Below are positions 1 through 64,000 of a stretch of 64,000 bases of DNA, one piece after another. Location: the NCBI GenBank assembly GCA_029976075.1, contig JARKNW010000059.1, forward strand, positions 1-64,000, in the 5' to 3' direction. Numbering within the stretch: position 1 is the stretch's first letter; every line of letters starts with the position of its first letter. The notes under the pieces were generated by a model. It saw only the letters and a program-made list of their open reading frames with translations. It was not told where the DNA came from and searched no databases. Position numbers and translations under genes: made by a program. The DNA comes from Pleomorphomonas sp. Lineage in GTDB: Bacteria; Pseudomonadota; Alphaproteobacteria; Rhizobiales; Pleomorphomonadaceae.

Positions 1-454
1 GCTGGTTGAGGTTCATGCGGAAGACGTAGGGGCCGCCCAGCGCCCGCGCTTCGGCGATGAAGCGCTGCCAGGACGGGTGGTGGCGCAGGATGTAGCCGAT
101 GACCAGCTTGCGCTTGTTGGCGACGGCGCAGTCGATGATCCGCCGCGCATCGGCCACCGTTGTCGCCAACGGCTTTTCCACGAAGACGTGGCAGCCCTGT
201 TCCATGGCCATCACCGCGTAATCGGCATGGCTCTCCGAATAGGTGCTGATCGATGCCATGTCGGGCTTGAGCGCCTTGAGCGCCTCCGGGAAGGAGGGGG
301 AGATCTCATAGCCCTGGAGCTCGTCCGGCAGCGCCACCTTGGTGCGGTTGACGAGGCCGACGATCTCGAAGCCGGGATTGCGATGGTAGGCGAGGGCGTG
401 GCTCCTGCCCATGTTGCCGAGGCCGGCGGAGAGAACCCGAACGGGCGATGTCAT
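1..454 (-). CDS. Gfo/Idh/MocA family oxidoreductase (C-terminus cut by window edge)
   Basis: Reverse-strand translation MTSPVRVLSAGLGNMGRSHALAYHRNPGFEIVGLVNRTK...VFVEKPLATTVADARRIID: Rossmann start plus the EKPLA motif typical of the family. ATGA overlap with the next gene. Confidence 0.85.
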   Translation of the reverse strand, partial: MTSPVRVLSAGLGNMGRSHALAYHRNPGFEIVGLVNRTKVALPDELQGYEISPSFPEALKALKPDMASISTYSESHADYAVMAMEQGCHVFVEKPLATTVADARRIIDCAVANKRKLVIGYILRHHPSWQRFIAEARALGGPYVFRMNLNQ

Positions 455-1290
455 TTGACCGCTCCCGAGGTAATGCCGCGGATGAGTTGCCGCGAGAAGA
501 TGACGTAGAGGATGAGCACCGGGAAGATGGCGAGCGACAGCGCCGCCAGCACGGCGTTCCAGTTGGTGACGAACTGGCCGATGAACAGCTGCGCGCCGAG
601 CGTCACCGTCTTGGTGCTTTCGCCGGGCGCCAGGATCAGCGGGAACCAGAGATCGTTCCAGATGGGGATCATGGTGAACACGGCCACCGTCGCCATGGCC
701 GGCCGCACCAAGGGCAGCACCAGACGGAAGAAGATGGCGTACTCGGAAAGTCCGTCGATGCGACCGGCGTTCTTGAGGTCGTCCGACACCGTCCGCATGA
801 ACTCCGACAGGATGAAGATGGCGAGCGGCAACCCTTGCGCGGTGTAGACGAGGACGAGGGCGGTCAGCGTGTTGACGAGGCCGGTCGCCACCATGCCCTG
901 CAACAGCGCCACCGTGCCCAGGCGAATCGGGATCATGATGCCGATGGCGAGATAGAGCCCCATCAGCGTGTTGCCGCGAAAGCGGTACTCGGCCAGGGCG
1001 AAGGCCGCCATGGCGCCGAACAGCAGCACCAGGAAGATCGAGACGACCGTGACGATGGTGCTGTTCTGGAAGTAGGTGACGAAATCGCCCTGCTTCAGCA
1101 CCGTCTCGTAGCCGATCAGGCTGAAGGTCGACGGGCCGGGCAGGCGGAGCGGCTGGCCGAAGATCGCCTGCTTGCTCTTGAACGAGTTGATGATGGTGAG
1201 AAACACCGGAAACAGCGCCACCAGCGTGTAGGCGATCAGCGCCAGATGGACGAGGCTGGTGCGCAGCGTCGATTGTCTTGCCTTGGACAT
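451..1290 (-). CDS. carbohydrate ABC transporter permease (MalG-like)
   Basis: 279 aa hydrophobic ORF with a binding-protein-dependent permease EAA-type loop (KNAGRIDGLSEYAIFFRLVLPLVRPA). Confidence 0.9.
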   Translation of the reverse strand: MSKARQSTLRTSLVHLALIAYTLVALFPVFLTIINSFKSKQAIFGQPLRLPGPSTFSLIGYETVLKQGDFVTYFQNSTIVTVVSIFLVLLFGAMAAFALAEYRFRGNTLMGLYLAIGIMIPIRLGTVALLQGMVATGLVNTLTALVLVYTAQGLPLAIFILSEFMRTVSDDLKNAGRIDGLSEYAIFFRLVLPLVRPAMATVAVFTMIPIWNDLWFPLILAPGESTKTVTLGAQLFIGQFVTNWNAVLAALSLAIFPVLILYVIFSRQLIRGITSGAVK

Positions 1291-1302
1291 CTGCCCCTCC
1301 CG

Positions 1303-2343
1303 TCAGAACTGGTAGCGGCGGATGCGCCGCTGGATGCCGAACAGGTAGATGCAGACACCCGTCAGGATGATCAGGAACATGATGGTGGCGATGGTGGCCC
1401 CCATCGACTGGTCCCCGAGCTGAAGCTGGAAGCCGAAGAAGGTGCGGTAGAGGAAGGTGCCGAGGATGTCGGTCGCCTTGTCCGGACCGGCCAGCGCGCC
1501 CTGCATGGTGTAGACGAGGTCGAAGGCGTTGAAGTTGCCGACGAAGGTGAGGATCGAGATGATGCCGATGGCCGGCAGGATGAGCGGCAGCTTGATCTTG
1601 AAGAACTGCCCCCAGCCGGTGATGCCGTCGATCTCAGCCGCCTCGATCACCTCCTCGGGAATGTTGAGAAGCGCGGCGTAGATCAGCATCATCGGAATGC
1701 CGATGAACTGCCAGACCGAGACCAGCGACACGGCGATCAGCGCCGACCCCGGCTTGCCGAGCCAGGGGCCGAACAGCGCCTTCATGCCGACGAGATCCAT
1801 CAGCCAGGGAGCGACGCCCCAGATCGGCGACAGGATCAGCTTCCAGATGAAGCCGACGATCACGAAGGACAGCAGCGTCGGCAGGAAGAAGGCCGTGCGA
1901 TAGAAGGCGGCGAACCTCAGGCCGGGCAGCGACAGCAGCGCGGCGAGCGCTATGCCGATCGGGTTCTGCACCGCCATGTGGATCAGAAAGAAGACGAAGT
2001 TGTTGCCGAGCGCGTTCCAGAAGTCGGCCGCCCAGCGCGGGTCGCCGAACAACGTCGCGAAGTTCGAAAAGCCGACGAACACGTGCTCGCCGTCGACGAC
2101 GTTGAAGAGGGACTGCCGCAGCGTCTCGATAAGCGGCAGGATCATCACCGCCGTGTAGATGATGACGGCGGGAGCGAGGAAGACGAGGATATGCCAGCGC
2201 CGCGGCCGCCGCCGCGAGGCTTGCTCGCCCTGTTCGGGTGCAAGGTCGGTCATGTCAGTCTCTGTGGCGCCGGCGCCGGTCGGCGATGGCCGACGGGCGG
2301 AAGGAGCGACGGCGCGGAAAACCGCGCCGCCGTCTTGTGTCAC
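1303..2343 (-). CDS. carbohydrate ABC transporter permease (MalF-like); true start probably internal (MTDLAPEQ...)
   Basis: 346 aa ORF with multiple TM segments and EAA-loop EAAEIDGITGWGQFFKIKLPLILPA. Adjacent to the MalG-like permease. Confidence 0.9.
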   Translation of the reverse strand: MTQDGGAVFRAVAPSARRPSPTGAGATETDMTDLAPEQGEQASRRRPRRWHILVFLAPAVIIYTAVMILPLIETLRQSLFNVVDGEHVFVGFSNFATLFGDPRWAADFWNALGNNFVFFLIHMAVQNPIGIALAALLSLPGLRFAAFYRTAFFLPTLLSFVIVGFIWKLILSPIWGVAPWLMDLVGMKALFGPWLGKPGSALIAVSLVSVWQFIGIPMMLIYAALLNIPEEVIEAAEIDGITGWGQFFKIKLPLILPAIGIISILTFVGNFNAFDLVYTMQGALAGPDKATDILGTFLYRTFFGFQLQLGDQSMGATIATIMFLIILTGVCIYLFGIQRRIRRYQF

Positions 2344-2344
2344 A

Positions 2345-3601
2345 TCACTTGGCCGGCTTGTACCAGCTGTCGAGGCCGTCCTGCAGCTTCTTGGCGGCGA
2401 CTTCCGGCGTGTCGGTGCCGTTGATCACGTTGGCCGATTCAGCCCAGGTCTCGTTCTCGAGGTTGGGCGTGCCGCGCGACAGGATCTGATAGGTCGAGCG
2501 GATGGTCGGCTTGCAGCTCTCGCGCCAGGAGACGAACTCCTTGGCCAGCGGGTCGCTCATCTCGACGGCCGTCGAGTTCAGGCTGAAGAAGCCCGGCAGC
2601 GCGTTGGCATAGATCGAGGCGAACTCGGGCGAGGCCACCCACTCGAGGAACACCTTGGCTTCCTCCTTGTGGGCGCTGGCCGCGTTGAGGCCCATGGCGA
2701 TGTCGTTGTGGTCGGAGATGTAGCAGGTATCCCCGTCTTTGACGACCGGCGGCGGGAAGGCGCCGAGCTTCAGACCGGCGCTGCTGAACGGCGAGATCTC
2801 CCACGAGCCGGCCGGGTAGATGGCGGCACGGCCGAGCGTAAAGAGGTTCTGGCTGTCCGGGTAGGTCTGCGCCTCGAAGCCGTCGCCGAGATAGGGCTTC
2901 CACTTGGCGAGCACGCGGAACGGCTCGACCCAGCCTTCGTCGGTCAGCTTCTGGGTGCCGGCGATCAGCGCCTTGCGGCCTTCCTCGCCCTTCCAGTAGG
3001 TCGGGCCGATGTTCTGGTAGGCCATGGTGGCCGCTTCCCACATGTCCTTGGTGCCCATGGCCATGGGACTGTAGGTGCCGTCGGCCTTCAGCTTCTCGAG
3101 GACCGCGAAGAACTGGTCGACGGTCTTCGGAACCTCGGCGCCGACCTTCTCGAAGGCTTCCGTGTTGTAGATGAAGCCGTGGATGACGGACGCCATCGGC
3201 ACGCAGAAGGTCTTGGCGCCGTCGTCGGTGGTCCAGGCGGACTTGGCGACGTCGGAGAAGTTCTTCATGCCGTCAAGGCCGGTCAGGTCCTCGAGCTTGC
3301 CCTTTTCGAACAACTGCAGCGAGGTGTCGAACGGCCGGCAGGCGACCAGATCGCCGGCCGAGCCGGCGTCGAGCTTGGCGTTGAGCGCCGCGTTATACTC
3401 GGTGGGGGCGCTCGGCGAGAAGGTCACCTTGATGCCCGGATGCTTGGCTTCGAAGGCAGGAATGATCTTCTCCTGCCAGATCTGCATGTCGTCGTTGCGC
3501 CAGCTCTCGATGTTGAGCGTGACGTCGGCCGCCGAGGCGACACCGACGCCGGCCAGCACGCTCGATGCCAGAAGGACACCCTGCAACGTAGTGCGATTCA
3601 T
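2345..3601 (-). CDS. ABC transporter sugar-binding protein (family 1 extracellular solute-binding protein)
   Basis: 418 aa with signal peptide (MNRTTLQGVLLASSVLAGVGVASAAD) and family-1 SBP-type sequence. Next to two permeases. Confidence 0.9.
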   Translation of the reverse strand: MNRTTLQGVLLASSVLAGVGVASAADVTLNIESWRNDDMQIWQEKIIPAFEAKHPGIKVTFSPSAPTEYNAALNAKLDAGSAGDLVACRPFDTSLQLFEKGKLEDLTGLDGMKNFSDVAKSAWTTDDGAKTFCVPMASVIHGFIYNTEAFEKVGAEVPKTVDQFFAVLEKLKADGTYSPMAMGTKDMWEAATMAYQNIGPTYWKGEEGRKALIAGTQKLTDEGWVEPFRVLAKWKPYLGDGFEAQTYPDSQNLFTLGRAAIYPAGSWEISPFSSAGLKLGAFPPPVVKDGDTCYISDHNDIAMGLNAASAHKEEAKVFLEWVASPEFASIYANALPGFFSLNSTAVEMSDPLAKEFVSWRESCKPTIRSTYQILSRGTPNLENETWAESANVINGTDTPEVAAKKLQDGLDSWYKPAK

Positions 3602-3651
3602 CGTCCGTCTCCCTATGCTCGCGTCGCCAGGACGCGCGTTGAGAACCCCGA

Positions 3652-4554
3652 TTATGATTTTGCGACGAGCGACATCGCCCGACGCAGGTTTTGGCCGGCC
3701 TCGACGAGAGCGGCATCTGCCGCCTCGATATCTCCCGCGCCGGCGGCGAGTAGAATGGCGTGCTTGACCGAGCCGCGGCTCTCCCGAAGGAGCCCTGTCG
3801 CCGTGTCGGTCGGCGTTCCTGTAATATCGGTCACGATGCGGGCCGCCCGCATGCGGAGCTTTTCGTTGTCGGCCCTGACGTTGACCATGTGTCCGTCGTG
3901 GACATGTCCGAGATGGACCGCCGTCAGCGTCGACAGCATGTTGAGCGCGATCTTCTGCGCTGTGCCGGCACCCATCCGGGTAGAGCCGGATATGACCTCA
4001 GGCGGTGTTTTCAAGAGCACCGCGACGTCTGCCTCGGTCAGAAGTGGCGATCCCTCGTTGTTGGCAATGCCGATCAGCGTTGCGCCACGCTTCTTCGCGG
4101 TGCGGGCGGCGGCCAGCGTGTAGGGAGTCGATCCGGAGGCTGAGACGGCGATGACGCAGTCGCCCTTGCCGATGCCTGTTGCCGTCAGGTCGGCGGCGCC
4201 TGCTTCGACGTCATCTTCTCCGGCCCCCAGCATGTCGACGAGGCTGTCCCGGCCGCCAGCCAGCACGACGATCGCTTCGTCGGTGCCGATGCCGTAGGTG
4301 CCGGGCAACTCCAGGCAATCGGCGAGCGCCATCAATCCTGAACTGCCGGCGCCAACATAGGCCAGCCGATGGCCCGACGTGAGCGCTGCCGCGGCGCGGC
4401 TGGCCGCTTCGGCGATGGCGGGGATGGCCGCTTCCGTGCTGCGTGCGGCGTTGACTTGGGCGGCGGCGAGCACCTCGAGTATCCGCGCCGGCGGCAGGGT
4501 GTCGAACCCTTTCGCATGGCTATCGCGTTCCTCGGTGCCGAGCTTTGCCGTCAT
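3652..4554 (-). CDS. murQ: N-acetylmuramic acid 6-phosphate etherase
   Basis: SIS-domain sequence with MurQ-like signatures (AYVGAGSSGLMALADCLELPGTYG, VIAVSASGSTPYT, PPEVISGSTRMGAGTAQKIALNMLST). Start chosen at MTAKLG with an upstream GGGGAG. Confidence 0.93.
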   Translation of the reverse strand: MTAKLGTEERDSHAKGFDTLPPARILEVLAAAQVNAARSTEAAIPAIAEAASRAAAALTSGHRLAYVGAGSSGLMALADCLELPGTYGIGTDEAIVVLAGGRDSLVDMLGAGEDDVEAGAADLTATGIGKGDCVIAVSASGSTPYTLAAARTAKKRGATLIGIANNEGSPLLTEADVAVLLKTPPEVISGSTRMGAGTAQKIALNMLSTLTAVHLGHVHDGHMVNVRADNEKLRMRAARIVTDITGTPTDTATGLLRESRGSVKHAILLAAGAGDIEAADAALVEAGQNLRRAMSLVAKS

Positions 4555-4580
4555 CGTGTCACTCCCCACTACGACAATAA

Positions 4581-4762
4581 TGCCAAAAAGCTACCACTTG
4601 TCCAGAGGGGCAATCATAAATCATTCACTTTTGCCGGGGAGGCTTTTGTGTCTCGACCTTGCTGTCTAAATAATCTAGTAAATACAAAGAATTAGTTTGG
4701 TGCCGTCAAAAAAGCAGGAGGTGCCACCATTATGCCGATTGGCAAATGGTATTTTTTTGGTA
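4581..4762. promoter_or_regulatory. Repeated TGGTA half-sites flanking the divergent murQ / kinase promoter region
   Basis: Minus strand 4596-4581 TGGTAGCTTTTTGGCA; plus strand 4747-4762 TGGTATTTTTTTGGTA; half-sites 11 bp apart in both; an extra TGGCA at 4740-4744. Confidence 0.55.
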
Positions 4763-4784
4763 CTTTCGAGCGAGGAGGGCGTCC

Positions 4785-5669
4785 ATGTTGGATTTCTTGA
4801 TCGGCGTCGACGGAGGCGGAACCGGTTGCCGAGCGGCGGTGGCTGGCCAGGATGGTCGCATCATCGCCACTGGCGCAGCCGGCGCAGCCAATGTCCTGAG
4901 CGATCGCGCTGGCTCGCTTCGCAACATCCGTGTCGCCATTGACGCCGCGATCGCTGCCGCCGGATTGGACCATACCACGCTTCAACGCTCTGGCGTGATC
5001 CTGGGTCTGGCCGGAAGCAACGTCGGCGACACCGGGGCGTTCATCACCGCGTCCTTGCCCGCAGCTCGGGTGGAGGTGGTCTCCGATGGTCTCATTGCCC
5101 TCGAAGGCGCCATAGGCAATCGCGACGGCGCGGTTGCCATCCTCGGCACTGGTTCGATCTTCTTCGCCCGTCAGGGCGACATGGTTCGCTCCTACGGCGG
5201 CTGGGGTTTTGTCATCGGAGATTTCGGCTCCGGTGCCAGCCTTGGTCGCGCAGCGCTGGCTGCGAGCCTGCTTGCCTATGACCGCATCACCGACGCTTCT
5301 CCTCTCACCGATCGGCTGATCGACGAGTTTGGAGGCACACCCGGTCCGATGGTGGAGTTTGCGCGGACCGCGACGCCGGGCGATTTCGGCCGTTTTGCGC
5401 CGGCCGTCTTCGCTGCGGCGGAGACCGGCGATGCCATCGGGCTGGACATCGTCGGGAAAGCCGCCGCGTCGGTCGATGCGGCGCTCGACCGTATCGTCGC
5501 CGATGGTGTCGACCGTGTTGCGTTGCTGGGCGGGCTCGCCCCTCTTTATCCAGCCTACCTTGCCGAGCGCAGTCGGATGCGGCTTGTGGACCCCATCGAT
5601 ACCGCGCTTGCCGGGGCGGTGGCTCTCGCCGCCCGACGCTTCCTGGGGCATGGGGGAGGGGCGGCATGA
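4785..5669 (+). CDS. BadF/BadG/BcrA/BcrD ATPase-family amino-sugar kinase (GlcNAc and/or MurNAc kinase-like)
   Basis: N-terminal IGVDGGGTGCRAAVAG phosphate-binding motif and ILGTGSIFFARQGD. Start MLDFLIG follows GAGGAGG. Located between murQ and nagA. Confidence 0.88.
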   Translation: MLDFLIGVDGGGTGCRAAVAGQDGRIIATGAAGAANVLSDRAGSLRNIRVAIDAAIAAAGLDHTTLQRSGVILGLAGSNVGDTGAFITASLPAARVEVVSDGLIALEGAIGNRDGAVAILGTGSIFFARQGDMVRSYGGWGFVIGDFGSGASLGRAALAASLLAYDRITDASPLTDRLIDEFGGTPGPMVEFARTATPGDFGRFAPAVFAAAETGDAIGLDIVGKAAASVDAALDRIVADGVDRVALLGGLAPLYPAYLAERSRMRLVDPIDTALAGAVALAARRFLGHGGGAA

Positions 5670-6430
5670 GCGGCGATATCTCCAGCATTCTTTCCCCCGA
5701 GCATTTGCAGGCAACCGGCACCGGGCCGCTCTATTTAAAGCTCAGGCAGGCGATCGAGGCGGCGATTGACGGCGGGCATCTCAAGCACGGGGATGCGCTA
5801 CCGCCGGAGCGGGAAATTGCCGACTTCGCCGGCATCAGCCGGGTGACCGTTCGCAAGGCGGTGGATGAGCTCGTCGAGGCCGGCCTGCTGATGCGCCGAC
5901 ACGGTTCGGGCACCTTTGTCGTCAAACCGGTGCAGAGGGTGGAGCAATCTCTCTCGCTGCTGACGTCTTTCACCGAGGACATGGCGCGACGCGGCCTGAA
6001 GGCGAGCTCGCGCTGGCTCGACCGGGGGCTGCACCTGCCGTCGCCGGAAGAGGCGATGATGCTCGGGCTGGCCGGCGGCGGGCTCGTTGCCCGTCTCGAA
6101 CGCCTGCGAATTGCCAACGATCTTCCGCTGGCCCTCGAGCGGGCCTCCCTGTCCGCCGACGTTTTGCCGGATCCGGGAGCGGTTACCGGTTCGCTTTACG
6201 AAGCGTTGGCACAGAGTGGTCATCGGCCCGTTCGTGCCGTGCAGCGCATTTCGGCCTGCAACATCAGGGGACAGGACGCAGCGCTGCTGGGCGTCCAAAC
6301 GGGTGACGCCGGCCTTTCCATCGAGCGCATTTCCTATCTTGCTTCCGGTCGGGTGGTGGAATTCACCCGATCGCTTTATCGAGCCGATGCCTACGACTTC
6401 GTCGCTGAGCTGACGCTCCCCCAATCCTGA
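5666..6430 (+). CDS. GntR-family (HutC-type) transcriptional regulator, NagR-like
   Basis: wHTH LKHGDALPPEREIADFAGISRVTVRKAVDELVEAGLLMRRHGSGTFV plus a UTRA-like effector domain. Overlaps the kinase gene by 4 bp. Confidence 0.92.
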   Translation: MSGDISSILSPEHLQATGTGPLYLKLRQAIEAAIDGGHLKHGDALPPEREIADFAGISRVTVRKAVDELVEAGLLMRRHGSGTFVVKPVQRVEQSLSLLTSFTEDMARRGLKASSRWLDRGLHLPSPEEAMMLGLAGGGLVARLERLRIANDLPLALERASLSADVLPDPGAVTGSLYEALAQSGHRPVRAVQRISACNIRGQDAALLGVQTGDAGLSIERISYLASGRVVEFTRSLYRADAYDFVAELTLPQS

Positions 6431-6456
6431 CCCGTCACCATCAAGGAGACGTTCCA

Positions 6457-7602
6457 ATGTCCGCCCTTCTCATTCGCGGTGCTCGCCTGTTCGATGGCAG
6501 CGCTTGGCATAACGACGCAAAGATTGCTGTCGTGAATGGCCGGTTTGTTGCCGCTGCCGACGTTCCGGCTGGAGCCGAAGTCATCGATGCCGGCGGCCTT
6601 GTCGTTCTGCCGGGCTTCATCGACCTGCAGGTCAATGGCGGCGGCGGTATCAATTTCAACGATGATCCGAGCGTCCATACCATCGAGCGCATTTGCGCCG
6701 CCCATGCTCGATTCGGTACGACGGCACTGCTGCCGACGCTGATCACCGACCGACGCGAGACCCGTACCGAGGCGGTCGCCGCCGGCAAGGCGGCGCGAAC
6801 GGCCGGCGTTCCGGGTTTTCTCGGTCTGCACCTTGAGGGACCACATCTCTCGGCCACCAAGCGCGGGGTTCACGCGGCGGCGTATGTGAGGCAGATGGAG
6901 GAAGCGGACATCAGGGAACTCCTGTCCGCGGTGGCCGGAGCCGGTCCGACGATGCTGACCGTGGCTCCTGAGTCGACCCCGATCGAAGCGGTCCGGCGCC
7001 TCGCGGCTGCTGGCGGCATCGTCAGCCTTGGGCATACCGACTGCGATTACGATACGGCGCTCGCCTACATCGCTGCAGGCGCTACGACGGCGACGCATCT
7101 TTTCAATGCCATGAGCCCGCTCGGTCATCGCACCCCGGGCATGGTTGGTGCCGTGCTGGAGAGCGGCATCTCCGCCGGCCTCATCTCCGACGGCATTCAC
7201 GTGCACCCCGCAGCTGCGCGCATCGCTCTGCGAGCCAAGCGCGGTCCGGGCCGGATCTTCCTCGTCACCGATGCCATGCTGACCATCGGCACCGACCTGC
7301 CTGATTTCGAGCTCAACGGTCGCACCATTTTCCGGCGTGACGGTCGCCTGGCTCTCGCCGACGGTACGCTGGCGGGCGCCGATATCGATATGCTCTCGTC
7401 GGTGCGCTATGCCGCCGAGCATTTTGACGTCGGGCTCGATGAGGCGATCCGCATGGCCACCGTCTATCCCGCCGAAGCCATGCGCGTCGGCAACCGCAAA
7501 GGGCGTGTCGCCCCTGGCTTCGACGCCGATTTCCTGCTGGCAACGCCTGATCTCGACCTCAAGTCGACTTGGATCGGCGGCAAGAAAGTACACGCCGCCT
7601 AA
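6457..7602 (+). CDS. nagA: N-acetylglucosamine-6-phosphate deacetylase
   Basis: 381 aa with VVLPGFIDLQVNGGGGINF, LGLHLEGPHLS, ATHLFNAMSPLGHRTPG and DGIHVHPAA motifs. Confidence 0.95.
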   Translation: MSALLIRGARLFDGSAWHNDAKIAVVNGRFVAAADVPAGAEVIDAGGLVVLPGFIDLQVNGGGGINFNDDPSVHTIERICAAHARFGTTALLPTLITDRRETRTEAVAAGKAARTAGVPGFLGLHLEGPHLSATKRGVHAAAYVRQMEEADIRELLSAVAGAGPTMLTVAPESTPIEAVRRLAAAGGIVSLGHTDCDYDTALAYIAAGATTATHLFNAMSPLGHRTPGMVGAVLESGISAGLISDGIHVHPAAARIALRAKRGPGRIFLVTDAMLTIGTDLPDFELNGRTIFRRDGRLALADGTLAGADIDMLSSVRYAAEHFDVGLDEAIRMATVYPAEAMRVGNRKGRVAPGFDADFLLATPDLDLKSTWIGGKKVHAA

Positions 7603-7643
7603 GCGGGAGAGCGAACCGGTTGCGCGTTGCGCACCAATCGAGG

Positions 7644-7666
7644 CGATCCCCCGCAAAGGGGGATCG
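7644..7666. terminator. Perfect 9-bp stem, 5-nt loop between convergent nagA and coaA
   Basis: CGATCCCCC-gcaaa-GGGGGATCG. No clear T-tract on either side. Confidence 0.5.
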
Positions 7667-7682
7667 TCCAAAGCCGGTTTGG

Positions 7683-8636
7683 CTACAGTTTCCTCAGCAT
7701 CACCTGTTCGATGGCGTGATTGGCGCTCTTGCGCAACACCAGATCGGCCCGCAAGCGAGTCGGCTGGATGTTCTCGCGGAGATTGGCGAGGTTGATGCGC
7801 GTCCATACGCCGATGGCCGTCTCCAGGGCCTCTTCTTCGGAGATCTCGGCGTAGCGGCGGAAATAGGATTGCGGGTCGCGGAAGGCGGTCTGCCTCAGGC
7901 GCATGAAGCGCTCCACGTACCAACGCTGAAGATCAACCTCGTCGGCATCGATGAAGATCGAGAAGTCGAAGAAATCCGACACGAAGGGAATGGCGCGTCC
8001 GTCGCGAGGCAGCTTGCCGGTCTGCAGGACGTTAAGGCCCTCGAGGATCAGAATGTCCGGCTGATCGACAACGATCCGTTCGTCCGGAACGATATCATAG
8101 ACGAGATGGGAATAGACGGGCGCCCAGACATTGGGCTTTCCGGCCTTGATGTCGGTCAGGAAGGAAAGCAGCGCCGCCCGGTCGTAGCTTTCCGGAAAGC
8201 CCTTCTTCTCCATCAGGCCTTCTTCACGCAGCACGGCGTTCGGGAACAGAAAGCCATCCGTGGTGACGAGGTCGACCTTGGGCGAGGACGGCCAACGCGA
8301 CATCATGGCTCTCAGGATACGCGCCGTCGTCGACTTGCCGACGGCGACCGAACCGGCGATGCCGATGATGAACGGCTTCTTGGCATCCGACCGTCCGAAA
8401 AAGCGGCGTGTCGAGGAGTGCAGCGACTGGGCCGACTCCACGTAAAGCGACAGCAACCGCGACAGCGGAAGAAAGATGTCGGACACTTCATCGAGCTGTA
8501 CCGGGTCGTTGAGAGCGCGCAAGCGGATGACGTCGTCGAGTGTCAACGTCAATGGCATGCCGGCTCGGAGCACGGCCCAGTCGGCGCGCGTATAGACTTC
8601 GTAAGGTGACAGCGCTTTCCGCACGAACTGTTCCAT
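7683..8636 (-). CDS. coaA: type I pantothenate kinase
   Basis: 317 aa with [19 protein letters not shown]-loop and [12 protein letters not shown]. Typical neighbour of hisE in alphaproteobacteria. Confidence 0.95.
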
Positions 8637-8734
8637 TCGTCACCGTCTCCGGATCGGCCGTCCGGCGATCCGCTGATTTCAGATGCATGGCGGGGAATGG
8701 CCGCCGGCCAAGGCCGACGTGCCGAGTCTTGTGG

Positions 8735-9073
8735 TCAGTCGGCCGGGCGGCTTGCTTTCTCTTGCAGGCCGGATTGCGCCGTGCGTCGTTTGAGTTCGGC
8801 AAGCACCTCGTCGAGCGGCACGCCCTTGAGCGCCAGCACCACGACGAGATGATAGAGAAGGTCGGCGCTTTCGTAGGTCACCGCATCGGCATCTCCGGCG
8901 ACGGCGGCGATCACCGTTTCCACCGCCTCTTCGCCGAGTTTCTGGGCAGCCTTCGGAAGGCCCTTTTCAGCCAGCTTGCGGGTGTATGAGGTTGCATCGC
9001 CGTTTCTCAGGCGATCGGCCACGATCGCTTCGAGGTCGGAAAGCGTGAAGGTACTGTCTGCCATGCCGTTCAT
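8735..9073 (-). CDS. hisE: phosphoribosyl-ATP diphosphatase
   Basis: 112 aa; [33 protein letters not shown]...[18 protein letters not shown]. Confidence 0.95.
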
Positions 9074-9846
9074 CCCTGAAGGCGGACGGGAACGCCGGCC
9101 GCGGCGAGATGCGCCTTGGCCTCGCCGATGGTAAATGTGCCGAAGTGAAAGATGGACGCGGCAAGAACCGCGGCGGCGTGCCCATCGCGAATACCTTCGA
9201 CAAGATGGTCCAAAGTGCCGACCCCGCCCGACGCAATGACCGGCACGGTCACGGCATCGGCGATGGTTCGTGTCAGCTCCAGGTCGAAGCCGATCTTCGT
9301 CCCATCGCGATCCATTGAGGTCAGAAGTATCTCGCCAGCGCCCAGAGATACCACTTCCTGAGCGTATTCAACGGCGTTGATGCCGGTTGCCTGTCGGCCT
9401 CCATGGGTGAAGACCTCCCAGCGCGGCTTGCCGTCGTCGGATGAAACGCGCTTGGCGTCGATGGCAACGACGATGCACTGGTCGCCAAATTTCTCAGAGG
9501 CGCGGCGCACCAGGTCGCGATCGCGCACGGCAGCCGACATGATCGACGCCTTGTCGGCACCGGCGAGCAGCAGCTCCCGAATATCCTCGACCGACCGTAC
9601 GCCGCCCCCCACCGTCACCGGCATGAAGCAACGCTCGGCTGTCCGGCGAACCACATCGAGAATCGTGCCGCGATTCTCGTGGCTGGCGGTGATGTCGAGG
9701 AAGCAGAGTTCGTCGGCGCCGGCCGCGTCGTAGGCGGCGGCGGCCTCGACCGGATCGCCGGCGTCGACGAGGTCGACGAAGTTGACCCCCTTGACCACCC
9801 GGCCGTCCTTGACGTCGAGGCAGGGGATGACGCGTGCTTTCAGCAT
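9070..9846 (-). CDS. hisF: imidazole glycerol phosphate synthase subunit HisF
   Basis: [55 protein letters not shown]. Overlaps hisE by 4 bp. Confidence 0.96.
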
Positions 9847-10162
9847 TGGGGTCACCGCGATTGGAAAGGCGACCATTTCTTATACGGCTCGACGAACAGA
9901 TGCCAGTCCCATGGCGCCGAACAGACTTGCGATAGGCGGATGCCGGGGCGGGCGCTGTTCGTAGCCCTATTCTAGTCTTCCTGTTGGAAGTTGCTGTCAC
10001 AAACCTGAGTGAGGCGCACTGCGGCTATGCATCCCAAGGTAGTTTGGAGAAAATATTCGCATTTAGAGTGGCATAAACGCTCCGTAAACAAATAATCACT
10101 TAAGTGACAATGATAGGCAAATAACCCCGGCAAGACGCGATATTTCCCCGATTACAACCAAT

Positions 10163-10192
10163 ATATGCAGTCTGCATATGAATCGTCGATTC
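10163..10192. promoter_or_regulatory. Two abutting perfect palindromes upstream of the soluble MCP
   Basis: ATATGCA-GTC-TGCATAT (10163-10179) directly followed by GAATCG-T-CGATTC (10180-10192). Confidence 0.5.
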
Positions 10193-10245
10193 ACGGGTGA
10201 CTGATCGATGCCGCTGGCCGGTGGAAAGGTGAGGAACTGAGACCC

Positions 10246-11721
10246 ATGTGGCCCTTTTCAACTCATGAAGCTGCGGTGCTCGCGGCTCTTGATCGTTCTC
10301 TGGCAGTCATCGAGTTCGATCCGACCGGCAAGATCCTCACCGCCAACGCCAACTTCCTGAAAGTGATGGGCTACGAACTTGCCGAGATCGTCGGCAAGCA
10401 TCACTCGATTTTTGTTGATCCGACGGAAGTGAAAGGCCCCGCTTACGCGACGTTTTGGCGCGATCTGCAAGCTGGCCAGTTCATATCGTCCGAGTTTCGG
10501 CGGATCGCCAAGGGCGGGCGCTCCGTCTGGATCCAGGGAACCTACAATCCGTTGCTGGACAAGTCCGGCAAGGTTTATCGAGTCGTCAAGTTTGCGACCG
10601 ACGTGACGGATCGCAAGCTGCAGGACGCCAAGGTTCAGGGAGAGATCGCTGCCATCAATCGCGCCCAGGCGGTCATCTCCTTCGAGCCTGACGGCACGAT
10701 TGTCGAGGCGAACGAGAACTTCGAGAAGGCGCTCGGCTATCGTCTCCAGGAAATCGTCGGCAAGCACCATTCGATGTTTGTCACGCCCGAAGAGCGCAAC
10801 AGCCCCGCCTACAAGAAGTTCTGGGAAGACCTGAGGGCCGGGCAGTTCAAGTCCGACGAATATCACCGCGTCGGCAAGGGGAACCGGGACGTCTTCCTGC
10901 AGGCCACCTACAATCCGATCTTCGACGTCACCGGGAAGCTCGTCAGGGTCACCAAGTTTGCCACGGATATCACCGCCGTGATGGAGCGCCGGTGCAAGCG
11001 CCAGGCGGCCCAGACCGAAATCAATCGTGAGCTGAGCGAGGTGGCCGACATGATCGCTCGCTCCAATACCGAAGCAGCCGGCGCCAACTCGACGGCGGGG
11101 GTCACCGCCTCCAATGTCCAGGCTGTCGCCGCCGGGGCTGAGGAGCTTGTTTCCTCGGTTGCCGAAATCAGCCGTCAGGTCAGCGTTGCCCTCTCGGTAT
11201 CGCAGGAGGCCGTCACTCAGGCCGACACGGCGACCAAGGTGGTCTCCGGACTGGCCACGGCGGCGCAAAAGATCGACCAGGTGGTCGAACTGATCAATAC
11301 GATTGCCGGCCAGACCAACCTGCTCGCCCTTAACGCGACGATCGAGGCGGCACGTGCCGGTGAGATGGGCAAGGGTTTCGCCGTCGTCGCACAGGAAGTG
11401 AAGCAACTCGCAGCCCAGACGTCTCGCGCCACCGATGAGATCGCCAGCGAAATCGCGGCTGTGCAGACCATTTCTTCAAAGGCGGTCGAGTCCATCGACG
11501 GCATTACCAGCATCATCAGTCGCATCAACGACATATCGTCGTCGATTGCCTCGGCCGTCGAGGAGCAGGCGGCCGTGACGCAGAACATGTCCGGCAGCAT
11601 GCATACCGCCGCGAACGGCGTCGAGGAGATCGCCAAGGCTCTGGACGGAATCAGCCGGTCGACGCAGTCGATCGACGAAGCTGCCAACAAGCTCCAGAAG
11701 GCGGCGGCAACGCTCGCCTGA
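10246..11721 (+). CDS. methyl-accepting chemotaxis protein with two tandem PAS domains, no obvious transmembrane segment
   Basis: Two homologous PAS repeats (each with EIVGKHHS...F...GPAY/SPAYxxFWxDLxAGQF...VKFATDVT / TKFATDIT) followed by an MCP signalling tip ([44 protein letters not shown]). Confidence 0.95.
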
Positions 11722-11745
11722 CCTCGTCACGCCGCCGTGTTACAG

Positions 11746-11780
11746 ACCGCCTCCGCCGCCCCATGGGTCGCGGAGGCGGT
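11746..11780. terminator. 11-bp stem-loop between the convergent MCP and SDR genes
   Basis: ACCGCCTCCGC-(13 nt)-GCGGAGGCGGT followed by TTTGCC. Confidence 0.6.
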
Positions 11781-11787
11781 TTGCCAT

Positions 11788-12660
11788 TCAGCGCCAGTTG
11801 TCCTCGAGCCACATTCGGGCAAAGGCGGAGCGATAGTTCGGATAGTCGTAGACAAGCCCGAGGACGGATTTGCTGAGGCCGTTGGCGACCCGTTTGTTTT
11901 CCCCATAGAAGCTGCGGGCCATCGGCGAGAGTTCGGCGGTCTCGAAGTCCTGTTCGGGCGGTGCTTTGATCCCCATCAGCTCGGCGGCATAGGCGACGAC
12001 ATCCTGAGGGGGCGCCGGCTCGTCGTCGGTGATGTTGAAAACGCCGTTGGCTTTACTGGCAAACGCCTTCTCCACCGCCGATGCAATGTCTTCGACATGA
12101 ATCCGATTGAAGACCTGTCCCGGCTTGACGAGACGTCGAGCGCTGCCTTCGGCAAGGTTGATGAAGGCGTTTCGTCCCGGGCCGTAGATGCCTGAAAGGC
12201 GAAGCACGGCCACTGCCACGCCCGTGCTTGCGCCAAAGGCGAGCCACTCGTTCTCGGCCCTCACGCGGGCAAGCGAGCGGGCGCTCCGGGGGCGGCATTC
12301 GGAGCTTTCATCGACCCAGGCGCCATCATGATCGCCGTAGACGCCAACGGTCGAGAGATAGGCGATGGAGACGAGCGATTTTTGCCGGGCCAGTGCCTCG
12401 GCCAGCACCGGCAATACGCGATCGCCTCCGCCCTGTCCCTCCATCGGGGCGATCGATACGACGATGTGGGTGGTTCCCGACAGGACGGGAATCAACGCTT
12501 CGGCCGCCTCGCGCGAGCCGTCGAAGAGATGCATGTCGGCAAGAGAGGCGAGAGCGTTGGCCTTCGCCGCCGAGCGTGTGGTGCCGACCGCCTCCGCCGG
12601 AGCAAGGCGGCGCAAGGCGGCCGTGGCGCTGTAACCGAGGCCGAAGGCCGTGAGTTTCAT
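11788..12660 (-). CDS. SDR / NAD-dependent epimerase-like family protein
   Basis: 290 aa with nucleotide-binding start MKLTAFGLGYSATAALRRL and SIAYLSTVGVYGDHDGAWVDESS. Confidence 0.8.
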   Translation of the reverse strand: MKLTAFGLGYSATAALRRLAPAEAVGTTRSAAKANALASLADMHLFDGSREAAEALIPVLSGTTHIVVSIAPMEGQGGGDRVLPVLAEALARQKSLVSIAYLSTVGVYGDHDGAWVDESSECRPRSARSLARVRAENEWLAFGASTGVAVAVLRLSGIYGPGRNAFINLAEGSARRLVKPGQVFNRIHVEDIASAVEKAFASKANGVFNITDDEPAPPQDVVAYAAELMGIKAPPEQDFETAELSPMARSFYGENKRVANGLSKSVLGLVYDYPNYRSAFARMWLEDNWR

Positions 12661-12814
12661 CGAGACATCTCCTGACGGTCGGGCGGTTTCGGAACCGTGA
12701 AGTGGGCTGTGCCAAAGTCAAGTTGCATAGAGGCATTTCTGTCCTACATAAAGGCGTCATTCAGGGACGGCTTCCGCGCCACGGGCGGATGGCCGTTGCC
12801 GCAAGGAGCACTTC

Positions 12815-13372
12815 ATGATGGAACATTCGAACCCGTCCACCTGGTACGGCACCACCATCGTATCGGTCCGCAAGGACGGCAAGGTGGTCATCGCCGGTGA
12901 CGGGCAGGTCACCCTTGGCGCCACGGTGATCAAGCACACGGCGCGCAAGGTGCGCCCACTCGGGCGCGGTGACGTGATTGCCGGATTTGCTGGCGCAACG
13001 GCCGACGCCTTCACGCTTTTCGAGAGACTGGAGGCCAAGCTGGAGCAGTATCCGGGCCAGCTCATGCGGGCCTGCGTCGAGCTCGCCAAGGATTGGCGCA
13101 CCGACCGTTATCTGCGTCGGCTCGAGGCGATGATGATCGTCGCCGATGCCAGCGTGACGCTGGTCCTGACCGGCACGGGTGATGTGCTGGAGCCCGAGGG
13201 CGGGATCGCCGGCATCGGCTCTGGCGGCACTTATGCGCTGGCTGCCGCCCGCGCGCTCGCCGACAGCGGCCAAGATGCGGAGACGATCGCTCGCAAGGCG
13301 ATGAAGATCGCCGCAGACATCTGCGTCTACACAAACGAAAACGTGGTCGTCGAAAGCCTGCCCAAGGCCTGA
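12815..13372 (+). CDS. hslV: ATP-dependent protease subunit HslV
   Basis: [38 protein letters not shown]: conserved HslV N-terminus with catalytic Thr. Immediately upstream of hslU. Confidence 0.97.
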
Positions 13373-13436
13373 GTTCCATCCGGCCGGATCGCTGGCCCGC
13401 GCGCCGCTCCGGACTGCTCCACTTAAGGATAAAACC

Positions 13437-14735
13437 ATGCCCGATTTCTCGCCTCGCGAAATCGTCTCCGAACTCGACCGGCATATCGTCGGTCAGAAGG
13501 ACGCCAAGCGCGCTGTCGCCATTGCGCTGCGCAACCGCTGGCGCCGCCTGCAGCTCGACTCCTCCCTGCGCGAAGAGGTGCTGCCCAAAAACATCCTGAT
13601 GATCGGCCCTACCGGCGTCGGCAAGACGGAGATCTCCCGTCGTCTCGCCCGGCTCGTCAACGCGCCTTTCGTCAAGGTCGAAGCCACCAAGTTCACCGAG
13701 ATCGGCTATGTCGGCCGCGATGTCGAGCAGATCATCCGCGACCTTCTTGAGGTCGGCATCTCGCTCGTTCGGACGCAGCGGCGCAAGGACGTCGAGGCCA
13801 AGGCCCATCTCGCCGCCGAGGAGCGGGTGCTCGACGCGCTGGTTGGCACGTCGGCGAGTCCCTCGACCCGTGATACCTTCCGCAAGAAGCTCCGGGCCGG
13901 CGAACTTGATGACAAGGAGATCGAGATCGAGTTGACGGCCACGGGCCCGGGGGGCGGTGGCATGGAAATCCCCGGCATGCCGGGCGGTCAGGTCATCAAT
14001 CTCTCCGAGATGATGCAGAAGATGATGGGTGGCGTTAAGAAGACCCGCCGCGTCTCCGTCAAGGATAGCCACGATCTGCTCACCGCCGAGGAGGCCGACA
14101 AGCTGATTGATCAGGACAAGATCGTCGCCGAGGCGATCGACGCGGTCGAAAACAATGGGATCGTCTTCCTCGACGAGATCGACAAGATCTGCGCCAAGGA
14201 CGGTCGCGACGGTTCGGTGTCGCGCGAGGGTGTGCAACGCGACCTGCTGCCGCTCATCGAGGGCACGACCGTGTCGACCAAGCATGGCTCGGTGAAAACC
14301 GATCATATCCTGTTCATCGCCTCCGGCGCATTCCACGTCGCCAAACCCTCGGACCTGCTTCCCGAACTCCAGGGGCGCTTGCCGATCCGGGTCGAGCTGA
14401 AGCCACTCGACAAGGATGATTTCCGCCGCATCCTCACTGAACCGCAGGCGAGCCTTATCAAGCAGTATGTGGCGCTCATGCAGACCGAAGGCGTGACCTT
14501 GGCCTTCACCGACGATGCCATCGACGCGGTCGCCGAAATAGCGGTCCACGTCAATGCGACGGTGGAGAACATCGGCGCCCGCCGATTGCAGACCGTGTTG
14601 GAGCGCATCCTTGACGACATCTCGTTCTCGGCGCCCGATCGGTCCGGCGAGACGGTGACTGTCGATGGACCGGCCGTCAGGGCGGCGTTGGGCGACCTCG
14701 CCCGCAACACCGATCTCAGCCGGTTCATCCTCTAG
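13437..14735 (+). CDS. hslU: ATP-dependent protease ATPase subunit HslU
   Basis: [34 protein letters not shown], Walker [17 protein letters not shown]-terminus DLSRFIL. Confidence 0.97.
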
Positions 14736-14742
14736 GTTGGCG

Positions 14743-14780
14743 GCCTCTCCGGCGAATGCTGCGCGCCTTGCCGGAGAGGC
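14743..14780 (+). terminator. 11-bp stem-loop downstream of hslU
   Basis: GCCTCTCCGGC-(16 nt)-GCCGGAGAGGC. Confidence 0.55.
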
Positions 14781-15074
14781 ATGCAAAATCAGTTGAGCGG
14801 CCAGTGGCCGCCCCTTGATCGGTTGAGATGGTTGCGAAACGCAAGTTTCTTGTTGTTCTCAAGGGTTTTGCGTATATCGTTTCAACGAGATCGGTCGCAT
14901 CAATTGAACTGATCGGTCGGCCACTTGCCGGGGGGCATGGGTGGTTGGCGTCCGAGGAATGCCTGCTGGGTCTGATCCAATGGGTGTGCCTTGGGTCATG
15001 GACGCGATCTCGGGAAGAGAGACGCCGTTGTCCCTCGTCAGTACAGCCGGAGTACCGGTGCATCGGACGGACAG

Positions 15075-16157
15075 ATGGGTGAAAGTTCAACTCCGCAGAC
15101 CAAAACCGTGAAGCTCGCCGACGTGGCCCGTGCGGCCGGTGTCAGCCAGGGAACGGTGTCCAACGTCTTCAATCGGCCAAGCCTCGTGTCCGAACAGTTG
15201 CGCGAGCGCGTTGAGGAAGCGGCGCGGTCGCTCGGTTACCGGGGCCCCGATCCGCGCGGTCGCCTGCTGAGGGCAGGGCGCGTCAATGCCATTGGCGTCG
15301 TGGCCATCGGACCACTCAACTGTTTCTTCGACGATCAGTATACTCGCTTGTTCCTGTCCGGCATTGCGCGGGCTTGCGAAGCGCGGGGGGCCGGCATCTC
15401 CCTTGTCTCGGCGACCGACGACGAAATCGCGGCGTGGAACATTCGCACCGCACTGGTCGACGGTTTCGTCCTGCACTGTCTCAATGAAGGAAATACGCTA
15501 GTCCAACTGGCCGAGAAACGCGGCTTGCCTTTCGTTGCCGTCGATTTTCCCGTCGGACCCGGTTTGGATGTCGTCAAGATCGACGATTACCGAGGTGCCC
15601 GCGAGGCAGCTCAACATCTCGTCGATCTGGGCCACCGGCATTTTGCGGTGTTCACGTTCGAGACCGAGAAGGAAGTCCGCGTTGGCTTCGTGGACGATCA
15701 GCGGGCCGAACAGTCATCCTTTGAGGTCGTGCGGCGCCGCCTTTCCGGTTATCGGGATGTCTTCCAGACAGCGGGCCTTCCGCCGCAGCCGGTCTTCGAG
15801 ACCGGCTCCGACTATGACGGCGTATGCATCGGCGTCAACGCGGTTCTGGCAGCCCATCCGGATACCACGGCCTTCATTTGCACCTCCGATCGCGTGGCGC
15901 TGCATGTCATGGCCTACTTGCAGTCGCTCGGCCGCAAGGTTCCCGACGACTTCTCGGTAGTCGGTTTTGACGGCATCGAAGAGGCCGCCACCTCCCTTCC
16001 TCCACTCACGACCATTCGTCAGCCGGCAGTTGGCAAGGGCGAGGCCGCGGTGGAGCTCATTCTCGGGGACAAGGCGGACGGGGTTGGCGGTCGAGTGGTC
16101 GAACTGCCGATCGACTTGGTGGTTCGCGGTTCCACGGCGCGGCCTCGCAAAGGCTAG
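15075..16157 (+). CDS. LacI-family transcriptional regulator
   Basis: HTH VKLADVARAAGVSQGTVSNVFNRPSLVSEQLRERVEEAARSLGYRG plus periplasmic-binding-like effector domain. Confidence 0.93.
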   Translation: MGESSTPQTKTVKLADVARAAGVSQGTVSNVFNRPSLVSEQLRERVEEAARSLGYRGPDPRGRLLRAGRVNAIGVVAIGPLNCFFDDQYTRLFLSGIARACEARGAGISLVSATDDEIAAWNIRTALVDGFVLHCLNEGNTLVQLAEKRGLPFVAVDFPVGPGLDVVKIDDYRGAREAAQHLVDLGHRHFAVFTFETEKEVRVGFVDDQRAEQSSFEVVRRRLSGYRDVFQTAGLPPQPVFETGSDYDGVCIGVNAVLAAHPDTTAFICTSDRVALHVMAYLQSLGRKVPDDFSVVGFDGIEEAATSLPPLTTIRQPAVGKGEAAVELILGDKADGVGGRVVELPIDLVVRGSTARPRKG

Positions 16158-16179
16158 GCGCCCTCATCGTTTTTCTCAG

Positions 16180-16208
16180 GCCGCCGGCGAGGGGTCCTTG
16201 CCGGCGGC
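16180..16208 (+). terminator. Intrinsic terminator-like hairpin after the LacI-family gene
   Basis: GCCGCCGGC-(11 nt)-GCCGGCGGC followed by TTTGCTTTGC. Confidence 0.65.
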
Positions 16209-16222
16209 TTTGCTTTGCGTGC

Positions 16223-17275
16223 TTACGGCGCCAGTCCGAACAGGCTGAGATCGGCTGGCCCCAGACGATCCTTGGCGGTCAGGACCTGATGCCAATAAGG
16301 GTAAAGGAGCGGCAGTGCGCTGACATCATCGAGCCGCTTGCGCTCGTCGGCGGACAGCTTGAGATCGACGGCCTTGAGGTTGTCGGCAAACTGCGCTTCG
16401 GTTCGGCCTCCGATGACGACCGATGTGACCCCTGGTCGATCGAGCAGCCATGCGAGCGCAATCTGGGCCGCGCTGACACCGCGCGCATCGGCGATCTCCA
16501 CCAGGGAATCGACGATGTTCCAAAGCCGATTCTCGTCGCGGATGGGCGGTTCTGGCCAGCCGGCGAGCTGTCGCGTGCCCTCTGGCGTCGCGGTGTTGCG
16601 ACGGTGTTTGCCAGACAGAAGGCCACCCGCGAGCGGGCTCCAGACCAGAATGCCGAGCCCCTGGTCAAGCGAGATCGGCACCAACTCGTATTCGGCTTCG
16701 CGTGCCTCCAAGGTGTAGTGAATCTGTTGGGACACGAAGCGCTGCCGATGCTCGGCCGAAGCCGCGCCGAGTGCCTTCATGATGTGCCAGCCGGAGAAGT
16801 TGGAACAGCCGATATAGCGAACCTTGCCGGCTCGAACCAAACTGTCCAGGGCCTCCATCAGTTCATCGACGGGAGTAAGCCCGTCCCACTGGTGCACCTG
16901 ATAGAGATCGATCGCTTCTGTCTTGAGGCGATGAAGGCTGGCTTCGCAACCGGCAATGATGTGATGCCGGCTGAGTCCCCGATCATTGGGGCCGTCGCCC
17001 ATCGGAAAGCGAACCTTGGTTGCAACGAGAACGCCCTTGCCCTTCCGCTCCTGCATGAGATCGCCAACGATCTCTTCGGAAAGCCCCGCCGAATAGACAT
17101 CGGCGGTATCGATCAGGTTGACGCCAGCATCGATGCAGAGATCGATCAGCCGCGCCGCCTCGGCAAGCCCAATGGCTCCCACTTTGGCAAAAGCGCCTCT
17201 GCCACCAAAAGTCATTGTGCCCATCGTGAGCGTGGAGACCTTGAGGCCCGAACGTCCGAGCAGGCGGTATTCCAT
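16223..17275 (-). CDS. aldo/keto reductase
   Basis: MEYRLLGRSGLKVSTLTMGTMTFGG...LIDTADVYSAGLSEEIVG. Confidence 0.93.
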   Translation of the reverse strand: MEYRLLGRSGLKVSTLTMGTMTFGGRGAFAKVGAIGLAEAARLIDLCIDAGVNLIDTADVYSAGLSEEIVGDLMQERKGKGVLVATKVRFPMGDGPNDRGLSRHHIIAGCEASLHRLKTEAIDLYQVHQWDGLTPVDELMEALDSLVRAGKVRYIGCSNFSGWHIMKALGAASAEHRQRFVSQQIHYTLEAREAEYELVPISLDQGLGILVWSPLAGGLLSGKHRRNTATPEGTRQLAGWPEPPIRDENRLWNIVDSLVEIADARGVSAAQIALAWLLDRPGVTSVVIGGRTEAQFADNLKAVDLKLSADERKRLDDVSALPLLYPYWHQVLTAKDRLGPADLSLFGLAP

Positions 17276-17586
17276 TGGCTTTCTCCCTTGAGTTTGCGGT
17301 TGAACCTATGTCAACGCCGGCAAGCTGTGAAGGTTACGATGCCAGGCACCTCGACAAGCGGCATATTTTTCACTTGGCGCTTCGGTCCGCTGGTGTAAAA
17401 GCCATTCTACGTTCCAGCTTTGGCTTCCTTGGCGCCCCAAATGGGCCTTCGACAAAAGTCGGAAGCGAGAGAACCATCTGCAAGCCATTGCTTCTAGTGG
17501 CATTCTCGGATTTGACATTTGTTCTGAAGCCTGATGTCAGTCGACTTGAAGTGTTAAGCTCGTTCCCTTTGACCGGAGAAGAAACC

Positions 17587-18471
17587 ATGCCGCTCAAAAG
17601 CATGACAGGATTTGCCCGTCTCGACGGGTCGGCGGCTGGCAATCGCTTCGCTTGGGAACTCCGCTCTGTCAACGGGCGCGGCCTCGATCTAAGGCTGCGT
17701 CTGCCGCCCGGCTTTGATGCGGTGGAGATCGCGGTCCGCCGCATGGCTTCGGAGGCGCTCGCTCGCGGCAACGTCTCCATCAACCTGACGGTTACGCGCG
17801 AGAGTTCAGCCCAGACTTTCCGCATCGACGAAAAACTGTTGTCCGCACTTATCGATACGGCACGCCGCTATTCAGGAACCCCCGGCATCCGCGATGCTTC
17901 GCTTGACGGCCTGCTGGCCGTACGAGGCGTTGTCGAAGTGGTTGAGGCGACACCGGACGAGGAGGGTGCCAAGGCTTTCGAAGCCGAGTTGATCGGCGCG
18001 TTCGCCAAGGTGCTTGTCGATTTTCAGGCGTCGCGCGCCTCCGAGGGTATCGCGCTCAAGCGCATTCTTGAAGAACAGGTCGCCGAAGTCTCTCGTCTCG
18101 TCGCGGAAGCCGAGGCATTGCCGGCTCGTACACCCGAGGCGATTCGCGATCGCCTCGAGGAGCAGCTTGCCGTGCTGCTCGCGCGCGATGACATCGATCC
18201 GCAACGACTTCACGTCGAGGCCGCGTTGATCGCCACGCGCGCCGACGTTCGGGAAGAAATCGATCGTCTCAAGGCGCATATCGCCCAGGCACGCGAGCTC
18301 ATGGCAAGCGACGCGGCCGTCGGCCGCCGGTTGGACTTCCTGGCGCAGGAGTTCAATCGCGAGTCCAACACCCTCTGTTCCAAGTCCAATGATACGGCTC
18401 TGACGCGGATCGGCCTCGCCCTCAAGGCGGTGGTCGATCAGTTCAAGGAGCAGGTCCAGAACGTCGAGTGA
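17587..18471 (+). CDS. YicC family protein (endoribonuclease YicC-like)
   Basis: [44 protein letters not shown] and C-terminal [48 protein letters not shown]. Confidence 0.95.
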
Positions 18472-19127
18472 GTCCCATGGTTGCCGCAGATCAAAGGCAC
18501 GTCCGCTTTCCCCGCCGCGGACTGATGTTCGTCATTTCGTCACCGTCGGGTGCCGGCAAGGGTACGCTGTCGCGCAACATTCTCGATACGGACCGCGACA
18601 TGACGCTGTCCATCTCGGTGACGACGCGAGATCGGCGCCCGAGCGAGATCAACGGCGTGCATTACCATTTCATCAGCCAGCAGCGCTTCCTGTCGATGCG
18701 CGATGGTGGCGAACTTCTTGAGTGGGCCGAGGTGCACGGCAACTATTACGGCACGCCCCAGGCGCCCGTCGAGGAAGCGCTGGCGTCCGGGCGTGATGTG
18801 CTGTTCGACATCGACTGGCAAGGGGCTGCTCAGCTACGGGACAAGATGTCGGCGGACGTGGTCTCCGTGTTCATTCTGCCGCCTTCGATGGCGGAACTTC
18901 GCTCGCGCCTCACGCGTCGGGCCGAAGATGCGCCTGAAGTGATCGAGAAGCGTCTGGTCAACGCACGGCGCGAAATCGCCGAATGGCCGAATTTCGACTA
19001 CGTCGTCGTCAATGACGACCTTGATGCGGCCTTTGCGGATCTCAGTGCCATTTTGCGGGCCGAGCGCAACCGGCGGTCGCGAGCAGCCGAAGGCATCGAA
19101 GGGTTCGTTGGTACGCTCCTGGCCTGA
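18468..19127 (+). CDS. gmk: guanylate kinase
   Basis: [42 protein letters not shown]. Overlaps yicC; start could be GTG at 18468 or the nearby ATG. Confidence 0.95.
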
Positions 19128-19132
19128 CAAGG

Positions 19133-19975
19133 CTATCGCATGACCTTCCAGGCATTGGCGAGATCGACGAATCCCTTCACGGGGATCGTCTCGGCACGAG
19201 CGGTCGGGTCGATGCCGGCGGCGGCACAAAGCGCAGCAGGATCGACCCCAAGTGCCTTCAGGCTTTGTCTCAACATCTTGCGGCGCTGGCCGAAAGCGGC
19301 AGCGGTGACGCTCTCAAGATCCGCCTGCTCGCAGGGCAGGGGTTCGGACCTTGGAGCGAAATGCACTACCGTCGAGGTTACCTTCGGTGGTGGCACGAAG
19401 GCTTTGGGCGAGATGTCGAACATCTGCGTGGCGTAGCTTCGCCAGCCGCAGAGCACTCCCAAGCGGCCATAGGCGTCATCACCGGCGGCGGCCGTTATGC
19501 GATCGGCCACTTCTTTCTGAAACATCAGCACCATCGCCGTCCAGCGTGGCGGCCAGTTCGCCGGGGAAAGCCAGCCTGTGAGGAGCGGTGTCGCGATATT
19601 GTAGGGCAGGTTGGCCATGATGACCGGCGGCTCATTGCCAAGGGCGGCCGTGTCCACTTCGAGCGCGTCGCCTTCGGTGATGTGCAGCCGACCAGGATAA
19701 TGGTCGCCAATTTCTTCAAGGGCGGCGATTGCCCGCCGATCCCGTTCCACCACGTGGACCTTGGCGGCACCGGCGGCCAGGATCGCACGGGTCAAGCCTC
19801 CCGGACCAGGCCCTATCTCGACCACGGTCCTGCCACTCAGGCTTCCGGCCGCCCTGGCAATGCGGGCCGTGAGGTTGAGGTCGAGCAGGAAGTTCTGCCC
19901 CAGGCTTTTCAGCGCCGACAGACCATGTCGCTCGATGACGTCGCGCAGGGGAGGCAGGTCGTCGATCTGGCTCAT
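19133..19975 (-). CDS. rsmA: 16S rRNA (adenine1518/1519-N6)-dimethyltransferase
   Basis: [20 protein letters not shown]...[16 protein letters not shown]...[13 protein letters not shown]. Confidence 0.96.
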
Positions 19976-21012
19976 GATCGCGCCCTGACCGCCACCATGC
20001 GACCTGCCATTCGAATCGCGGCGATCAGACTGGAAGGATTGGCGACGCCTTTGGCGGCGATGTCGAGCGCGGTGCCGTGGTCGGGAGAGGTCCGGACGAA
20101 CGGCAAGCCGAGCGTCACATTGACCGTTTCGTCGAAAGCGATGGTCTTCACCGGAATCAATGCCTGATCGTGGTACATGGCGAGCACCACGTCATAGGTT
20201 TTGCGGGCGGCGGCATGGAACAGAGTATCGGACGGCAGCGGTCCGCGCACATCAATGCCTTCGGCGCGAAGCCGATTTACCGCTGGCGTAACGATCTCCA
20301 AATCCTCACGTCCCATGGCCCCACCTTCTCCGGCATGCGGATTGAGACCGGCGACGGCAAGACGCGGGTGTTCGAGACCAAGCTTCACTTTCATCTCACG
20401 ATGAACGATGCGCGCGATATCGACGATCATGTCGCCCGTGAGAGCCTTCGGTACATCCTGGAGCGCGATGTGTACGGTGACGGGAACCGTGGATAGCTGC
20501 GGTCCCGCCAGCATCATGACCGGCATGTGCGGCGCGCCGGGCCAATACTGCCGAGCAAGGTCGCCCAGGAACTCCGTATGGCCAGGAAACTTGAACCCGG
20601 CCGCATAGAGGTTGGATTTCTGGATCGGTGCTGTGACAACGCCGCTCGCATCGCCTTCGCGAACATGTCCGACCGCCGTCTCGATGGCGGCGACGGTGGC
20701 GGGTGCGGTCGTCTCCGACAGCTGTCCGGGGCAATCCTGCACCCGTCGTCCGACATCGAACACTGGCAAGGCGCTGGGAAATGTTTCTAACGCCTCACCC
20801 GGCTTCACAATCCCAAGAGGTACTGCAAGGCCGAGGCGAGCAAGACGAGTGGCAAAGAAGTCCGGATCCGCTACCACGTAGAAAGGCGGCAACATCTCTT
20901 CTCGCCGCTTGAGCCAAGCTTTGGCGATGATTTCAGCGCCAATGCCAGCAGGCTCTCCGATCGATACGGCAAGAGGAGAGGGGAGCTTCCCGTTGGCTGA
21001 CATATCCGACAT
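19972..21012 (-). CDS. pdxA: 4-hydroxythreonine-4-phosphate dehydrogenase
   Basis: [87 protein letters not shown]. Confidence 0.96.
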
Positions 21013-21014
21013 GG

Positions 21015-21983
21015 TCAGCGATAGACGATATTGGCTTTTTGCCTCAGTTCCTGGGTGAGCTTCTTCGATGTTTCTTCGCCGCGCTTGTCGAGAGCTTCCG
21101 CGTCAAGCCCTGCGGCAACCGCCGCTTCGCCGGTCACCTCGATCTTGTTGCACACGGCATACATCTCAAAGCCCAACTCGGAACGCTGCGGAGTGGTCAG
21201 ATGTCCTTCGGCAGTCTTTTCCAGCTCTTCCTTGAGCCCGGGAGGAACCTCGCTCGCCAGCCGGCGGCCAACGTTGATGATCGCAACTTCCTTCAGTCCC
21301 TTGGCCATGGCCAAGCCTTCGCTGCAGCTGCGGAACTTGCCGCGCAGCGCATCAGCCTCTGCCTTCCGGCGGTTGACATCAGCCGGTGAGGCGCTGCGCT
21401 GCACTGCAAAGACGACGCGCTGGAGCACATAGTCGCTCGCCGTTACCGCATTGGCGTTCTTCTCGCGGTTTCGCATTTGCTGGATAAGGTCTGCCGACTC
21501 GGCCTTGATGTCCTGCTGGATCTTGGCGCGGATGATGCGACCCCATACCATCTGGGCGCGAATGCGATCCTTGAAGGTTTTGATCGGCACACCACCGGCG
21601 CCAAGAGCCTTCTCGAACTGAGGAACAGTCAGCTTGGAGCGTGAAGCGATAGTCGTCAGGGCTGCGACCACGGCATCCTCGCTGACGACGATACCGCGCC
21701 GCTCGCCATCCTGAAGGCGGAGCTGTTCATCGATCAACTCATCTTGCGCGGCCTTGGCTGCCGGACCGGGTGCCAAGTGCATGGCTAGCTGCAACAAGCG
21801 GGCCCGCGACTGCACATCCATCGTTGTGATTGCCCGATCATTGACCACGACTTTGATGTTGTTTTCGGCGTGGGCATAAGAAATGACGACAGTGCCGACC
21901 GGCGACAACGAAGCCACCGCAACAATGGTCGCAGCCAGAAGTGCGCCCCTCATGTTTCGCGCGATGGTCACGATACGATGCAT
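21015..21983 (-). CDS. SurA N-terminal-domain periplasmic chaperone
   Basis: Signal-peptide-like N-terminus then IKVVVNDRAITTMDVQSRARLLQL. Position between pdxA and lptD matches the canonical surA locus. Confidence 0.85.
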   Translation of the reverse strand: MHRIVTIARNMRGALLAATIVAVASLSPVGTVVISYAHAENNIKVVVNDRAITTMDVQSRARLLQLAMHLAPGPAAKAAQDELIDEQLRLQDGERRGIVVSEDAVVAALTTIASRSKLTVPQFEKALGAGGVPIKTFKDRIRAQMVWGRIIRAKIQQDIKAESADLIQQMRNREKNANAVTASDYVLQRVVFAVQRSASPADVNRRKAEADALRGKFRSCSEGLAMAKGLKEVAIINVGRRLASEVPPGLKEELEKTAEGHLTTPQRSELGFEMYAVCNKIEVTGEAAVAAGLDAEALDKRGEETSKKLTQELRQKANIVYR

Positions 21984-22085
21984 CTTTAGCCTCTCCGCCC
22001 GTTTGTCCGAACACATGGGCTTTTATTAATAGAATTTGTCAAGTCCGTGATCCGTAATACTTACGGCTCATGGCAGACGACAAAG

Positions 22086-24533
22086 CTATTTGTCCAAGCC
22101 GACCGACGTACCAATCTCTCCGAGCGTCTTGAAGCCCGCCCGAAGATAGAAGGTCTGGTTGTTTGGCGTTGTCGTCAGGTCTTTCGAATAGGAGAACGAC
22201 AGCGAAAATTCTTCCGTGTCGTAAGCAAGCCCCAGCGCATGGCGCACGAACTGATCGTTGATAAGATCGTAACGGCTCGACGCGAAGGCGCGCCAGTTTT
22301 CCGTCAGCCTGAGGCTGGTGGCCGCCTGTAGTTCCGAACGGTTCTCGTCGATGCCTAGATCGGGCTTCGAGCGAATGAAGGCATAAGTCAATGTTGCCGT
22401 CAGAGGTCCGGTGATGCCGAGGATCTGGCTGTCGAAACGGTTGACTTCAAGGCTGTCGTGATCGAGCCGCACGCTGCTGCTGGTGAGGAGCCCGGTCTTT
22501 GTACTGACGCTTAAGCCCGCAACATAGTCGGATACATCCGATTCGAGACCGGAGTAGGCACCCGTGTCGTAACGCGTGGCTTCCGCGAATGAGTTTTCGC
22601 CGGCAAGCTGGAAAGATTGGCCAAACGTACCGCTTACGCCAAGACCATGACTGAAGGAGCCGGAATAGCGCAGGCCAACATTGGCACGAGTTCCTCCCTC
22701 CACCCGATCAAAGCCGGAGAACTTGTCATAGTTGAACAGATTATTGGCATCGAAAACCAGGCTCTGTGAATCCTCATTTGCAATATGAGCCGCCTCCGTC
22801 TCATTTGGACGGACGATCAACTGAGCAATCGGCTCAATGATCTGGTTTCCGACGGGCGAAGTAATCGCAACCGGGTAGCTGTATTCAAGTCCAGCTGCGG
22901 GCATCGCCCGCCCCAAAAGCCCTGTTGAGGTTTCCGGCAGAACGGCGCTGTTGTTCGGGTCGGAAAAAATGGCATCGCCGCGGAAGTAAAGGAAAGGCGT
23001 CAGCACACCACCGGTCTGGTCCACCATCCGACGACGCCATTGGGCGTCTATGCTGAGGCGGTCGAACGTACCGGCAGCTGCGCGCACGCGCGTTTTCTCG
23101 CCGGAGTCAAAGACGTTATTGTTATTCTTGTCGATCTGGTAGATGTCGTCCTTGGTACGCGTAATACTGGTGAAGTTGGTCGTCAGCGATGCCTCACCAC
23201 CCAACACCGGATCCTTAGCGTACACCTTGTGGTCTATCACCGGATAGACAAACGGCTGCTTCTCCTGCAGGTCATGGTCTTGGGCGAGATTTGACGTCTT
23301 CGAATCTTCCTGCTGCACGAAGAAGCCATAGGCGGCCATGTCGAAGCGATTGCGGTCGCGCGCCCCGGTCAGGTAGATCTTGTTGACTGCAACGTCTGAA
23401 TTGCCCGACTTTATGTCGTAGTTCTTCATGAAGGTTTTGTCGCTCGCGACTGCGAAATCCCAACCCCATGACCAGTTATTGTTAATCGAAAAACGCCCCG
23501 ACGTTTCGACGGAGCCGCGCCAAAGCTCGTCGCCCGACGTACCTACATAAGCTTTTTGGTCGAGCTGATGGATACCCGATAGTGTGACCGAATAATTGCC
23601 GGACTCCAGATGCTGCCGCCATTCGGTCGAGAAGAGGAGGCCTTGGCGCGTATAAACGGTAGGCGTCAGCGTCAGCCCATAGCTCGGATCGAGCGAGATG
23701 TAATACGGCACCTTGACCGAATAGCCGAGGTTGGTGTTGCTCTTGTAGCTCGGCATCAGCACGCCGGTCTTGTTCTTGACCGATGGGTCTGGCTGAGAGA
23801 GCACTGGCACCCAGGCGAGCGGTACACCCAAGAACTCGAACGTCGCGTTCTCAAAGACGATCGTCTGATCTTTCTGCTTGTGCAGGATACGATTCGCCTT
23901 GATCTGCCAAATCGGCTTCTTGCCCTTCGCGCCATTGCAGTCGACGCAGGGGAGATAAGTGCCATCGTCGAGCACCGTCAGGTCGCCATTGCTACGCGTG
24001 GCATGGCGAGCGGTGAACGCGGCGCGATTGGCCGTCGTGAGCTGGAGGCCTTCCATGATGCCGTTGGCAAGATCGTTGTCGAGATCGACCTTGTCACCAT
24101 GAGCGACGTTGCCCTGCGGGTCGGTGATCTCGACATTGCCGATCGCCGTCACACGCTGGGTCTTGCGGTTGACGACCACTTCGTCGGCCACCACCACGTG
24201 ATTGAGGTAATAGATGACGACGCGTCCGGATGCCGTGACCGAATCGGCATCCATATCGTAGGCGACTGTGTCGGCCTCGATCATCATCTTTTCATCGGTG
24301 CTCGGCTGTTTGGCAGAGCTGATCATGTTGGTCAGCGAGGTGTCTTTGACAAACTGCGCGAGGGCGCCCGACGGCAGAAAAATGAGAATGGTAGCGGCTA
24401 CGCCGCACAGAAGGTGCGCGGCGATTCTCGGCTCCGATGCCTGCGATACGACAGATCTACGCACGCTCACCCATCCTCGCGGAACAACAGAACCGTGGAA
24501 CCCAGCAGGATCGCCACGATCGAGGGCGCCCAC
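22086..24533 (-). CDS. lptD: LPS-assembly protein LptD (start uncertain; ORF overlaps the lptG 3' end)
   Basis: OstA-like N-terminal domain (MMIEADTVAYDMDADSVTASGRVVIYY...GKVDLDNDLANGIMEGL) and a long beta-barrel C-terminus. Confidence 0.93.
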   Translation of the reverse strand: MGALDRGDPAGFHGSVVPRGWVSVRRSVVSQASEPRIAAHLLCGVAATILIFLPSGALAQFVKDTSLTNMISSAKQPSTDEKMMIEADTVAYDMDADSVTASGRVVIYYLNHVVVADEVVVNRKTQRVTAIGNVEITDPQGNVAHGDKVDLDNDLANGIMEGLQLTTANRAAFTARHATRSNGDLTVLDDGTYLPCVDCNGAKGKKPIWQIKANRILHKQKDQTIVFENATFEFLGVPLAWVPVLSQPDPSVKNKTGVLMPSYKSNTNLGYSVKVPYYISLDPSYGLTLTPTVYTRQGLLFSTEWRQHLESGNYSVTLSGIHQLDQKAYVGTSGDELWRGSVETSGRFSINNNWSWGWDFAVASDKTFMKNYDIKSGNSDVAVNKIYLTGARDRNRFDMAAYGFFVQQEDSKTSNLAQDHDLQEKQPFVYPVIDHKVYAKDPVLGGEASLTTNFTSITRTKDDIYQIDKNNNNVFDSGEKTRVRAAAGTFDRLSIDAQWRRRMVDQTGGVLTPFLYFRGDAIFSDPNNSAVLPETSTGLLGRAMPAAGLEYSYPVAITSPVGNQIIEPIAQLIVRPNETEAAHIANEDSQSLVFDANNLFNYDKFSGFDRVEGGTRANVGLRYSGSFSHGLGVSGTFGQSFQLAGENSFAEATRYDTGAYSGLESDVSDYVAGLSVSTKTGLLTSSSVRLDHDSLEVNRFDSQILGITGPLTATLTYAFIRSKPDLGIDENRSELQAATSLRLTENWRAFASSRYDLINDQFVRHALGLAYDTEEFSLSFSYSKDLTTTPNNQTFYLRAGFKTLGEIGTSVGLDK

Positions 24534-25561
24534 GCGGCGAGGACTGGCGACACCAGCCCCTCGCTGCCCAGCGAACGGGCAACCTCGATGACGACATAAA
24601 GCACGAAGCCAGCGACGACGCCACCGAGAATCATCCTCTCGCCACCGCCATATCGTGCAAATCCTAATGACACTGTTGCAGCAATGAGAACCATCGAGGC
24701 GAGCAGCAGCGGACGCGCCAGGAGCGATTGATACTGAAGGCTGAATCTGTTTGCCGGCAGCGACGATGCCCGAGCTTGAGCAATCGCTTCGGGCAACTGC
24801 CAGAAGGAGATGCTATCGGGCGAACCCAAGCCTCCGGCGACCTGTTCGGCCGTCAGCGCAGTCGGCAAATAGAAGCTGTCGCGATGCTCCGGAACTCCGC
24901 TGCTCTGAGTGACGGTTGCATTCAAGAGACGCCACTGCCCCGGTTCAAGATGTCCTGTGTCGGCCTCGACGCGCTCGGCCAGCATCCCATCGGCGCCGAA
25001 CACCCAGAACACCGGCTGAAGAATGGTGTTGCCACCGTCGGAGACGCCTTCCGTATGCAGCACGGCATTCCCGTCGCCAGTGCGTTGCCGGGTCCAGCTC
25101 GGCGTTGCTGATCCCGAGAGAAGTGTGGTCATCACACTCGACCGCGAACCGACCAGAAGATCACTGGACAGGTTGCGAGCCCAGGTTGCGAAAGGGTTGT
25201 AGATCGTCGTGGTGGCAGCTCCCAGAACGAGAGCGAAGACCAGAGCCGGCAGCGTGAATTGCCACACGGACAGGCCGGCGGCCCGCACGATCATCAGCTC
25301 AGAGCCCCGGGAAAGGGTCACAAAGGCAGCAATCGATCCGAGCAGTACGGCGAAGGGGAGTACCTGTTCCATCAGTGCCGGTACGCGCAAGGCTGACGCC
25401 GAGATGACAACCGCCACCGAAATATCTTCGCGCCCGCCAGTCGATCGGAGCAACTCGATCGAGTCGATCAGGAAGACCAACAGGAAGATGCCGACGAACA
25501 TCCCGAAGATCCACAAGGCGAAGCGCGCCGTGAAGTAGGTCGCGAGCGATCGGCCGATCAT
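24467..25561 (-). CDS. lptG: LPS export ABC transporter permease LptG
   Basis: 364 aa YjgP/YjgQ-type permease immediately upstream of lptD; overlaps lptF by 4 bp. Confidence 0.92.
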   Translation of the reverse strand: MIGRSLATYFTARFALWIFGMFVGIFLLVFLIDSIELLRSTGGREDISVAVVISASALRVPALMEQVLPFAVLLGSIAAFVTLSRGSELMIVRAAGLSVWQFTLPALVFALVLGAATTTIYNPFATWARNLSSDLLVGSRSSVMTTLLSGSATPSWTRQRTGDGNAVLHTEGVSDGGNTILQPVFWVFGADGMLAERVEADTGHLEPGQWRLLNATVTQSSGVPEHRDSFYLPTALTAEQVAGGLGSPDSISFWQLPEAIAQARASSLPANRFSLQYQSLLARPLLLASMVLIAATVSLGFARYGGGERMILGGVVAGFVLYVVIEVARSLGSEGLVSPVLAAWAPSIVAILLGSTVLLFREDG

Positions 25562-26709
25562 TGGGCAGCCTCCTGCTTGCTTACCGATGCACGCCGTAAC
25601 CGATCGATCAGTTTGCCCGCGAAGCCGGAGGAGACGACGGGATGAACGCCGATGATGATCATCGTCGCAAAGGCGATGGTCAGAAGGGTCGGCGCGGCGA
25701 CTGCCATGAAAGATATGCTAGGCGAGCCTTTGGAAACCCCCAGGACGGCAAATCCCAGCACGCGGACGAGAGAGCCGACGATGATTGCCATCGTCACCGG
25801 CAGGGTCTGGCCGCGGCGGTTTGTCGTCGGGAAACCGAGAAACAGGAAAACGGCGAGTGTCTGAGCCAGCGGATAGATGGGCTCGGCAAGACGGTTCATG
25901 ATTTCCGGCGCGAGTTCAGGAGTATTCTCGGTCTTGCGCAGTTCCAGGAGTTCGCTGATCGTTCGCTCCGAAAGACCGTAATTCGCGGCACCCGGCTTTC
26001 CCGCCAACTGGCTGAGGTCGAAGGCATAGGAGCCGAACGTGACGAACGTGTTGGCACCGGTTGCCTTCGCTTTTCTCTCGATGGTGCCCTGTTCCATCAC
26101 GATCATCGACCGGCCAGCGACTTCGGCAACGCGGCCGCGCTTGGCGGAATAGGTGTAGGAGAACTCTGGGTTTCGATCGTCCAGGATGAACAGATCAAGC
26201 AGAGACCCGTCGCCATCGCGATTGCGGATGTGGAAAGTCAGGCCCGTGTCAACCTGAGTGAACCGACCTGGCTGGATGACGTTGGCGACCACATCCGCTC
26301 TCACCGTCTGCATCATGTCCATGACGGAGCGCGATGCGATCGGGTTGAACCAGAAGGCCAGTGCGGCGATGAAAGCCGATACCACCAGCGCCGAGGTGAT
26401 GAAGGGGAGGGCAAGGCGACGCTGTGAAACGCCGGCGGCCGTAATGGCCACGATGCCGCTTTCCGCCTGGAGGCGCTGCAGAACCAGGACCAAAGCCACC
26501 ACCAGCGCGAACGGGGCCACCACGCCAAGAACGCGCGGCATCGAAAGCAGGGTGAGGCCGAGGTAAACCGCGATCGCCTGCCCCTTGGCCGTCACCAAGT
26601 CGAAGCGGCGGAGTGCCTGCGTCACCCAAGCGATACCGGCGAGCGTCAGCATTACGCCGACGAAGGCGTAGAGCGTTCGCGAAAAGAGATAGGTACCGAA
26701 ACGCCGCAT
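25558..26709 (-). CDS. lptF: LPS export ABC transporter permease LptF
   Basis: 383 aa YjgP/YjgQ-type permease starting [23 protein letters not shown]. First gene of the minus-strand lpt cluster. Confidence 0.92.
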
Positions 26710-26948
26710 TATTAACCTGTATCGAACCTGCCGAGGGCAAGGAAGCCGAGGCTACCAGACCTATAGTGAATCCTTCCTTCCCGAAAAGGGTAAATTTTCG
26801 GGCTGCCCAATGTGCTGGTCGCCGCCGTCCGAAGGGGAACTCATCTGAATGCAACTCCTGTCTTGCTCTCGCCTTCGTCAGGCGCCACATTCTGCCCGCA
26901 GATCCGGATCGCGCCCGCTCAGGGGTGCCCGGCAATCAGGAAGAAATC

Positions 26949-28442
26949 ATGGCGGCTGCTCCAACTCTTTCTTTTTCCAAGACGCTCGAGGCTGATGCCC
27001 CGGTGCTGGTTGTACTCGTCGATCCGGACAACAAGGCCGGTGTGATCGGGAACTCCGTGCTTGATCGGCTGTCCGACGGTCTTGATCGAGCGGTGGCGGC
27101 TACCGGCTTTTCCGGCAAGGCTGGCTCTTTTCTCGATGTCCTCGCTCCTGCCGGGCTGACGGTTGGGCGTCTGATTCTCATGGGGATAGGTGCGTCCTCA
27201 GAGCTCGATGATAAGGCGGCGTTGAAGCTGGGCGGGCAGGTGTATGGCAAGCTCAAGGAGATCAAGGCCAAGGCGGCGACTGTGATCCTCGAGACGAAGG
27301 AAGGGCCTCTGGCACCCGAGCTCGGCGCCGAGTTCCTGTTGGGGATCCGCCTGCGCGCCTATGAGTTCGACAAGTATAAGACCGTGAAGAAGGATGACGC
27401 TCCGGGTGTCGTTGCCATCACGCTGGTGGCCGAGCATGCCGGAAAGATCAAGAAGGCGTGGGCCGAGACCGAGTCGGTGGCAGAGGGTGTGGTCATCGCC
27501 CGCGATTTGATCCACGAAGCTCCCAATGCGCTCGGTCCGCAGGAATTTGCCGCCGAAGCCGAGAAGCTCAAGAAGCTGGGCGTTGAGGTTGAGGTGCTTG
27601 GAGAAAAGGACCTGCGGAAGATCGGCATGGGCGCGTTGCTCGCCGTGGCCCAGGGATCCGCTCGGCCGCCGCGCGTCGTCGTCATGAAGTGGAACGGCGG
27701 CAAGGATGGCGATCGGCCGGCTGTGTTCATCGGCAAGGGCCTCGTGTTCGATTCGGGCGGCATCTCCATCAAGCCGGCCGCCGGGATGGAGGATATGAAG
27801 GCCGACATGGGCGGTGCTGCTGCCGTGACCGGTCTTTTCAGGGCTCTGGCCGGGCGCAAGGCAAAGGTGAACGCCATTGGCCTGCTCGGTATCGTCGAGA
27901 ACATGCCCGACGGCGGCTCCTATCGTCCGGGCGACATTCTAACCTCGCTGTCCGGGCAGACTATCGAAGTGGTCAATACCGACGCCGAAGGCCGTCTCGT
28001 CCTTGCCGACGTGCTGACCTACGCAGCCGACCGCTTCAAGCCGGCCTTCATGGTCAATCTGGCCACGCTGACTGGTGCGATCCTCGTCGCTCTCGGTGCG
28101 CAGATCGCCGGCCTGTTCTCCAATGACGACGAGCTTGCCAGCGATCTTGTCAAAGCCGGCGAGGATACCGGCGAGCGCCTGTGGCGTATGCCGATGGGGC
28201 CTGAGTACGACAAGCTGATCGACAGCCGGTTTGCCGACATGAAGAACTCCGGCGGCCGCAATGCCGGGTCGATTACGGCGGCGCAATTCCTGAAACGCTT
28301 TGTTGGCGAGACGCCTTGGGCGCACCTCGATATTGCCGGCACGGCCATGTCGAGCCCGGAGACCGACATCAACAAGGCTTGGGCTTCAGGCTTCGGTGTG
28401 CGCTTGCTCGACCGCTTGGTTCGCAATCGCTTCGAGAGCTGA
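26949..28442 (+). CDS. pepA: leucyl aminopeptidase (M17)
   Basis: [53 protein letters not shown]17 metal-binding signatures. Confidence 0.96.
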
Positions 28443-28501
28443 GTTCGATCTGGTCGGCGCCGAAGGGTGCCGACCTTCCCGCTCGAGGGGTGGACCAATC
28501 G

Positions 28502-28954
28502 ATGACAGAGGCCCTCTTTTATCATCTCGAAGGCCAGCCGCTTGAACGGGTTCTGCCCGTTCTGCTGCAAAAATCGGTAGAGCGTGGCTGGCGCGTGGTG
28601 GTGGAAGCGGGAACGCCGGAGCGACTCGCGGCTCTCGATAGCCATCTGTGGACCTTCGACGACGCAGCCTTCTTGCCGCATGGAACCGCGTCCGATGGTC
28701 ACGCCACTCTTCAGCCGGTCTATCTCGCCGCCGGTCCGGAAACCCCCAACGATGCCGCCGTGCGCTTTCTGGTCGACCGTGCACCGCTGCCAGAGGACGC
28801 CGAGCGCTATCAACGTCTGGTTCTGATATTCGACGGGACCGACGATGCCGCGCTCGCCGAGGCAAGGGCTGCCTGGAAAACCTTGAAGGGAAAGGGGCTG
28901 GAGGTTACCTACTGGCAGCAGGATGGCGAGGGGCGGTGGGCACGCAAGGCGTGA
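28502..28954 (+). CDS. holC: DNA polymerase III subunit chi
   Basis: MTEALFYHLEGQPLERVLPVLLQKSVERGWRVVVEAGTPERLAALDSHLWTFDDAAFLPHG. Directly after pepA as is common. Confidence 0.93.
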   Translation: MTEALFYHLEGQPLERVLPVLLQKSVERGWRVVVEAGTPERLAALDSHLWTFDDAAFLPHGTASDGHATLQPVYLAAGPETPNDAAVRFLVDRAPLPEDAERYQRLVLIFDGTDDAALAEARAAWKTLKGKGLEVTYWQQDGEGRWARKA

Positions 28955-29035
28955 CATTGCAACGATCGACCTTGCATCTGATATCTTTCTTGAAGTCCAC
29001 TGACATTCCTGCCCGGTCTCGCTAGAACCACCATC

Positions 29036-30412
29036 ATGAACACCGTCGTCCGCTTCGCGCCGTCTCCAACCGGCAATATCCACATCGGCAATGCCCGCCC
29101 GGCATTGTTCAACTGGCTCTTCGCGCTGAAAACCGGAGGCCAGTTCATCTTGCGTTTCGACGATACCGACCGCGCCCGCTCGACAGAGGAATACGCGGCC
29201 AACATCGTTGCTGATTTGGCTTGGCTTGGCATCCGGCCGCACACGTCATTTCGCCAATCCGATCGCCTCGATCGTTATGAAGCGGCAAAGGCCGACCTGA
29301 TCGCCAAGGGGCTGCTCTATCCCTGCTACGAAACGGCGGAAGAGCTGGAATATGCGCGCAAGCGCCGACTGGCCCGTCGCCTGCCGCCCGTCTACGACCG
29401 CGCCGCTCTCAAGCTGAGCGAGGCCGATCGTTCTCGCCTCGAGGCGGAAGGGCGGCAGCCGCATTGGCGCTTCCTGCTGCCGAACTTCGATAGCGATCCG
29501 CTGTCGCCGAGCCGCCATCTCGTCCACTGGCAGGATCTCTGTCGCGGCGAGGAGACGGTCGATCTGGCATCCTTGTCCGATCCGGTCCTGATCCGGGAAG
29601 ATGGCACATATCTTTACACGCTGACCTCTGTGGTCGACGATATCGACACGTCTGTCACTCACATCATCCGAGGCGGCGACCACATTACCAATACCGGTGT
29701 CCAGATCTCGTTGTTTCAAGCGCTGGGCGGTGCCGTGCCGATCTTCGCGCACCACAACCTGCTGACCGACGCAACCGGCGAGGGTTTTTCCAAGCGTACC
29801 GGTTCGCTATCGTTGCGCAATCTCCGGGCGGAGGGCTACGAGCCGGAGGCGGTGGCGTCGCTCGCCGTCAATGTCGGAACCTCGCACGCCGTGGAGAAGG
29901 TGGGGTCGCTGGCCGAACTGGCGGAGCACTTCGATCTTGCTGCCGTTTCTCGCTCGTCTGCCAAGTTCGACCCCAGCGAACTCAAGACGTTGAACGCCCA
30001 CATTGTCCATGGGCTCGATTTTGACACCGTTCGGAAGCGCCTGACCGATCTCGGCATTCCGGCTCACCCGGCCTTCTGGCAAGCCGTCAAGGGCAACTGC
30101 ATGCGCATTGCCGATGCGGCGGGCTGGTGGAAGCTGATCACCGGCCCGGTGACGCCGCAGGTTGACGAAGCAGATCGCGATTTTCTTGAGGCGGCACGCG
30201 ATGTTTTGCCGCCAGAGCCTTGGACAGACGATAGTTTCCGTGAGTGGACTTCCGCGTTGAAGGCCAAGACCGGTCGCAAGGGGCGAGAACTTTTCCTGCC
30301 ACTTCGCAAGGCATTGACGGGGCTGGATCACGGTCCGGAACTGGCGCCGCTTTTGCCACTCATTGGGGCAAAGGCCGTCGGAGAGCGCCTTTCATCGGCG
30401 ATCGGGCGCTGA
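29036..30412 (+). CDS. gltX: glutamate--tRNA ligase (GluRS2-like variant)
   Basis: HIGH region [28 protein letters not shown]-equivalent region [13 protein letters not shown]. Confidence 0.93.
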
Positions 30413-30447
30413 ATACGACATGGCCGAGGTTTCCGGGGAGGAGAGAG

Positions 30448-31233
30448 ATGAGACAGTGGCTGGGCTGCGTTGCGGTGCTCTGTCTTCTGGCAGGTTTGTC
30501 CGCGCCCCTGACGGCAAGGGCGGAGGAACCGGCCTGTGATCCGCTCGCCATCGATCTGACGCTAACGCCCCAGCGCACGCTGATCTATGCGAGCCTCAAG
30601 GAAACCGTGCAGGTGCAGGCTGCTCGACCGGACAAGGCAGACGTCGTTCTGATCGGCGATTCCCTGCTCTCCGGGTGGCGAACCGATCTTCCCGCGACCT
30701 TTCCTTCAACTGCCATCTATGACTTTGCGGTCGGCGGCGACCGCGTACCCAGCGTTCTCTGGCGCTTTGACAACACCGACCTTTCGCATCTCCGGCCTTC
30801 GGCTGCCGTTCTCCTGATCGGGACTAATGATCTGGGTGCCGGCACGCCGGCCTGCGCGGTAGCTGCTGGCATCGAAACGATCGTGGAGCGGCTGCGCAAG
30901 TTGTGGCCTGAAACGCAGGTGCTCGTGTTGACGATCCCGCCGCGTGGTGCCGATTTTCATGTGATCGATGACCGCCGGTTGGAGGTCAACAAGGCCATCG
31001 TTGCGCTCGGCAGCCGTTTCGATCGGGTGCATGCCGTACCGATCGACGACAATGCCTTTACCTGCGGCCAGTATGCAGCGGCACCGCTCACCACCGGGAC
31101 CGAAGCTCGTCGCCTGTCCTGTACCAACTATGCCGATGACAACCTTCATTTCTCGACGGAAGGTTATGGCGAGCTCGGCCGCCTCCTCAAGGACGCGGCC
31201 GCCAAGAGCCTCGGCCGAGACGTCTTCCATTGA
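30448..31233 (+). CDS. SGNH/GDSL hydrolase family secreted protein
   Basis: Signal-like N-terminus; ADVVLIGDSLLSGW (GDS block), LLIGTNDLGAG (GxND) and DDNLHFSTEGY (DxxH). Confidence 0.88.
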   Translation: MRQWLGCVAVLCLLAGLSAPLTARAEEPACDPLAIDLTLTPQRTLIYASLKETVQVQAARPDKADVVLIGDSLLSGWRTDLPATFPSTAIYDFAVGGDRVPSVLWRFDNTDLSHLRPSAAVLLIGTNDLGAGTPACAVAAGIETIVERLRKLWPETQVLVLTIPPRGADFHVIDDRRLEVNKAIVALGSRFDRVHAVPIDDNAFTCGQYAAAPLTTGTEARRLSCTNYADDNLHFSTEGYGELGRLLKDAAAKSLGRDVFH

Positions 31234-31322
31234 ATGGCCTTGGCCAGCTTCAAAGGGTGCCTATATGTCTCGCATGGCGGCCAGGATGGATCCGGCGCGC
31301 CAATGCCTGGATGTTTTTCGAA

Positions 31323-31847
31323 ATGCATAATGTCGCCAAGTCGCTAGTGGGCCTTGTGGCTCTGGGTTTTGCTGCCCTTTTACCGTCGGTTGCCTCGGCG
31401 GCTTCTGACGATCCGGATCTGATCTTCAAGCGGTCTACGGTCTGGCACTTCCTGACCCCCGACCACAAGCTTGCCGTCTACGCCATCGATGATCCCGTGG
31501 TGGAGGGGGTGGCTTGTCACTTTACGCTGCCGGAGAAAGGTGGCGTCGAAGGCATGCTCGGTCTTGCCGAGGAGACCTCGGACATTTCGCTTGCATGTCG
31601 GCAGGTCGGGCCGATCAGCTTCAAGGAGAAGTTCGAGCAGGGCTCCGACATGTACCGCCAGAGCCGCTCGCTGTTCTTCAAGAAGATGCAGATCGTTCGT
31701 GGCTGTGACGCCAAGCGCAACGTCCTGGTTTATCTCGTCTATTCCGACAAGCTGATCGAGGGTAGCCCCAAGAATTCCACATCGACCGTTCCGATCATGC
31801 CCTGGGGTGACACACCGGCGGTCAAGTGCGGCGATTGGCTGAAATAG
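31323..31847 (+). CDS. creA: CreA family periplasmic protein
   Basis: Signal peptide then ASDDPDLIFKRSTVWHFLTPDHKLAVYAIDDPVVEGVACHFTLPEKGG...ACRQVGPISFKEKFEQGSDMYRQSRSLFFKKMQIVRGCDAKRNVLVYLVYSDKLIEGSPKNSTSTVPIMPW. Confidence 0.93.
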   Translation: MHNVAKSLVGLVALGFAALLPSVASAASDDPDLIFKRSTVWHFLTPDHKLAVYAIDDPVVEGVACHFTLPEKGGVEGMLGLAEETSDISLACRQVGPISFKEKFEQGSDMYRQSRSLFFKKMQIVRGCDAKRNVLVYLVYSDKLIEGSPKNSTSTVPIMPWGDTPAVKCGDWLK

Positions 31848-31875
31848 GCCAGACCATCCTGCACGTTTCGTAAGG

Positions 31876-31907
31876 CGCCGCCCGCTCCGCATGGGCGGCG
31901 TTTTTTT
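31876..31907 (+). terminator. Intrinsic terminator downstream of creA
   Basis: CGCCGCCC-(9 nt)-GGGCGGCG followed by TTTTTTT. Confidence 0.9.
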
Positions 31908-32105
31908 ATGGCTTCCCTTGACGGCGAGAGGCGTTTGAAGGCATATCGGCGGCCATGTTCCGGGACGCGCGCATCACCATTACCGCCAAGATTATTTGTG
32001 GCTGAGCTTTACGCCGGCCGCGGACGTCCCCGTCACGATCTTTCCGAAGACCAGAACGGATGATGGGTTCCCCCGGCCGGCCCGGCGATGACCTATGTGC
32101 GTTCC

Positions 32106-33491
32106 ATGGCGAGGGGAGACGGGCTTTTGGCACTCAGGCTCTACAACACGCTGACGCGTGGCAAGGACGACTTCGTTCCGATCGATGCTCGCAACGTGCG
32201 CATGTATGTTTGCGGCCCTACGGTCTACGACTTTGCCCATATCGGTAATGCGCGGCCGGTCATCGTCTTCGACGTTCTCTATCGCCTGCTGCGCCACGTC
32301 TACGGCGAGGGGCACGTCACCTACGTGCGCAACATCACCGACGTCGACGACAAGATCAACGCTCGCGCCGCCCGCGACTATCCCGGCGTGCCGCCTGTCG
32401 AGGCGATCCGTGACCTGACCGAGAAGACCTACGCCCAGTTCGAGAAGGACGTGACGGATCTCGGCTGCCTCAAGCCGACGGTGACGCCGCGTGCCACCGA
32501 GCATATCGCCGAGATGATCGCCATCATCGAGCGGCTGATTGCCGGTGGGTTTGCCTATGTCGCCGAGGGGCATGCCCTCTTTCACGTGCCGGCCATGGCC
32601 GACTACGGCAAGCTTGCCCGTCGTTCGCTCGACGACATGATGGCTGGTGCCCGCGTCGAAGTGGCGCCCTACAAGCGCGATCCCATGGACTTCGTTCTCT
32701 GGAAGCCGTCTTCGGATGATGAGCCTGGCTGGGAAAGTCCGTGGGGAAGGGGGCGTCCCGGCTGGCACATCGAGTGCTCGGCCATGAGCTGGAAGCACCT
32801 TGGCGAAACCTTCGATATCCACGGCGGCGGCGTCGATCTCGTCTTCCCTCATCACGAGAACGAGGTCGCCCAGTCGCGTTGCGCCTTCCACAAGGACGTG
32901 ATGGCCAACATCTTCATGCACAACGGCTTCTTGCAGGTCGAAGGCGAGAAGATGTCGAAGTCGCTCGGCAACTTCTTCACGATCCGTGAGTTGCTGGACG
33001 AGTGGCCAGGCGAAGTGCTGCGCTTCAACATGCTGAAGACGCACTATCGCCAGCCGATCGACTTCACGGTCAAGGGCCTCGAGGAAGGTTGGAAGACGCT
33101 GGACGAGTGGTACGCCATTGCGGCGGATGTCGCCCCCGGTCGTCCTTCCGATGGACTTATCGAGGCGCTGAGCGATGATCTCAACACCGCCAAGGCGATT
33201 GCCGAGCTCCACGCCGTGAAGGGCGACCCCGCAACGCTCTCGGCGTCGCTTCGCCTCCTGGGCTTCCTTGGCGAGAGTGCATCCGCCTGGGCCTCTCGTC
33301 GCCCGGCGGCCGATATCGACGAGGGCAGGGTGCAGGCGTTGATCGCCGCTCGTCTTGAGGCGCGCAAGGCGAAGAACTTCGCCGAAAGCGATCGCATCAG
33401 GGATGAGCTCGCCGCCATGGGTGTCGTGCTGAAGGATTCCAAGAACAAGGAAACCGGTGAGATAGAGACCACCTGGGAAGTGAAAAGATAA
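32106..33491 (+). CDS. cysS: cysteine--tRNA ligase
   Basis: [60 protein letters not shown]. Confidence 0.97.
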
Positions 33492-33516
33492 CTCTCGGGG
33501 CTTCGGAGGACATGCC

Positions 33517-33996
33517 ATGACCATGCTTACGGGCGGCTGCCAGTGCGGCGCCATTCGCTTTGCCTGCGACGGCGGCAAGGTCTCTTCCGTATCGGTCTGT
33601 CATTGCCGCATGTGCCAGAAGGCTCTTGGCAACTACTTTGCGCCCTTCGTTGCCTTTGAGGCGGGGGGCGTTACCTGGACGCGCGGTCATCGCAAACTCT
33701 ACCGCTCGTCCAACCACGTCTCACGCGCCTTCTGTGCCGCCTGCGGTACGCCGCTGACCTATGAGGCCGACGGTTTTGAGCCTTCGATCGCCGCCGGTGC
33801 CTTCGATAGTCCTGCGGCGTTGCCGCCGACTGTCCAATACGGGGTCGAGGCGGAGCTGTCCTTCATGGCAGATCTGCCTGCCTTGAAACGTGTCCGGACC
33901 GACGAAGGCTTCGAGGGTGCAGAGTTTCTGAACGATGTGATTTCCAACCAGCATCCCGACCACGACACGCCTGTCTGGCCGGCGCCGAAGGGTTGA
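33517..33996 (+). CDS. GFA family zinc-binding protein
   Basis: GGCQCGAIRFACDG...CHCRMCQKALGNYFAPFV...FCAACGTPLTYEADG cysteine ligand pattern. Confidence 0.92.
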   Translation: MTMLTGGCQCGAIRFACDGGKVSSVSVCHCRMCQKALGNYFAPFVAFEAGGVTWTRGHRKLYRSSNHVSRAFCAACGTPLTYEADGFEPSIAAGAFDSPAALPPTVQYGVEAELSFMADLPALKRVRTDEGFEGAEFLNDVISNQHPDHDTPVWPAPKG

Positions 33997-34950
<954 letters not shown>

Positions 34951-34968
34951 CTGCACCAAATCCTAAGA

Positions 34969-34990
34969 GGCGGGCTTGCTCAAGCCCGCC
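34969..34990. terminator. Near-perfect hairpin between pip and cimA
   Basis: GGCGGGCTTG-CT-CAAGCCCGCC; no T-tract, so function uncertain. Confidence 0.4.
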
Positions 34991-35013
34991 GTGCTCCAAT
35001 CGAGTTCGCGACC

Positions 35014-36618
<1,605 letters not shown>

Positions 36619-36623
36619 CGCGG

Positions 36624-37223
36624 CTACATCTTGGCAATGGTCTCGGCGTCGCCGGCCACTTCGCCGTTGTCTCCGGCAGCGGCGAGAACGGTCGGTAGAA
36701 TGTCAGCAGCCGTTCGCGCCACCTGGTAGCGCACCTCGAAGCCCTCGCGGATGAAGGCTTCGCGGTTCATATGGTGGATCACATCGACGAGCGGCTGCCA
36801 GAAGCCGCCGATATCGGCCAGCACGATCGGCTTCTTGTGCCGGCCGAGCTGGGCCCAAGTCAGTTGCTCCACCACTTCTTCCAGAGTGCCGATGCCGCCA
36901 GGCAACGTCACGAACGCGTCGGCTGCCTCGAACATCATGCGCTTGCGCGTGTGCATGTCAGGCACGACATGCAGTTCATCGACGCCATCGAGCATGCGCT
37001 CGCGGCTGACGAGAAACTCCGGGATGATGCCGGTCACCCTTCCGCCCGCCGCCATCACTGCGCGGGCGGTGGCGCCCATCAGGCCGACATTGCCTCCGCC
37101 ATATACGAGGCGGATGCCGTGGGCGGCCATGTCGGCACCCAGGCGCTCTGCTGCGGCCACGTAGGCAGGATCGCGGCCGTTTGCCGAGCCGCAGAAAACA
37201 CAAATGCTATTGATTTTGGTCAT
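36624..37223 (-). CDS. LOG family protein (TIGR00730-type Rossmann fold)
   Basis: CVFCGSANGRDPAYVAAAERLGADMAAHGIRLVYGGGNVGLMGATARAV...LPGGIGTLEEVVEQLTWAQLG (PGGxGTxxE). Confidence 0.95.
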   Translation of the reverse strand: MTKINSICVFCGSANGRDPAYVAAAERLGADMAAHGIRLVYGGGNVGLMGATARAVMAAGGRVTGIIPEFLVSRERMLDGVDELHVVPDMHTRKRMMFEAADAFVTLPGGIGTLEEVVEQLTWAQLGRHKKPIVLADIGGFWQPLVDVIHHMNREAFIREGFEVRYQVARTAADILPTVLAAAGDNGEVAGDAETIAKM

Positions 37224-37440
37224 GCTGGGGTTGTCGCACCGCCGCGTCTTGGCCGTCAAGCGGTCGATGTTTGAGAGGGGGAGGGGATGGTGCATCGGCC
37301 TCGTCGGCAACAATCATCGGCGCCCCGACAAAGTGCGGCTTTCTTGCATCGGTCACGACGGAATCTGCTTCGGCTCTTTCCCTCAATAGGGCCGGTAAAG
37401 AGCCGCACTTGTGAGCCTAACCATATGAGTATACAGCATG

Positions 37441-37480
37441 AAAAAAACTGCAACGGCGCTATCCGGAATAACCGTTGCAG
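37441..37480 (-). terminator. Intrinsic terminator on the minus strand, with no annotated minus-strand gene immediately upstream
   Basis: Minus strand: CTGCAACGG-(15 nt)-CCGTTGCAG followed by TTTTTTT. Confidence 0.7.
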
Positions 37481-37648
37481 AAGAGACGTCTTGATGACGG
37501 CTCAAATCATTGTGTTCGATCAGTCGCGACTCGGTGGATCATCCTGGGGTGACTGTCGATGGTGGACTGATCGACCGGTAGGCAGCATTCGGCGAATTTG
37601 TCGATGCGACTCTTTTGTCGGCGAATCCGACGGGGGCGTGGACGGGTG

Positions 37649-39241
37649 ATGAGCAAGAGACTTCGCACAATTCTGATCGGCGCTGTCGGCGTGATCGTGG
37701 TTCTTCTGGCCGGCTTGTTCTCGGGTGCGCTCGACAGCGTGCTACGTCAGCTCAACATCCAGGTCGCCGGTCACCCTGCGCCGGTTACCGAGAAAGTCGG
37801 CTCGACGGACGTGGTCGCCACGCCGGCACCCGTCAAGGCCGATGCCGCTCAGGCTGCAACTGCTCCCGCCACCGAGACGGTGGTTCCCATTTTCGATCTC
37901 GTCCGCGTCGAGCCGACGGGTGATGCCGTCATCGCAGGGCGCAGCGATCCGAATGCCAAGGTGGAGATCCTGTCGGGCAAGGATGTCGTTGCCGGTGGCA
38001 AGGCCAATGATACCGGCTCCTGGGCGATCGTTCTGTCTGATCCCCTGAAGCCCGGTGCCCACGACCTGTCGGTGCGCGTCACCGGCAAGGACGGCAAGGT
38101 TGCGACCTCCGAGCAGTCGGTTGCCGTGTCTGTTCCGGAAGGCGGCAACGGCGACGTTCTGGTCGTGCTGAACCAGCCCGGCTCGCCGTCCACCGTCCTT
38201 CAGGTTCCTGGCCTCGAGGAGGCTCAGGCCAAGCTGGCCGATGCTGGCGTCGACCCCGCCCAGGTCGTAGATGCCGCGCCGGCCGTTGTTCCGGAGACGC
38301 CCAAGGCTGCCACAGCCGTGCCGGCGGCCGAGCCGCCGGTTTCCGCGAGTGCCACCGCGACCGCCATCGCCGGCAATGCCACCACGCCGGCCACGACGGC
38401 GGAGCCCGCGCCCGCAGCCATGTCAAGCGAGCCGGTTGCCGCGCCAGCTGCCGCTGCTCAGGCAACGGTGGAGATTCCCGCTCCGCCCGCCGACGTTCAG
38501 GCCGCCGCCGCAGCGACGCCGGCTCTGGTGCCAGCCACGCCCGCGCCGGCCGAGACCGCCCCGGTTGCCGCAAAGCCGGCTGCCGACGCTGCTCCGGCGC
38601 CCACAGCTCCGGCTGCCACTGAAACGGCCCCGGCGAAGGCCGAGCCCGTCGCAGCGCCTGCCGAGCCCGCGGTTCAGCCCAAGGCAGATGTTCCCGCTGC
38701 GGCTACGCCCGTGGTCACCATCGACGCGGTCGAGCTCGAGAATGGCAAGCGCTTCTATGCCGCCGGCTCCGCTGCAAATGGCGCCGTCATCCGCCTTTAT
38801 GTGGACGACAAGGCGATCGGCGACAGCAAGGCCGACAAGGGGCGTTGGCTCTATCAGGGCGAAGTCCACTTGGCGCCGGGCAAGCACCTCGTGCGCATCG
38901 ACCAGATCGGTGCCAACGGTGCCGTTCTGGCTCGTGCCGAGGTGCCGTTCCAGATCGCCGAGGATGGCCTTTCCGCTCCGACGCTCGCTTCCGGCGTTGG
39001 GTCCGCTCAGGCTGGCGCCGGTTCGGCTGGCGAAGCCAGGCCCGCCGAGCCGCAGACGCTGATCATTCGTCGGGGCGATAACCTCTGGATGATTGCCAAG
39101 CGCCTCTATGGCAACGGCATTCGCTACTCGACGATTTATCAGGCCAACACCGATCAGATCCGCAATCCTGATCTGATCTACCCCGGTCAGGTGTTCGTCA
39201 TCCCCGAAGGTGACGCTGCCTGGAAGCCGGTCGGCCAGTAA
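37649..39241 (+). CDS. LysM peptidoglycan-binding domain protein with N-terminal TM anchor and long Ala/Pro-rich linker
   Basis: TM segment TILIGAVGVIVVLLAGLFSG; Ala/Pro low-complexity middle; C-terminal LysM TLIIRRGDNLWMIAKRLYGNGIRYSTIYQANTDQIRNPDLIYPGQVFVIPEG. Confidence 0.92.
   Translation: MSKRLRTILIGAVGVIVVLLAGLFSGALDSVLRQLNIQVAGHPAPVTEKVGSTDVVATPAPVKADAAQAATAPATETVVPIFDLVRVEPTGDAVIAGRSDPNAKVEILSGKDVVAGGKANDTGSWAIVLSDPLKPGAHDLSVRVTGKDGKVATSEQSVAVSVPEGGNGDVLVVLNQPGSPSTVLQVPGLEEAQAKLADAGVDPAQVVDAAPAVVPETPKAATAVPAAEPPVSASATATAIAGNATTPATTAEPAPAAMSSEPVAAPAAAAQATVEIPAPPADVQAAAAATPALVPATPAPAETAPVAAKPAADAAPAPTAPAATETAPAKAEPVAAPAEPAVQPKADVPAAATPVVTIDAVELENGKRFYAAGSAANGAVIRLYVDDKAIGDSKADKGRWLYQGEVHLAPGKHLVRIDQIGANGAVLARAEVPFQIAEDGLSAPTLASGVGSAQAGAGSAGEARPAEPQTLIIRRGDNLWMIAKRLYGNGIRYSTIYQANTDQIRNPDLIYPGQVFVIPEGDAAWKPVGQ
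38230..38700 (+). repeat. Low-complexity Ala/Pro/Val/Thr-rich coding segment inside the LysM gene
   Basis: Translation AAPAVVPETPKAATAVPAAEPPVSASATATAIAGNATTPATTAEPAPAAMSS... through QPKADVPAAATP. Confidence 0.85.
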
Positions 39242-39309
39242 CATTCCTGCCATCGTGTACCCCAGCCATGGAACACGGTGGAAAAAGAGACTATCTGAGA
39301 AACGGCAAG

Positions 39310-39341
39310 CCGCCCGGCGCGTTCGCGTCGGGCGGTTTTTT
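39310..39341 (+). terminator. Intrinsic terminator after the LysM gene
   Basis: CCGCCCGGCGC-GTTC-GCGTCGGGCGG then TTTTTT. Confidence 0.9.
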
Positions 39342-39363
39342 AAGCAATCTTTTCCGGTGAACC

Positions 39364-41283
39364 ATGAGCCAAGTCGATCCCAGCGTTGGTGCCAAGGCCA
39401 AGATTAGAGGCGACAAGTCGTTGTGGAAGACGCTTCTCCAGCTCTGGCCGTTCATGTGGCCGGAGGGGCGCGCCGACCTCAGGATGCGCGTCGTCCTGTC
39501 GATGGCAGCCCTGGTCCTGGCCAAGGTGATCACCGTCCTGGTGCCTTATCTCTATGCCTTTGCGACCGATGCACTGGCACCCAAGACGAATGTGCCCGAA
39601 CCGACGCTGATGTGGCTTTCCTATCCGGTCGCGATGGTGGTGGCCTATAATGTCGGCCGCATCCTGCTGAACGGCTTCAACAATCTGCGCGACGCACTGT
39701 TTTCCGACGTCAGCCAGTATGCCGTTCGTCGCCTCGCCAATCTCACGTTCATCCACATGCATCGTTTGTCGCTGCGCTTTCATCTGCAGCGGCGCACGGG
39801 GGGGCTGACCCGCGTCATCGACCGTGGCGTGAAGGGCATCGAATCCATCGTTCGCTTCACCATTCTGAACGCCATGCCAACGGTGCTGGAGTTTGCCCTG
39901 TCGGCCATCGTCATCGTGGTGAACTTCGGTCTGAGCTACCTTGTGGTGATCGGCATCACCATCTGGCTCTACGTTTGGTTCTCGATCCGCTACTCGGATA
40001 AGCGCATTGCCATCCGCCGTCGCATGAACGACAGCGACACTGACGCCAACACCAAGTCGGTCGACAGCCTTCTGAACTTCGAGACGGTCAAGTACTTCGG
40101 TAACGAGAAGATGGAGGCGGCCCGCTTCGACGTCGCCATGGAGCGCTACGAAGCCGCTGCCAACGAAACCTGGTATTCGCTGTCCTGGCTGAACATGGGG
40201 CAGGCGGTGATCTTCACCATCGGCGTCGCCTTGTGCATGGTGATGTCGGCCCACGAGGTGGTCGCCGGTACGCAGACGCTCGGCGATTTCGTGCTGCTGA
40301 ACACCCTTTTGATGCAGCTTGGCATTCCGCTCAACTTCATCGGCTTCATGTATCGCGAGATCCGGCAGGGCGTCACCGACCTCGAGCAGATGTTCGATCT
40401 GCTGGCCGAGCCGGCGGAGATCATCGATGCGCCCGACGCCAAGCTGCTCAACGTGCAGGGCGGGGCGGTCCGCTTTGAAGATGTCCAGTTCGCCTACGAT
40501 CCGGATCGTCAGATCCTGAAAGGCATTTCCTTCGAGATTCCCGCAGGCAAGACGGTTGCCGTGGTCGGCCCGTCGGGCGCCGGCAAGTCGACCCTGTCAC
40601 GTCTGTTGTTCCGCTTCTACGATGTGACGTCCGGCCGCGTGACCATCGACGGTCAGGACATTCGGGAGGTGACGCAGGAGTCCCTGCGCGCCGCCATCGG
40701 CATGGTGCCGCAGGATACCGTTCTGTTCAACGACAGCATCTTCTACAACATTCGCTACGGGCGACCGGACGCAACCGTCGACGAGGTGCGCGAGGCGGCG
40801 CGGCAGGCGCGCATCGCTCATTTCGTCGAGGGTCTGCCCAATGGCTACGACACGCCTGTCGGCGAGCGTGGCCTCAAGCTGTCCGGCGGCGAGAAGCAGC
40901 GTGTCGCCATTGCGCGTACGATTCTGAAGTCGCCACCGATCCTGATCCTCGATGAGGCCACATCGGCGCTCGATACGAACACCGAGCGCGAGATTCAGGC
41001 CGAACTCGATCGCGTGGCCGAGGGGCGGACCACCATGGTGATTGCCCACCGGCTGTCGACGGTGGTCAATGCCGACGAGATCATCGTTCTGGAAAAGGGG
41101 CGTATTGCCGAGCGCGGCTCGCATGCCGAACTGATCGACAAGGGCGGCCTCTACGCGACCATGTGGGCACGCCAGCGCGAGGCCGATGAGGCCGAAGCGC
41201 GGCTGGCCCGCGTCAAGGCGGAAGACGACCTCGGCGTTCTCGGCCGCGGCAGCAAGAACGAGAGGGCGGACCAGCCGAGCTGA
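39364..41283 (+). CDS. ABC transporter, fused permease and ATPase, Atm1/HMT1 type (ABCB7-like)
   Basis: Six-TM domain plus Walker A GPSGAGKSTLSRLLFRFYD, signature LSGGEKQRVAIART, Walker B ILILDEATSALDT; 639 aa with Atm1-like 'ALNFETVKYFGNE'-type region (LLNFETVKYFGNEKMEAARFD). Confidence 0.93.
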   Translation: MSQVDPSVGAKAKIRGDKSLWKTLLQLWPFMWPEGRADLRMRVVLSMAALVLAKVITVLVPYLYAFATDALAPKTNVPEPTLMWLSYPVAMVVAYNVGRILLNGFNNLRDALFSDVSQYAVRRLANLTFIHMHRLSLRFHLQRRTGGLTRVIDRGVKGIESIVRFTILNAMPTVLEFALSAIVIVVNFGLSYLVVIGITIWLYVWFSIRYSDKRIAIRRRMNDSDTDANTKSVDSLLNFETVKYFGNEKMEAARFDVAMERYEAAANETWYSLSWLNMGQAVIFTIGVALCMVMSAHEVVAGTQTLGDFVLLNTLLMQLGIPLNFIGFMYREIRQGVTDLEQMFDLLAEPAEIIDAPDAKLLNVQGGAVRFEDVQFAYDPDRQILKGISFEIPAGKTVAVVGPSGAGKSTLSRLLFRFYDVTSGRVTIDGQDIREVTQESLRAAIGMVPQDTVLFNDSIFYNIRYGRPDATVDEVREAARQARIAHFVEGLPNGYDTPVGERGLKLSGGEKQRVAIARTILKSPPILILDEATSALDTNTEREIQAELDRVAEGRTTMVIAHRLSTVVNADEIIVLEKGRIAERGSHAELIDKGGLYATMWARQREADEAEARLARVKAEDDLGVLGRGSKNERADQPS

Positions 41284-41290
41284 TCGACGA

Positions 41291-41503
41291 TCAGTCCATA
41301 TAGCCAGCGGGAATGCTGCGCGGACAGCCGCCGGCCATTCGTCCGCCTCTTCCGCCAGTGCCTTGCCATGTCACCGGCGAGCCGAGCGCCGGATTGAACA
41401 TTGCCACCGTCCTGTAGGGCATTGTCGTGACCCAGCGACCGAGTGCGGGAAAGGCCGCGATCACCAGGACCGTGACGGCGACACCTGCCCAGAAGCCTTT
41501 CAT
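41291..41503 (-). CDS. small hypothetical protein with N-terminal hydrophobic segment
   Basis: 70 aa MKGFWAGVAVTVLVIAAFPALGRWVTTMPYRTVAMFNPALGSPVTWQGTGGRGGR..., G-rich Shine-Dalgarno upstream. No family recognised. Confidence 0.5.
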   Translation of the reverse strand: MKGFWAGVAVTVLVIAAFPALGRWVTTMPYRTVAMFNPALGSPVTWQGTGGRGGRMAGGCPRSIPAGYMD

Positions 41504-41621
41504 GACTACCCCCTGATCCAGTTTCTTCGATGGATCGAACATAGGCCTGCCCGGAGCCGGGGATTCCGCTGAAAGGGTCGCAAACTGTCGGAAAGTGTAT
41601 CGCCATGCGCCTGAACGCGCC

Positions 41622-41646
41622 AACCGTTCGATTCAAACGAACGGTT
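41622..41646. promoter_or_regulatory. Perfect 9-bp inverted repeat upstream of the YeiH-like gene
   Basis: AACCGTTCG-attcaaa-CGAACGGTT. Confidence 0.5.
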
Positions 41647-41727
41647 CGTGCATGACAATGCGTTGGTTTGCGTGAAACTCTTGCGCGATAGGAAATCCAT
41701 AACGATGGATGTCAGAGCAAGAGCAAA

Positions 41728-42762
41728 ATGTTTCAACAATCAGTCGAGTTATCGAAACCGGTTTCCGCCATCGCCCAACAGGGGCCCGTAGTCCGCGCTC
41801 TGCCTGGTATCGTGGCCTGCGCGGCAATCGCCGGTGTTGCCTATGGACTGAGGACGCTGCCCGGTGTCCATGATTTCAGCCCGATGATCATTGCGATCGC
41901 TCTCGGTATCCTGATCCGCAACACGGTCGGTACGCATGCGGCGCTGACGACTGGTATCGGCTTTTCGATGCGTCGGCTGCTGCGTCTTGCGATCATTTTG
42001 CTTGGAGTGCAGCTCACTTTCGGGCAGGTGGCCGAAACCGGATTGCGAGGCGTCGGCGTCATTCTCGTTGCTGTTGCCAGCACCTTCCTGTTCACGCTGG
42101 CTGTCGGTCGGCTGATCGGTGCCGATCCGCGCCTTACCCGTCTGATTGCCGCCGGCACGTCGATTTGCGGTGCCTCGGCGGTTGCCGCGGCCAACTCCGT
42201 GGTCGACGCCCATGATGAGGACGTCTCCTACGCGGTTGCCTGCGTCACGGTGTTCGGCTCCATTGCCATGTTCGCTTATCCGCTGCTTCAGGGGATCATC
42301 GGGCTGAGTGCGCGCGACTATGGCCTCTGGGCAGGCTCGTCGATTCATGAGATCGCCCAGGTGGTGGCGGCGACATTTGCCGTCGGCCGCGAGGCAGGCG
42401 ATTTTGGCACCGTCGCCAAGCTGACGCGGGTCATGACCCTCGCGCCGATGGTCTTTGCGATGGCCGCGTTCCTGCCGTCTCTTGGCGATGTGGGCTCGGA
42501 ACGTCCCAAGGCCCCGCTGCCCTTGTTCGTGCTTGGCTTCATTGCGCTTGTTGCGGTCAACAGCGTCATCAGCATCCCCGCTGGGCTGAAGGCGGAGACC
42601 AGTGTCGTCAGCACCTTTCTGCTGACCATGGCGCTCGCGGCCATGGGGCTTGAGACCAGCGTCGCCAAACTGAAGGCAAAAGGCATGAAGCCGGCCCTGA
42701 CCGGCGCGCTCGCCAGCGTTTTCATTGCCAGCCTGAGCCTGATCTTGATAAGGCTGGTCTGA
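41728..42762 (+). CDS. YeiH/UPF0324 family putative sulfate/sulfite exporter
   Basis: 344 aa polytopic; HDFSPMIIAIALGILIRNTVGTH, CGASAVAAANSVVDAHDEDVSYAVACVTVFGSIAMFAYPLL, WAGSSIHEIAQVVAA. Confidence 0.92.
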   Translation: MFQQSVELSKPVSAIAQQGPVVRALPGIVACAAIAGVAYGLRTLPGVHDFSPMIIAIALGILIRNTVGTHAALTTGIGFSMRRLLRLAIILLGVQLTFGQVAETGLRGVGVILVAVASTFLFTLAVGRLIGADPRLTRLIAAGTSICGASAVAAANSVVDAHDEDVSYAVACVTVFGSIAMFAYPLLQGIIGLSARDYGLWAGSSIHEIAQVVAATFAVGREAGDFGTVAKLTRVMTLAPMVFAMAAFLPSLGDVGSERPKAPLPLFVLGFIALVAVNSVISIPAGLKAETSVVSTFLLTMALAAMGLETSVAKLKAKGMKPALTGALASVFIASLSLILIRLV

Positions 42763-42783
42763 CCCATCCAGCCGCGGCCTGCA

Positions 42784-43698
42784 ATGACCCTCGAACAGCT
42801 CCGCATCTTCGTTGCCGTCGCCGAGCGCGAACATGTTACCCAGGCCGCGCACGATCTGCATCTGACGCAGTCGGCGGTCAGTGCGGCCATCACTTCGCTG
42901 GAAGGTCGTTATGCGATCAAGCTATTCGACCGTATCGGCCGCCGTATCGCGCTGACCGACGCCGGCCGGACGTTTCTGGAAGAAGCGAAGGCGATCCTGG
43001 TTCGCGCCACCGATGGCGAAGCGGTGTTGTCCGATCTTGCCGATTTCCGGCGTGGCGAGCTGGCGATCGCCGCCAGCCAAACCATCGGTACCTACTGGAT
43101 ACCGCGTGTGATCCAGACCTTCAGGGAGAGCTTCCCTGGAATTCGGGTGACGCTCGAGCTCGGCAATACGGAGTTTGTCGCCGGTCGGCTGCGCGATGGT
43201 GCTGCGCTCCTCGGGTTTGTCGAGGGGCCTGTGGACGAGCCCAGTCTTGCTGTCGACCATCTCTTCGAAGATGAACTCGTGCTGGTGGCGGCCCCCGGTG
43301 ATCCCTGGCTCGCCAGACGTGGCAATATGTCCGACCGCCTCCGGTCGGCTCGCTGGGTCCTGCGCGAGAAAGGATCCGGTACGCGCGTCGCCTTGGAGCA
43401 GACGCTCGCTCACTACGGTCTGTCGGCGGAAGATGTCGATGTGGCGCTTGAGCTACCGTCCAACGAAACCGTTCGCATCGCCGTCGAGGCGGGCGGCGGC
43501 GTCACGGTACTATCGCACATGGTTGCCGGTGCTGCGCTGGCCGCCGGAACGCTGGTGCAGGTGGAAACGCCGCTGCCCGGCCGTGGCTTTCACGCCCTTC
43601 GTCACCGAGAGCGCTATTTCGGCAGGGCAGCGGCAGCCTTCGTTGACCTCGTACGCCCCGGGCCTTTCGGTATGAGGCCGGTGAGCGCTACACGCTGA
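42784..43698 (+). CDS. LysR-family transcriptional regulator (possibly YeiE-like)
   Basis: MTLEQLRIFVAVAEREHVTQAAHDLHLTQSAVSAAITSLEGRYAIKLFDRIGRRIALTDAG; directly after the YeiH-like gene. Confidence 0.93.
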   Translation: MTLEQLRIFVAVAEREHVTQAAHDLHLTQSAVSAAITSLEGRYAIKLFDRIGRRIALTDAGRTFLEEAKAILVRATDGEAVLSDLADFRRGELAIAASQTIGTYWIPRVIQTFRESFPGIRVTLELGNTEFVAGRLRDGAALLGFVEGPVDEPSLAVDHLFEDELVLVAAPGDPWLARRGNMSDRLRSARWVLREKGSGTRVALEQTLAHYGLSAEDVDVALELPSNETVRIAVEAGGGVTVLSHMVAGAALAAGTLVQVETPLPGRGFHALRHRERYFGRAAAAFVDLVRPGPFGMRPVSATR

Positions 43699-43888
43699 CG
43701 TCGACCAGAATGCCCATGCCTTTGCCGACGGCGGCCGGTATTTGCTTGGCCGGAACGGGCTGGACTTTCAGGATCGAGTCGTCGCGGTCGCCGTCGGGCT
43801 CTCGCTCTGACGGCTTGCTCTCCGCGCTTGCGGCTTGACGCATGGCGGTCGAGATCGGATTGCTCAGGGTGGCGCTGCCAATGTTCAT
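43688..43888 (-). CDS. small uncharacterised protein A (66 aa)
   Basis: MNIGSATLSNPISTAMRQAASAESKPSEREPDGDRDDSILKVQPVPAKQIPAAVGKGMGILVDVSV; perfect AGGAGG 7 nt upstream of ATG (minus strand CTAGGAGGCCGACAATG). Confidence 0.7.
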   Translation of the reverse strand: MNIGSATLSNPISTAMRQAASAESKPSEREPDGDRDDSILKVQPVPAKQIPAAVGKGMGILVDVSV

Positions 43889-44090
43889 TGTCGGCCTCCT
43901 AGCACAGTCTGGCAGTTCACCTTTCATGGGCTGCCAACTGTAATATGACGCTGTCCGTTCACCGCGTTAAGCGCGAAAAATTGAAAAACATCAGTGGTTT
44001 GAAGGTTTCGCAAAGGCTTGGTTAACGGCCCTGCGAAATCGGGCTACCCCTTGCTTTTTCCTGTTACGCCAATAGTCGCTGCCCCGGCAT

Positions 44091-44125
44091 AAAGAAAAAG
44101 CGCGCCGTGCGAGGGCACGGCGCGC
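44091..44125 (-). terminator. Intrinsic terminator downstream of small protein B (minus strand)
   Basis: Perfect 11-bp stem GCGCGCCGTGC / GCACGGCGCGC with 4-nt loop; minus-strand tail TTTTTCTTT. Confidence 0.9.
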
Positions 44126-44154
44126 ATTGAGCAGGGATGCCGGGTGGCGGTCCG

Positions 44155-44334
44155 CTAGGCAAGCATATCCAGGAGTTGTCCGACGCCGGCGGCGAGAGAA
44201 GACTTGGCCGGAGCAGCTGCCCCGATGTCGTCTGCGTCACCGTCGTGATCCGGACCAGGGCCCTCGGCGGCCTCGCTTGGACGAGGTGCGCTAAGGGCCG
44301 GAGTAGGCCGGTAGCCTACGGAAGAGATGTTCAT
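44155..44334 (-). CDS. small uncharacterised protein B (59 aa)
   Basis: MNISSVGYRPTPALSAPRPSEAAEGPGPDHDGDADDIGAAAPAKSSLAAGVGQLLDMLA; GGAGG 6 nt upstream of ATG on the minus strand; followed by a strong terminator. Confidence 0.7.
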   Translation of the reverse strand: MNISSVGYRPTPALSAPRPSEAAEGPGPDHDGDADDIGAAAPAKSSLAAGVGQLLDMLA

Positions 44335-44514
44335 GCGATACCTCCAGACAGGTCGAACCAAAGGAGGTGTCAGGTTCGCCCAGTGACAGCCTGCATCATC
44401 CAACCTGTCAAACATCTGTCGGCCACATGAGCTGGTTTCGCTCGCGATCACTTGTATCGCCGGTGACGGCGAACCATGATAGGCGGAAAGGACACCGCGT
44501 TTTGGAAGTCAGGA

Positions 44515-44949
44515 ATGCCGCTTCACATCATCAAGCTTTGTGTGGGTGTCGAGACGGTCGAGGAACTCGACCAATGGTATCGTGAGGAAGTGCTGGCCCA
44601 CGCCGCCCGTGGCCTGACCTACGAGCGCATCCACGTCACCCGGATGTTTCCGAAGCGGGTTGACGAAGTCCTTGACGGCGGGTCGCTCTATTGGGTCATC
44701 AAGGGAATCGTGCAAGCGCGGCAGTCCATTCTGGAACTGCGGCCGATACGGGGTGGTGACGGCATCGAACGCTGCGGCATCGTGCTCGATCCGGAACTGC
44801 ATCGCACCGAGTACAAGCCGTGCCGTGCCTTCCAGGGCTGGCGTTATCTTCCAGCCAAGGATGCGCCGGCCGACATCCGTCAGTCCGAGGTGGATGGCGA
44901 TATTCCGGAGGGCATGCGCCGGGCGCTGAGAGAACTGGCGCTGATCTGA
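44515..44949 (+). CDS. DUF1489 family protein
   Basis: MPLHIIKLCVGVETVEELDQWYREEVLAHAARGLTYERIHVTRMFPKRVDEVLDGGSLYWVIKGIVQARQSILELRPI...CRAFQGWRYL: recalled DUF1489 pattern. Confidence 0.88.
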   Translation: MPLHIIKLCVGVETVEELDQWYREEVLAHAARGLTYERIHVTRMFPKRVDEVLDGGSLYWVIKGIVQARQSILELRPIRGGDGIERCGIVLDPELHRTEYKPCRAFQGWRYLPAKDAPADIRQSEVDGDIPEGMRRALRELALI

Positions 44950-45064
44950 TCAGTCTTCTCGTGGGGCGTGCGATTTCGCTTGACGTCGTCTGCTGGCGAT
45001 GGTTTCTGTCCGCCAACCTTGCTTCGGCAGTTTCTGCGGAAGCGTATTTTGTCGGATGATATCC

Positions 45065-45199
45065 ATGTCGTGCTTTCGGCACCTTCGGGCATCCCTGACC
45101 GCCCCGCTTCCGCGGGCCGCGGCTCCGACCATTTTCGGCTTTATGGGCTTTTATGCGTGGCGTCGCCGCTTCGGCGTGGCCGGTTTCGCAGCTGTCTGA
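45065..45199 (+). CDS. putative leader peptide of aroG (44 aa, or 18 aa from the internal ATG at 45143)
   Basis: MSCFRHLRASLTAPLPRAAAPTIFGFMGFYAWRRRFGVAGFAAV: cluster of Phe/Tyr/Trp codons (45134-45187) just before competing RNA hairpins. Confidence 0.55.
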   Translation: MSCFRHLRASLTAPLPRAAAPTIFGFMGFYAWRRRFGVAGFAAV

Positions 45200-45248
45200 C
45201 CGACAGGCCCAATGCGAGAACGAGCCCCGCCGAAAGGTGGGGCTTTTT
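45134..45248 (+). promoter_or_regulatory. Candidate aromatic-amino-acid transcription attenuator upstream of DAHP synthase
   Basis: Aromatic codons, protector hairpin 45164-45176, antiterminator 45170-45180 : 45224-45234 (10 of 11 bp), terminator 45223-45248. Confidence 0.6.
45223..45248 (+). terminator. Intrinsic terminator (attenuator terminator)
   Basis: AGCCCCGCC-GAAA-GGTGGGGCT then TTTT; 9 bp including one G-U pair. Confidence 0.85.
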
Positions 45249-45444
45249 GCATTTACGGTTCCGTGATCGCCTGCCTCCGGCCTGATGCCGGATCTGTCGA
45301 AACGGAACAACTGCCTTCCGTGCCCCCGCCGCGTAAAGCGTATCGGTGGTGGTGCGTCACCGGCGCCTCATATATAAGGCGCCAAATCCTGAAGGCTCCG
45401 CGGCGGTTTCCGCGGGGCGATGCATCGAGAAGAAGAGCCGCGTC

Positions 45445-46827
45445 ATGCCCACCACCTGGAAGCCCGATTCCTGGCGCGCCCTGCCCATCGAGCAGGTGCC
45501 TGACTACCCCGACCAGGCGGCGCTTGCCGCCGTCGAAGCGCATCTTTCGAGCTATCCACCGCTGGTGTTTGCGGGCGAGGCGCGCAAGCTCAAGAAGTCG
45601 CTGGCCAAGGTGGCGGCCGGCCAGGCCTTTCTGCTGCAGGGCGGCGATTGTGCCGAGAGCTTTGCCGAGCATGGCGCCGACAACATCCGCGACTTCTTCC
45701 GCGTCTTCCTGCAGATGGCCGTGGTGCTGACCTATGGCGCGGCCCAGCCGGTCGTGAAGGTCGGCCGCATCGCTGGCCAGTTCGCCAAGCCGCGGTCCAA
45801 GCCGACCGAGACCATCGAGGGTATCGAGCTGCCGTCCTATCGGGGCGACATCATCAACGGCATGGATTTCACGCCGGAATCGCGCGTCCCGGATCCGCAG
45901 CGTCAGGAGATGGCTTATCGCCAGTCGGCTGCGACGCTGAACCTGCTGCGCGCCTTTGCAAGTGGCGGCTATGCCAACCTCGACAACGTTCACAAGTGGA
46001 CGCTCGGCTTCGTCAAGGGCACGCAATCCTCGCGCTATCAGGAATATGCCGATCGCATCACCGAGAGCCTCGCCTTCATGCGGGCCTGCGGCATTCATCC
46101 CGAAAGCGTCTCCGAGATGCGGACGACAGACTTCTATACCAGCCATGAGGCACTGCTGCTGGGATACGAGCAGGCGCTGACCCGCGTCGACTCGACCACT
46201 GGCGATTGGTACGCCACCTCCGGGCACATGATCTGGGTTGGCGACCGCACTCGCCAGCCCGGCCACGCACATATCGAATATTGCCGCGGCATCAAGAACC
46301 CCATCGGCCTGAAGTGTGGTCCGTCGCTGGCGCCGGAAGAGCTGATCCGCCTGATCGATACCTTGAACCCGGAGAACGAGCCGGGGCGGCTGACGCTGAT
46401 CGCCCGCTACGGTGCCGACAAGGTGGGCGACTACTTGCCCGCTCTTATCCGCGCCGTGCAGCGCGAGGGGCGGTCGGTTGTGTGGTCCTGCGATCCGATG
46501 CACGGCAACACGATCACCCTGAACTCCTACAAGACGCGGCCATTCGACCGCATTCTGAAGGAGGTTGGTGCATTCTTCGATGTGCACGCCGCCGAGGGAA
46601 CCCATCCAGGTGGCATTCACATCGAGATGACCGGTCGTGATGTGACCGAATGCACCGGCGGTGCCGTCGCCATTTCTGGCGAACAGCTGTCGGATCGCTA
46701 TCACAGCCATTGCGATCCGCGCCTCAATGCCGACCAGGCCTTGGAACTGGCCTTCCTGGTTGCCGAGCGCATCAAGAAGACGCGCGAGGGGCATCAGCCA
46801 GTCGAATGGGCGATTGCCGGCGAGTAA
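45445..46827 (+). CDS. aroG: class II 3-deoxy-7-phosphoheptulonate (DAHP) synthase
   Basis: [23 protein letters not shown]...[15 protein letters not shown]...[34 protein letters not shown]...[10 protein letters not shown]: plant/class II type. Confidence 0.96.
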
Positions 46828-46861
46828 GCCAAGGGTCCTCGTTCGTTTGATGATTGAAGAT

Positions 46862-46889
46862 CAAAGGCGCTCCGTGAGGGGCGCCTTTG
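46862..46889 (+). terminator. Hairpin downstream of DAHP synthase
   Basis: CAAAGGCGC-(10 nt)-GCGCCTTTG. Confidence 0.6.
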
Positions 46890-46908
46890 CATTGGAGGAG
46901 GGCGCCAC

Positions 46909-47325
46909 ATGGCCGTCGAGCTGTTCAACCAGCCGCCCAGCGCAAACGAGTTCGCGGAGTTGCGCGCGGCTTGCGGCTGGGGATCTGTCGATCCCGTTGT
47001 CGCCAAACGGGCGCTCGCCGCTGGCCTCATGGGCGTTGTCGCCCGCGATGGTGGCCGTTTGGCCGGCTTCGGCCGTGTCGTCGGCGACGGCGTCCTGTAC
47101 TTTTACATGCAGGATATCATCGTTCACCCCGACTTTCGTGGACGGGGAGTTGGTCGGCTGATCGTCGAGGCACTCCTGGCAGAGGTGTTGAAGCAGGCGC
47201 CCGTTGGCGCCACCATCGGCTTGATGGCAGCCGAGGGCAAGGAAGGCTTTTACGAGAAGTTCGGCTTCACCCGGCGCCCCACGAATGGTCTCGGCGCCGG
47301 GATGACACGCTTCCCGCTGAAGTAG
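46909..47325 (+). CDS. GNAT family N-acetyltransferase
   Basis: DIIVHPDFRGRGVGRLIVEALLAEV: GNAT motif A; 138 aa. Confidence 0.92.
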   Translation: MAVELFNQPPSANEFAELRAACGWGSVDPVVAKRALAAGLMGVVARDGGRLAGFGRVVGDGVLYFYMQDIIVHPDFRGRGVGRLIVEALLAEVLKQAPVGATIGLMAAEGKEGFYEKFGFTRRPTNGLGAGMTRFPLK

Positions 47326-47335
47326 TGGGATGGCC

Positions 47336-48607
47336 TCAGCGACCGTTCTCGTCCTTCAGCGTCTCCTTCTGGGTGATCAGCCGCGCCGAATGCTGGCCCG
47401 ACATGAAGATCCATAGCCAACTCCAGGCAACGGCAAAGCGGCTGCGCGTGCCGATCAGGAAGTAGATATGGGCAATGCCCCATACCCACCAGGCGATGGC
47501 GCCCTTCAGCTTGATCCAACCGAAGTCGACCACTGCCGCACTGCGACCGATGGTCGCAAGGTTGCCTTGATGGCGATAGGCAAACGGTCCTGCTGACGGC
47601 AGGCCCGCGAGACGGCTGCGAATGGTCTTCGCCACATGGGAGCCTTGTTGCTTGGCGGCCGGAGCCACACCCGGAACTGGTTTCCCGTCCGTCGTCGTCA
47701 CCGAGGCCGTATCACCGATCACGAAGATTTCCGGCGCGCCGGGAACGGAAAGGTCGCGCTCGACGATGGTCCTTCCGGCCCGGTCGGCAGGCACGCCGAG
47801 CCATTCGGCGGCACGCGAGGCTTGCACCCCGGCTGCCCAAAGCACCGTCTTGGCCGGAACGAACTCTTCGCCAATGCAGACGCCTTCGGCGGTAATGTCG
47901 GTCACCGGCACGCCGGTTCTGACGGTCACGCCCAGCTTTTCCAGGGCCTTGCCGCCATAGTCGGACATGTCGGGTGTAAACACCGGCAGGATCCGCGGCC
48001 CGGCCTCGATCAGCAGGATGCGGGCGGTGCGGGTGTCGATCGCCCGGAACTCCTTGACGAGCGTTCGATGGGCCAACTCGGCGATGATGCCGGCAAGTTC
48101 GACACCAGTTGGCCCTCCGCCGATGATGGCAAACGTGAGCAGGGCCTGACGCTTCTCCGCGTCGGCTTCCAGTTCCGCCCGTTCGAAGGCGAGCAACACG
48201 CGGCGACGGATGGTGGTAGCATCCTCAAGCGTCTTGAGGCCTGGCGCAAAGGCTTCCCACTCGTCATGACCGAAATAGGCGTGCCGGGCGCCGGTCGCCA
48301 GTACCAGCGTGTCATAGGCAACGGTGCTACCGTCTCTCAGCCGCACGATCTTTTCCTGCCGATCGACGCCGATGACGTGGCCGAGAACCGTCTTCACTTC
48401 CGGCCGGTCGCGGAACAACCGACGGATCGGCCATGCGATCTCCGAGGTCGCCAGCAGCGTCGTAGCGACCTGATAGAGAAGGGGCTGGAACAAGTGGTGG
48501 TTTCGCCGGTCGATCAGCGTGATGTCGACTGGCGCCCCCTTGAGGTCGAGCACAAGTTGCAAGCCGGCAAATCCAGCTCCGACGACGACGACACGATGGT
48601 TGGCCAT
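47336..48607 (-). CDS. NAD(P)/FAD-dependent oxidoreductase, type II NADH dehydrogenase-like
   Basis: RVVVVGAGFAGLQLVLDL, TFAIIGGGPTGVELAGIIAEL, and NDH-2-like C-terminus; 423 aa. Confidence 0.92.
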   Translation of the reverse strand: MANHRVVVVGAGFAGLQLVLDLKGAPVDITLIDRRNHHLFQPLLYQVATTLLATSEIAWPIRRLFRDRPEVKTVLGHVIGVDRQEKIVRLRDGSTVAYDTLVLATGARHAYFGHDEWEAFAPGLKTLEDATTIRRRVLLAFERAELEADAEKRQALLTFAIIGGGPTGVELAGIIAELAHRTLVKEFRAIDTRTARILLIEAGPRILPVFTPDMSDYGGKALEKLGVTVRTGVPVTDITAEGVCIGEEFVPAKTVLWAAGVQASRAAEWLGVPADRAGRTIVERDLSVPGAPEIFVIGDTASVTTTDGKPVPGVAPAAKQQGSHVAKTIRSRLAGLPSAGPFAYRHQGNLATIGRSAAVVDFGWIKLKGAIAWWVWGIAHIYFLIGTRSRFAVAWSWLWIFMSGQHSARLITQKETLKDENGR

Positions 48608-49022
48608 GAAAGGCTCCGATTTCCGGTGACGATGGTTTCCCGGCAGTTGCCGTGAGGGGGCAGCATGGCAAGCGGCATGCCGACGTCAAGAAACAACGCC
48701 TACAACCCATTGTAAGTTCGGCTGAAAACCAGCGAAAGGCGGCCGATTGGCGGAGCCAAGCGATGTTTTTCGCGTTTGAGCGATACCAAAGTCGCAGCTC
48801 GAAGGGGGCAGTTCTGGCTCTCAACCTGTGGCCAGGCCGATCCAGTTCGACCGAAGGACGGATGCTCGAAACGTCTTGCGGCACCCTCTTCCATTTTGGG
48901 CCTGGAAGGCCTTTTCTTGGGGCGGCCGGACAAGCCGATTCGGGCGAGCGTCAAACGGTTCACCTAAACCAATTACAATCTTGACATCCGTGCCAGTTCG
49001 CATCTTTGCAGCGTCACACTGA

Positions 49023-50366
<1,344 letters not shown>

Positions 50367-50396
50367 GTCCATTCGGCTTCGGTCAGAAAATGAGGA

Positions 50397-50429
50397 AAGG
50401 CCCGGCTCGTGCCGGGCCTTTTCTTTTGT
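50397..50429 (+). terminator. Intrinsic terminator of eno
   Basis: AAGGCCCGGC-TCGT-GCCGGGCCTT then TTCTTTT. Confidence 0.9.
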
Positions 50430-50452
50430 CTTTCGCGAAGGGTGAAACGTGA

Positions 50453-52516
50453 TCAGGCGGCCGTCGACGCAAGCGGATCCGCTCGTTCCATGGCATCCTT
50501 GATGATCTTGGGCACGTCGTCTCGCAGCGATTGCGAGGAGTGCTCGATGGTTCTGGTCACTTCGGCAACGTCGGCAGACAGTGCATAGGTGCTTTCGACG
50601 GCGGCGTTGATGGCGTCGATCCGGCTACCGACATCGGCGACCGCCACCTGCGCTTCGCGTAGCTTTGCCGAGAAGTCGGCGACGGTCGCTCTTTGTCCGT
50701 CAACGCGCGCAAGCATGCTGTTGGTCGTGTCGCCCAGGGTTTCCACCGTTGCACCGGCGGCGCGCAAGGCTTCTGCGACCCGCCGCGTCATGTCCTGGAT
50801 TTCCGTGATCTTCGACGTAACTTCGAAGGTGGATTTTTCAGTTTGCGACGCCAGAGCCTTCACCTCGCCGGCAACCACCGCGAAGCCCCGACCAAGCTCG
50901 CCGGCGCGTGCCGATTCGATGGTGGCATTGAGGGCAAGCAGGTTGGTCTGCTTGGCAATCGTGGCGATCGTTGCCGCGATCTGGTCGATATCGGCGGCGG
51001 CGCGAGAAAGATCTTCGACCGCCGTCCGAGCCGCGACCATCGAGGACAGAGTGGAGCGGCCGGCATCGGCGCTTCGATGCACGTCTTCGGAAATGCCGTT
51101 GATGGCTACGATGACCTGATCCGACAGGCTGGCCGCCGTTTCATTGAGAACCTGTGAGCGTTCCGCGGCATTGGCGATCTCTTGCGAGGCAACCCTCACG
51201 TCACCGATGACGTTCGTCATGCTGGCCGTTCTCGTTTCCAGCGATACAGCACCGTCGATGATGCGATCGAGACCCGACCCGGTGGACAGCTCCACTTCGG
51301 TCGCCATCTTTCGCAGGATCTCTCGCTTTTGGGTCGCTTCGCTGAGCCGTTCCTCGCCGCGGATGCGCTCGATCTCGGAGAGTTCCCGGGCTTGCTCGTC
51401 GAGCTTGCTGCGAAGGACATGCTCGCTGGCCTCGATGCGGGCCTGGTTGCGACGGAGCAGAGCCCAGATCGTTGCTGCGACCAGCATTCCTATCAGGCTG
51501 GCGACAAGGCCATACCAGAACTGGCTCTCTATGTTGCGAACATCGGAGCTGGCGGCAAACTCGGCGTTGGGAAGTCCTACCCACAGGAACCAGGGATGTT
51601 CCGCGTCAGCGGTGGCAATTGGCAGAACGAAGGAAGCGATCAGCGAGGGATCGGGAGTCCCCTTTTTGACAAACTCCAGTGAAGCCTTGGCCTGCCCCTG
51701 TTCCTTGGGAAGGGCGACGTAGTCATAGCTAGGATTGATCAGCGCCAGATGGGAGCCGGGAAGCATTGCGCCGATGACGTTGGAGAGCATCACCGTCGAC
51801 ACGGCTCCGGTGGCTTTCTTGTCGACGCCGTAGATAGGCACAGAGAAAACCAGACCCGACCGTCCCTTGTCATCACTGGAGGAGGTCATTTGCGAGTTGT
51901 CGCAGGTGATGACTTCGGGCCCCGCCAGCAAGGGGATCGCCAAGTTGGAAATGCTGGCCAAATCGGGGTGCTGTGTTTTGAAGGCCTGAATTTGCCTGGC
52001 GATCAGCGCGTATTCCTGATCCTCTTCTTCGGGTACGCCAGTGATATCGCTGGCTGCCGACACGTCGGCGGCTTTCTTCTCGGCGCTGTCGGTGATCAAC
52101 TCATCCAGCATCAGGGCAGGAACCTGATTTTTCCCGGTGGCCGGGTCGATGCTATCCGGATCGAATGGCCCGGGTATCAGGTAGACTTCCGAGACAGCAA
52201 CGCTGCTGGCAAGATTGTTGTAGATCTGCTGGATCGAGGCCCTGGCGTCATCGCTGACGGTGGATCCACCCGGTATCATGCGGCGAACGCTTGGCAGGAA
52301 GCTAATGGTTCTGATGTTGCGGTAGATCTCGCCAATATGCTCGCTGATGCGTTCCCGTGTCGTCTCGGCATCAGCCTGAGCAGTTGCGCGATATGTCGTC
52401 GTGGCAGCAGCCAAATCGCTGCGTTCTCTTTGCATGAGGAACGCGCAGGTGGCGAGGCCGGCGGTTAGAATAAGGGCATAGCCAACAAACGTCGTTCTGC
52501 TCATGGTCTGTCCCAT
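50453..52516 (-). CDS. membrane methyl-accepting chemotaxis protein
   Basis: Two TM segments ([41 protein letters not shown]) flanking a periplasmic domain; signalling tip [54 protein letters not shown]. Confidence 0.94.
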
Positions 52517-52799
52517 TTATTCGATGCGACAGTATGCCGTTGTGAGTATTAAATAAATATATCCTGACCAGTGCGTCGTTTAGGCGTTTACGAATGCTTG
52601 CTCCTTGATAGATTGTGAAGGTGGTTGCGGGATTTAACTAGTATAGATACCGAGCCAGGGGCGATGTGGTAGCGCGCCGATGAACCGGGCGGTGGCTCGA
52701 CGAGGTTTTGGGATGTGTCACAGGCGTTTTGTGCCGCTGACGGAAAGTGGCTACAGCTTGGTTGAAATCGACTCCGACCGCCGCACGTGAGGATGGGCC

Positions 52800-53375
52800 A
52801 TGACAAAACGGATCGCCGTTGTACTTCTGGACGAGTTCGCTGACTGGGAACTCGGTCTGTTTGCGGCAGCTGCGCGGGCATGGCTTGGCGCCAGTGTCGA
52901 TCACTACACGCCCGGGGGGTGCGTCGTGCGGTCGATGGGAGGGCTGAGAGTCACTCCCGAAGCGGCGCTCGAAACGCTTGAGTCAGGCCGGTTTGACGCG
53001 CTGGCAGTGATCGGATCCTCGGGATGGGAAGCTGCCGACGCTCCGGACGTCGGTCCCATCATCCGGGCGATGCTATCGGCCGGCCGCCCCGTCGGCGCGA
53101 TTTGCGGCGGAACGCTGGCCGCTGCGCGAGCCGGGGTTCTCGATGGACGGCGCCATACCAGCAACGCTATGGACTATCTCAGCGGCCACGTGGCGAATTA
53201 CGATGGATCGCTATATCTGGATTCGCCGCGCGCCGTGGTCGACGGTGGGCTGGTGACGGCGCCAGGCACAGCGCCGGCGAGCTTCGCCACCGGCCTGCTC
53301 GGGCTCATCTGGCCCGATCATCCGCTGATTGGCGAGCTTTCGGCAATGATAGCCGCCGAACATCGCAACGCCTGA
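52800..53375 (+). CDS. DJ-1/PfpI family protein (type 1 glutamine amidotransferase-like)
   Basis: KRIAVVLLDEFADWELGLFAAAARAW; GRPVGAICGGTLAAARAGVLDGRRHTSN: nucleophile elbow AICGGT. Confidence 0.93.
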   Translation: MTKRIAVVLLDEFADWELGLFAAAARAWLGASVDHYTPGGCVVRSMGGLRVTPEAALETLESGRFDALAVIGSSGWEAADAPDVGPIIRAMLSAGRPVGAICGGTLAAARAGVLDGRRHTSNAMDYLSGHVANYDGSLYLDSPRAVVDGGLVTAPGTAPASFATGLLGLIWPDHPLIGELSAMIAAEHRNA

Positions 53376-53440
53376 GCGATCCACTGCCATGCCATCCCGA
53401 CGGCTTTGCGCGGCGGTGCCGCATGCTCTATTGAGAGGCT

Positions 53441-55282
53441 ATGACCTCTCCAGCCGAATCCGTTTCGCCGTCTCTTCCGGCCGAGCGCCGCGTTGTCCTC
53501 GGCGTAACGCGCTCTGCCACCGATCGTCCGTGGCGCGACCGGCTGGACATGCGCGGCGGCGCGCTTGCCCGCCAGATCGCTCAGGAAGTCGGTCTGCCGG
53601 ATGTGGTGTCGCGGCTGCTTGCCGCACGCGATGTGGCTGCCGAGGCTGCCGAGGCCTACCTCAACCCGCAGCTTCGCACTCTGCTGCCTGATCCGTCGCT
53701 GTTTACCGACATGGACGCCGCCGTCAGTCGCATTGCCGATGCCATCGAGCGGGGCGAGAAGATTGCCGTCTTCGGCGACTACGACGTCGATGGCGCGACT
53801 TCGGTCGCCGTCTTCGTTCGCTACCTGCGCAGTCAGGGGCTCGAACCGGCCGTCTACATTCCGGATCGTCTCGTCGATGGTTATGGCCCCAACCCGCGGG
53901 CCGTCGGGGAGCTGGCGGCCGGTGGCGCGACGCTGCTGGTTACGCTCGACTGCGGCACCTCCAGCTTCGAGGCATTCGAAGAAGCGCGCAAGCGCCGGCT
54001 CGACGTGGTGACGCTCGACCATCATCAGGCGGGCGTCGAGTTGCCGCCGACGTTGGCCCTGGTCAATCCCAATCGTCAGGACGACCTTTCCGGTCACGGG
54101 CATCTCGCGGCCGTCGGCGTCACCTTCGTCACGCTGGTTGGTGTCAACCGCGAACTCCGGCGGCGCGGTTGGTTCGAACGGCAGGGGGCCGCGGCACCCG
54201 ATCTTCTGGCGCTGCTCGATCTGGTGGCTCTTGGGACCATCTGCGACGTGGTGCCGCTCATCGGTCTCAACCGCGCGTTCGTGGTGAAGGGGCTTTCCGT
54301 CTTGCGGGCGCGCGGCAATCGCGGTCTCGCCGCGCTTGCCGATGTGGTCAAGCTCGCCGGTCCTCCGACACCCTACAATCTCGCGTTCATGCTCGGGCCT
54401 CGCATCAATGCAGGTGGCCGCATCGGCGACAGCGGCCTCGGCGCACGCCTGCTCACCTCCGACGACCATGTGGCGGCAAGCCGCATCGCCGTGGAGCTCG
54501 ACAGGCTCAACCGTGAACGTCAGGTGCTCGAGGCGGAAGCGGTGGATGCGGCCGAGCTGATGGTAACAGCCCGCCTTGGCGGTGTTGCTCCTCCTGTGAT
54601 TGTCGAGGCGTCGAGCGAGTGGCATCCGGGCATCGTTGGCCTGGTCGCAGCACGCCTCAAGGAACGCTATCGCTGTCCCACCTTTGCCATCGCGCTCGAC
54701 GGAGAAGGGGGGGCGGTTGGTTCCGGTCGCTCGATCGCTGGCGTCGACCTCGGGGCGGTGGTGCGCCTTGCGCTTGAGCGCGGTCTGATCACCAAGGGCG
54801 GCGGGCATGCCATGGCTGCCGGCATCTCGCTGCCGGCGGACGGGGTGGATGCCTTCCGGGCCTTCGTTTCGGCTGCCGTTGCCGATGGCGTCGCGATGGC
54901 TCGTGCGGCGGAAGCGCTGGAGATCGATGCGGCGCTGACCGCCGACGGCGCCACGCCGGAACTCGTCGAGGCGATCGGTCGGGTTGGCCCATTCGGCTCG
55001 GCCCAGCCCGAACCGCTGTTTGTCTTCCCTGCCCATCGGTTGCTCTATCTCGATGGCGCCGGGCGCAATCATCTTCGTCTGACGCTGGCTTCCTCGGCGG
55101 GTACCCGCGTCAAGGCCATGGCTTTCCGCGCTGTGGGGCAACCGCTGGGTGACTTTCTGACAGCGCACCGAGGGGCATCGATCCATGTTGCCGGCCATGT
55201 CGATCTCGACTGGTGGCAAGGGGCCCCGCGCGTCAATATCCGGGTGATCGACGCCGCCGATCCGACCAAGGCGCATCTCTAG
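53441..55282 (+). CDS. recJ: single-stranded-DNA-specific exonuclease RecJ
   Basis: EKIAVFGDYDVDGATSVAVFVRYLRSQG; VTLDCGTSSFEAFEEA; TLDHHQAGVELP; GGRIGDSGLGARLLTSDD. Confidence 0.96.
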   Translation: MTSPAESVSPSLPAERRVVLGVTRSATDRPWRDRLDMRGGALARQIAQEVGLPDVVSRLLAARDVAAEAAEAYLNPQLRTLLPDPSLFTDMDAAVSRIADAIERGEKIAVFGDYDVDGATSVAVFVRYLRSQGLEPAVYIPDRLVDGYGPNPRAVGELAAGGATLLVTLDCGTSSFEAFEEARKRRLDVVTLDHHQAGVELPPTLALVNPNRQDDLSGHGHLAAVGVTFVTLVGVNRELRRRGWFERQGAAAPDLLALLDLVALGTICDVVPLIGLNRAFVVKGLSVLRARGNRGLAALADVVKLAGPPTPYNLAFMLGPRINAGGRIGDSGLGARLLTSDDHVAASRIAVELDRLNRERQVLEAEAVDAAELMVTARLGGVAPPVIVEASSEWHPGIVGLVAARLKERYRCPTFAIALDGEGGAVGSGRSIAGVDLGAVVRLALERGLITKGGGHAMAAGISLPADGVDAFRAFVSAAVADGVAMARAAEALEIDAALTADGATPELVEAIGRVGPFGSAQPEPLFVFPAHRLLYLDGAGRNHLRLTLASSAGTRVKAMAFRAVGQPLGDFLTAHRGASIHVAGHVDLDWWQGAPRVNIRVIDAADPTKAHL

Positions 55283-55424
55283 CGTTTTCCAGTGGCAAAC
55301 ATCGCCTTTGGCCGAGTTGCCCGCCGCCCTTCCTGCGGCTATTGCTGGAGATAGGTGTTTTCATTCAACTGCCTTTGATTGATGTTATTGTTCGGCTGTC
55401 AGCCGGTTTCCGAGGGGGATATCC

Positions 55425-58400
55425 ATGGTGTCCGTTCGGCGTTTCGCGAGGTTTCTCGCGCTCGTGTGTCTTTCGTCGGCGGGGCTGGTTCTTGCCATGC
55501 CTGGCGAGGCGGCAGAGCGGCGGGCAGTGATCACCGAAGGCGCCGATTATTTCGGCGAGGATATGGACACCCTGAAGGGCATCGAGCTCGGGGACTGCGA
55601 GGCGGCCTGCGTCGGGGACGATCGTTGCGTCGCCTTCACGTATAACACCAAGGCCAAATGGTGCTTCAAGAAGAGCACCATGGGCGATCTTCGCACCTTC
55701 GCCGGGGCGGTGGCCGGCCGTATCGTGACCTCCGAGGTGGCCGATCCGTCCGTTGCGGAAGCTCGGCGCGACGAACTTGGCTTTGTGGGACAAAGCTTCA
55801 TCGACGAGGCCCACAAGCTCGAGGGTGCCATCGCCGACGAACCGGCCGAAGGCAAGCTCGACAAGCTGCTCGCCAGCAGCGACAAGGCCATTGATGCTGG
55901 CGACAACCTCAAGGCCGCGCAGGATCTTCGCAAGGCCATTCGCCTCGATCCGTCGCGCAACGATCTCTGGTGGCGCTATTCCGACCAGGCCATCCTTGTG
56001 CCGGACAGCAACGAGCACCGCGACACCTTCCTTGAGGAGTCGACCGCCGCTGCCATCAACGCCTATCTCCGCGCGACTGACGCCGATCAGCAGGTGGCGG
56101 CCCTCAACTCGCTCGCCAACTCCTTCGTGACCCGCGAGAACTGGAATCTCGGCATCAAGACATTGCGTCGCCGGCTCGCCTTGCAGGACGATCCGGATTG
56201 GCGTTCGGCCTTCAACGACTGGGTCTCGGAGCACGGGTTCCGCATCACCGACAATTCGGTGGACACGCAGTCGTCGACGCCGCGCATTTGCGTCACCTTC
56301 TCCGATCCCATCGCTCGCAACGACCCGTCGATTTCCGGATACTTCGCCGTCGATGGCGGGGACAAGCTGGAGGTGGAGGCCGAAGACAACCAGATCTGCG
56401 CCGCAGGCGTCGAATATGGCAATCGCTACCACGTCACGATCCGCAAGGGTCTGCCGGCAAAGGATGGCGAGGAGACGCTGAACAAGACCGCCGAGCTGGA
56501 CATCTACGTTCGCGACCGCGACCCGTCGGTGCGCTTCGTCGGCAAGGCCTACGTGCTGCCAAGAACGCCGAACGCCACCATCCCCCTGGTCTCGGTCAAC
56601 GTCGATACGCTGGACGCCCGCGTTCTCAAGGTGGGCGACCGCAATCTCGTGAATGCCGTCGGCGAGGACCGCTTCCTGAGCCAGCTTGACAAGTGGAGCG
56701 CCGATGCCGTCGCCGCACGCGAAGGGCGGGAAGTGTGGTCCGGCAAGATTGCCGTCAAGCGGGACACCAATCGCGAAGTGACGACCGCCGTGCCGGTCAG
56801 TGAGCTGGTGAAGTCGCTGGAGCCCGGCGTCTACGCGCTGGTGGTTCGCGACGTCAACAAGAAGGATGAATGGTCAGCCGACGCCACCCAGTGGTTTGTC
56901 GTCTCCAATCTTGGCCTCGCCACCATGACGGGCAATGACGGTCTGCATGTGGTGATCCATGGCTTGAGCGACGCCAAGGCCGTCGCTGGCGTCGAGCTGA
57001 AACTGATTGCCGCCGACAACGACGTGCTGGGATCGGCAACCACGGACGACCAGGGCTACGCCCGCTTCGATGCTGGTCTCGTCAAGGGAACCGGTGGTGC
57101 TGCGCCGCAGCTTCTGCTGGCGACCAAGGACGGCGATTTCGCCTTCCTGAACCTGCAGAAGGCGGCTTTCGATCTGACCGATCGTGGCGTCGAGGGCCGC
57201 GATCCGCCAAAGCCCGTCGACGTGTTCATGACAACGGAGCGCGGCGTCTACCGGCCCGGCGAGACGGTGAATCTCACCGTCCTCGCCCGTGACCCGACTG
57301 TGACCGCGTTGTCCGACCTGCCGCTGACGCTGGTGGTCAGCCGACCCGACGGCAACGAGTTCGTCCGGCGGCTCGCCGCCGACGAGGGCGCCGGCGGACG
57401 CGACTTCTCCTTCGACCTGCCCGGCGCGGCGCAGCGCGGTACGTGGCGCGCCGCCGCCTATACAGATCCGAAGGCCAGTGCTTTGCAGGAGGTGACCTTC
57501 AAGGTCGAGGACTTCCAGCCCGAGCGCATCGACTTCGCGGTGAAGACCGATGCGACGCTTCTTCACGCCGGTGATACGGTTGAAGCGACGCTCCGCGCCG
57601 ATTGGCTCTATGGTGCCCCGGCTGCGGGTCTTGCGATCGAAGGCGAGGTCTATGTGACACCGGCCAGCGACATCGCCTCGGCACCGGGCTACCGCTTCGG
57701 TCTTGCCGACGACGATTTCACCTCGGCCGTCCAGGACGTGCAGTCGGACGGGACCGACGAAAATGGCGATGCCACCGTTACGCTGATAACGCCGGAGGTG
57801 GCAGATACCACCCGGCCGCTGCAGGCTGCCGTTCACGTACGCGTTCTCGATACCAACGGCCGGCCGGTCGAACGCCGCATGACGCTGCCGGTGTCCACCG
57901 GTCATGAGCGGATCGGCGTCAAGCCGCTGTTCGATGGCTCGGTGGAGGAGGGTGGCAACGCAACCTTCGACGTGGCGGTGCTCGACGCCGACTATGCCAA
58001 GGTTGGCGCCAAGGACCTGTCCTGGACGCTGTCGCGCGTTCAGACGAACTACCAGTGGTACCAGAGCGACGGTTCCTGGGACTATCATGCCATCAAGTCG
58101 ACCACCCGCGTTGCCAACGGCAAGCTCGATGTCGATCCCGAGAAACCGGCGCGCATCGAGGCGCGTGTCGAGTGGGGCGAGTACCAGCTCACCGTCACCA
58201 GTGCAGACGGCAAGGTCATTCCGGTGTCGACCAGCTTCGAAGCCGGCTGGTATGTGCCGGTGAAATCGGACGAGACGCCTGATCTCCTCAAGATCACCCT
58301 CGACAAGCCACGCTACAGCATCGGCGACACCGTGAAGGCGCATATCGAGCCGCGCTATGCCGGCGTTGCCGTGGTGTCGGTGGTCGACGACCGCCTGATT

Positions 58401-60902
58401 TCCATGAAGACGGTGGAAGTGCCGGCCGGTGGCTCAACCATCGAGCTGCCCGTCACCGCCGATTGGGGACCGGGCGCTTACGTGACCGCGTCACTGCTGA
58501 GGCCGCTCGATCTCGCCGAGAAGCGGATGCCCTCGCGTGCGCTCGGCCTCGCCTGGGCTGGCGTCGATCCCGGTGAGCGGCAGCTGAACGTTGCTGTCGA
58601 TGCGCCGATGGACATGCGTCCGCAGACCGATCTCAACGTCGCCGTCAAGGTGGACGGCGGCAAGGCTGGCGAGGATGCCTATGTCACCATCGCCGCTGTC
58701 GACGTCGGCATTCTCAACCTCACGGAGTTCAAGGCACCGGCGCCGGAAGGCTGGTATTTCGCCCAGCGTCGGCTTGGCATCGAGTTCCGGGACCTCTACG
58801 GCCAGCTGATCGACACGACGCTCGGAGCACTGGGCGACGTGCGCACGGGTGGCGATGGCGGTGGCATTTCGAAGCTGATGGGTCCGCCGCCCACCGAGCG
58901 GCTGGTCGCTTTCTTCCAGGGCGTGACCAAGGTCGGCTCGGACGGTGTCGCTCACGCATCCTTCAAGATGCCGGACTTCAACGGCACGGTGAAGATCATG
59001 GCAGTCGCCTGGTCGAAGACCGGTGTCGGCCATGCCTCGCGTGACGTTCTGGTGCGCGACCCGGTGGTGATACAGGCCTCGCTGCCCAACTTCCTTGCTC
59101 CTGGCGACCGGTCGCGCCTCGCGCTCGACTTCACCCAGATCGAGGGACCTACCGGCAATTTTGCGCTCGAAGTAACGACAGCGGGCACTCTTGTCGACCT
59201 CGACGAGAAGCTGGCGAAAGCGACCGTATCTCTTGCCGACAAGGGCAAGGCGCGCGTGCTGATCCCGATCACCGGCAAGGCAGTCGGCGACGAGACGATC
59301 ACCGCTGCCCTGAAGTCTCCCGATGGTTCGGTGCTGACCAAGATGCTCACGCTGGGCGTGCGCGATAACGAGCCAACCGTCACCCGCGTCAGCGATTTCT
59401 CGCTGAAGCCGGCCAGCGGTGAGCTGAAGCTGTCGGCCGATCTGTTCTCCGATCTCAAGCCGGCAACCGAGGTTGCGACGCTGACCGTCGGCACGGTGGC
59501 CGGCATCGATCTGCCGGGTCTCGTCCATTCGCTGGACAAATACCCCTATGGTTGCTCGGAACAGCTGACGAGCCGGGCCCTGCCGCTGGTCTATCTCGAC
59601 GACGTCATCCTGGCGGCCGGGCTTGCCGGTGAAGCGCCGGTGCGCGAGCGGGTGCAGAAGGCGATCGAAGCGCTCCTGGTGAACCAGGGGTCGGACGGTT
59701 CCTTCGGCTTGTGGGGACCGGGGTCGGAGGATCTGTGGCTCAATGCCTATGTCACCGATTTCCTGACGCGCGCCAGGGAGAAGGGCTACACGGTGCCGCC
59801 GGTCGCCTACGACATGGCGGTGACCAACCTCAAGAACCGCATTGCCTATGCCTCCGATTTCACCGATGGAGGCGAGGACATCGCCTACGGTCTCTACGTG
59901 CTGGCCCGCAACGGCCGTGCATCGATTGGCGATCTGCGCTTCTATGCCGAAACCAAGCTGGACGCCTTCGCGACGCCGCTTGCCCGCGCCCAGCTCGGGG
60001 CGGCACTGGCTCTCTATGGCGATAGCCAGAAGGCATCGGGCGTTTTCCGCTCGTCCCTCGATCTGCTTGATCAAGGCAAGGACGGCGGACGGCTGTGGCG
60101 CGCGGACTATGGGTCCGATTTGCGTGATGGCGCGGCCATCTTGGCGCTGGCCTCGGAGTCGAAGCTTGCCTCCTTCGACTACCAGGGGCTCAGCCGCCAG
60201 GTTGGCAAGCTCTACAAGGCGAGCACGTATACCTCGACCCAGGAGCAGGCCTGGATGCTGCTGGCGGCCCACGCCATGCTGAAGGACGGCATGAAGCCGG
60301 AACTCGACGTGGCAGGCGCCCAGCATGACGGTGTCTTCACGGCGAAGTACGCGGCGGGCGATCTGGCCAAGGGGCTTGTCATCAAGAACACAGGCAAGAC
60401 GGCTGTCGACGCCCGGGTGACGGTAACGGGCGTTCCGACTACTCCGGAGCCTGCCGGTGGCAACGGCTACCAGTTGACCCGCACCTACTACGACCTTGAA
60501 GGTAACGAGGTCGATCCGTCGGCGGTCAAGCTCGGCGACCGCATGGTCGTGGTGCTTGGCGTCACTTCGACGCAATCGGGTTGGGCTCGCCTCGTGCTGA
60601 ACGATCCGCTGCCGGCCGGATTTGCCATCGACAATCCGTCGCTGGTTCGCGCCGGCGATGTGGCGGCGCTCGACTGGTTGGCGCCGCTCGACAACGCGGC
60701 ACACACCGAATACCAGACCGATCGCTTTACCGTGGCCTTCGACCTGAAGGACACCACAGAGTTCCAGTTCGCCTACATGGCCCGCGCGGTCGCACCCGGC
60801 AGCTTCAACTTGCCGGCCGCAACCCTTGAGGACATGTATCGGCCGGAACGGCAGGCCCGTACCGACGCAGGCCATGTGGAGGTGATCGGACCGTTGCAGT
60901 AA
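55425..60902 (+). CDS. bacterial alpha-2-macroglobulin family protein with N-terminal PAN/apple-like domain (1825 aa)
   Basis: Signal peptide; PAN-like Cys pattern (GDCEAACVGDDRCVAFTYNTKAKWCFKKS); macroglobulin-type region VFMTTERGVYRPGETVNLTVLARD; thioester motif YPYGCSEQLTSRALP. Confidence 0.95.
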   Translation: MVSVRRFARFLALVCLSSAGLVLAMPGEAAERRAVITEGADYFGEDMDTLKGIELGDCEAACVGDDRCVAFTYNTKAKWCFKKSTMGDLRTFAGAVAGRIVTSEVADPSVAEARRDELGFVGQSFIDEAHKLEGAIADEPAEGKLDKLLASSDKAIDAGDNLKAAQDLRKAIRLDPSRNDLWWRYSDQAILVPDSNEHRDTFLEESTAAAINAYLRATDADQQVAALNSLANSFVTRENWNLGIKTLRRRLALQDDPDWRSAFNDWVSEHGFRITDNSVDTQSSTPRICVTFSDPIARNDPSISGYFAVDGGDKLEVEAEDNQICAAGVEYGNRYHVTIRKGLPAKDGEETLNKTAELDIYVRDRDPSVRFVGKAYVLPRTPNATIPLVSVNVDTLDARVLKVGDRNLVNAVGEDRFLSQLDKWSADAVAAREGREVWSGKIAVKRDTNREVTTAVPVSELVKSLEPGVYALVVRDVNKKDEWSADATQWFVVSNLGLATMTGNDGLHVVIHGLSDAKAVAGVELKLIAADNDVLGSATTDDQGYARFDAGLVKGTGGAAPQLLLATKDGDFAFLNLQKAAFDLTDRGVEGRDPPKPVDVFMTTERGVYRPGETVNLTVLARDPTVTALSDLPLTLVVSRPDGNEFVRRLAADEGAGGRDFSFDLPGAAQRGTWRAAAYTDPKASALQEVTFKVEDFQPERIDFAVKTDATLLHAGDTVEATLRADWLYGAPAAGLAIEGEVYVTPASDIASAPGYRFGLADDDFTSAVQDVQSDGTDENGDATVTLITPEVADTTRPLQAAVHVRVLDTNGRPVERRMTLPVSTGHERIGVKPLFDGSVEEGGNATFDVAVLDADYAKVGAKDLSWTLSRVQTNYQWYQSDGSWDYHAIKSTTRVANGKLDVDPEKPARIEARVEWGEYQLTVTSADGKVIPVSTSFEAGWYVPVKSDETPDLLKITLDKPRYSIGDTVKAHIEPRYAGVAVVSVVDDRLISMKTVEVPAGGSTIELPVTADWGPGAYVTASLLRPLDLAEKRMPSRALGLAWAGVDPGERQLNVAVDAPMDMRPQTDLNVAVKVDGGKAGEDAYVTIAAVDVGILNLTEFKAPAPEGWYFAQRRLGIEFRDLYGQLIDTTLGALGDVRTGGDGGGISKLMGPPPTERLVAFFQGVTKVGSDGVAHASFKMPDFNGTVKIMAVAWSKTGVGHASRDVLVRDPVVIQASLPNFLAPGDRSRLALDFTQIEGPTGNFALEVTTAGTLVDLDEKLAKATVSLADKGKARVLIPITGKAVGDETITAALKSPDGSVLTKMLTLGVRDNEPTVTRVSDFSLKPASGELKLSADLFSDLKPATEVATLTVGTVAGIDLPGLVHSLDKYPYGCSEQLTSRALPLVYLDDVILAAGLAGEAPVRERVQKAIEALLVNQGSDGSFGLWGPGSEDLWLNAYVTDFLTRAREKGYTVPPVAYDMAVTNLKNRIAYASDFTDGGEDIAYGLYVLARNGRASIGDLRFYAETKLDAFATPLARAQLGAALALYGDSQKASGVFRSSLDLLDQGKDGGRLWRADYGSDLRDGAAILALASESKLASFDYQGLSRQVGKLYKASTYTSTQEQAWMLLAAHAMLKDGMKPELDVAGAQHDGVFTAKYAAGDLAKGLVIKNTGKTAVDARVTVTGVPTTPEPAGGNGYQLTRTYYDLEGNEVDPSAVKLGDRMVVVLGVTSTQSGWARLVLNDPLPAGFAIDNPSLVRAGDVAALDWLAPLDNAAHTEYQTDRFTVAFDLKDTTEFQFAYMARAVAPGSFNLPAATLEDMYRPERQARTDAGHVEVIGPLQ

Positions 60903-60913
60903 TCGGGGGAGGG

Positions 60914-60937
60914 AAGGGCGGCGCGGCGGCCGCCCTT
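60914..60937 (+). terminator. Hairpin downstream of the A2M gene
   Basis: AAGGGCGGC-(6 nt)-GCCGCCCTT followed by TCT. Confidence 0.65.
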
Positions 60938-60980
60938 TCTACCCGACCTGAATGGTCATTGCATTGAGAGGTTGTCGTCG

Positions 60981-62138
60981 TCAGAGGGCGAGTTCGAGGA
61001 TCTGACTGGCGACCTCTGGCGTAACGTCCCGATGCTCACCGAGCGGCACCTGCCAGTGCTCGCGTAGCTTGGTTGTCACTTCGGGGATGATGTCGGCGTT
61101 GAGCCCGTAGTCGGAAAGCCTGGTCTTGACGCCCATCGCCTCGAAGAAGGCGCGGGTTCGCTCGATGGCGGCGTCGATGCGTTCGTCCTCGCTGCCGGTC
61201 GCGATGCCGAACACCCGCTCGGCATATTGCAGCAGCTTTTCCCGCTTCTGTGCCCGCTTCACCTGGAGCAATGACGGCAGCACGACCGCCAGCGTTGCCG
61301 CATGGTCAAGTCCGTAGAGGCCAGTCAGCTCGTGACCAATGCGGTGGGTTGCCCAGTCGCCCGGCACGCCGCGCGACAGAAGATCGTTGAGGGCCATGGT
61401 GGCGGCCCACATCAGGTTGGCGCGGACCGCGTAGTTGGTCGGCTCGCTGAGTGCCTTGGGACCGTCCTCCAGGATGGTCAGCAGCAGGCCTTCGGCAAAG
61501 CGATCCTGTACCTTGGCGTCGACGGGGTAGGTGAGGTACTGCTCGAGTACGTGCATGAAACTGTCGACGACTCCGTTGGCCGTTTGGCGTGGCGGAAGAG
61601 AGAAGGTGGTCTCGGGATCGAGGACCGAGAAGCGCGGCATGACATGCACCGAGTTCATCGGCAGCTTGTCCTGAGTGCTGGCCCGCGTGATCACCGCGTT
61701 GCGGTTCATCTCGGAACCGGTGGCCGGCAATGTCATGACGCAGCCAACCGGCAGTGCAGCCCGGACATTGGTACCTCTCTGGACGAGAATGTCCCAGGGA
61801 TCACCTTCGAATAGTGCCGCGGCGGCGACGAACTTCGTGCCGTCGGCAACGGACCCGCCGCCGACCGCCAGGAGGAAATCGACCTTTTCGGCTCGTGCCA
61901 GATCGGCGACCTTCACCAGAGTTTCAAAATGCGGGTTGGCCTCGATGCCGCCGAACTCGACAACCGTGCGGCCGGTGAGAGCCGCGCGTACCTGATCCAT
62001 GACGCCGTTTTTCAGCACCGAGCCGCCACCATAGGTGATGAGAACGCGGGCGCCGGCCGGCACTTCCTCGGAGATGCGGGCAATCTGACCCTTGCCGAAG
62101 TGGATGCGGGTGGTGTTCCAGTAGGTAAAGCTCTGCAT
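60981..62138 (-). CDS. iron-containing alcohol dehydrogenase (YqhD-like)
   Basis: MQSFTYWNTTRIHFGKGQIARISEEVPAGARVLITYGGGSVLKNG...FLLAVGGGSVADGTKFVAAAALFEGDPWDIL; metal-site region WATHRIGHELTGLYGLDHAATLAVVLP. Confidence 0.94.
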   Translation of the reverse strand: MQSFTYWNTTRIHFGKGQIARISEEVPAGARVLITYGGGSVLKNGVMDQVRAALTGRTVVEFGGIEANPHFETLVKVADLARAEKVDFLLAVGGGSVADGTKFVAAAALFEGDPWDILVQRGTNVRAALPVGCVMTLPATGSEMNRNAVITRASTQDKLPMNSVHVMPRFSVLDPETTFSLPPRQTANGVVDSFMHVLEQYLTYPVDAKVQDRFAEGLLLTILEDGPKALSEPTNYAVRANLMWAATMALNDLLSRGVPGDWATHRIGHELTGLYGLDHAATLAVVLPSLLQVKRAQKREKLLQYAERVFGIATGSEDERIDAAIERTRAFFEAMGVKTRLSDYGLNADIIPEVTTKLREHWQVPLGEHRDVTPEVASQILELAL

Positions 62139-62329
62139 GGCGTCCTCGTCCGGTGTGAGCGGCAGTTTTATCGCGATGCGCGCCGGCCGACAAATCGCCA
62201 TTGCCGATGACATCGCTCTCCACCGTCGATCAGCCTCAGGCGCACGGCTGGCCTGCTGATGGGTGCTTTCCGGCTGTCAGTCGAACCTGTTACGCTCGCT
62301 GCAAAATCGCAAGGATCGAGGGGATTCCC

Positions 62330-63325
62330 ATGGACTACACCAAGCTCGGCCGTACCGGCCTCGATGTGTCGCGCATCTGTCTCGGCTGCATGACCTATGG
62401 CGTGCCGGAGCGCGGTGCCCATCCTTGGACGCTCCCCGAGGATCAAAGCCGGCCTCTCATCAAGCAGGCCATTGAGGCCGGCATCAACTTCTTCGATACC
62501 GCCAACAGCTATTCCGACGGGACGTCGGAGGAGATCGTCGGTCGGGCGCTCAAGGATTTCGCCCGTCGTGAAGAGATCGTGCTGGCGACCAAGATCTATT
62601 TCCCTCTGGCTTTCAACGAGGCGAGAAAGGTACCGAACGCCTCCGGGCTCTCGCGCAAGGCGATCTTCGCCGGCATCGACGCCAGCCTTCGCAGGCTGGG
62701 GACCGATTATGTCGATCTCTATCAGATCCATCGCTGGGACTATGGCACGCCGATCGAGGAGACGATGGAGGCGCTCCACGATGTGGTGAAGGCCGGCAAG
62801 GCTCGCTATATCGGCGCCTCCTCCATGTTCGCCTGGCAGTTCGCCAAGGCGCTCCACGTTGCCGAAAGGAACGGTTGGACGCGCTTCGTGACCATGCAGG
62901 ACCATCTCAATCTCCTCTATCGCGAGGAGGAGCGCGAGATGCTGCCGCTCTGCCGCGACGAGGGTATCGGCGTCATCCCGTGGAGCCCGTTGGCGCGCGG
63001 GCGCCTGACCCGAGATTGGGACAGCGTGTCCCGTCGCCAGGAGCTCGATGCCTATGGCAAGACCCTCTACAACGGGACAGAGGATTCAGATCGGCAGATC
63101 GTCGAAGCTGTAGCGAAAATTGCTGCGGCGCGTGGCTTGCCGCGCGCCCAGGTGGCACTCGCCTGGGTCCTGCAGAAGGCGGAGGTCTCGGCCCCCATCG
63201 TAGGCGCGTCGAAGCCGGGCCAGATCGACGATGCGGTGGCGGCACTCGATGTTCACCTGACGGCAGAGGAAGTCGCCGCGCTCGAAGGTCCTTATGTGCC
63301 GCATGCCGTCGTCGGATTCAGCTGA
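62330..63325 (+). CDS. aldo/keto reductase (YajO-like)
   Basis: MDYTKLGRTGLDVSRICLGCMTYGVPERGAHPWTL...INFFDTANSYSDGTSEEIVGRALKDF. Confidence 0.94.
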   Translation: MDYTKLGRTGLDVSRICLGCMTYGVPERGAHPWTLPEDQSRPLIKQAIEAGINFFDTANSYSDGTSEEIVGRALKDFARREEIVLATKIYFPLAFNEARKVPNASGLSRKAIFAGIDASLRRLGTDYVDLYQIHRWDYGTPIEETMEALHDVVKAGKARYIGASSMFAWQFAKALHVAERNGWTRFVTMQDHLNLLYREEEREMLPLCRDEGIGVIPWSPLARGRLTRDWDSVSRRQELDAYGKTLYNGTEDSDRQIVEAVAKIAAARGLPRAQVALAWVLQKAEVSAPIVGASKPGQIDDAVAALDVHLTAEEVAALEGPYVPHAVVGFS

Positions 63326-63340
63326 GAGACGACTGTTGGG

Positions 63341-64000
63341 CTAGAGGGCCGCTGCCGCCGCACCGGTCGTCATCCCGGCCGCTTCGGCGATGAGCGAGAT
63401 GGACTTGAGTCGCTTGGCGTGATCGTAGACATCGGAGACCAGCATGATCTCGTCGGCACCGGTCTCGCCGATGAGCTCCTCAAGGCCACGGCGCACCGTT
63501 TCCAGCGATCCGACGATCGAGCGTGACAGCATCCGGCTGGCGTCCGCCTTTTCTTCCGGCGTCCAGAATGTGTCGATGTCGTCTATGGGTGGCTTCGACA
63601 AGCCGCGCGCACCGCGACGGATACTGGCGAACGCCATCTGTTGCGTGGTGAACAGTCTGCGTGCCTCCTCGTCGGTGTCGGCGGCGATGACGTTGGCTCC
63701 GACCATGGCATGGGGGCGCTCGAGCGTTGCCGATGGCTTGAAGCGGCTCCGATAGATGTCGAGCGCCGGCAGCAGAAGATCGGGTGCAAAATGGGAGGCG
63801 AAGGCGTAGGGCAGGCCGAGCTCGGCGGCCAGCATGGCGCCGAAATGGCTCGAGCCCAGAATCCAGAGCGGTACGCGCGTGCCGGCGGCCGGCACTGCCT
63901 CCAACCGCTGGCCCTCCATTGCCGGCTCGAAATAGGCTTGCAGTTCGAGTACATCCTCGGGGAAATGTTCTGCTGCTTCCGGTGGGCGCCGAATGGCACG
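63341..64000 (-). CDS. LLM class flavin-dependent oxidoreductase (N-terminus beyond window edge)
   Basis: PLWILGSSHFGAMLAAELGLPYAFASHFAPDLLLPALDIYRSRFKPS: luciferase-like monooxygenase (MsnO8-type) pattern. ORF is open to the window edge. Confidence 0.88.
   Translation of the reverse strand, partial: RAIRRPPEAAEHFPEDVLELQAYFEPAMEGQRLEAVPAAGTRVPLWILGSSHFGAMLAAELGLPYAFASHFAPDLLLPALDIYRSRFKPSATLERPHAMVGANVIAADTDEEARRLFTTQQMAFASIRRGARGLSKPPIDDIDTFWTPEEKADASRMLSRSIVGSLETVRRGLEELIGETGADEIMLVSDVYDHAKRLKSISLIAEAAGMTTGAAAAAL

Follow-up and report, generated by a model that had tools for sequence, protein, structure and literature searches.

DAHP synthase is the entry point of the shikimate pathway, and the aroG locus within the 64,000-nucleotide stretch of DNA analysed here (the window) raises the question of whether transcription of this gene is controlled by a leader peptide. 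A sequence-only reading of the window had described a complete-looking attenuator upstream of aroG, in which ribosomes stalling at a run of Phe, Tyr and Trp (F/Y/W) codons would keep an intrinsic terminator from forming. Attenuation of DAHP synthase as a principle is already known from the aroR leader 5′ of aroF, the DAHP synthase gene of Corynebacterium glutamicum (Neshat et al. 2014, as summarised in PMC11802643). In E. coli, TyrR and TrpR control the DAHP synthase genes aroF and aroH (PMC11802643). Among the main texts of openly readable papers searched, none was found to describe an attenuator at aroG in Alphaproteobacteria. The reading that we favour, at somewhat less than an even chance, is an F/Y/W-sensing attenuator acting on a distal transcript into an aroG gene that also has its own promoter.

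Results

Architecture of the aroG leader

Every position and letter given by the sequence-only reading proved correct when the sequence was re-read, and matches to TIGR01358 and PF01474 confirm its assignment of the downstream gene to the class II DAHP synthases (Table 1). The F/Y/W-rich short ORF is present letter for letter and reads MSCFRHLRASLTAPLPRAAAPTIFGFMGFYAWRRRFGVAGFAAV up to its stop codon. The upstream neighbour is a DUF1489 protein gene, which also stands directly 5′ of aroG in those leaderless species that were looked at (L011-L015). From terminator to aroG start codon the distance is about 200 nt, as had been stated, compared with about 50 nt at trpEG in the same genome.

Table 1. 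Features of the aroG locus, with coordinates as window positions
Feature	Coordinates	Strand	Remarks
DUF1489 protein gene, upstream neighbour	44476-44949	+	PF07370, E 3.9e-51
P1 promoter-like block	44980-45009	+	invariant -35-like TTGACG (44980-44985); no good -10 box
5′ hairpin of leader RNA, GCTTC.GCAG/CTGC.GAAGC	45020-45044	+	mean z -4.0, ten species
Structured 5′ domain	45051-45129	+	contains the proposed start codon (45065-45067)
Leader ORF as proposed	45065-45199	+	44 aa; 45 aa in other clade; open in 10/10 species
Aromatic codon run (F/Y)-G-F-M-G-F-Y-A-W, accessible linker	45134-45160	+	
Candidate antiterminator hairpin	45170-45234	+	stop codons of both clades in its inner loop
Intrinsic terminator with T-run	45222-45249	+	strongest candidate in local terminator scan
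P2 aroG-proximal promoter motif, GTGGTG-N18-TATAAG	45349-45378	+	order-wide motif; 3′ of terminator
aroG, class II DAHP synthase	45445-46827	+	TIGR01358, 696.8 bits, 8.8e-210; PF01474

The terminator claimed at 45223-45244, with its T-run, is present and the same element is recovered by a terminator scan. It follows the ORF stop codon by 18-22 nt, the order expected of an attenuator. The alternative pairing of TTCGGCGTGGC (45170-45180) with GCCCCGCCGAA (45224-45234) forms 10 of 11 pairs, again as claimed, and the candidate antiterminator hairpin competes with the terminator while holding the ORF stop codon in its inner loop, the mutual exclusion on which an attenuator depends. The proposed protector hairpin stands only in part: CGCCG (45164-45168) and CGGCG (45172-45176) are present, but in most species they form just three to four pairs.

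A search for compensatory change in these three stems had been suggested as a check. All three are nearly invariant, and covariation therefore speaks neither for nor against them. In the antiterminator 98.3% of cells are paired, 20 of the 25 pairs never vary and, because of this near invariance, none of the 25 shows a change on both sides across ten species. At equilibrium, in an RNA carrying both structures, the terminator fold is better than the antiterminator by 4-7 kcal/mol; antitermination would thus have to be kinetic. Further 3′, at 45256-45310, there is a weak hairpin (TCCGG/CCGGA) with one compensatory change in G013. A few pairs in this region covary but many, several outer ones among them, are broken, and it was therefore left out of the evidence.

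Coincidence of the leader components

The background consisted of 40 pieces of 20 kb from one same-genus genome together with the window, 864 kb in total. Two of its 50 terminators are preceded by an ORF with at least five F/Y/W in ten codons; one of them is the aroG leader and the other a hydrophobic, probably longer ORF. The cluster precedes aroG in ten species, as would the control codons of an attenuator, and its F/Y/W density was reached in only 0-15 of 1000 dinucleotide shuffles of the 212 nt 5′ of the terminator, depending on the species. Upstream pairing of the terminator 5′ arm brings an energy gain that ranks second of 52 (-14.4 kcal/mol; median -5.7). The pre-terminator fold is more stable than 283-300 of 300 shuffles, depending on the species, and only 0-17 equal it. 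Pairing probability of the terminator arm is less striking, with 12-21 of 300 shuffles matching the observed value, because GC-rich arms often pair (shuffle mean 0.61-0.64). Chance is an unlikely explanation for the ORF, the competing pairing and the terminator occurring together, with odds that are somewhat generous since the tests were chosen after the feature had been noticed.

Distribution of the leader

Within one Hyphomicrobiales genus, DNA matches show the unit at about 45010-45249 to be conserved 5′ of aroG in 12 of the 14 species, and the leader peptide used as query returns the same 12. No DNA match to the leader block was found in the six other family members searched, nor in the other 386 of 398 genomes of the order, scattered matches of 25-40 nt aside. 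Ten species carry the full unit; G010 and G011 carry parts at or near contig ends. At one locus of G010 (L123, contig C175), the leader's aromatic run directly follows the middle of the DUF1489 gene, either by deletion or by assembly error. In other genera of the family, as in G006 and G007, the aroG promoter region follows DUF1489 almost immediately. The absence of the leader from sister species implies that it was either gained in this lineage or lost in the sisters. Nor is it widespread at aroG in Hyphomicrobiales: no F/Y/W ORF (at least five in ten codons) followed by a terminator was found at the 94 aroG loci examined besides the ten that bear the leader. Among known RNA families none fits the leader; the best Rfam match, BjrC68, scores 16.4 bits where the cut-off is 39. 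A scan of 12 other aroG loci returned only a cobalamin riboswitch.

Leader ORF and aromatic codon run

Conserved aromatic codons had been named as something to look for upstream of related aroG genes, and in the ten leader-bearing species the run recurs with its last seven codons (TTT ATG GGC TTT TAT GCG TGG) invariant, including the five degenerate wobble sites among them. Judged from AroG rates such invariance has a probability of about 0.01, and something beyond coding thus keeps these seven codons unchanged. The variable codon at 45134 is always aromatic (TTC, TTT or TAC). A fold of the ten species places the run among the most accessible, unpaired parts of the leader RNA.

Purifying selection on the encoded protein was not detected across the ten species: pN/pS is 0.87 for the leader ORF compared with 0.076 for AroG, variable sites are spread evenly over the codon positions (9/8/7), and profile searches returned no protein family match. 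Missing protein constraint is expected of a leader peptide, in which only certain codons matter, and equally of a non-coding RNA. The alignment is free of indels over 45051-45161, and just 3′ of the Trp codon seven of ten species are without one base, so that the C-terminal part of the peptide comes from a different frame. This difference between clades, like the order-wide promoter motif described below, was absent from the sequence-only reading. The frames of both clades stop in the inner hairpin loop, at the same 18-22 nt from the terminator. The frame change fits a leader in which control codons and stop position alone matter, with the caveat that two of the three frames happen to stop in that loop.

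No Shine-Dalgarno sequence was found at the proposed start codon (-3.2 to -3.3 kcal/mol, with a background mean of -3.2), compared with a score of -7.3 kcal/mol for trpL of the same genome. The start codon is also mostly paired, within a helix of the 5′ domain that has covarying pairs. An alternative in-frame ATG at 45143 lies inside the open stretch and would yield a peptide of 18-19 residues (MGFYAW...), by its sequence of classical leader length; a Shine-Dalgarno sequence is absent there as well. Translation of the ORF by leaderless or non-Shine-Dalgarno initiation is possible.

5′ RNA domain and sequence constraint

Five helices span 45020-45129 and every pair is kept in all ten species. 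One pair of the 5′ hairpin is changed on both sides, as are two further pairs in the domain that follows, and the covariation score of the whole region was reached by four of 500 shuffles. Because the alignment also supplied the structure, and its species are relatives of one another, this covariation constitutes moderate evidence. Conserved structure combined with an accessible conserved segment is the pattern expected of a small RNA.

Across the ten species the share of invariant columns is 34% before P1, 64% in P1 and 72% in the 5′ hairpin, then 73% in the N-terminal part of the ORF, 79% in the aromatic run and 85-86% in the antiterminator and terminator. It is 42% in the spacer and 73-76% in P2 and the 5′UTR. 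With the four-fold sites of AroG for comparison (79 of 219, or 36%, invariant), this profile marks the leader unit as a constrained block flanked by near-neutral DNA.

Candidate promoters of aroG

The TTGACG of P1 is invariant in the 11 species with sequence there, and a sigma-70 consensus scan found no match at P1. On the other side of the terminator lies a motif of aroG genes across the order, [GC]TGG[CT][GA]-N18-TATAA[CG], which occurs in its strict form in 32 of 104 upstream regions against an expectation of 0 from mononucleotide shuffles. In the window this is P2, about 100 nt 3′ of the terminator, and all ten leader-bearing species keep its GTGGTG and spacing. Judged by sequence, P2 is the ancestral aroG promoter. 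Being 3′ of the terminator, P2 would produce transcripts beyond the terminator's control, and attenuation would then be confined to a second, distal transcript. In most leader-bearing species the -10 box of P2 has drifted (TATAAG, TATAGG, TACAAG, TAAAAG); leaderless family members with the spaced motif retain TATAA[CG]. This drift, together with the conserved P1 block at 44980, leaves room for a distal transcript. That a second promoter could lie between terminator and gene had been anticipated, and the candidate motif at 45349-45378 bears this out. An aroG promoter 3′ of 45248, were it the only one, had been named as fatal to attenuation, and this is the chief of the objections set out in advance; a conserved motif does lie there, leaving just the word 'only' between the locus and that outcome.

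Discussion

The architecture, the conservation and the aromatic run of the proposed attenuator stand. Complete control of aroG is not supported, given the conserved P2 motif 3′ of the terminator, the absence of the element from aroG of other Hyphomicrobiales, and a start codon that is buried in structure and has no Shine-Dalgarno sequence. In the attenuator that we favour, the transcript would originate at a distal promoter near 44980 or from readthrough of DUF1489. With ribosomes slowed at the Phe, Tyr and Trp codons, 45170-45234 would remain free for the antiterminator to fold, and RNA polymerase would continue into aroG. A ribosome that reached the stop codon inside the antiterminator hairpin would break that hairpin open and so allow the terminator to fold. 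The ancestral P2 would provide a basal level of aroG, to which the attenuator adds a regulated transcript. Sequence and its conservation provide the evidence for the parts, for their improbability by chance and for the P2 motif. The scheme further presumes that P1 drives transcription, that the ORF is translated, that polymerase reads through into aroG and that there is a response to amino acids.

This attenuator would plausibly account for the coincidence of aromatic codons, a competing hairpin and an aromatic pathway gene. The rare pairing of an F/Y/W-rich ORF with a terminator, the upstream pairing ranked second of 52, conservation in 12 species, a variable codon that is always aromatic, stop codons in the same loop, the drifted -10 box of P2, the Corynebacterium precedent and a trpEG attenuator in the same genome all argue for it. 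Arguments against it are P2, the lack of a Shine-Dalgarno sequence, the start codon buried in covarying structure, the absence of amino acid constraint, an antiterminator without compensatory change, the poor -10 box of P1, the terminator-favoured equilibrium and the long stretch from terminator to start codon compared with trpEG.

Leader-peptide attenuation appears to be used in the organism, as the window's own genome carries a textbook trpEG attenuator (L198, G000 contig C133, at about positions 955-1134 of that locus), with leader MNGFVALNASWWWRFS, stop codon and terminator. The trpL-trpE(G) attenuator of Sinorhizobium meliloti and its leader RNA rnTrpL (PMC7298713, PMC10117765) offer a second precedent within Hyphomicrobiales, being ribosome-mediated and yielding, on termination, a stable small RNA that acts in trans and encodes an active peptide (PMC7298713). 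S. meliloti trpL differs from the aroG leader in its leaderless 14-aa uORF with consecutive Trp codons, and from the trpEG leader of the window's genome, which has a Shine-Dalgarno sequence and whose terminator is separated from the gene by about 50 nt. The aroR-aroF system, as far as PMC11802643 describes it, likewise places a leader peptide with aromatic codons before a DAHP synthase gene and is proposed to involve ribosome stalling. By the same account, it belongs to an actinobacterium, uses Phe-Tyr-Phe codons, responds to Phe and not Tyr limitation and has been experimentally tested. The aroG leader, described here from sequence, instead has an F/Y/W mix, a class II enzyme and a separate promoter motif below the terminator. 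The pheA and pheST leaders of E. coli also attenuate through aromatic codons (PMC11802643); they sense Phe-charged tRNA, and the genes that they regulate belong to a terminal branch or encode tRNA synthetase. If the attenuator is real, one Hyphomicrobiales genus has added leader-peptide control of DAHP synthase to an ancestral promoter, and its leaderless sister species would let the origin of an attenuator be studied.

The order-wide P2 motif, the weak, structured start codon and constraint at the RNA level make a stand-alone small RNA almost as likely, albeit still doubtful. This RNA would be structured, about 235 nt long and equipped with its own promoter and terminator, and aroG would be transcribed independently from P2. 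The invariant and mostly unpaired GGCUUUAUGGGCUUUUAUGCG would serve it as the site of interaction, and the aromatic codons would be a by-product of this U-rich sequence. The unit does form its own constrained block between near-neutral DNA, its 5′ domain keeps all pairs, three of them with changes on both sides, its linker is unpaired and invariant at wobble sites too, the ORF has no translation signal and aroG has its own promoter motif. Of the features of an independent transcription unit the terminator is clear; the putative P1 has an invariant TTGACG and a poor -10 box. However, a small RNA makes it a coincidence that aromatic codons cluster here, that a hairpin competes with the terminator and that the unit stands before an aromatic pathway gene. 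No Rfam family fits, and a search for perfect 12-nt complements of the linker gave no conserved target: they are single, or shared by one gene in two species, and none is genus-wide.

It is unlikely that the element is no more than an ordinary terminator, ending transcription of DUF1489 and insulating aroG, with an ORF and an alternative pairing that are fortuitous. The DUF1489-aroG order is ancestral with the terminator between the two genes, and GC-rich arms pair upstream in most shuffles too. A terminator alone does not explain constraint over the whole 240 nt or covariation in the 5′ domain, and the leaderless sisters manage without it. Less probable again is a dual-purpose leader RNA whose structured, covarying 5′ domain gates ribosome entry to a short F-Y-W leader peptide or itself senses a metabolite, in this way deciding between antiterminator and terminator and adding regulated aroG transcription while P2 is kept; by analogy with rnTrpL, the terminated RNA could act in trans. 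We consider very improbable a ligand- or protein-sensing cis RNA in which the 5′ domain, not a ribosome, sets the choice between antiterminator and terminator. A covarying structured domain 5′ of the linker and the antiterminator-terminator pair are in keeping with such a sensor, but the element was found in one genus only and resembles no known riboswitch, and a sensor would leave the aromatic codons unexplained. A gene for a conserved small protein, which the open frame in ten of ten species and the indel-free 45051-45161 might suggest, was rejected on the pN/pS of 0.87 against 0.076 for AroG, the even spread of variable sites, the different C-terminal frames of the two clades and the lack of a family match.

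Three minor observations concern aroG and its promoter region. The unusual -35 box of the P2 motif, seen at aroG loci among L011-L109, may reflect a common regulator or promoter type. In the window a perfect inverted repeat, GGCGCCT-N8-AGGCGCC (45362-45383), overlaps the P2 -10 box; it is kept in leader-bearing species if G-U pairs are allowed and may serve as a repressor site or form a hairpin in the RNA. Antisense to aroG, the minus strand holds a 513-aa open frame (45253-46794), which is probably a by-product of GC-rich codon usage.
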